From contig JAGREA010000058.1 in assembly GCA_020446745.1 (NCBI GenBank), forward strand, positions 1-32,334: a DNA stretch of 32,334 nt, given 5' to 3'. The DNA comes from Rhodobacterales bacterium. GTDB taxonomy: Bacteria; Pseudomonadota; Alphaproteobacteria; Rhodospirillales; JACKKN01. Positions 1 to 32,334 of this stretch are shown in pieces. How positions within the stretch are numbered: the stretch's first letter is position 1; the number at the start of each line of letters is the position of its first letter. Below the pieces are notes generated by a model, which was not told the origin of the DNA, ran no database searches, and worked only from the letters and a program-made list of their open reading frames with translations. Position numbers and translations under genes: made by a program.

Positions 1-1
1 C

Positions 2-628
2 CAGGCCACCGTGGCCGCCGTGGACGCGGCCGGCGGCCGGGCCGTGGCCCTGCGCGGCGACGTGGCGGTTGAGGCCGACGTGACGGCCCTGTTCGACGGC
101 GTCGAGGCCGCCTTCGGCCCCCTGGACGGGCTGGTCAACAACGCCGGCATCGTCGCCCCGTCCCTGCCCCTGGCCGAGATGACGGCCGCGCGCATGCGCC
201 GGGTGTTCGACGTGAACATCCTGGGCGCCTACCTGTGCGCCCGCGAGGCGGCGCGGCGCCTGCCCCGGTCGCGGGGCGGCCGGGGCGGCGCCATCGTCAA
301 CGTGTCGTCCATGGCGGCGCGCCTGGGCTCGCCCTTCGAATACGTGGACTACGCCGGTTCCAAGGGCGCCGTGGACACCCTGACCATCGGCCTAGCCAGG
401 GAACTGGCGGCCGACGGCGTGCGGGTCAACGCCGTGCGCCCGGGGCTGATCGACACCGACATCCACGCCAGCGGCGGCAAGCCGGACCGGGCCGCCGAAC
501 TGGGCGCCACCACGCCCATGGGCCGCCCCGGCACGGCCGAGGAAGTGGCCCAGGCCATCCTGTGGCTGCTGGACGACCGGTCGTCCTACTGCACGGGCAC
601 CTTCATCGACGTTTCCGGAGGACGCTGA
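2..628 (+). CDS. SDR family oxidoreductase, YgfF-like (5' partial)
   Basis: This is an NAD(P)-dependent short-chain dehydrogenase/reductase. The reading frame is open to the left edge, so the N-terminus with the TGxxxGxG dinucleotide motif lies outside the window. What is visible is the NNAG motif (LVNNAGIVAP), the catalytic serine segment NVSSMAARLG, the catalytic Tyr and Lys in YAGSK, and the post-catalytic stretch VNAVRPGLIDTDIHASGG. The last stretch, and the closing FIDVSGGR, resemble E. coli YgfF, so I place it in that subgroup. Its substrate (a sugar, alcohol or ketone) cannot be read from sequence. The stop lies 2 bases before the ATG of a second SDR gene, and the SD-like GGAGGA sits inside the end of this gene, so the two are surely cotranscribed and translationally linked. 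Confidence 0.9.
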   Translation, partial: QATVAAVDAAGGRAVALRGDVAVEADVTALFDGVEAAFGPLDGLVNNAGIVAPSLPLAEMTAARMRRVFDVNILGAYLCAREAARRLPRSRGGRGGAIVNVSSMAARLGSPFEYVDYAGSKGAVDTLTIGLARELAADGVRVNAVRPGLIDTDIHASGGKPDRAAELGATTPMGRPGTAEEVAQAILWLLDDRSSYCTGTFIDVSGGR

Positions 629-630
629 CC

Positions 631-1413
631 ATGGACCTGAACCTGGCCGGCAAGACGGCCCTGATCACCGGCGCCACCGGCGGCATCGGCGGCGCCATAG
701 CCCGCGCCCTGGCCGACCACGGCGTGAACCTGCACCTGACGGCCCGCGACGGCGCCGCCCTGGGCGCCCTGGCCAGGGACCTGCGCCAGGGCCGGGACAT
801 CACCGTGGAGGTCCACCCCATGGACCTGACCACGGACCTGAACATCGACGTGCTGGCCCTGGAATGCGACGAATCCGACATCCTGGTGAACTGCGCCGGC
901 GCCATCCCCGGCGGCGACCTGGCCACGGTGGACGACGAGGCCTGGCGGGCCGGCTGGGACCTGAAGGTCATGGGCTACGTGAACCTGACCCGCGAGATGC
1001 TGGGCACCATGGCCGACCGGGGTTCGGGGGTGATCTGCAACGTGGTGGGCGCCGCCGGCCTGGTGCCCGATGCCGGCTACATCTGCGGGTCAACCGGCAA
1101 CGCGGCCCTGAACATGTTCACCCGGGCCCTGGGCGGCCGGTCCCTGGACAGCGGCGTGCGGGTGGTGGGCGTGAACCCCGGCCCGGTGCACACGCCGCGC
1201 CTGGAACGGCTGATGCGGGTGCGGGCCCAGGACCGCTGGGGCGACCCCGAGCGCTGGCCCGAGCTGCTGACCCACCTGCCCGGCGGCCGCGCCGCCGAGC
1301 CGCGCGAGGTGGCCGACCTGGTGGCCTTCCTGGTGTCGGACCGGGCGTCCTACATCAGCGGCACCCTGGTGACCATCGACGGCGGCAACACGGCCCGCCA
1401 GAGCAGCCTGTAG
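631..1413 (+). CDS. Divergent SDR family protein lacking the Ser-Tyr-Lys catalytic residues
   Basis: This 260-residue protein has a Rossmann fold of the short-chain dehydrogenase type. The dinucleotide motif TGATGGIGG is near residue 15, NCAG (for NNAG) is near residue 90, and the C-terminus SGTLVTIDGGN is classical. Around residues 133-158, where a typical SDR has a catalytic Ser and then YxxxK, it reads NVVGAAGLVPDAGYICGSTG followed by NAAL. Aligned on the GAAGL and NAAL anchors, Ser becomes Gly (or Val), Tyr becomes Gly and Lys becomes Asn. A Tyr is present three residues early but is not followed by Lys at +4. Cofactor binding looks preserved, but standard SDR hydride chemistry does not. 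It follows the YgfF-like SDR by 2 bases, so it may act with it. The start is the ATG behind GGAGGACGCTGACC. Confidence 0.88.
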   Translation: MDLNLAGKTALITGATGGIGGAIARALADHGVNLHLTARDGAALGALARDLRQGRDITVEVHPMDLTTDLNIDVLALECDESDILVNCAGAIPGGDLATVDDEAWRAGWDLKVMGYVNLTREMLGTMADRGSGVICNVVGAAGLVPDAGYICGSTGNAALNMFTRALGGRSLDSGVRVVGVNPGPVHTPRLERLMRVRAQDRWGDPERWPELLTHLPGGRAAEPREVADLVAFLVSDRASYISGTLVTIDGGNTARQSSL

Positions 1414-1417
1414 AGCC

Positions 1418-1951
1418 CTACTTGATCAGGGCGCTGAGCTCCCTGAAGGCCGGCACGTCGGCCCGGGCCAGCCATTCGAACACCACCATTTCCGTGGTCA
1501 CGATCACCGCGCCCTCGCGGGCCATGCGGTCCAGGGCCACGGCCTTGCTGTCGTCGCGGCGCGAGGTCACGGCGTCGGCCACCACGAAAACCCGGGTGCC
1601 CTGGGCCAGCAGGTCCAGCACCGTCTGCAGCACGCACACGTGGGCCTCCATGCCGCAGACCACGGCCTGGCCGCGGCCGAAGGCGCGGAAGCGGTCCATC
1701 CAGGCGGGCTCGCCGGCGCACGAGAAGCTGATCTTTTCCACCACCGCGTCGGCCTTGGGCACCGTGTCCAGGGTGGGGCCCAGGCCGCGCGGGTACTGCT
1801 CCGAGGTCAGGCTGGGCACCCCCAGGCGCCGGGCCGCCGCCAGCAGGATGGCGGTGTTGCGCACCACGCCGTCGGGGTCGCGGGTGGCCGGGGCCAGGCG
1901 CTGCTGGATGTCGATCACCAGCAGGCAGGACTGATCGGCGGTCAGGCGCAT
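1418..1951 (-). CDS. Isochorismatase-family cysteine hydrolase
   Basis: This 177-residue cytoplasmic protein has the alpha/beta fold of the isochorismatase/nicotinamidase/YcaC superfamily. The expected Asp-Lys-Cys triad can be traced: Asp in LLVIDIQQRL near residue 13, Lys in AVVEKISFSC near residue 85, and Cys in GMEAHVCVLQT near residue 120. The position before the Cys carries the family's cis-peptide-like segment. I start at the ATG at 1951, preceded on the minus strand by GGGAGC. A 17-residue upstream extension is possible but is Arg/Pro-rich and does not resemble the family. Substrates in this family range from isochorismate to nicotinamide and carbamoyl compounds and cannot be decided here. 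It converges on the SDR pair with only 4 bases between stops, and diverges from the helicase promoter. Confidence 0.85.
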   Translation of the reverse strand: MRLTADQSCLLVIDIQQRLAPATRDPDGVVRNTAILLAAARRLGVPSLTSEQYPRGLGPTLDTVPKADAVVEKISFSCAGEPAWMDRFRAFGRGQAVVCGMEAHVCVLQTVLDLLAQGTRVFVVADAVTSRRDDSKAVALDRMAREGAVIVTTEMVVFEWLARADVPAFRELSALIK

Positions 1952-2041
1952 GGGCGGGGCTCCCGGTGGGCGGTGGAGGGACGGGCGACGAGTATAGGGC
2001 ATAACCGGTGATCGAAAAGCGGAGGAAATCCGAGCGAATCA

Positions 2042-2069
2042 TTGACTCAGGGGCCGGAAAGCCTAATAT
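2042..2069 (+). promoter_or_regulatory. Sigma70-type promoter of the DEAD-box helicase gene
   Basis: TTGACT at 2042-2047 is separated by 16 bases from TAATAT at 2064-2069, a near-consensus housekeeping promoter in GC-rich DNA. Transcription would start near 2076, giving a leader of about 60 bases that begins in a run of T and ends at the ATG at 2136. Inferred from sequence only. Confidence 0.7.
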
Positions 2070-2135
2070 CGCCACGATTTTTTCCGGGATGTGCACCGCG
2101 ACGACATCCAAAGAGCCGGGTCTGATCCGTACTCC

Positions 2136-3668
<1,533 letters not shown>

Positions 3669-3721
3669 GTCCCGTTCAGGGTTGAACGGACCAGCGCGAG
3701 AGCCAGCGGGAGAGGCGGACC

Positions 3722-3964
3722 ATGCAGACGATCTTCGTTCAGGTGAAGTGCGAACTGGGCAAGTCCTACGACGTGGCCGGCCAGGCCGTCGAGACGGTGA
3801 CCCAGGTTTCGGAAGTGCACTCCATCTCCGGCAACTGGGACCTGATGCTGAAATGCTACCTGGAAGACAACCAGGACATCGGGCATTTCGTGTGCGAGAA
3901 GATCCAGAAGATCCCCGGCATCAAGGACACCTTCACCATCATCACCTTCAAGGCGTTTTCGTAG
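3722..3964 (+). CDS. Stand-alone Lrp/AsnC ligand-binding (RAM) domain protein
   Basis: This 80-residue protein corresponds to only the C-terminal effector-binding and oligomerisation domain of Lrp/AsnC regulators. No helix-turn-helix precedes it. The opening TIFVQVKCELGKSYDVAG, the central SEVHSISGNWDLMLKC and the ending DTFTIITFKAFS follow the beta-alpha-beta-beta-alpha-beta pattern of the family, with the Gly-Asp-like GNWD turn where full-length members bind amino acids. Stand-alone forms are known and may bind amino acids or modulate full-length Lrp proteins. The role here is not known. A strong GGGAGAGGCGG ribosome site precedes the ATG. It ends the helicase transcript just before a hairpin terminator. 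Confidence 0.9.
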   Translation: MQTIFVQVKCELGKSYDVAGQAVETVTQVSEVHSISGNWDLMLKCYLEDNQDIGHFVCEKIQKIPGIKDTFTIITFKAFS

Positions 3965-3991
3965 GAACCGCCCGAAGGGGTCAAGCACGCG

Positions 3992-4015
3992 GGGCGGCCA
4001 TGGGCCGCCCTTTTT
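3992..4015 (+). terminator. Rho-independent terminator
   Basis: A perfect 8-bp stem (GGGCGGCC at 3992-3999 with GGCCGCCC at 4003-4010) closes a 3-base loop and is followed by five T. It ends the helicase/RAM-domain transcript and separates it from the convergent minus-strand operon. Confidence 0.85.
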
Positions 4016-4036
4016 CATGGGGAAAGGGGAAGGCGG

Positions 4037-4450
4037 TCAGGCGTCCGCCGCCCGGCCGCCGTTGCGCAGCAGGCGGCCCCGGGCCTCGGCCCAGCCTTCC
4101 GGATCCCAGTCCTGGTGCAGCAGGCGAACGCCGGGCCGGGCGATGAACACCCGGGCCGTCACCTTGCCGCGCCGGGCGCCCACCACCAGGCGGGCCCGGG
4201 TCTCGTACTCGGGCCCCTCGTACTCGCCCAGGCGGCGCATGCAGTCGCGGTCCAGGCCGTCGATCAGCAGGCCGTCCACCCGGCGCCCACAGCACTTGAC
4301 GACCGTGGGATACCACGCCCCCGCCACATAGACGCGGCGGTGGTCCGACAGCGTCGCCGGCTCGGTGGGGAAGGCCCCCACGCGGCGGCGGCAGACCCGG
4401 GCCAGGATGGCCGGGTCCACCAGCGAACCGTAGACGAACAGGGGCAGCAT
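4037..4450 (-). CDS. Gamma-glutamylcyclotransferase-like (AIG2/GGCT fold) protein
   Basis: This 137-residue protein has the signature YGSL (LPLFVYGSLVDP) at its N-terminus, which forms the substrate-binding loop of the GGCT/AIG2-like fold. The acidic segment GEYEGPEYETRARL near residues 75-88 supplies the candidate catalytic Glu. The length fits the small bacterial family members (110-150 residues). Known relatives form 5-oxoproline from gamma-glutamyl compounds or cleave gamma-glutamylamines, but many small bacterial members have no assigned substrate. It is the last gene of the galU-ugd-phosphomutase operon, 19 bases after the phosphomutase stop, which is not an obvious partner for sugar-nucleotide synthesis. 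An alternative is a role unrelated to glutathione. Confidence 0.85.
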   Translation of the reverse strand: MLPLFVYGSLVDPAILARVCRRRVGAFPTEPATLSDHRRVYVAGAWYPTVVKCCGRRVDGLLIDGLDRDCMRRLGEYEGPEYETRARLVVGARRGKVTARVFIARPGVRLLHQDWDPEGWAEARGRLLRNGGRAADA

Positions 4451-4469
4451 GGAACGCCCCGGCCGGCCG

Positions 4470-5858
4470 CTAGAAGTCGGCCGGCGGCTCGATGCCGCTT
4501 TCCCGAAGCTGCGCCGCCACGGCGGCCTTCAGGCGGTCCAGCCCCTCCTGGGTGGCGGACTCGCACCGCGCCACCAGCACCGCCTGGGTGTTGGAGGCCC
4601 GGAGCAGCCACCAGCCGTCGTCGGACTGCACCCGCACCCCGTCGATGGCGTGCACCTCGATGCCCGACATGCTCTTCAGGCGGTCGCGCACCTCGTCCAC
4701 CACGGCGAACTTGCGGGCCTCGTCGCAGTCGAAGCGCAGTTCGGGCGTGTTGACCAGGCTGGGCATGGCGTCGCGCCGGGCGTCGATGGTCGGCCCGCCG
4801 GAGGCCAGCACCGACATCAGCCGCACCGCGGCATAAAGGGCGTCGTCATAGCCGTAGTAGCGGTGCTTGAAGAAGATGTGGGCGCTCATCTCGCCGGCCA
4901 GGGGGGCGCCCGTTTCCTGCATCTTGGTCTTGATCAGGGAATGGCCGGTCTTCCACATCACCGGGTTGCCGCCCAGGCGGGCGATCTCGTCGAAGAACAC
5001 CTGGCTGGCCTTCACGTCGGCGATGATGGTGGCGCCGGGCAGGTCCTTCAGCACGTCTTCCGCCAGGATCACCATGATCTGGTCGCCCCACAGCACGCGG
5101 CCCTGGGAATCGATCACGCCGATGCGGTCGCCGTCGCCGTCGAAGCCGAAGCCCACGTCGCAGCCGTTCTCGGCCACCGCCGCCTTCAGCTGGACCAGGT
5201 TCTTCTCCACCGTCGGATCCGGGTGGTGGGCCGGGAAGTTGCCGTCGATGTCGCCGTTGATCACCACATGCTCGCCAGGCAGTTCGGCCACCAGCATCTG
5301 CAGCACCTCGCCGGCGGCGCCGTTGCCCGGGTCCCAGGCCACCTTCAGGGCCTTGTCGCCGTGGTAGTCCTGCAGCAGGCGGGCGGCGTACTGGGTGCGC
5401 AGGTCGTAATCCTCGGTGGCGCCCTGGCCGGTCACGAAGTCGCCGGCCGCCGCCTGTGGGCCCAGGCCCTGGATCTGCGCGCCGTAGAAGGACTTGCCTT
5501 TCCGCAGCATCTTGATGCCGTTGTAGTTGGGCGGGTTGTGGGACCCGGTGACCATCATCCCAGCGTCCGTTTCCAGCACCTGGGCGGCGTAATACAGCAT
5601 GGGCGTGGGCCCGCGGCCGATGCGCTTGACGGTGAGCCCCGTGGAGACCAGGCCCTTCACCAGGGCCGCCTCCATGTCGGGCGAATGGAGCCGCCCGTCA
5701 TAGCCCACGGCCACCGAGGTGCCGCCGTCGCGTACCACGAGGGTGCCAAAGGCGCGGCCCACGGCCGTGTAGTCGGCGGCGTTCAGGGTGTCCCCGATGA
5801 CACCGCGGATATCGTACTCGCGCAGGATGGTGGGATCGAACGTGTGGGAATCGGACAT
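4470..5858 (-). CDS. Phosphomannomutase/phosphoglucomutase (AlgC-type)
   Basis: This 462-residue cytoplasmic enzyme interconverts hexose 6- and 1-phosphates (mannose and/or glucose) through a phosphoserine. The four domains are recognisable: the active-site loop [15 protein letters not shown] near residues 100-114 with the phosphorylated Ser, the Mg-binding loop DGDGDRIG near residue 240, the sugar-specificity loop [12 protein letters not shown] near residue 318, and the C-terminal phosphate-binding [21 protein letters not shown] matches dual-specificity PMM/PGM enzymes. The start ATG follows GAGGAGGG. It lies 15 bases after ugd and downstream of galU, so it probably feeds glucose 1-phosphate to GalU and mannose 1-phosphate to GDP-mannose synthesis for exopolysaccharide or lipopolysaccharide. 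Confidence 0.95.
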
Positions 5859-5873
5859 GGGGCCCTCCTCTGC

Positions 5874-7223
5874 TCAGACCGGTTCGGCGACAGCCGCCGC
5901 GACCGCGGCGGGTTCGGCGAAGGGGCGGCCCAGGCAGTGGTAGCGGAATCCCACCTGGGCCATCTCCGTCGGATTGTAAATATTGCGCAGGTCGACCATC
6001 ACCGGGTCCTTCAACAGGCGTTTCACCCGGGCCAGGTCGAGCATGCGGAATTCGTTCCATTCGGTCAGGATCGTCACGGCGTTGGCGCCGCCCATGGTCT
6101 CATAGGCCGTGTCGCACCATTGCACGCCGGGGATCATCTCGCGCGCCTCCTTCATCCCTTCCGGGTCGTAGGCCCGCAGGTCGGCCCCGGCGGCGGCCAG
6201 GGCCGGCAGGATGTCCAGGCTGGGGGCGTCGCGCATGTCGTCGGTGTTGGGCTTGAAGGTGACCCCCAGGACGGCGATGGTCTTGCCGTCCACCGAGCCG
6301 CCGCAGGCGGCGATGATGCGGTCCGCCATGGCCTTCTTGCGCCGGCTGTTGATGTCCACCACCGTTTCCACGATGCGCAGCGGGCTGCCGGCATCCTGGG
6401 CCGTGCGCACCAGGGCCAGGGTGTCCTTGGGGAAGCACGAGCCGCCATAGCCCGGTCCCGTGTGCAGGAACTTGCGCCCGATGCGCCCGTCCAGGCCGAT
6501 GCCCCGCGCCACGTCCTGCACGTCGGCGTCCAGCTTCTCGCACAGGTCGGCGATCTCGTTGATGAAGGTGATCTTGGTGGCCAGGAAGGTGTTGGCCGCG
6601 TACTTGATCAGCTCCGACGTGGGGCGCGAGGTGAAGATGATGGGCGTCTCGATCAGATAGAGCGGGCGGTAGAGCTGGCGCATCACCTCGCGCGCCTTCT
6701 CGGACTTGGTGCCGATGACCACCCGGTCGGGGCGCATGAAGTCGTTGATGGCCGAACCCTCGCGCAGGAATTCGGGGTTGGACACCACGTCGAACTGGGC
6801 GTCGGGGCGGGTCTCGCGGATGATCTTTTCCACCTCGCGCCCCGTGCCCACGGGCACCGTGGACTTGGTGACCACCACCGTGTAGCCGTCCATGTTCTCG
6901 GCGATCTCGCGGGCCGCGGCGTACACGTAGGACAGGTCGGCGTGGCCGTCGCCGCGGCGCGACGGCGTGCCCACGGCGATGAACACGGCGTCGGCGGCCT
7001 GCACGGCGGGGCCCAGGTCGGTGGTGAAGGACAGGCGCCCGGCCTTCACGTTGTTGGCCACCAGGTCGTCCAGGCCGGGTTCGAAGATGGGAATCTCGCC
7101 ATCGTTCAGGCAGGCGATCTTGGCCTCGTTCTTGTCCACGCAGACAACGTCGACGCCGAATTCCGAGAAACAGGCGCCGGACACCAGTCCGACATATCCG
7201 GTGCCGATCATCGCAATACGCAT
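5874..7223 (-). CDS. ugd: UDP-glucose 6-dehydrogenase
   Basis: This enzyme oxidises UDP-glucose to UDP-glucuronate with two NAD+. The 449 residues show the N-terminal Rossmann motif GTGYVGLVSG, the GTPSRRGDG segment, the catalytic cysteine motif GGSCFPKDT near residue 262, and the C-terminal UDP-binding domain with NTDDMRDAPSLDILP. Length and motifs are typical of the UDP-glucose/GDP-mannose dehydrogenase family, and the GGSCFPKD form fits UDP-glucose. The C-terminal tail ends in an Ala/Val-rich extension (PAAVAAAVAEPV) that looks dispensable. It lies between galU, which makes its substrate, and the phosphomutase, all on the minus strand. Confidence 0.95.
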   Translation of the reverse strand: MRIAMIGTGYVGLVSGACFSEFGVDVVCVDKNEAKIACLNDGEIPIFEPGLDDLVANNVKAGRLSFTTDLGPAVQAADAVFIAVGTPSRRGDGHADLSYVYAAAREIAENMDGYTVVVTKSTVPVGTGREVEKIIRETRPDAQFDVVSNPEFLREGSAINDFMRPDRVVIGTKSEKAREVMRQLYRPLYLIETPIIFTSRPTSELIKYAANTFLATKITFINEIADLCEKLDADVQDVARGIGLDGRIGRKFLHTGPGYGGSCFPKDTLALVRTAQDAGSPLRIVETVVDINSRRKKAMADRIIAACGGSVDGKTIAVLGVTFKPNTDDMRDAPSLDILPALAAAGADLRAYDPEGMKEAREMIPGVQWCDTAYETMGGANAVTILTEWNEFRMLDLARVKRLLKDPVMVDLRNIYNPTEMAQVGFRYHCLGRPFAEPAAVAAAVAEPV

Positions 7224-7296
7224 GGGTCTTACGGTCCTTCGATCCTGGGGCGCCGGGAACGTCGCCGATGGGGCGCCGCCGCCGGGCGGGGGGTGT

Positions 7297-8166
7297 TCAG
7301 GTATAGGTGTCCAAAAGGGCGCGCATGCGGTCGCGCAGGTCGTCGCGGTCCAGGGCGAAGGCCAGGTTGGCTTCCAGGAACCCCACCTTGGAGCCGCAGT
7401 CGAAGCGCCGCCCGGTGAAGCGCAGGCCGTGGAACGGCACCTTGCCGATGGTCATGGCCATGGAATCCGTCAGCTGGATCTCGCCGCCGATGCCGGCCTC
7501 CTGGCGGTCCAGGTGGTCCAGCACGCTGGGATGCAGGATGTAGCGGCCGACGATGGACAGCGTGGAGGGCGCCACGGCCGGGTCGGGCTTTTCCACCAGG
7601 CCCCGGGCCTCGGCCAGGCGGCCGTCGTCGGACTTCACGTTCAGGATGCCGTAGCGGTTGGTCTGGTCGCGGGGCACGTCCTCCACCGCCACCACGTTGC
7701 CGCCCACCTGCTCGAAGGCGTCCACCATCTGCTTCAGGCAGCCGGGCTGGCCCTGCATCAGGTCGTCGGCCAGCAGCACCGCGAAGGGCTCGTCGCCGAT
7801 GAAGTTGCGGGCGCACCACACGGCGTGGCCCAGGCCCAGGGGCCGCTGCTGGCGGGTGTAGGAGATGTGCCCCGGCGAGGGCATCCAGTTGGTGACCGAA
7901 TTCAGCGCCTCGGTCTTGCCGCGCTCGCGCAGGGTCTGTTCCAGCTCGAAGGAATGGTCGAAATGGTCCTCGATGGCGGTCTTGGCCCGGCCGGTGACGA
8001 AGATGAACTCCTCGATTCCCGCCTCGCGGGCCTCTTCCACGGCGTACTGGATCAGCGGCTTGTCGACGATGGGCAGCATTTCCTTCGGCATGGCCTTGGT
8101 GGCCGGAAGGAATCGCGTGCCCAAACCGGCCACGGGAAAGACCGCCTTGCGCACCCGCTGTGTCAT
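7297..8166 (-). CDS. galU: UTP-glucose-1-phosphate uridylyltransferase
   Basis: This 289-residue protein makes UDP-glucose from glucose 1-phosphate and UTP. The nucleotidyltransferase signature AVFPVAGLGTRFLPATKAMP near residues 7-26 and the KEMLPIVDKP that follows are characteristic of GalU, as are LGHAVWCARN, FAVLLADDL and GLVEKPDP further on. I start at the ATG at 8166, preceded by GTGGGGAT. The longer open frame to 8301 is Arg/Gly-rich and not GalU-like. It is the first gene of the minus-strand operon, followed by ugd after 73 bases, so the order follows the pathway from UDP-glucose to UDP-glucuronate. Confidence 0.95.
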   Translation of the reverse strand: MTQRVRKAVFPVAGLGTRFLPATKAMPKEMLPIVDKPLIQYAVEEAREAGIEEFIFVTGRAKTAIEDHFDHSFELEQTLRERGKTEALNSVTNWMPSPGHISYTRQQRPLGLGHAVWCARNFIGDEPFAVLLADDLMQGQPGCLKQMVDAFEQVGGNVVAVEDVPRDQTNRYGILNVKSDDGRLAEARGLVEKPDPAVAPSTLSIVGRYILHPSVLDHLDRQEAGIGGEIQLTDSMAMTIGKVPFHGLRFTGRRFDCGSKVGFLEANLAFALDRDDLRDRMRALLDTYT

Positions 8167-8333
8167 AAGATCCCCACGGAACTTGTGGTCGATTTCGGAG
8201 CGTCCGGACGGAACCGCCGGATGATCGCCCCGGCCCCTGTTGTCTTGGCCGACGACTCCCCGTCGGCGGGCCTTTGTGCCACAGGCGACGCAACCCCGCA
8301 AGCACCCCCTAAAACCCGCCTTCCGGCCAACCT

Positions 8334-9080
8334 TTAGGATAGCAGAACGTCCTTGGCCTGGTTGATTTTGCTGGCCAGGTAGTCGGACCCGCCGCGGTCG
8401 GGATGCAGCGCCGCCATCAGGCGCCGGTGGGCCGCCTTCACGGCCGCCGCTTCGGCCCCCGGTTCCAGGCCCAGAACCCGAAACGCCTCGTCCCGCGTCA
8501 TGGCGCCCGCGCCGGCGCTGGCCGCCGTTTCCTCCCCTTCCCTTTCTCCGGCCCCGGCCCCGGCCCCGGCCCAGTCACGCCAGTGGGGATGCTCGCGCTC
8601 CAGGTAGGCCTCCAGCACCTGAACGGACTGGCCGTCCACGGCCCGGCAGTGGACCATCAGGTCGATCAGGTCGGCCGGTGCCAGGCCGTCCAGGTCTTGG
8701 CCAGCCAGGGGCCCGTCCAGCACCCGGCCCGACATGGCGCCGCTGTCGTGGTCCAGGGTCATGTCCAGCACCCGGGTGCGGATCGAGGACGTGCGCCCCG
8801 TGGATCCGCCGGTGGCCGCGTTGGCCATGCGCGAGAAGTTGCGCACCGCCCGCCAGGCGGTGATCAGGCGCAGCAGCACCGGGAACAGCACCGGCAGCCC
8901 GGCCAGGGCCCAGGCGGCCCGCCCGGTCAGCACGAACACCAGGGCCAGCAGGACCACCAGGCCGATGAGCACCCATTTCAGCACCCGGACCAGGGTGCGC
9001 GGGTCGGCGGTGCTGGCCCAGCGCAGGATCAGCAGGGCCGACACCAGCAGGGCCACCCCCAGGATGAACCAGCTGAGCAT
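8334..9080 (-). CDS. Membrane-anchored J-domain (DnaJ-like) co-chaperone
   Basis: This 248-residue protein has two N-terminal hydrophobic stretches (residues 2-22 and about 33-70) and a C-terminal J-domain from about residue 195. The J-domain carries the HPD motif (ALHPDRGGSDY) needed to stimulate Hsp70 ATPase. The layout, membrane segment first and J-domain last, resembles Pam18/Tim14-like proteins rather than DnaJ, and there is no Gly/Phe or zinc-finger region. A Gly/Ala/Glu-rich linker (GAGAGAGEREGEE) precedes the J-domain. The middle part, residues 95-165, is unassigned. The start overlaps the stop of the VWA gene as TGATG, so translation is coupled. I infer that it recruits DnaK to a membrane site; the client is unknown. 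Confidence 0.85.
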   Translation of the reverse strand: MLSWFILGVALLVSALLILRWASTADPRTLVRVLKWVLIGLVVLLALVFVLTGRAAWALAGLPVLFPVLLRLITAWRAVRNFSRMANAATGGSTGRTSSIRTRVLDMTLDHDSGAMSGRVLDGPLAGQDLDGLAPADLIDLMVHCRAVDGQSVQVLEAYLEREHPHWRDWAGAGAGAGEREGEETAASAGAGAMTRDEAFRVLGLEPGAEAAAVKAAHRRLMAALHPDRGGSDYLASKINQAKDVLLS

Positions 9081-9796
9081 CAGCCGCCCTTCAACTGGTG
9101 GGTCAGGCGCAGCACCTCGCCGCCGCGCCGGCCGGCCAGGGCCTCCAGGGCCTTGCGCCCGCCGGCGGCGTAGACGGCCACGGCGCTGAGCAGGTCGCGC
9201 AGCGCCGTGGGGCTGGCGGAATCGAAGCGGCAGCAGGCCCCGCCGCTGAGCCGCGCGATCTGCTGGAAGGCGAAGGCGGCGATGGCGTCCTCGCCCTCGT
9301 GGAAGATGAAGGCCGGCACGCCCAGCAGGCCCAGCTCGCCGGCCAGGGCGCCCAGGGCGTCCACGTCCTCCTCCATGCAGTCGCCGACGAACACCAGGGC
9401 GTTGACCTTGCCGGCCTTGGCCTCGTTCACGGCGTGGCGCAGCACCTTGGCGATCTGCGTCTTGCCGGCCAGGCAGAACACCGAGGTCATCAGCTTGACC
9501 ACCCGCCGGGCGTCGGTCTGCCACGACGACACGCGGAACTCGCCGAACCCGCGATAGAACGCCACCTGCAGGGCCAGGCCGCCCAGGGCGGCCGTTTCCT
9601 GGAACATCTGGGCCTGGATGTGGGTCGCCCGGTCCCAGGTGGGCTGGCGGCTGGCCGTGGCGTCCATGGCGAAGATCAGGCGTCCGGGCCCGTCGCCGCG
9701 GGCCGGCGCCGGCGTGGCCGCCACCTTGGTCAGGAAGGCGGCGACGTCGCCATCGCTGGATGTCTGGGCGGGAACCTTCTTGTCGTCCTTGGCCAT
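9080..9796 (-). CDS. VWA-like domain protein
   Basis: This 238-residue soluble protein has a von Willebrand A-like fold. A MIDAS-like motif DATAS (a DxSxS variant with Thr) lies in LIFAMDATASRQPTW near residue 45, a second ligand candidate Thr in LAGKTQIAKVL near residue 112, and an acidic loop in FVGDCMEEDVD near residue 140. No signal peptide or membrane segment is present, so it acts in the cytoplasm. A GAGG ribosome site precedes the ATG. It is translationally coupled to the membrane J-domain gene and downstream of mipZ, so a metal-dependent adaptor acting with Hsp70 is a reasonable inference, but nothing in the sequence names a partner. Confidence 0.8.
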   Translation of the reverse strand: MAKDDKKVPAQTSSDGDVAAFLTKVAATPAPARGDGPGRLIFAMDATASRQPTWDRATHIQAQMFQETAALGGLALQVAFYRGFGEFRVSSWQTDARRVVKLMTSVFCLAGKTQIAKVLRHAVNEAKAGKVNALVFVGDCMEEDVDALGALAGELGLLGVPAFIFHEGEDAIAAFAFQQIARLSGGACCRFDSASPTALRDLLSAVAVYAAGGRKALEALAGRRGGEVLRLTHQLKGG

Positions 9797-9829
9797 GGCC
9801 TCAGCGCGCTGTGTTCGGTTCCCCCTAAT

Positions 9830-10693
9830 TTAGGTCAGGCCGACGGCCTCCACCAGGGCCCGCACTTCCTGGCGCGCCGCCACGTGGGACAGGGTCATGT
9901 CGCTGACCGCCCGCACCTCGCGCATGTCCAGCAGGGTCAGGCCCTTGTGGAACAGCTCGCGAAAGATCACCCGCTCGCCGAAGCCCGGCGCCGTGCGGAA
10001 GCCGATGCGCCGCGCCAGTTCGTCGATCAGGCGCCCCACGTCGCGCTTGTTGCGGGCGTCCGTGTGGCCCAGGCGGTTGCGCATGACCAGCCAGTCCATG
10101 GACCCGCCGTCGCGCTTGGCCCGGGCCATCTTCTGTTCCCACACCATCTGCGCGTAGTGGCTGGGCCCGGCGATGCGCATGGTGCCGGGATCCACCTTGG
10201 CCAGTACGTCCAGGTCCACGAAGCTGTCGTTCAGGGGGGTGATCAGCAGGTCGGCGTAGGAATGGCCAATGCGGCCCAGGCGGGTGTCGGACCCGGGCGT
10301 GTCGATGACGATGGCGTCGTGGTCGAAGCAGACGGACTCGATGGCCTCCTCCAGCCGGCCCATCTCCTCGACGGCCGCCGTCTCGCGGTCGTAGCTGGTG
10401 GATTGCGGTATGCCGAAATGGGTGGACAGCGGCAGGTCGCCGTCGAATTCCCGGGCGAACATGCGCCGGTTTTCCACATAGCGCGTCAGGCTGCCCTGGC
10501 GCAGGTCCAGGTCGATGGTGGCCACCCGTTTGCCGCTGCGCATCATGGCCACCACCAGGTGCATGGCCGTGGTCGACTTGCCGGTGCCGCCCTTTTCGTT
10601 GCCCAGGACGATCACCCGGGCCGTGCGGCCCATGGCGCGCGAGGTCCCGTCGGCCTCCGGCATGTCCAGGTCGTCCATCATCGTGCTGTCCAT
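9830..10693 (-). CDS. mipZ: Division-plane positioning ATPase MipZ
   Basis: This 287-residue ParA-like ATPase matches MipZ, which in alphaproteobacteria binds ParB at the origin regions and inhibits FtsZ polymerisation near the poles, so the Z ring forms at mid-cell. The deviant Walker A motif GNEKGGTGKST (with the signature Lys before GGxGKST) is near residue 30, followed by TIDLDLRQGSLTRYVENRR, a MipZ-like segment, and the Walker B region AIVIDTPGSD near residue 125. I chose the ATG at 10693, preceded by GGGGAG. The preceding frame up to 10819 is Arg-rich and not MipZ-like. ATGs four and eleven residues later are alternatives. It lies upstream of the VWA/J-domain pair on the same strand. 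Confidence 0.9.
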   Translation of the reverse strand: MDSTMMDDLDMPEADGTSRAMGRTARVIVLGNEKGGTGKSTTAMHLVVAMMRSGKRVATIDLDLRQGSLTRYVENRRMFAREFDGDLPLSTHFGIPQSTSYDRETAAVEEMGRLEEAIESVCFDHDAIVIDTPGSDTRLGRIGHSYADLLITPLNDSFVDLDVLAKVDPGTMRIAGPSHYAQMVWEQKMARAKRDGGSMDWLVMRNRLGHTDARNKRDVGRLIDELARRIGFRTAPGFGERVIFRELFHKGLTLLDMREVRAVSDMTLSHVAARQEVRALVEAVGLT

Positions 10694-10775
10694 CGTCTCC
10701 CCGCACTTCCCCAGGTCGTCACACCGGAAACGGATCCCCATCCGTCCCCACCCCAGTCCGTCCGGGCGCCCGTGC

Positions 10776-12830
10776 CTAGGCGGCGCGGACCCAGACCGCC
10801 GTGTCGTGGAAAGCCGCACCGGCGGTGGGCGGGATCGGGTCGGCCCCGATCAGCAGGTTGATGCCCACCCCCTCGGCGAAGGCGTCGTTGGGCCAGATGC
10901 TTTCCACCACGACCACCCCTTGTTGCTGACCACCCCTTAACATCACGTCAAGGACCAGTGATCCGCGCCCGTTGCCGATCCGCGCCCGGTCCCCGTCCCG
11001 CAGCCCCAGGGCGGCACCATCCTGTTGATTCAGCAGCAGTTTCGGTTTCCCCTCCTTGGCCACCGAGGTGGGCGTCTCGGTGAAGCTGGAATTGAGGAAC
11101 TGGTGGGCCGGGGCGGCGATCAGGCGGAACGGGTGATCGGCGTCGGCCGATTCGATGGCCGCGTAGTGATCCGGCAGGGCCGGCATGGCGTCCCCGGCCG
11201 CGCCCAGGGCGGCCCAGTCGGGGGCGAAATGGAAGCGCCCGTCCGGGTGGGCGAAGCCGTTCAGGTAGTGGGCGTCCTCGAACGGCGGGGCACAGTCGAG
11301 GCCGCCGGCCGCCAGCACCGCGTCGGCGCCGGGCCGGCCGGAGGCGGCCAGGGTGCGGTCGATGATCTCCCACGCCGACAGGCCGAAGCCCGGGTGCTCG
11401 GCCCCCAGGCGCGCCGCCAGGTCACGGATGACCGCGTGGTTGGACCGGGCCTCGCCCAGGGGCTCGATGACGGCGCGGGCCACCTGCAGGAAGGTGTGGC
11501 CGCCGGCCTGGTAGATGTCGTCATGCTCCAGGAAGGTGGTGGCCGGCAGCACCACGTCGGCCCATTGGGCCGTGTCGGTCATGAACTGCTCGTGCACGCA
11601 GACGAACAGGTCGTCGCGGGCGAAGCCCCGGTGCACCAGGCCCAGTTCCGGCGCCACCACCCGGGGGTTGGTGTTCTGGATCAGCATGGCCGTCACCGGC
11701 GGGCCGCCGCACAGGGCCGCCGCGTCGCCGGTGAGCACCCGGCCGATCTGCGACATGTCCAGCTCGCGCACCGCCGGGTCCAGGCGGTCCAGGCCCTCGA
11801 TCAGGGTGGTGTCCAGGCCGTAGAGTCCGCTGTTGGAGAACAGCGCCCCGCCGCCCTTGTGTTGCCAGGCCCCGGTGACCGCCGGCAAACAGGCCGCCGC
11901 GTGCATGTTGACGGCCCCGTTGCGCGAGCGGGAGAAGCCATAGCCCAGGCGCAGGAAGGCGTTCTTCGTGGCCCCGTAGGCGCGGGCGAAGGCGGTGATC
12001 TGGTCCTCGGACAGGCCGGTGATGGCCGCCGCCCAGGCCGGCGTGCGGGTCGCCAGGTGGGCTTCCAGGGCCTCGGGCACGTCGGTGTATTTGGCCAGGT
12101 AGTCCCGGTCGGCGAAACCCTCGGCGAACAGCACGTGCATGACGGCGCAGGCCAGGGCGCCGTCGGTGCCCGGGCGCAGGGCCAGGTGTTCGTCGGCGGT
12201 GCCCGCCGTGGCCGTGCGGTAGGGGTCGATGGCGATGATGCGCGCCCCCCGGGCCTTGCGGGCCTTCACCGCGTGGGTCATGGCCTGGACCTGGGTGGAG
12301 GCCGCGTTGCAGCCCCAGAACACGATCAAATCCGACTCCGCCATCTCGCGCGGGTCGATGCCCCGGTAGGCGCCGGTGCCGGCCACGTAGGCGTGCTTGG
12401 CCGCGTAGACGCAGATGGTCGGCTTCATGCGCGAATAGCCCAGGGCGTGGCGCAGGCGGTTGATGCCGTCGCGCTGCACCAGGCCCATGGTGCCGGCGTA
12501 GTAGTAGGGCCACACGGCCTGGGGCCCGTGGCGCTCGGCGGCCCGTTTGAAGGCGTCGGCCACCCGGTCCAGGGCCTCGTCCCACGACACGGGCTCGAAT
12601 CTCCCCTCCCCCTTGGCGCCGGTGCGGACCAGGGGTTGGGTCAGGCGGTCCGGATGGTGCACCCGTTCGGCATAGCGGCCCACCTTGGCGCAGACCACGC
12701 CGTCGGTGTAGGGATGCCCGGCCCGGCCGCGCACCCGGCCGATGGTGCGGGCGTCCAGGCGCTCCACGTCCAGGGCGCAGGTGCTGGGGCAGTCGTGGGG
12801 GCAGACGGAGGGAACGGTGGTGGGTGTCAT
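10776..12830 (-). CDS. Molybdopterin-dependent oxidoreductase with N-terminal 4Fe-4S site
   Basis: This 684-residue enzyme belongs to the DMSO-reductase/formate-dehydrogenase superfamily. The N-terminus has CPHDCPSTC and, 27 residues later, the fourth Cys in GVVCAK, which together bind a 4Fe-4S cluster. The molybdopterin domains follow (LIVFWGCNAASTQVQ, IIAIDPYRTATAGTADEH, LRPGTDGALACAVMH), and the C-terminal dinucleotide-binding domain contains LNQQDGAALGLRDGDRARI. There is no Tat signal, so the enzyme should be cytoplasmic. I could not assign the molybdenum ligand residue with confidence; no selenocysteine TGA is present in frame. The electron acceptor and substrate are unknown, and no partner subunit gene is adjacent. 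The ATG at 12830 lacks a clear ribosome site, and a TTG at 12863 is possible. Confidence 0.9.
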   Translation of the reverse strand: MTPTTVPSVCPHDCPSTCALDVERLDARTIGRVRGRAGHPYTDGVVCAKVGRYAERVHHPDRLTQPLVRTGAKGEGRFEPVSWDEALDRVADAFKRAAERHGPQAVWPYYYAGTMGLVQRDGINRLRHALGYSRMKPTICVYAAKHAYVAGTGAYRGIDPREMAESDLIVFWGCNAASTQVQAMTHAVKARKARGARIIAIDPYRTATAGTADEHLALRPGTDGALACAVMHVLFAEGFADRDYLAKYTDVPEALEAHLATRTPAWAAAITGLSEDQITAFARAYGATKNAFLRLGYGFSRSRNGAVNMHAAACLPAVTGAWQHKGGGALFSNSGLYGLDTTLIEGLDRLDPAVRELDMSQIGRVLTGDAAALCGGPPVTAMLIQNTNPRVVAPELGLVHRGFARDDLFVCVHEQFMTDTAQWADVVLPATTFLEHDDIYQAGGHTFLQVARAVIEPLGEARSNHAVIRDLAARLGAEHPGFGLSAWEIIDRTLAASGRPGADAVLAAGGLDCAPPFEDAHYLNGFAHPDGRFHFAPDWAALGAAGDAMPALPDHYAAIESADADHPFRLIAAPAHQFLNSSFTETPTSVAKEGKPKLLLNQQDGAALGLRDGDRARIGNGRGSLVLDVMLRGGQQQGVVVVESIWPNDAFAEGVGINLLIGADPIPPTAGAAFHDTAVWVRAA

Positions 12831-12949
12831 GGGGGCATGCCGTGAGGATTGACGGGTCGGCAAGGACCTTAGCCCCCGGCGCGGGGCCCGGCAACGGGCG
12901 ACGGGGCCGCCACCCCCGGGGGTTGTGGACAGGCCGGAACGGGGTGCCT

Positions 12950-13672
12950 ATGCTGGCCAGAACCACGATCGGTCGTGCCATGAAGATCCTTCCTGCCGCA
13001 TGCCTTGTTGTCCTGGTCCTGGCGTTGGCGGGCTGCCAGACCGCGGGCGTGGGTCCCGACCAGGCCACCACCTTCTTCAACGAGGTCGCCTACAGGTCCT
13101 CGCCCGGGGGCCATCCGGTCAGCCTGGCGGCCCGCACCACCGAAGCCTATCGCCAGGCCAAACTGCGGCGGTGGGAAAGCGACCTGGTGCTGCACCTGGG
13201 CGGCGCCGCGGTGCCCGACCTGCGGGCCCACGGCCGCCGGGTGATGGGGGACCTGGCCGCCCTGGCCGGCCTGGGCCTGACGGAAACGGACGACGCCGAA
13301 GCGGCCAACTTCGTGATCCTGTTCGAGGACCGGCAGCAGTTCCTGGCCGGCGTCGCCGAGCGGGCGTCGTGCTATGCCCACATCCGGGCGCGCGGCGGCG
13401 TCCTCCACCATGTGGAAATCCACGTGGGTCTGCGGAACGAGGGGCTGCTGAAGCACTGCCTGAGCCACGAGATCCTGCATGGTTTCGGCCTGGTGCACAC
13501 CAATGCCCTGCCCTCGGCCGTCAACTACGCCTATTGGGTGGACCTGCCCACCCGGTGGGACCGGCTGGCCGTGCGCACCCTTTACGACCGGCGCCTGACC
13601 GTGGACATGGATCGGATCGAGGGCCTGGCCATCGCCCATGACATCCTGACCGAAACCATGGACGACGACTGA
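12950..13672 (+). CDS. DUF2927-like lipoprotein with HExxHxxGxxH putative zinc-protease motif
   Basis: This 240-residue protein has a lipoprotein signal peptide ending in LVLALAGC, so the Cys is lipidated and the mature part is periplasmic. The body follows the DUF2927 pattern: RRWESDLVLHLGG, ANFVILFED, a cysteine segment RASCYAHI, the motif CLSHEILHGFGLVHTNALPS near residues 173-192, and TLYDRRLTVDM near the end. HEILHGFGLVH is a complete HExxHxxGxxH zinc site as in metzincin proteases; as I recall them, DUF2927 relatives usually lack the last His. ATG 12980 is an alternative start and gives a shorter signal peptide (MKILPAACLV). The next gene, 25 bases after this stop, encodes another lipoprotein. 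Confidence 0.8.
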   Translation: MLARTTIGRAMKILPAACLVVLVLALAGCQTAGVGPDQATTFFNEVAYRSSPGGHPVSLAARTTEAYRQAKLRRWESDLVLHLGGAAVPDLRAHGRRVMGDLAALAGLGLTETDDAEAANFVILFEDRQQFLAGVAERASCYAHIRARGGVLHHVEIHVGLRNEGLLKHCLSHEILHGFGLVHTNALPSAVNYAYWVDLPTRWDRLAVRTLYDRRLTVDMDRIEGLAIAHDILTETMDDD

Positions 13673-13684
13673 CGATGTGACAGC

Positions 13685-13694
13685 GGAGGGGGAG
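13685..13694 (+). promoter_or_regulatory. Shine-Dalgarno site deciding a GTG start
   Basis: GGAGGGGGAG lies just upstream of the GTG at 13698 and selects it over the GTG at 13677, which would place this sequence inside the coding region and extend the signal peptide with acidic residues. Confidence 0.7.
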
Positions 13695-13697
13695 ACC

Positions 13698-14624
13698 GTG
13701 AAGCACCTGAAAACCGTGCCGGTCATGGGCCTGCTGGCCGTCCTTCTGGGGGCCTGCCAGACGGTCAGCCCGGTGGGCAGCAACGTCGCCATCACCTATG
13801 GGGAAAGCAAGGTGACGTTCACCGACCCCCTGGGCCGGTTGACCCTGCACAGCGCCCAGAAGACCCTGGCCAGCAGCGGTTCCGCCAACGCCTACCAGTT
13901 GCTGTTTACCGGCGACGGGCCCGGCTTTGGGCGGGCCGAGGTCGTCTATGTGGAACTGGCGCCCAACTACTACCACCGGTTCGAGGCCAACGCCGGCCGC
14001 CTGCTGGACCACCTGTCCTTTGGCGACGAGACGCCGAAGGCCCAGGGCCCGGTCCGGCACACCGAGACCCCGCTGGGATCGGTCAGCATCCAGCGCTTCA
14101 CCGTGCTCAAGGCCGACTGCATCGCCTTCGAGATGGACGTGGACAAGGCCCTGGCCGGCCGCCCCGGCCAGGGCGGCCTGGGCAAGGTGCGGGGCACCTA
14201 CTGCCTGGGCGGCGGCCGGACACTTTCAGATGGCGACGTGACCGACGTGGTCAACGCCGTGGGCCTACGCGGCCACTACGAACCGGCCCAGGCCGGGTCG
14301 CCGGCGGGGACGTCGTCCCTTGCCCTGGCCGGAACCTGGGAAAACGTGACCGACGATCTGAAAGGCGACTTCATTGCCGAAAACCCCCAGGGCCGGAACG
14401 GCCGCCTGTGGGTGCGGCTGCCCAAGCGCCAGGCCTGCAGCGGGACATGGGCCCTGGAAACCATGAACACGGAAGGCGAGCCCGGCGCGTCGGGCACCTG
14501 GTCGCTGACCTGCAGCGACGGCCGGTCCGCCAACGGGACCTACCGGATCATCGACCAGCAGGGCCAGGGCACGGGTTCCGACGGCGACGGCAACCGGCTG
14601 CAGTTCCGGTTCCGGCCCAAATGA
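13698..14624 (+). CDS. Uncharacterised lipoprotein with C-terminal lipocalin-like region
   Basis: This 308-residue lipoprotein starts with MKHLKTVPVMGLLAVLLGAC, a short signal peptide ending in the lipobox LLGAC. I do not recognise the N-terminal domain (about residues 20-190). It has two cysteines, in LKADCIAFEMDV and VRGTYCLGGG, that could form a disulfide. After a short linker, residues 200-308 look like a small beta-barrel: GTWENV, then ACSGTWALET and SGTWSLTCSDGRSANGTYRI, a pattern of repeated Gly-Thr-Trp strands with paired cysteines. The final residues LQFRFRPK are also beta-like. It is coupled closely to the DUF2927-like lipoprotein gene upstream, so both may work in the same envelope process. 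The function is unknown. Confidence 0.8.
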   Translation: MKHLKTVPVMGLLAVLLGACQTVSPVGSNVAITYGESKVTFTDPLGRLTLHSAQKTLASSGSANAYQLLFTGDGPGFGRAEVVYVELAPNYYHRFEANAGRLLDHLSFGDETPKAQGPVRHTETPLGSVSIQRFTVLKADCIAFEMDVDKALAGRPGQGGLGKVRGTYCLGGGRTLSDGDVTDVVNAVGLRGHYEPAQAGSPAGTSSLALAGTWENVTDDLKGDFIAENPQGRNGRLWVRLPKRQACSGTWALETMNTEGEPGASGTWSLTCSDGRSANGTYRIIDQQGQGTGSDGDGNRLQFRFRPK

Positions 14625-14772
14625 TCGGCCCGTCCGGCCGTACCGCGCCGATTCGCCCAGGAACATTCGGACCCGCGGCACCGGCGCGCCTGCAATTATT
14701 GTTCGATACCCGACCGAATCCGATGCGATTCCATCGCTTTGGCGTCGGCGAGGGCGTTGAAATAAATAGGTA

Positions 14773-14801
14773 TTGCCACTTGCGAATCCATTGCATAACT
14801 T
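14773..14801 (+). promoter_or_regulatory. Possible promoter in the AT-rich gap before the 65-residue membrane protein
   Basis: TTGCCA at 14773-14778 and TAACTT at 14796-14801 are spaced by 17 bases in an unusually AT-rich stretch (14694-14815). The -10 match is weak. The remainder of the 276-base gap (14625-14900) holds an extra SD-like GGGGAGGAG before an ATG at 14846. Confidence 0.3.
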
Positions 14802-14900
14802 TGAATTCAGGTGAGTTCCGATTTGACCGTAGGGGAGGAGCGGTCATGGCCCCACCCGCGCCGCGCGGCGGCCGGGACAGAGCGTGGATTGAGAGAGTCA

Positions 14901-15098
14901 ATGGCGACCGCGACCTTGGACAAGCCCCGCAGGACCAGTTTCCGCTCCGCCTTCGTCTTCTGGATGGTGGTCTCTTTCTTCGGCTGGGCGATGATCGCCG
15001 GCGCCGTGACCCTGCTGACCCCGCAACAGACCCAGCAATTCGCCCAGGATCAGGACACCCTGCCGCTCATGGCCCCCGCCTCCGGCGCCGTCGACTGA
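14901..15098 (+). CDS. Small single-pass membrane protein (65 residues)
   Basis: This short gene encodes a protein with a basic N-terminus ([10 protein letters not shown]), one hydrophobic segment from about residue 18 to 40 ([20 protein letters not shown]), and a Gln-rich polar tail ([13 protein letters not shown]). Third codon positions are G/C in nearly all codons, so it is very likely real. A GAGAG ribosome site precedes the ATG. I do not recognise a family. It is 22 bases upstream of an FAD oxidoreductase and on the same strand, so they may be cotranscribed, but no functional link is evident. The positive-inside rule places the N-terminus in the cytoplasm. Confidence 0.7.
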
Positions 15099-15120
15099 TC
15101 CGCCTTTCCGTTTCCACTCC

Positions 15121-16221
15121 ATGACCCCCGACATCGACTGCCTGGTGATCGGCGCCGGCGTGGTCGGCCTGGCCGTGGCCCGCCGTTTGGCCCTGGCCGG
15201 GCGCGAGGTGGTGGTGCTGGAAGCGCAGGGCGCCATCGGCACCGGCATCAGCGCCCTCAACAGCGAGGTCATCCACGCCGGCATCTACTATCCCCCGGGC
15301 AGCCTGAAGGCCCGCCTGTGCGTCGCCGGCCGCCAGGCGCTGTACGCCTATTGCGCCGACCACGGCGTGCCCCACCGGCGCTGCGGCAAGCTGATCGTCG
15401 CCACCTCGGAAGGCCAGTTGGCGGCCCTGGATGACCTGGCCACCAAGGCCCGGGCCAACGGGGTGGACGACCTGGAAGCCCTGTCCGGCGCCCGGGCCCG
15501 GGCCCGGGAACCGGCCCTTCGGGCCCACGCCGCCCTGCTGTCGCCATCCACCGGCATCGTCGACAGCCACGCCCTGATGCTGGCCTACCAGGGCGACGCC
15601 GAGGCCCACGGCGCCATGGTGGCCCTGGGCAGCCCGGTGCTGGACGGCCAGGTGCTGGACGGCGGCTTCCGCCTGAACGTGGGCGGCGACAGCCCGGCCA
15701 CCGTCACCTGCCGCACCCTGGTCAACAGCGCCGGCCTGGGGGCCCAGGCCGTGGCCGGGGCCCTGGCCGGCCTGGACCCGGCCCGCGTGCCACCGCGACA
15801 CCTGGCCAAGGGCCACTACTTCGCCCTGACCGGCCGGGCGCCGTTCCGCCACCTGATCTATCCTGTGCCCGAGGCCGCCGGCCTGGGCGTGCATTTGACC
15901 CTGGACCTGGCCGGCCAGGCCCGCTTCGGCCCCGACGTGAAGTGGGTGACGGCCGAGGACTACGCCCCCGACCCGGACCGGGCCGAAGGCTTCTACACGG
16001 CCATCCGCACCTACTGGCCGGCCCTGCCCGACGGCGCCCTGCACCCGGACTACACGGGCATCCGGCCGAAGATCCAGGCCCCCGGCGAGCCGGCGGCCGA
16101 CTTCCTGATCCAGGGCCCGGCCGACCACGGGGTGCCGGGGCTGGTCAACCTGTTCGGCATCGAAAGCCCGGGCCTGACGGCCTCGCTGGCCATCGCCCAG
16201 GAAGTGGCGGCGGCGCTCTGA
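15121..16221 (+). CDS. LhgO-like FAD-dependent oxidoreductase (DAO family)
   Basis: This 366-residue flavoprotein has the FAD-binding motif [16 protein letters not shown] at residues 8-23 and the DAO fold. The segment [20 protein letters not shown] near residues 43-62, and [12 protein letters not shown] with [16 protein letters not shown] further on, are typical of the L-2-hydroxyglutarate oxidase/dehydrogenase group. The C-terminal [11 protein letters not shown] and [20 protein letters not shown] supply the closing FAD contacts. Its expected reaction is oxidation of L-2-hydroxyglutarate to 2-oxoglutarate, a metabolite-repair step, passing electrons to the quinone pool. At 366 residues it is shorter than E. 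coli LhgO (about 420), so a related hydroxyacid is also possible. No clear ribosome site precedes the ATG. Confidence 0.85.
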
Positions 16222-16260
16222 CTTCACCCTTTGTCAACCCGGACGGCCTATGGTGACACC

Positions 16261-17349
16261 ATGATGGCGCGCCCGTTCCGTCTTGGCGTCCTGTGCCTGG
16301 CCCTGGCCGGATGGGTTTCGGTCGTCCACGCCCAGGCTCCGGGCCAGACCCGGGCCAACCTGCGCCCGGTGGAGGACGCCCCGGCGGGCCCCGCCGGCCC
16401 TGCCGAGCCGCTGCTGGACACCCGCGAGGCCATGCGCGGCCTGATCGAGCGCATCAGCCGCTACGCCAAGGGCCTGAAGCCGGACTTCATCGTCGCCGTG
16501 CAGGGCGGGCGCGAGATCCTGACCAAATCCGACGAGGAGGCGGCCGACAACCCGCCGCCGGCCAAGGCCTACCTGAAGTCCATCGATGCCATCCTGCTGG
16601 ACGGCCTGCGCTTTGGCCCCCGCGAGCTGGACGAGGAACCGCCCGAGGCCCGCACGGAAGCCCTGATGAAGGCCGCCGCCATCGCCAAGAACGCCGGCCT
16701 GACGGTGCTGACCCTGGATTACGCCAAGGAAACCAAGCACATCCTGGAAGCGCTCCGGGCCAACTTCAAGGACGGCTTCGTGCCCTTCGTGGGCCAGGCC
16801 CAGCCGGCCAACCTGAGCCGCATTCCCCGGGTCCCCTACCGCCCCTTCCGCGAGGACGCCCACAGCGTCATCTCCATGAAGGACGTGAAGAACTACCTGT
16901 ATCTGCGGGAAACCCAGGGGTTCGGGCGCGAGGACGAATTCGCCCTGAAGCTCCACGCCACCAATTTCGACCTGGTGATCGTCGACGTGTTCCACGGCCG
17001 CAAGCCCCTGAGCAAGCGGGCCGTGGACACCCTGCGCTACAAGCAGACCGGATCGCGGCGCCTGGTGCTGGCCTATGTGGATATCGGCTCGGCGGCCAGC
17101 TACCACTACTATTGGCAGGACGGCTGGCGGGAAGGCGCGCCGGCCTGGATCGGCGCCCCCCACCCCCGCGACCCCGACCGCTACTATGTGGAATTCTGGC
17201 GTCCGGAATGGCAGGCCATCCTGTTCGGCACGCCCACGTCCTACATCTACGGCACCTTCGCCCAGGGCTACGATGGCGTGCTGCTGGGCGGCCTGGACAG
17301 CCTGCGCTTCGCCGAGGGCGGCATGGAGGCCGTGTCCACCCGCCGCTGA
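16261..17349 (+). CDS. Secreted TM1410/GH114-like TIM-barrel protein with permuted domain order
   Basis: This 362-residue protein has a signal peptide with likely cleavage after SVVHA. Two blocks match the TM1410/endo-alpha-1,4-polygalactosaminidase-like family (COG2342), but in reversed order. Residues about 60-190 (GLIERISRYAKGLKPDFIVA, AILLDGLRFG, LTVLTLDYAKE, DGFVPFVGQA) look like the second half of the canonical barrel. Residues about 205-358 (VKNYLYLRETQGFG, FDLVIVDVFHG, LVLAYVDIGSAASYHYYW, YYVEFWRPEWQAIL, GYDGVLLGGLDSL) look like the first half. The usual GFDGVYLD motif is GYDGVLLG here, losing one acidic residue. Family members are thought to act on galactosamine-containing polysaccharide; the activity here is unproven. 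It lies 39 bases after the LhgO-like gene. Confidence 0.75.
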   Translation: MMARPFRLGVLCLALAGWVSVVHAQAPGQTRANLRPVEDAPAGPAGPAEPLLDTREAMRGLIERISRYAKGLKPDFIVAVQGGREILTKSDEEAADNPPPAKAYLKSIDAILLDGLRFGPRELDEEPPEARTEALMKAAAIAKNAGLTVLTLDYAKETKHILEALRANFKDGFVPFVGQAQPANLSRIPRVPYRPFREDAHSVISMKDVKNYLYLRETQGFGREDEFALKLHATNFDLVIVDVFHGRKPLSKRAVDTLRYKQTGSRRLVLAYVDIGSAASYHYYWQDGWREGAPAWIGAPHPRDPDRYYVEFWRPEWQAILFGTPTSYIYGTFAQGYDGVLLGGLDSLRFAEGGMEAVSTRR

Positions 17350-17353
17350 GCGG

Positions 17354-17508
17354 CTGCTGAAACGGTGAACCAAGCTGCGCCAACCCTTCGAGACGGCCCT
17401 GCGGGCCTCCTCAGGGTGAGGTTTTTCAATATGTTACGCCCTCATGCTGAGGAGCGCCGAAGGCGCGTCTCGAAGCATTGTCTCTTCATGCGAGGCGCTT
17501 TTCAGCAG
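17354..17508 (+). repeat. Nested palindromic intergenic repeat (REP doublet or MITE-like)
   Basis: Two arms of about 36 bases form an inverted pair: 17386-17421 and 17440-17475. Their ends are exact complements (CTTCGAGACG against CGTCTCGAAG), TCCTCAGGGTGAGG pairs with CCTCATGCTGAGGA apart from two bases, and each arm holds its own small palindrome (GCCCTGCGGGCC and GCGCCGAAGGCGC). A further pair, CTGCTGAAA at 17354-17362 and TTTCAGCAG at 17500-17508, encloses the whole. Elements of this form are common between genes in alphaproteobacteria. It lies between a plus-strand and a minus-strand gene stop, where it could also end transcription from both sides. Confidence 0.75.
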
Positions 17509-17535
17509 TCTGCCTAAGCCATTTCCTCCGCCCCC

Positions 17536-18282
17536 CTACCAGCGCCGGTTGCGCACGTCCAGGCGGGTCTTCTGGTTGCCGTCGGCGTCGAAGTTGGCCG
17601 GGTCCAGCCAGGCCTCGAAGCGGGGCTTCAGGGCCAGCCAGTCCCGGTCCAGGATGGCGTACCAGGCGGTGTCGCGGTTGCGGCCCTTGTACACCACCGC
17701 CTGACGGAACAGCCCGTCGTAGGTGAAGCCCAGGCGCTGGGCGGCATGGCGCGAGCGGATGTTCAGGGCGTCGCACTTCCATTCATAGCGGCGGTAGCCC
17801 AGGTCGTCGAACGCCCGGCCCATCATCAGCACCATGGCCTCGGTGGCCGCCGGCGTGCGCTGCAGGCGCGGCGCCAGCACGATGTTGCCCACCTCGATCA
17901 CCCCGTGCTCGGGCTGGATGCGCAGGTAGGCGGCCACCCCGGCGGCCCGGCCGTCGCCGTCCAGGATGGCGTGGAACAGGGGGTCCTCGCCCTGGGCCGC
18001 GGCCTCCAGCCAGGCCCGCATCTCGGCCTCGGCGGCGAAGGGGCCCTGGGTCATGTAGGTCCACAGGCCCGGATCGCCCGGTTCGGTGACGGCGGCGAAC
18101 AGGTCGGCGCCGTGGCGGTCCGGGTCCAGGGGCTCGATGCGGCAATGGCGCCCGTCCAGGGGCGCGCGGGGCGGCCGGGCGGCGCCGGACCAGTGCGGCA
18201 ATGGGTCGCCGATGGGCTGGCCTAGGTCGTTGAGGCGGGGGGCGAAGGGGGGCGGCGTGGGAGTCATGGAAGACGGGGACAT
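17536..18282 (-). CDS. RimJ/RimL-like GNAT N-acetyltransferase
   Basis: This 248-residue protein belongs to the GNAT superfamily (COG1670 type). After a Pro-rich N-terminus of about 40 residues come the first strand RHCRIEPLDPDRHGADLF, the central strand VIEVGNIVLAP, the acetyl-CoA loop region RLQRTPAATEAMVLMM, and the closing RRYEWKCDALNIRSRHAAQR followed by LGFTYDGLFRQAVVYKGR. The NxxSRxxAxxLGF pattern is diagnostic of RimJ/RimL-like enzymes. The acceptor could be a protein N-terminus or a small molecule. ATG 18282 is chosen because AAAAGGAT lies upstream; ATG 18267 is the alternative. It diverges from the next gene across an AT-rich gap. Confidence 0.9.
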   Translation of the reverse strand: MSPSSMTPTPPPFAPRLNDLGQPIGDPLPHWSGAARPPRAPLDGRHCRIEPLDPDRHGADLFAAVTEPGDPGLWTYMTQGPFAAEAEMRAWLEAAAQGEDPLFHAILDGDGRAAGVAAYLRIQPEHGVIEVGNIVLAPRLQRTPAATEAMVLMMGRAFDDLGYRRYEWKCDALNIRSRHAAQRLGFTYDGLFRQAVVYKGRNRDTAWYAILDRDWLALKPRFEAWLDPANFDADGNQKTRLDVRNRRW

Positions 18283-18372
18283 GGGGGGAGAAATCCTTTT
18301 GTTTCCCGGTCCGCGCCGGAGTCGGCGGCAACCGGAAGTCCCACGCATTTTAAGCTTTTTGCCCGCAATTCC

Positions 18373-18402
18373 CTGACAAATTATTGTTTAGGGGGGTATG
18401 GT
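18373..18402 (+). promoter_or_regulatory. Possible promoter of the single-pass membrane protein gene
   Basis: CTGACA at 18373-18378 and TATGGT at 18397-18402 are spaced by 18 bases. An overlapping alternative is TTGCCC (about 18359) with TATTGT. Both lie in the AT-rich divergent gap 18283-18453. Confidence 0.35.
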
Positions 18403-18453
18403 CGCGCTTGGTATCCTTAAGCTAATTCGTTTCGCTACCGTACCGGAGACCCC

Positions 18454-19254
18454 ATGGCGGCCGCATACCATCACGGACACGACGCGACCCCCCACCCCCG
18501 TATCGGGCGGTTCCGCGCGCACCGTGACGACTTCGACCCCGACGAGATCGAGCTGGACGTGGACCTGGACGCCATCAACCACGGCGGCTGGGCGCCCGAA
18601 TGGCTGCGCGACCGCTTCCGCCGGCCCGGCTGGAAGGGCGCCGGCATCCTGGTGCTGCTGGTGGCCGTCAGCCTGGGGGCCCTGGGCCTGTTCGTGCAGA
18701 CCAACGAGTCCGGAGACGGCGAAGGCTGGTCCCTGTCGGGCACGGGCCTGCTGTGGGACGGTTTCCTGCGCAACCGCGGCCGCGAGGGGCCGCCCATCGG
18801 CGGCATCACCCTGGGCCTGTCGCCGTCGGCCGTGCGCGGCACCCACCCCAACTTGGCCATGGCCGAGGACGAGCTGGGCGATACCGTGGGCGCCTTCCAC
18901 TTCGAAGGGGCGCTCTACAACGTGTGGTTCGCCGACCTGCCCACGGGCGACAAGGCCTATCGCATCCAGTACAGCCAGGATTTCTTCAGCCTGTCGGAAG
19001 CCGACCTGCTGAGCCGCATGCGCGAACGCTATGGCCCGCCGGTGGTCAGCGAATGCCGCTCGGCCGGCCCGGCCACCCGCCGGGGCTGCCACCTGCGCTG
19101 GTGGGTGGGCGACAACCAGGCCCTGGACGCCGTGACCCGCACCCGCGCCACCGCCGACGGCGGCGTGAAGACCACCCTGACCATGACCCTGATCGATACC
19201 GATCTGGATGCCAAACGGGTGCATCTTCTACCAGCCGCGGGGCCAGAAGACTAA
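18454..19254 (+). CDS. Single-pass membrane protein, probably frameshifted near its C-terminus
   Basis: As annotated this is a 266-residue protein of no family I recognise. A His/Asp-rich cytoplasmic N-terminus (about 60 residues, with DPDEIELDVDLDAINHGGW) precedes one membrane segment (GAGILVLLVAVSLGALGLFV, residues about 66-86). An extracytoplasmic domain follows, with a segment GITLGLSPSAVRGTHPNLAM reminiscent of SmpA-like folds and a Cys pair (SECRSAGPATRRGCHLRW). The last residues in frame, VHLLPAAGPED, look unnatural. In the +1 frame the DNA continues as CIFYQPRGQKTNPPIQQR and on to LLRVFD, with stop at 19322-19324 and good codon use. The intact protein would then be about 290 residues. 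GGAG precedes the ATG. Confidence 0.75.
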   Translation: MAAAYHHGHDATPHPRIGRFRAHRDDFDPDEIELDVDLDAINHGGWAPEWLRDRFRRPGWKGAGILVLLVAVSLGALGLFVQTNESGDGEGWSLSGTGLLWDGFLRNRGREGPPIGGITLGLSPSAVRGTHPNLAMAEDELGDTVGAFHFEGALYNVWFADLPTGDKAYRIQYSQDFFSLSEADLLSRMRERYGPPVVSECRSAGPATRRGCHLRWWVGDNQALDAVTRTRATADGGVKTTLTMTLIDTDLDAKRVHLLPAAGPED

Positions 19255-19324
19255 CCCCCCGATCCAGCAGCGGATCAAGCGGCGCCAGCCCTTCGAGGCG
19301 GCCCTGCTGCGCGTTTTCGACTAG
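19220..19324 (+). pseudogene. Out-of-frame C-terminal continuation of the preceding gene
   Basis: These 34 codons plus stop lie in the +1 frame relative to the gene at 18454. All but two codons end in G or C, and the composition (Arg/Gln/Pro-rich then PFEAALLRVFD) is that of a protein end. The frame is blocked by TGA just upstream, so the shift must lie between about 19191 and 19254, most simply one extra G in the GGG at 19217-19219. Confidence 0.55.
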
Positions 19325-19338
19325 ATGAACTTGTTTGG

Positions 19339-20118
19339 CTAGATGTACTGGCCGCTGTCCACCTGCAGCACCTGGCCGGTGATGGCCCGGGCGTCGTCGG
19401 ACAGCAGGAACAGGCAGGCGGCGGCGATGTCCTCGGGCGTCGCCAGGTCGGGCAGCACGGCCTCGGCCCGGGCCTTGTCCAGGATCTCGGCCGGCAGGGC
19501 GCGCGCCATGTCGGTCATCACCATGCCCGGGGCGATGGCGTTGACGGTGACCCGCTTGCGGCCCAGCTCCCGCGCCGCGGTCTTGGTCAGGCCGATCAGC
19601 CCGGCCTTGGCGGCGGCATAGTTGGCCTGGCCGAACTTGCCCCGAATGCCGTTGATGGACGTGATGTTGACGATGCGCCCGCCCCCGGCGGCGGCCATGC
19701 CCGGCATCACCGCCTGGATCATGTTGAAGGCGCCGGTCAGGTTCACGTCGATCACCGCCTGCCATTCGCCGGCCGACATCTTGGCCAGGGACCGGTCGCG
19801 GGTGATGCCAGCGTTGTTGACCAGCAGCACCGGCGCCGGGTCCAGGCCGGCCACGGCCCGGGCGGTGGCGGCGGCGTCGGACACATCCACCCGGTGCGCC
19901 ACCAGGGCGCCGGGACCGGTGGCCGACAGGTCGGCGGGAACGGTGTCGGCCCAGTCGAACAGGTGCACGGTGGCGCCGCGGGCCGCCAGGGCGTCGGCGA
20001 TGGCCCGCCCCAGGCCCTGGAACCCGCCGGTGACCACGGCCGAAAGCCCGGCGAAAGCCGCCCGCGGTTCCGCCAGGGGCGCCGGCCCGCTGGTCCCCGT
20101 GTTGCCCGTCTCCGACAT
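19339..20118 (-). CDS. FabG/PhaB-like SDR (3-oxoacyl or acetoacetyl reductase)
   Basis: This 259-residue classical SDR has an intact catalytic set: the dinucleotide motif TGGFQGLG near residue 33, NNAG in LLVNNAGITRDRSLAKMS, the catalytic Ser in IVNITSINGIRGKFGQANY, and YAAAK with the catalytic Tyr and Lys. The combination NITSINGIRGKFGQANYAAA followed by KAGL and VTVNAIAPGMVMTDM is close to acetoacetyl-CoA reductases (PhaB) and FabG, so it likely reduces a 3-oxoacyl thioester with NADPH. No PHA synthase or thiolase gene is in the window to decide. GGAGGATCGAATATG gives a clear start at 20118; the longer frame to 20229 is not needed. A 22-residue Thr/Pro/Ala-rich N-terminal extension precedes the fold. 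Confidence 0.9.
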   Translation of the reverse strand: MSETGNTGTSGPAPLAEPRAAFAGLSAVVTGGFQGLGRAIADALAARGATVHLFDWADTVPADLSATGPGALVAHRVDVSDAAATARAVAGLDPAPVLLVNNAGITRDRSLAKMSAGEWQAVIDVNLTGAFNMIQAVMPGMAAAGGGRIVNITSINGIRGKFGQANYAAAKAGLIGLTKTAARELGRKRVTVNAIAPGMVMTDMARALPAEILDKARAEAVLPDLATPEDIAAACLFLLSDDARAITGQVLQVDSGQYI

Positions 20119-20136
20119 ATTCGATCCTCCGCACCC

Positions 20137-20165
20137 TTGACCCGGCACTAAATACGCATTAAAGT
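20137..20165 (+). promoter_or_regulatory. Possible promoter of the GNAT pair
   Basis: TTGACC at 20137-20142 and TAAAGT at 20160-20165 are spaced by 17 bases in the AT-rich gap (20119-20243) shared with the divergent SDR gene. The match is moderate. Confidence 0.35.
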
Positions 20166-20243
20166 ACCGAAATATTGAATTAAGCCTATCCGTCCCCCCG
20201 GCCCCTGTCAAGGCGCGGGGCGACCGCAACAGGGGAGGCCCGC

Positions 20244-20708
20244 ATGAGCGAGACCAGCGGCTACACGGTCCGCGCCCTCAAGGCCGAGGATTTCGACGCG
20301 GTGGTCGACATCGACGCCCGGATCCTGGGGCGCAACCGCCGGGAATTCTATGACAAGCGCCTGCGCACGGCCCTGGCCTTTCCCGACGGATTCATCGTCG
20401 TGGCCGCCGAGCGCGACGGCGCCCTGGCCGGGTTCGCCATCGCCCGCCTGCAGTCGGGCGAATACGGCGACGCCGGCCATACGGCGGTGCTGGACATCTT
20501 TGGCGTCCATCCCGACCACCAGCACGGCGGCCTGGGCCGCGTGCTGATGACCGCGGTGGAGGACCGCATGCGCAAGCGCGGGGTGGCCGAGGTCCGCACC
20601 CAGGTGGACTGGGACGAGCGGCCCATGCTGAACTTCTTCGCCGCCCTGGGCTTCGAGCCCGCCCCCCGGATCATCCTGGAGCGCCCCGCCTCGGACCGCC
20701 CGCAGTAA
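20244..20708 (+). CDS. GNAT family N-acetyltransferase (first of a paralogous pair)
   Basis: This 154-residue protein spans a single GNAT fold. Strand 1 is YTVRALKAEDFDAVVDID, followed by NRREFYDKRL, the strand VVAAERDGALAGFAIARLQS, strand 4 AVLDIFGVHPDHQH with the acetyl-CoA pyrophosphate loop HGGLGRVL (residues about 93-100), and the C-terminal MLNFFAALGFEPAPRIILER. It resembles RimI-like acetyltransferases, but the substrate cannot be told. GGGGAGG precedes the ATG. It closely resembles the next gene in layout and motifs, so the two arose by duplication. Confidence 0.9.
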   Translation: MSETSGYTVRALKAEDFDAVVDIDARILGRNRREFYDKRLRTALAFPDGFIVVAAERDGALAGFAIARLQSGEYGDAGHTAVLDIFGVHPDHQHGGLGRVLMTAVEDRMRKRGVAEVRTQVDWDERPMLNFFAALGFEPAPRIILERPASDRPQ

Positions 20709-20720
20709 CGCATCGCCCCT

Positions 20721-20772
20721 GAAGGCGCCCACGGAAGGCGCCCATGGAAGGCGCCCAGGGAAGGCACCACAG
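20721..20772 (+). repeat. Four 13-bp tandem repeats between the GNAT genes
   Basis: Units are GAAGGCGCCCACG (20721-20733), GAAGGCGCCCATG (20734-20746), GAAGGCGCCCAGG (20747-20759) and the diverged GAAGGCACCACAG (20760-20772). They abut the ribosome site of the second GNAT gene. The inner GGCGCC is itself palindromic. Each unit resembles an SD sequence only weakly. Confidence 0.9.
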
Positions 20773-20776
20773 GTGC

Positions 20777-20783
20777 AGGAGGA
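20777..20783 (+). promoter_or_regulatory. Shine-Dalgarno site of the second GNAT gene
   Basis: AGGAGGA lies 4 bases before the ATG at 20788 and decides against the GTG at 20773, which overlaps the repeat array. Confidence 0.75.
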
Positions 20784-20787
20784 AACC

Positions 20788-21327
20788 ATGCCCGATCCCG
20801 ACATCGACATCGCCCCGCGGCGCTTCGACGCCGACATCCCCGACTACAGCGACCCCAGCGGCGACGACTTCGTGGCCCTGGCCCGCGACAAGGTGACCGT
20901 TCGTTCCATGCAGCAGGCCGATCTGGCCGCCATGGTCCGCATCGACCGCAAGCACACCGGCCAGGACCGGCACGCCTATTACCAGCGCAAGCTGGCCGAG
21001 GTGATGAACGAGACCGGCATCCGCGTGTCGCTGGTGGCGGAAACCGACGGCCTGCCCGTGGGCTTCATCATGGCCCGGGTGGACTTCGGCGAATTCGGCC
21101 GCGCGGAATCGGCCGCCGTGATCGATACCATCGGCGTGGACCCGGGCTTCTCCCACGCCGGCGTGGCGGCGGCGCTGATGTCCCAGCTGATGGGTAACCT
21201 GTCGATCCTGCGGGTCGATACGGTGCGCACCACGGTATCCTGGAACGATTTCCCGCTGCTGCGGTTCATGGACCACAACGGCTTCCGCCCGGCCCACCGC
21301 CTGCTGCTGAAAAAGGCCATCACCTGA
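20788..21327 (+). CDS. GNAT family N-acetyltransferase (second of a paralogous pair)
   Basis: This 179-residue protein has a 36-residue acidic N-terminal extension (PDPDIDIAPRRFDADIPDYS), then a GNAT fold aligned with the upstream gene: VTVRSMQQADLAAMVRID, GQDRHAYYQRKL, LVAETDGLPVGFIMARVD, AVIDTIGVDPGFSH, and LLRFMDHNGFRPAHRLLL. The acetyl-CoA loop reads HAGVAAAL, so the second Gly of the usual GxG/A signature is Ala, which is tolerated in the family. Shared positions such as VRTTVSW against VRTQVDW show paralogy with its neighbour. The substrate is unknown. A strong terminator follows 50 bases downstream, so the pair is likely a bicistronic unit. Confidence 0.9.
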   Translation: MPDPDIDIAPRRFDADIPDYSDPSGDDFVALARDKVTVRSMQQADLAAMVRIDRKHTGQDRHAYYQRKLAEVMNETGIRVSLVAETDGLPVGFIMARVDFGEFGRAESAAVIDTIGVDPGFSHAGVAAALMSQLMGNLSILRVDTVRTTVSWNDFPLLRFMDHNGFRPAHRLLLKKAIT

Positions 21328-21377
21328 GGGCCGGCCCCTTCCCGTTTCACGTCAAGCCTCCCTGTTGACGCGCCTGC

Positions 21378-21411
21378 GGGCCCGGAGATCCCTCCGGGCC
21401 CCCTTTTTTTT
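21378..21411 (+). terminator. Strong Rho-independent terminator
   Basis: A perfect 10-bp stem (GGGCCCGGAG at 21378-21387 with CTCCGGGCCC at 21392-21401) closes a 4-base loop and is followed by eight T at 21404-21411. It ends the GNAT-pair transcript. A small inverted repeat (CGTCAA at 21350-21355, TTGACG at 21365-21370) lies just upstream. Confidence 0.92.
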
Positions 21412-21486
21412 GGTCCGTTACAAGGGTCTACCGGCCATGATACGCTGGCGCCAGTCCCAACGGCGATCGGCGCGGAAGGCCAGGCC

Positions 21487-21831
21487 ATGCACGACGAAAC
21501 GCTTCACCAGCAACGCCTGCTGCGGGAAATCGAGCATGCCACGCGGCTGGTCAACCGCGAGGTCATCAACCCGCTGATCCAGGAATTGACGTCCGACGAC
21601 CTGCTGCCGCTGATGGCCGTGGTGGCCAAGGCCCGGGGCAAGTACCTGGCCGCCATGTTCCGCATGACCGCCGAATCCCGCGACCACGTGCTGACCGCCG
21701 AGCAGGTGAAGGAACTGCGCGACCTGCGCGAGACCTACGAGGAAATCCTGGCCGGCGCCCGGGCCCTGGAAACGGCCATCGCGCGGGGCTACCTGGACGT
21801 CAAGTGGAAGGCCATGGGCGGCGACGACTGA
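21487..21831 (+). CDS. Small helical protein of unknown function
   Basis: This 114-residue protein is almost wholly alpha-helical by composition. Two long amphipathic helices are suggested (residues about 5-60 and 70-105), with heptad-like spacing of Leu/Ile/Val in QRLLREIEHATRLVNREVI and VKELRDLRETYEEILAGARA. There is no signal peptide, membrane segment or cysteine. Codon use is typical of neighbours. GGAAGGCCAGG precedes the ATG. I do not recognise a family. It lies alone between the GNAT terminator and the convergent purC gene, with 21 bases between the two stops. Confidence 0.75.
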   Translation: MHDETLHQQRLLREIEHATRLVNREVINPLIQELTSDDLLPLMAVVAKARGKYLAAMFRMTAESRDHVLTAEQVKELRDLRETYEEILAGARALETAIARGYLDVKWKAMGGDD

Positions 21832-21852
21832 GGCCGCCGCCCGGCGATCGGG

Positions 21853-22827
21853 TCAGGCATAGCCGGCCAGGTTGCGCCGCACCCGGTCCAGGATCGGGCC
21901 GTCCACCGTGCTGGCGTCGAAGGGCTGGCCGGTCACCGTTTCGAACAGCTTGATGTAGCGGCCGCTGAATTCCACCAGGGTGTCGGCGGGAATGGTCGGC
22001 ACCGGGTCCTTGTAGGGGTCGCAGCGGGCGGCGATCCACTGGCGCAGGAATTCCTTGTCCAGCCCTTCCGGGTTCTCGCCGGCCGCCTGGCGCTCGGCGT
22101 AGGTGTCGGCCAGCCAGTAGCGGCTGCTGTCGGGGGTCAGGATCTCGTCGGCCAGGGTGATGCGGCCGTTCTCGTCCACGCCGAACTCGAACTTGGTGTC
22201 GACCAGGATCAGCCCGCGCTCGGCGGCCTTCTCGCGGCCCCGGGCGAACACGGCCAGGGACTTTTCGGCCAGTTCGTCCCACTGGGCCTGGGTCAGGCGG
22301 CCCGAAGACACGATCTCGGCCGGGGTGATGGGCGCGTCGTGCTCGCCCACGTCGGCCTTGGTGGTGGGCGTCAGGATGGTTTCCGGCAGCTTCTGGTTCT
22401 TGCCCAGGCCATCGGGGAAGGTGATGCCGTACATCACCCGCTCGCCGCGCTGGTACATGGGCCAGATGGAGGTGTTGGTGGAGCCGGTCATGTAGTCGCG
22501 CACCACCATTTCCACCGGCAGCATGTCCAGGCGCTTGCACACCAGCACGTTGGGATCGGGATAGTCGATCACGTGGTTGGGGCACACGTCGGCCGTTTCC
22601 TCGAACCAGTAGCGCGCCGTCTGGGTCAGCACCTGGCCCTTGAAGGGCACGGCGGACAGCACGTGGTCGAAGGCGCTCTGGCGGTCGGTGGAGATGATGA
22701 TGCGTCGCCCGTCGGGCAGGTCGTAGTTGTCGCGCACCTTGCCCCGGTAGTGGTTGGGCAGTTCGGGCAGGGTGGCGTCGTCCAGCACGTTGTCCAGTTG
22801 GGCGCGGATCACATCGGGGTCGATCAT
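21853..22827 (-). CDS. purC: Phosphoribosylaminoimidazole-succinocarboxamide synthase
   Basis: This enzyme catalyses the SAICAR synthetase step of purine synthesis, joining aspartate to CAIR with ATP. The 324-residue length fits the long form seen in yeast Ade1 rather than the roughly 240-residue E. coli form. Diagnostic segments are [20 protein letters not shown] with the ATP loop near the N-terminus, [30 protein letters not shown] (CAIR site), [20 protein letters not shown] and [13 protein letters not shown]. It is monocistronic in this window and diverges from the MATE gene. A TTGACA on the minus strand (22921-22916) is a promoter candidate. Confidence 0.96.
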
Positions 22828-22891
22828 GGTCGGTTCCAGAACCAGGTAGCGGGGACTCCCCGGCCGGGCCGGGAAGCGCGAAAAAAGGAGG

Positions 22892-22921
22892 CTGGTACCG
22901 CCCCCGACCCCCTTCTGTCAA
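22892..22921 (-). promoter_or_regulatory. Possible purC promoter
   Basis: On the minus strand a perfect TTGACA (22921-22916) is followed after 18 bases by TACCAG, a poor -10. The leader to the purC ATG would be about 60 bases and includes the small inverted repeat GGTTCTGGAACC. I see no PurR-like operator that I can support. Confidence 0.35.
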
Positions 22922-23046
22922 GGGCCGCTTGGATGGTGGCGGACATACCCCCATGCACAGGTGGTGATGGGGCTTGATCCCTGCCACCCCTGCCGCCACA
23001 TTCAGGGTTCCGCGCGCCCCCGTGGCACCCCCTCCGGAGCCCCGAC

Positions 23047-24411
23047 GTGACCGCCACCCCCGCCCCCGGCGCGCCCCAGCAAGGCGCGACCCCACCCGCC
23101 ACGCCGGGCAACCTGAACCGCCAGGTGTGGCGCCTGGCCGGGCCCATCATGCTGTCGAACATTTCGGTGCCGCTGCTGGGCCTGGTGGACACGGCCGTGG
23201 TGGGGCACCTGCCCGATCCCCGGTTCCTGGGCGCCGTGGCCGTGGGCGCCATGGTGTTCACCACGCTGTACTGGGCCTTCGGCTTCTTCCGCATGGGCAC
23301 CGGCGGCCTGACGGCCCAGGCCCGGGGCGCCGGCGACATGACCGAATCCCGCGCCATCCTGGGCCGGGGCATGGCCATGGCGGTGGTCGGCGGCCTGGGG
23401 CTGATCCTGCTGCAGGTGCCCCTGGGCCACCTGGCCCTGGCCCTGGTGGGCCCCAGCGAGACCGTGGCCCCCCTGTCCCAGAGCTATGTGTCGATCCGCA
23501 TCTGGAGCGCCCCGGCGGCGCTGATGAACTACGTGCTGCTGGGCTGGCTGCTGGGCATGCAGGCGCCCGGCAAGGCGCTGGTCATGGAAGCCGGCATGAA
23601 CGGCATCAACATCGTGCTGGACCTGCTGTTCGTGCTGCACTTCGGCTGGGGGGTGGAAGGCGTGGCCGCGGCCACCCTGATTGCCGAGGTGTCGGCCGTG
23701 TTCCTGGGCCTGGCGATGCTGCGCGGCACCCTGCGCCGCCACCCGGGCGCGTGGAGCCGGGCCCGCATCCTGGACCGCGCCAGCCTGGCGCGCCTGGTGC
23801 GCCTGAACCGCGACATCTTCCTGCGCTCCATGCTGCTGCACAGCGCCTTCCTGCTGTTCACCGCCATCGGCGCGCGCATGGGCGACACGGTGCTGGCGGC
23901 CAACGCCGTGCTGCTGAACTTCCAGTACCTGATGACCTATGCCCTGGACGGCTTTTCCGACGCCGCCCAGGCCCTGGTGGGCAGCGCCGTGGGGGCCCGC
24001 GACCGGCCCCTGTTCCGGGCCACGGTGGCGGCCACGGCCCGCTGGGCCCTGCTGTTCGCCTGCGGCTTCAGCCTGGCCTATGCCGTGGCCGGCGACAGGT
24101 TGATCGACCTGGTGACCGACATCCAGGAGGTGCGCGACCTGGCCCGGGCCTACCTGCCCTGGGCCATGGCCCTGCCCCTGGTGGCGGTGTGGAGCTTCCT
24201 GCTGGACGGCATCTTCCTGGGCGCCACGCGGGCGGCGGAAATGCGCAACGGCATGGTGGCTGCGGCCCTGACCTTCGCCGGCACGGCCTTCGGCCTGGTG
24301 CCGCTGATCGGCAACCACGGCCTGTGGGCGGCGATGATCCTGTTCATGCTGGCCCGGGCCCTGGCCCTGTGGGCCTACTACCCGCGCCTGTCCCGGGGCG
24401 TCGCCGCCTGA
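23047..24411 (+). CDS. MATE family efflux transporter (DinF/NorM-like)
   Basis: This 454-residue inner-membrane protein exports drugs or metabolites by Na+ or H+ antiport. After a Pro/Ala-rich N-terminus, twelve hydrophobic segments follow. The opening QVWRLAGPIMLSNISVPLLG with LVDTAVVGHLP, and GGLTAQARGAGD, are typical of MATE proteins of the DinF branch, and the second half has the matching DGFSDAAQALVGSAVGARDR. The start is GTG 23047 with CGGAGCC upstream. It diverges from purC across 219 bases and is followed by a GC-rich inverted segment without a clear T-run. The substrate cannot be predicted. Confidence 0.92.
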   Translation: MTATPAPGAPQQGATPPATPGNLNRQVWRLAGPIMLSNISVPLLGLVDTAVVGHLPDPRFLGAVAVGAMVFTTLYWAFGFFRMGTGGLTAQARGAGDMTESRAILGRGMAMAVVGGLGLILLQVPLGHLALALVGPSETVAPLSQSYVSIRIWSAPAALMNYVLLGWLLGMQAPGKALVMEAGMNGINIVLDLLFVLHFGWGVEGVAAATLIAEVSAVFLGLAMLRGTLRRHPGAWSRARILDRASLARLVRLNRDIFLRSMLLHSAFLLFTAIGARMGDTVLAANAVLLNFQYLMTYALDGFSDAAQALVGSAVGARDRPLFRATVAATARWALLFACGFSLAYAVAGDRLIDLVTDIQEVRDLARAYLPWAMALPLVAVWSFLLDGIFLGATRAAEMRNGMVAAALTFAGTAFGLVPLIGNHGLWAAMILFMLARALALWAYYPRLSRGVAA

Positions 24412-24586
24412 ACAGGCCGGCCGGCCGCCCCCCCGGCGGCACCTCCGCCCCCCGTCATGAAAAAGGCTGTTTCACGCCAAAGGTTTAGACGATACACTTC
24501 CGAAAACACGAACAAATACCGGTTCCACCAACGGGAAAGGGCGGCGTCCGGCGCGGGGAACGACCGGAAGCCGATAAGGGTGATCG

Positions 24587-26902
24587 ATGGCCGGTTCTCA
24601 GGACGAGGGCTTCGAATCCTATCCGCTGGGCGAGGGCATTGTCCGCCTGCGATGGTTGATCATCATCGTCAGCCTGGCGATCACCGTGGCCACGGGCGTG
24701 GGCCTGCCGCGCCTGACCATGGAAACGGACAGCCGGGTGTACTTCGCCGCCGACAATCCGGACCGGCTGGCGCTGGAGGCCCTGGAAGAGACCTACACCA
24801 AGGACAACAACGTGATGATTGTCCTGGCCCCCAAGGACGGCAAGGTGTTCTCGCCGCGCGTCCTGGGCCTGGTGAAGATGCTGACGGAAGAGGCCTGGCA
24901 GGCGCCGTTTTCCCGGCGCGTCGACAGCCTGACCAACTTCCAGTATTCCCGCGCCGAAGGGGACGACCTGGTCATCGGTGACCTGATCGACGACCCCGAA
25001 GCCCTGACCGAGGACGACCTGGCCCGTCTGAAGGACGTGGCCATGACGCGCAAGGCCTTGTTCCGAAAGATCATTTCGGAAAAGGCCGACGTCACGGCGG
25101 TGAACATCACGGTGCTGAACCCGGGCGAAAGCCTGGACGAGATTCCCCAGGTGGCGGCCTTCGCCCGCGATCTGGTGGCCAAGACCAAGGCCGACTATCC
25201 GGACGTGGACTTCCACATCACCGGCGGGGTGATGATCGACCAGGCCTTCGCCGAGGCGGCGGAAACCGACACCAAGACCCTGATCCCGGCCATGCTGGTG
25301 CTGGTCATCGGCATCGTCATGGTGTCGCTCCGGGCCTTCATGGGCACCCTGGTGACGGTGGTGGTCATCGCCATGTCGGTGGTCACCACCCTGGGACTGG
25401 CCGGCTGGTACGGGCTGGTGCTCAACTCGTCCACCGCCGCGTCGCCGGTGATCATCATGACCCTGGCCGTGGCCCACAGCGTGCACATCCTGGCCGCCAT
25501 GGGCCACTTCATGGCCGGCGGGGCGGACCGGCGGTCGGCCCTGATCGAAGCCGTGCGGGTGGACATGTCGCCCATCGCCATCACCAGCCTGACCACGGCC
25601 ATCGGCTTCCTGACCCTGAACTTCAGCGTCTCGCCGCCGCTGCAGGAACTGGGCAACCTGGTGGCCATCGGGGTGGTCGTGGCGTTCCTCTATTCGGTCA
25701 TCTTCTTCCCCGCCGTGGTGTCCATGCTGCCCATCAAGGCGCCCAAGCCCGGCGGCATGATGGACCGCTTCATGCCGCGGCTGGCCGAATTCGTCATCGC
25801 CCGGCGCAAGGCCCTGCTGGTGGTCACCGGCCTGATCCTGGTGGTCCTGGGCGTCGGGGTGACGCGGATCCAGCTGGACGACGATTTCGTGCGGTACTTC
25901 GACCACCGCTACCAGTTCCGGGTCGATGCCGACTTCACCGAAGAGCGCCTGACCGGCCTGCAGATGCTGGAACTGTCCCTGCCGTCGGGCGAGGAAAGCG
26001 GCATCACCAACCCCGACTACCTGGCCAAGCTGGATGCCTTCGCCGACTGGTTCCGCCAGCAGGACAACGTGGTCCACGTGTCGGTGCTCAGCGACACCCT
26101 GAAGCGCCTGAACGAGAACCTGAACGCCGACGACCCATCGTTCTACCGGGTGCCGGAAACCAGCGAAATGGCGGCCCAGTACCTGATGATCTATGAGATG
26201 TCGGTGCCCTTCGGGCTGGACCTGAACAGCGCCATGGACATCGGCAAGTCCCAGTCGCGCATGACGGTGACGGTATCCAACGTGAAGGCCTCGCAGGTGC
26301 TGGCCCTGGCCGCCAAGGGCGAGGACTGGATGCAGAAGAACTGGCCGGAAATGTGGGGCGGGGTGAAGACCACGGGCATGTCCATGGCCGTGTCGCGCAT
26401 TTCCGACCGCAACATCCGGTCCATGCTGGGCGGCACCCTGGCCGGGCTGGTGCTGATCTCGCTGGTGCTGCTGATCGTGCTGCGCAGCGTGCCCATCGGC
26501 CTGATCAGCCTGGCCCCCAACCTGCTGCCGGCGGTGATCGCCTTCGGCATCTGGGGCTACCTGTTCGTCGAGGTCAACCTGGCCATTTCGGTGGTGGTCG
26601 CCATGACCCTGGGCATCGTGGTGGACGATACCGTCCACCTGCTCAGCAAGTACCTGCGGGCGCGGCGGGAAAAGGGCCTGAACCAGGCCGACGCCGTGCG
26701 CTATGCCATGGGGTCGGTGGGCATCGCCCTGATCGTCACCTCGGTGGCCCTGGTGGCGGGCTTCGGCCTGCTGGCCACGTCGGGCTTCGCCGTCAACGCC
26801 GACATGGGGCTGCTCAGCGCCATCACCATTGCCGTGGCCCTGCTGACCGACTTCCTGTTCCTTCCCCCTCTCCTGATCTATCTCGACCGGAGGAAATCAT
26901 GA
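24587..26902 (+). CDS. RND superfamily exporter with MMPL/HpnN-like fold
   Basis: This 771-residue inner-membrane transporter has the RND layout: TM1 (WLIIIVSLAITVATGVGL), a periplasmic loop of about 190 residues, TM2-6 (from LIPAMLVLVIGIVMVSL), TM7 (LLVVTGLILVVLGVGV), a second periplasmic loop, and TM8-12 (from LAGLVLISLVLLIVL). The segments LAVAHSVHILAAM and VVDDTVHLLSKYLRARRE are the paired TM4/TM10-type motifs of the MMPL/HpnN group, whose members move lipids such as hopanoids, mycolates or fatty acids rather than drugs. AAGGG precedes the ATG. Its stop overlaps the ATG of the next gene (ATGA), so a LolA-like protein is translated with it. Confidence 0.93.
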   Translation: MAGSQDEGFESYPLGEGIVRLRWLIIIVSLAITVATGVGLPRLTMETDSRVYFAADNPDRLALEALEETYTKDNNVMIVLAPKDGKVFSPRVLGLVKMLTEEAWQAPFSRRVDSLTNFQYSRAEGDDLVIGDLIDDPEALTEDDLARLKDVAMTRKALFRKIISEKADVTAVNITVLNPGESLDEIPQVAAFARDLVAKTKADYPDVDFHITGGVMIDQAFAEAAETDTKTLIPAMLVLVIGIVMVSLRAFMGTLVTVVVIAMSVVTTLGLAGWYGLVLNSSTAASPVIIMTLAVAHSVHILAAMGHFMAGGADRRSALIEAVRVDMSPIAITSLTTAIGFLTLNFSVSPPLQELGNLVAIGVVVAFLYSVIFFPAVVSMLPIKAPKPGGMMDRFMPRLAEFVIARRKALLVVTGLILVVLGVGVTRIQLDDDFVRYFDHRYQFRVDADFTEERLTGLQMLELSLPSGEESGITNPDYLAKLDAFADWFRQQDNVVHVSVLSDTLKRLNENLNADDPSFYRVPETSEMAAQYLMIYEMSVPFGLDLNSAMDIGKSQSRMTVTVSNVKASQVLALAAKGEDWMQKNWPEMWGGVKTTGMSMAVSRISDRNIRSMLGGTLAGLVLISLVLLIVLRSVPIGLISLAPNLLPAVIAFGIWGYLFVEVNLAISVVVAMTLGIVVDDTVHLLSKYLRARREKGLNQADAVRYAMGSVGIALIVTSVALVAGFGLLATSGFAVNADMGLLSAITIAVALLTDFLFLPPLLIYLDRRKS

Positions 26903-27711
26903 CTCGTGCTGTGACCCTGGCCCTTCCCCTGACCGCCGTCGCGGCGGCCCTGCTGGCCGTCGCCACCGCCGCCTGGGCCGAAACGCCCGAGGAAGCGGGC
27001 CTGCGGATCGCCAAGGAAGCCGACGCCTACGACGCCGGGTTCGGCGATTCCGTGGCCGACGGCACCATGATCCTGCGCAACAAGGCCGGCAAGGAAAGCG
27101 TGCGCGAGTTCGAGGCCCGCACCCTGGAAATGGCCGACGACGGCGACAAGAGCATCAACCTGTTCAAGGAGCCCCGCGACGTGAAGGGCACCGCCGTGCT
27201 GACCTTCACCCACCGTTCGGGCGACGACGACCAGTGGCTGTACCTGCCGGCCCTGAAGCGGACCAAGCGCATCAGCTCGTCCAACAAGTCCGGCTCCTAC
27301 ATGGGCAGCGAGTTCTCCTACGAGGACCTGGGCAGCCCCGAGGTGGAGAAGTACACCTACAAATACCTGAAGGACGAACCCTGCCCCGGCGGCGACGGCC
27401 TGACCTGCTTTGTGATGGAACGCTATCCCACGGACAAGGGTTCGGGCTACACGCGCCAGATCGTGTGGCAGGAAAAGGAAACCTACCGGGCCTACAAGGT
27501 CGACTACTACGACCGCAAGGACGCCTTTCTGAAAACGTTAACGTTTGAGGACTACAAGAAATATCTGGATAAGCACTGGCGACCCGGGAAAATGTTGATG
27601 GTGAACCATCAAACGGGTAAAAGCACGGTCATGACCTGGGCCAACTACCAGTTCCAGTCCGGGTTGCGCGAGGCAGACTTCAATGCGAACCGGTTGAAGA
27701 GCCTGCGCTAG
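26899..27711 (+). CDS. LolA-like outer-membrane lipoprotein-sorting protein
   Basis: This 270-residue periplasmic protein has a signal peptide (MTRAVTLALPLTAVAAALLA with cleavage after AWA). The mature part matches the LolA-like family often found beside MMPL transporters: DGTMILRNKAGKESVREFEA, a segment TFTHRSGDDDQWLYLPALKR with TKRISS, GSYMGSEFSYEDLG, and an ending FQSGLREADFNANRLKSLR. Such proteins have a half-barrel that holds a hydrophobic ligand. A strong AGGAAATC ribosome site lies inside the end of the RND gene. Two cysteines (PCPGGDGLTC) may form a disulfide. I infer that it accepts a lipid from the RND protein and carries it across the periplasm. Confidence 0.9.
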   Translation: MTRAVTLALPLTAVAAALLAVATAAWAETPEEAGLRIAKEADAYDAGFGDSVADGTMILRNKAGKESVREFEARTLEMADDGDKSINLFKEPRDVKGTAVLTFTHRSGDDDQWLYLPALKRTKRISSSNKSGSYMGSEFSYEDLGSPEVEKYTYKYLKDEPCPGGDGLTCFVMERYPTDKGSGYTRQIVWQEKETYRAYKVDYYDRKDAFLKTLTFEDYKKYLDKHWRPGKMLMVNHQTGKSTVMTWANYQFQSGLREADFNANRLKSLR

Positions 27712-27736
27712 GGCGGCTTGACCGCAGCGAGGGGAC

Positions 27737-29050
27737 ATGGCGATCGTGGCGCAGAAACGCGCTGTCGCGGCGGAACGCGAGGGGCGGCGGGCCGGTCTGG
27801 CACCGGCGGCCAGATCCCTGTCGTGGGCCTTGCCCTGGTCCCTGCTGCTGGCCCTGGGCCTGCTGGCCACCGACGCCGTGGCCCAGGAAGGGGACGGCGA
27901 TTCCATCACCGAACTGTCGGGCTGGGCCGCCCTTGAGGTGCGGGCCTTCCCCTCGGCGCCCCAGAACGCCGGGCAGGAGAACCAGCGGGTTCAGCCCTCG
28001 GTGGCCGTGCGGCCGGAAATCCGCCACGAATGGAACGGCGGCGACGACCGCCTGACCCTCATCCCCTTCGCCCGTTGGGACGCCACCGACGGCAAGCGCA
28101 GCCACGTGGACCTGCGCGAGGCCAACTGGCAGCACCTGGCCGACAACTGGGACCTGACCGTGGGCCTGGGCAAGGTGTTCTGGGGGGTCACCGAGTCCCG
28201 CCACCTGGTGGACATCATCAACCAGACGGACGAGGTGGAGGATCCCGACGGCGAGGACAAGCTCGGCCAGCCGATGATCAACCTGAACCTGCATCGGGAC
28301 ATCGGTTCGTTCGCCTTTTATGTCCTGCCGGGCTTCCGCGAGCGCATCTATCCGGGCCGGGCCGGGCGCCTGCGCTATGTGTTCCCCGTGGACACCGACG
28401 CCACCCGCTTCGAATCCGGGGCCAAGGACCGCCACGTCGATCTGGCGGCCCGCTGGGCCCACAGCATCGGCGACTGGGACATCGGCCTGTCCCACTTCCA
28501 CGGCACCAGCCGCGAGCCGCGCCTGACGCCGGGCCTGGACAGCGGCGGCCGGCTGATCCTGATTCCCACCTACGACATCATCGACCAGACGGGCCTGACG
28601 GTGCAGATGACCACCGGCCCCTGGCTGTGGAAGTTCGAGGGCATGTCGCGCTGGGGCCACCAGACGGACCACCACTTCCTGGCCGCCGTGCCGGGCGTGG
28701 AATACACCCTTTACGACCTGTTCGAGTCCGGCAAGGACCTGGGCCTGCTGCTGGAATACCAGTATGACGGGCGCAACAACGCGGCCCCGCGCACGGCCGC
28801 CAACGACGATATCTTCGTCGGCACCCGCCTGGCCTTCAACAACACCGACAGCACGGAAATCCTGCTGGGCGCCTCGGTGGACCGCCACCACGGCGCCTTC
28901 GGCATCGGGCTGGAAGCGGAAACCCGCCTGACCGACGTGTGGACCATCGAGCTGGAAGCCCGCATGACGTCCAACGTCCCCCAGACCGACGTCCTGTTCG
29001 CCACCCGCAAGGACGATTTCGTGCAGCTTCGGCTGTTCCGGTACTTCTGA
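27737..29050 (+). CDS. Outer-membrane beta-barrel protein, DUF1302/porin-like
   Basis: This 437-residue protein has a long basic N-region and then a signal peptide core (LPWSLLLALGLLATDAVAQ) with likely cleavage after VAQ or AVA. The mature chain is made of alternating amphipathic strands such as LSGWAALEVRAFPS, DLTVGLGKVFWGVTES and LGLLLEYQYDGRNNA, and it ends in LRLFRYF. A terminal aromatic Phe is the outer-membrane insertion signal. The LREANWQH/GKVFWGVTESRHLVD segment resembles barrels encoded next to MMPL and LolA-like genes. GAGGGG precedes the ATG, 25 bases after the LolA-like stop, so the three genes form one operon. The specific cargo is unknown. Confidence 0.85.
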   Translation: MAIVAQKRAVAAEREGRRAGLAPAARSLSWALPWSLLLALGLLATDAVAQEGDGDSITELSGWAALEVRAFPSAPQNAGQENQRVQPSVAVRPEIRHEWNGGDDRLTLIPFARWDATDGKRSHVDLREANWQHLADNWDLTVGLGKVFWGVTESRHLVDIINQTDEVEDPDGEDKLGQPMINLNLHRDIGSFAFYVLPGFRERIYPGRAGRLRYVFPVDTDATRFESGAKDRHVDLAARWAHSIGDWDIGLSHFHGTSREPRLTPGLDSGGRLILIPTYDIIDQTGLTVQMTTGPWLWKFEGMSRWGHQTDHHFLAAVPGVEYTLYDLFESGKDLGLLLEYQYDGRNNAAPRTAANDDIFVGTRLAFNNTDSTEILLGASVDRHHGAFGIGLEAETRLTDVWTIELEARMTSNVPQTDVLFATRKDDFVQLRLFRYF

Positions 29051-29114
29051 ATATAATCGTATGAAAACAAGCACTTGGGCGTGCATTCCAGGCGATGGAT
29101 CACCCATCTGCCTA

Positions 29115-29143
29115 TGGATTGCCGTGCGGGAATGCTGTAGAAT
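29115..29143 (+). promoter_or_regulatory. Weak promoter candidate before the C-terminally anchored protein
   Basis: A good -10, TAGAAT at 29138-29143, has only a poor -35 (TGGATT at 29115-29120, 17-base spacer). The 215-base gap (29051-29265) also holds a small hairpin (CGGGTAACACCCG near 29163). No other structure was recognised. Confidence 0.3.
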
Positions 29144-29265
29144 AACCTTAACGCAATGATAACGGGTAACACCCGGGCGGGGGCGCTGGACAGCGCATCG
29201 AACTTGAGGGAAACCGTGGCCCGAGAACCGTCTCGCCGGGTCAGGTGATAGACGGGAGTGGTCAC

Positions 29266-30207
29266 ATGACCGCAGCGTGTTTGCGAGAGCACGCCGTACA
29301 GGTGCGAAATTGGATGTTCGCGGCGGCCCTGGCCATGGCGCTGGGTGCTCCTGTTTGTGCGTTTGCCAGCCCCATCGACTATGCGGACAAGCCGGCCGAG
29401 GCGCCCGAGACGACGGTGCGGGACCAGACCCCCCTGTACACCCCGTCGGGCCTGTCGGTGCTGCGCGACCGCATCGACCGGACCACGGCCGATACGCCGG
29501 ACTACGGCATTCCCAACATCGACCAGGCCTACACGCCCCGCCAGGTACCCGCTTCGGTGGGCGTGGGCCGGGCGCCGGACGGCGGCATCCAGAGCTTCAC
29601 GCCGGCCGGGATCAACGTGTCGCCCACGGCGCCGACCCTGCCCACGGCATCCAACCGCGGCGCCACCGCCAACAGCGCCCTGGAACGGGTCCTGCGCACC
29701 TATGTGAACACGGCGCCCGGCGGGGCCTCCACCACCAACATCGGCGGCGTGAACATCGCCGACGGCCAGAACCAGACCCGCAACCGCCGGGCCTCGGAAG
29801 ACAGCCAGTCACCCCTGGCCAAGCTGGCCGACGAGATCCTGGCCGACGTGGTGGAAAGCGTGCTCACCTCCCAGGTGGACGAGAACGGCAAGATCACCTT
29901 CTCGGTCCTGGGCCTGGGCCAGTTCGAGGTGAACCGCAGCGACGACGGTCAGGTCTCCATGATGGAGCGGGGCACCGGGGCCAGCGTCACCTACACCGAC
30001 GGCGGCTACGCCGGCCATGGGCACCAGGGCGCCGCGGGCGGCGGCGATGGGACCTACCGCCCCACCGGCGGCAGCCTGGGATTCTCGCTGGACTATTTCC
30101 TCAGCAGCATTTTTGCCCACATGGTGGGATCGCCCGTGTTCTGGGTGCTGCTGGTCCTGGCGGTGATGCTGTCGGCCGTCCTGGTGGTGCGCCGGGTCAG
30201 TCACTGA
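29266..30207 (+). CDS. Exported protein with C-terminal membrane anchor, unknown function
   Basis: This 313-residue protein has a signal peptide (VRNWMFAAALAMALGAPVCA then FAS) and a C-terminal hydrophobic segment SPVFWVLLVLAVMLSAVLVV followed by RRVSH. This gives an extracytoplasmic domain fixed by a C-terminal anchor with a basic tip, superficially like sorting tails, but without a PEP motif. The mature N-terminal half is low in structure and Pro/Thr/Asn-rich (PTAPTLPTASNRGATANSA), then a helical part (LAKLADEILADVVESVLT) and a beta part (KITFSVLGLGQFEVN). No family was recognised. GGGAG precedes the ATG. Its stop overlaps the stop of the convergent SGNH hydrolase gene by 11 bases. Confidence 0.8.
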   Translation: MTAACLREHAVQVRNWMFAAALAMALGAPVCAFASPIDYADKPAEAPETTVRDQTPLYTPSGLSVLRDRIDRTTADTPDYGIPNIDQAYTPRQVPASVGVGRAPDGGIQSFTPAGINVSPTAPTLPTASNRGATANSALERVLRTYVNTAPGGASTTNIGGVNIADGQNQTRNRRASEDSQSPLAKLADEILADVVESVLTSQVDENGKITFSVLGLGQFEVNRSDDGQVSMMERGTGASVTYTDGGYAGHGHQGAAGGGDGTYRPTGGSLGFSLDYFLSSIFAHMVGSPVFWVLLVLAVMLSAVLVVRRVSH

Positions 30208-31378
30208 CCCGACGCAGCAGGAGCTCCGCCACCACGCGGTGGCCCTTGGCGGTCAGGTGTCCCTCGTTGGGATAGAACCAGTCCGCCGCTTCCGACGCCC
30301 CCACCGCAGCGCGCTTTCGCGACAGTTCGGCGGCCAGATCGATCACCGGTACACCGGCGGCGTCCAGGCCCGAGAGGATGTCCTGGCGGATCACGTCCTG
30401 GTAGCGGGCCGAGGCCCCGTCGGAATCCACCAGCATGGAGCGCCCGGGCATCAGCGCCACGTCCAGGCGGATGCCCTTGGCCGCCAGGCCGTCGCGCAGG
30501 CGCAGCACCAGGGCCTGGTAAAGGGCCAGGGACGGCCCCGCGTGAGCCCGGAACCGGGCCGCCAGGTCGTCGGGCCAGCGCGGCGGCAGCAGCCCCGACC
30601 AGCGGGCGATCTCGGTGCCGGCCATCCAGTCCAGCACCGGCCCCCTGGAAACCGGCACGATGCCGTCCAGAATCAGGTCGCCCAGGGTGCGGGCCCGTTC
30701 GGCCGTCGGCTTGGCGGCGCGGGGCACCGGCACGTTTTCCAGCACCAGCGCGCCATCCCGCAGGCGGAACAGGGGCTTGGCGTTGTGCACCTGGACCGGA
30801 AAGGGATTCATGTTGTCGATCAGGTCGTTGGCCAGATAGGTGACCAGCAGCACCCGGTCCGCCTGCAGCAGGTCCAGCCCCCGCTCCGCCAGCAGCAGTT
30901 CCTGGTCGGTGCTGTAGCCGGGCACGCCCATGTTGTCGAAGGCCCGGGCGCCGCCGGCCAACTCGTTCAATTGGGCGGTGAAGGTCTGGTCGTCGGTCAC
31001 CCCCAGGCCGAAGGTGAAGCTGTCGCCGTAGATGGCCGTCACCGGGATCCGCGCCCCGGCGCCGCCGAACAGGGGCGCGCCGCGGAAGCCGAAGGTGTTG
31101 ACCGCGTAATCGGTGTCGAAATCATAGTGGCGGTGGCGGCCGGTCCAGTCGCGGGTCAAGGCCCACCCCAGGTTGGGGTCATAGCGGAACAGGCCCTTGT
31201 CCATGCGGTCGCTGCCCTCGATGTGGCCGCGCAGGGCCCCCAGGCCGATTTCCACCAGCACCAGGCCGGCCAGGGAGGCCAGCGTCACGGTGAGCAGACC
31301 GAACAGGAACGACCGGACCCGCCCGGCCGGGGCCGTCGGGGGCTGGGTCCGCTGCGTGCCGTCGTCGTCCGGTGTCAT
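30197..31378 (-). CDS. Membrane-anchored SGNH/GDSL hydrolase-like protein
   Basis: This 393-residue protein has one N-terminal membrane segment (RVRSFLFGLLTVTLASLAGL, residues about 20-45), so the catalytic domain is probably periplasmic. The SGNH blocks are visible: block I YGDSFTFGLGV with the Ser nucleophile near residue 118, the Gly in NMGVPGYSTDQE, block III YLANDLID with Asn near residue 183, and the final NEGHLTAKGH with the His near residue 372 (Asn replaces the usual Asp three residues before it). Members remove or transfer acyl groups, often acetyl groups on polysaccharides. The start follows CGGAG. It lies downstream of a PEP-CTERM gene with a terminator between them. The substrate is unproven. 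Confidence 0.85.
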   Translation of the reverse strand: MTPDDDGTQRTQPPTAPAGRVRSFLFGLLTVTLASLAGLVLVEIGLGALRGHIEGSDRMDKGLFRYDPNLGWALTRDWTGRHRHYDFDTDYAVNTFGFRGAPLFGGAGARIPVTAIYGDSFTFGLGVTDDQTFTAQLNELAGGARAFDNMGVPGYSTDQELLLAERGLDLLQADRVLLVTYLANDLIDNMNPFPVQVHNAKPLFRLRDGALVLENVPVPRAAKPTAERARTLGDLILDGIVPVSRGPVLDWMAGTEIARWSGLLPPRWPDDLAARFRAHAGPSLALYQALVLRLRDGLAAKGIRLDVALMPGRSMLVDSDGASARYQDVIRQDILSGLDAAGVPVIDLAAELSRKRAAVGASEAADWFYPNEGHLTAKGHRVVAELLLRRVSD

Positions 31379-31431
31379 GGGGTTCTCCGCCGATCGGGCC
31401 CATGGTAGCGGACGAATCCGCCCATGGAAAA

Positions 31432-31455
31432 GGGCGGCCCAATCAGGGGCCGCCC
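31432..31455 (-). terminator. Terminator of the PEP-CTERM gene
   Basis: A perfect 9-bp stem (GGGCGGCCC at 31432-31440 with GGGCCGCCC at 31447-31455) closes a 6-base loop. On the minus strand it is followed by TTTT (31431-31428), on the plus strand by TTT. It separates the PEP-CTERM gene from the SGNH gene on the same strand. Confidence 0.75.
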
Positions 31456-31484
31456 TTTCGAGGCAATGAGATCAGATCAGAGGA

Positions 31485-32324
31485 TCAGGCGGCCTTGCGG
31501 CGGCGCCGCGCCAGGCCCATGCCCAGCAGGCCCAGGCCGAGGACCGACAGGGTGGCCGGTTCGGGAACCTGCTGGCCGCCACCGGGGACGAAGCCGTGGA
31601 TGGTGTCGTTGCCGCAGGTGGCGTTGCCCCACAGCAGCTCGAAGCCCTGGTCGAACAGGTTGGCGACCGAGGTGCCGCTCAGGGTGACGTCGATGCGGTA
31701 CTTGGGGTTGCTGCTGGAGGGGCTGCCGCTGTACAGGGTGACCTGGTTGACCGTGGTCGACACGCCGTCCACCAGATCGCCGTCGTAGATCAGGGTGTTG
31801 ATCTCTTCACCGCTGCCGTTGTAGCCGCTGCCGCAGGTGTTGCTGGACGAGCTGTTGGCATAGACGGCGCAGTCCCGGTAGGAGCCGGAATGGCCATAGC
31901 CGCGGCTGCCGAAGATGTCGGCGCTGGTCTGCCAGGCGACGCTCTCGTACAGGCCGACGGAGTTGATGCCGTAGGAGTTCCAGTCACCCAGGGCGCCGGA
32001 GCCGTGGGGATTCAGGACGATGGCGTAGTCGTAGCCGTTGCCGAAGTTGATGGCGATGTCGGCCGACCGGTAGAAGTCGTCCTCGTTCTTGCTGAAGTTC
32101 GTGTACAGGTGCAGCGTGAAGGTGTTCGAGCCACGCTCCCAATCGATGCCGAAGGCCTCGAAATCCGAACCACCAACCCGCTGGTACCAGCTGCTGCTGG
32201 TGCTCTCGCTGGTGTTATTGGAATAGGTCTGCAGGGTGTAGTCGTCGATCATATAGGCTTGCGCCGAACCAGCGCCCGCCAGGACCGCCACCGATGCAAT
32301 CGCCAAGAGCAGCTTCTTGGTCAT
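31485..32324 (-). CDS. PEP-CTERM sorting domain protein
   Basis: This 279-residue exported protein has a signal peptide (LLLAIASVAVLAGAGSAQA, cleavage after AQA) and a C-terminal sorting tail: VPEPATL, a hydrophobic stretch SVLGLGLLGMGLA, then RRRRKAA. This tripartite tail is recognised by an exosortase, which cleaves at the PEP motif and links the protein to the envelope or exopolysaccharide matrix. The mature domain is rich in Ser, Asn, Gly and Tyr with beta-strand character (NTFTLHLYTNFSKNEDDFYR, ADIAINFGNGYDYAIVLN), and three Cys lie in CAVYAN, TCGSGYN and TCGNDT. The base composition is slightly lower in G/C than that of its neighbours. The exosortase gene is not in the window. Upstream control lies beyond the right edge. 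Confidence 0.93.
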   Translation of the reverse strand: MTKKLLLAIASVAVLAGAGSAQAYMIDDYTLQTYSNNTSESTSSSWYQRVGGSDFEAFGIDWERGSNTFTLHLYTNFSKNEDDFYRSADIAINFGNGYDYAIVLNPHGSGALGDWNSYGINSVGLYESVAWQTSADIFGSRGYGHSGSYRDCAVYANSSSSNTCGSGYNGSGEEINTLIYDGDLVDGVSTTVNQVTLYSGSPSSSNPKYRIDVTLSGTSVANLFDQGFELLWGNATCGNDTIHGFVPGGGQQVPEPATLSVLGLGLLGMGLARRRRKAA

Positions 32325-32334
32325 TGCGATAAAC

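Follow-up and report, generated by a model that had tools for sequence, protein, structure and literature searches.

Glycoside hydrolase family GH191 (NCBIfam model TIGR01370, MJ1477/TM1410) is represented structurally by TM1410 of Thermotoga (2AAM, 9EUX and 9EUZ) and by Env-GH191 (9EP5), which cleaves Pel (PMC12054363). The catalytic residues of the Thermotoga enzyme, TmGH191, are D156 and E225, and the families GH114 (PF03537, Ega3) and GH166 (the PelA hydrolase domain) have the same barrel fold and catalytic layout (PMC12054363). The solved Thermotoga structure has its two halves in native order, as do GH114 and GH166. Natural circular permutation is rare in glycoside hydrolase barrels. A survey of fungal enzymes reportedly mentions polygalactosaminidase and permutation once each. 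Permuted precedents are the GH70 glucansucrases and GH13_19 MalS (PMC10223318), which are α-glucan enzymes from unrelated families that remain catalytic. A literature search that did not cover the analysis of the family's evolution by Naumoff and Stepuschenko (2011, cited in PMC12054363) found no report of circular permutation in GH114 or GH191.

The protein described here, P0001, is very probably a circular permutant of the GH191/TM1410 barrel, judging by its sequence matches. Its gene occupies positions 16261–17349 of the forward strand of the analysed window, a 32,334-nucleotide stretch of contig JAGREA010000058.1, and encodes 362 residues plus stop (ATG at 16261, coding sequence 16261–17346, stop codon 17347–17349). 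By eye, residues 1–24 (16261–16332) look like a Sec signal peptide, ending in LALAGWVSVVHA and followed by QA (predicted cleavage between VHA and QA), which suggests that the protein is secreted or periplasmic. The native C-terminal half, containing α4 and β5–β8, comes first (residues 49–183, 16405–16809; half-profile match 49–181) and the native N-terminal half, β1–β4, second (residues 203–353, 16867–17319; half-profile match 203–353), with both assignments also supported by the matches to TM1410 and Env-GH191. Between them, residues 184–202 (16810–16866) form a new linker from the native β8 side to native β1. Native proteins have nothing equivalent separating their halves; the linker lies where those proteins have their termini, and is 17–27 residues long across the permuted family (median 20).

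TIGR01370 matches P0001 in two stretches (8e-30). Against the genome, the same model aligns positions 16948–17349 to profile 59–188 (E 1e-24) and positions 16420–16800 to profile 185–305 (E 0.003), in swapped order, so that approximately residues 225–352 are equivalent to native β1–β4 and residues 53–187 to native α4–β8. A phmmer search with P0001 against solved structures recovered TM1410 (2aam, 9euz and 9eux) and 9ep5, and a profile of 80 homologues gave two significant swapped matches to each kind of target: residues 268–352 to 61–141 (3e-24) and 54–183 to 151–273 (2e-7) of TM1410 (9euz), and 227–348 to 51–162 (5e-10) and 43–179 to 166–287 (1e-11) of the active Env-GH191 (9ep5). The two 9ep5 pieces are three residues apart, indicating that the native chain runs straight through the site of the permuted chain's two termini. 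The swap of halves proposed by the first-pass annotation is thus borne out, and every motif block it quoted is present in the order it gave. The break lies, by sequence alignment, between native β4 and α4; the permuted chain begins with α4 and ends nineteen residues after the nucleophile position.

Reordering the protein gives the same picture. Against a native-order profile built from contiguous regions of twelve native-order proteins, the encoded order of P0001 yields two separate alignments (101.7 and 57.3 bits), whereas the rearrangement 200–362 plus 40–199, which had been predicted to score better, aligns in one span (profile 42–291) at 167.4 bits. A rotation scan in 20-residue steps peaks for cuts after residues 179–219 and drops on either side, and of the 109 permuted entries, which represent 97 distinct sequences, 107 score higher when reordered, with a median gain of 55.7 bits. 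The summed TIGR01370 score is nearly unchanged (103.9 bits encoded, 105.3 reordered) because hmmscan adds both pieces either way, so reordering is uninformative for that model; unlike its GH191 relatives, P0001 stays below the curated cut-off of 181.25 in either order. A collinear full-length alignment, which would have spoken against the permutation, was found with none of the family profiles tried. Of the earlier assignment to GH114/TM1410, the TM1410 part stands, as GH191/TIGR01370, and the GH114 label is rejected: PF03537 has no match at E 10, and the profile of homologues matches PelA only weakly. The Pfam candidates GGDEF_2 and DUF1152 were chance matches below cut-off.

The (β/α)8 fold of P0001 is likewise suggested by these matches, and the naming of strands and helices is taken from the fold description in the literature and the order of motifs rather than from a model of P0001. 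AlphaFold models made with six sequences were of low confidence (mean pLDDT 41.5 for P0001 and 35.2 for the core of the relative L005); in the front half of the P0001 model there is only a helix at 54–72 followed, in order, by strands at 77–80, 110–114, 148–155 and 174–179.

Within the order of the source, 80 of 100 genomes encode a homologue, and the full-length homologues have the collinear arrangement of P0001; five GTDB relatives (L001–L005) are 43–49% identical to it. A family-profile search of the class and phylum separated two clean topologies, proteins aligning to the permuted profile in one unbroken span and native proteins aligning in two swapped spans. The permuted form extends to further alphaproteobacterial groups outside the order, and in the sample of Pseudomonadota outside the Alphaproteobacteria every hit showing both halves was native. 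Native-order proteins are also found in Cereibacter, at a pel locus, and in Deinococcus, and TIGR01370 matches above cut-off in the control genomes of Thermotoga maritima and Methanocaldococcus jannaschii. Two fusobacterial proteins share the permutation, break and linker position of P0001: Cetobacterium somerae WP_240221495.1 (299 residues), which is annotated as endo alpha-1,4 polygalactosaminidase, has swapped matches to TM1410 (3e-20 and 4e-4) and ends nine residues after the nucleophile position, and an unannotated protein of Fusobacterium vincentii has 319 residues. Residues R59, N211, N235 and K261 hardly vary among the permuted proteins of the Alphaproteobacteria, which is not the case in native proteins, and R59 and N211 are common to the fusobacterial pair; these four residues may hold the new linker.

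We located the catalytic positions through the alignment to 9euz, in which residues 130 and 199 have the spacing of 69 that separates D156 and E225, and so identified them as the acidic residues of the YLD and AVE(N) motifs. In P0001 the equivalent of the nucleophile D156 (β4) is G343 (codon 17287–17289) and that of the general acid/base E225 (β6) is D114 (codon 16600–16602), so both catalytic residues are replaced. The Asn of the β5 PQN motif is also replaced, by G82 (codon 16504–16506). The first-pass annotation had noticed the change of the acidic residue to Gly, and this holds, not as a local oddity but as part of a wider pattern: the Asp/Glu pair is intact in all 11 native proteins and in both fusobacterial permuted proteins, but in only 12 of 85 alphaproteobacterial permuted proteins, and the PQN Asn falls from 13/13 (native plus fusobacterial) to 31/85. 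At least one catalytic acid is missing in 47 of the 85. The columns conserved in native and fusobacterial proteins and lost in the alphaproteobacterial set include W304, S274, N301, E277, Q81, E114, N82, D343, D346 and R282, which, going by the motifs, would be positions on the catalytic face; W289, P294, W317, G336 and G339, from the same conserved columns, are kept at 98–100%, and P0001 shares the W/Y/P/G barrel signature with GH191. The dN/dS ratio is 0.09–0.28 for nine of the ten close pairs that are unsaturated, which suggests that the gene is in general maintained.

These observations lead us to favour, with moderate confidence, an account in which a secreted GH191 barrel was permuted once and then took on a non-hydrolytic envelope role in the Alphaproteobacteria. 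A secreted or periplasmic (β/α)8 barrel of the MJ1477/TM1410 type would have been cut in the β4–α4 loop just past the nucleophile, with the old C and N termini joined through a linker of about 20 residues. The fusobacterial forms, which retain the Asp/Glu pair, would probably remain hydrolases of Pel, a galactosamine polymer, whereas in the Alphaproteobacteria the permuted barrel would have been kept for another role, its fold under selection and its catalytic pair and sugar-site motifs mostly gone. With G343, D114 and G82, P0001 itself is most likely a non-hydrolytic barrel, retained as a structural envelope protein or one that binds polysaccharide or another envelope ligand. The alphaproteobacterial branch would then be a widely conserved secreted protein for which the automatic label 'putative glycoside hydrolase' is misleading. 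The remaining close pair, with a dN/dS of 0.81, and the low confidence of the fold models count against this account.

The most serious doubt concerns the 38 of 85 alphaproteobacterial permuted proteins that have acids at both catalytic positions, 14 of them with an E/D exchange, and whether these remain enzymes; part of the family may on this evidence still be hydrolytic. It is possible, though unlikely, that P0001 too is an active glycosidase whose site, re-tuned around D114 and other acids, acts on a different envelope polysaccharide. Besides those two-acid relatives, and the dozen with the exact pair, the near fixation of the aromatic residues W285, W289 and W317 is in keeping with such an activity. 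Retaining hydrolysis is, however, normally abolished once both catalytic residues are lost. P0001 has Gly at the nucleophile position, at this or the partner position many relatives carry Gly, Thr, Lys, Pro or Ala, and the PQN motif, the W304 loop and the β3 YxSIGE motif have been lost as well.

The single permutation event and its direction, from native to permuted, are suggested by the distribution of the two forms and by a tree. We take the native order to be ancestral because it is more widely distributed. In a quick, unrooted search over 98 rows of canonical-order concatenates, the native proteins form one side of a branch with a support of 80, and a single change between permuted and native topology suffices. 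The fusobacterial pair adjoins the native proteins in this tree rather than lying deep in the alphaproteobacterial set, as might be expected if the chain had been opened twice, independently, at the same loop in Fusobacteriota and in Alphaproteobacteria. We consider two such events improbable, since one change is enough on the tree and the break, the linker position, R59 and N211 are common to both forms; the functional part of the favoured account would be compatible with either number of events. The support of only 80 for the native branch, and the placement of L104, a long-branched alphaproteobacterial permuted row, beside the Fusobacteria and the native proteins, count against the favoured account. 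With descendants in two phyla, sites both intact and eroded, and solved native relatives, the effect of placing the termini beside the nucleophile is directly testable.

A Pel or galactosamine polymer hydrolase like GH191, merely permuted, is a very unlikely identity for P0001. It draws on the conserved Asp and Glu of the fusobacterial permuted proteins, on the activity of Env-GH191 on Pel (PMC12054363), and on the location of the Cetobacterium gene in a pel operon, with genes for a GAF-domain protein, a DUF2194 protein and a hypothetical protein behind it and then pelF and pelG. Against it stand the replacement of both catalytic residues in P0001 and the absence of PelG from all 100 genomes of the source order searched with the Pfam model, for which the control was positive in Thermotoga maritima, suggesting that in this lineage the permuted protein is not tied to Pel. 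A single-protein PelG search was set aside in favour of that model because its control missed a Cetobacterium record with an annotated pelG. That there is no permutation at all, and that the swapped order is an error of assembly or reading frame or P0001 comes from a remote collinear family with only the motifs in common, is hardly credible even with a single draft MAG contig as source and low-confidence AlphaFold models, given more than 90 homologues of the same order, 80 of 100 genomes with a homologue, the significant match of both swapped pieces to solved structures and the peak of the rotation scan at the predicted junction.

Directly upstream of the P0001 gene, 39 bp before its ATG and on the same strand, is a gene for an FAD-dependent oxidoreductase of the DAO fold (15121–16221, forward strand; Pfam). 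Its nearest NCBIfam model is L-2-hydroxyglutarate oxidase, below cut-off, and 3dme is a solved relative. A homologue of this oxidoreductase lies upstream on the same strand at 61 of 86 loci, mostly within about 200 bp (63 of 88 if two duplicate window loci are added; one genome enters the count twice), and the P0001 gene is probably co-transcribed with this cytosolic FAD oxidoreductase. At permuted loci outside the source order no such upstream gene was found, and unlike P0001 the Cetobacterium protein is encoded without an adjoining FAD oxidoreductase; the absence outside the order indicates that the neighbour is not intrinsic to the family, and it weighs against the favoured account. We put forward only tentatively, at somewhat short of even chances, the fuller reading in which the whole clade is a maintained pseudo-glycosidase, derived by one permutation of a Pel-type galactosaminidase and loss of its site, with a new envelope function that is operon-linked to the L-2-hydroxyglutarate-oxidase-like flavoenzyme.

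Several further features were observed at the loci compared. In Cereibacter azotoformans (L120:4064–5521), a gene close behind pelF and pelG encodes a native-order GH191 domain fused to a C-terminal region with many GGxGxDxL repeats of the calcium-binding type. Two adjacent superfamily genes in Deinococcus aquaticus (L121:1922–3732), annotated as endo alpha-1,4 polygalactosaminidase and as MJ1477/TM1410 family, overlap by a few bases. The Fusobacterium vincentii record (L119, NZ_CP084075.1) is a 2.1 Mb 'plasmid' with one annotated feature and looks like a mislabelled chromosome. In the window itself, a gene for a DUF2927 protein (12824–13672) lies a short way upstream, and just downstream of the P0001 gene (17447–17475) there is a 29-base repeat with an inverted core (CTGAGGAGCGCCGAAGGCGCGTCTCGAAG). 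This repeat has 24 copies in the genome at no more than two mismatches, compared with none for a control pattern, indicating that it belongs to an interspersed repeat family.
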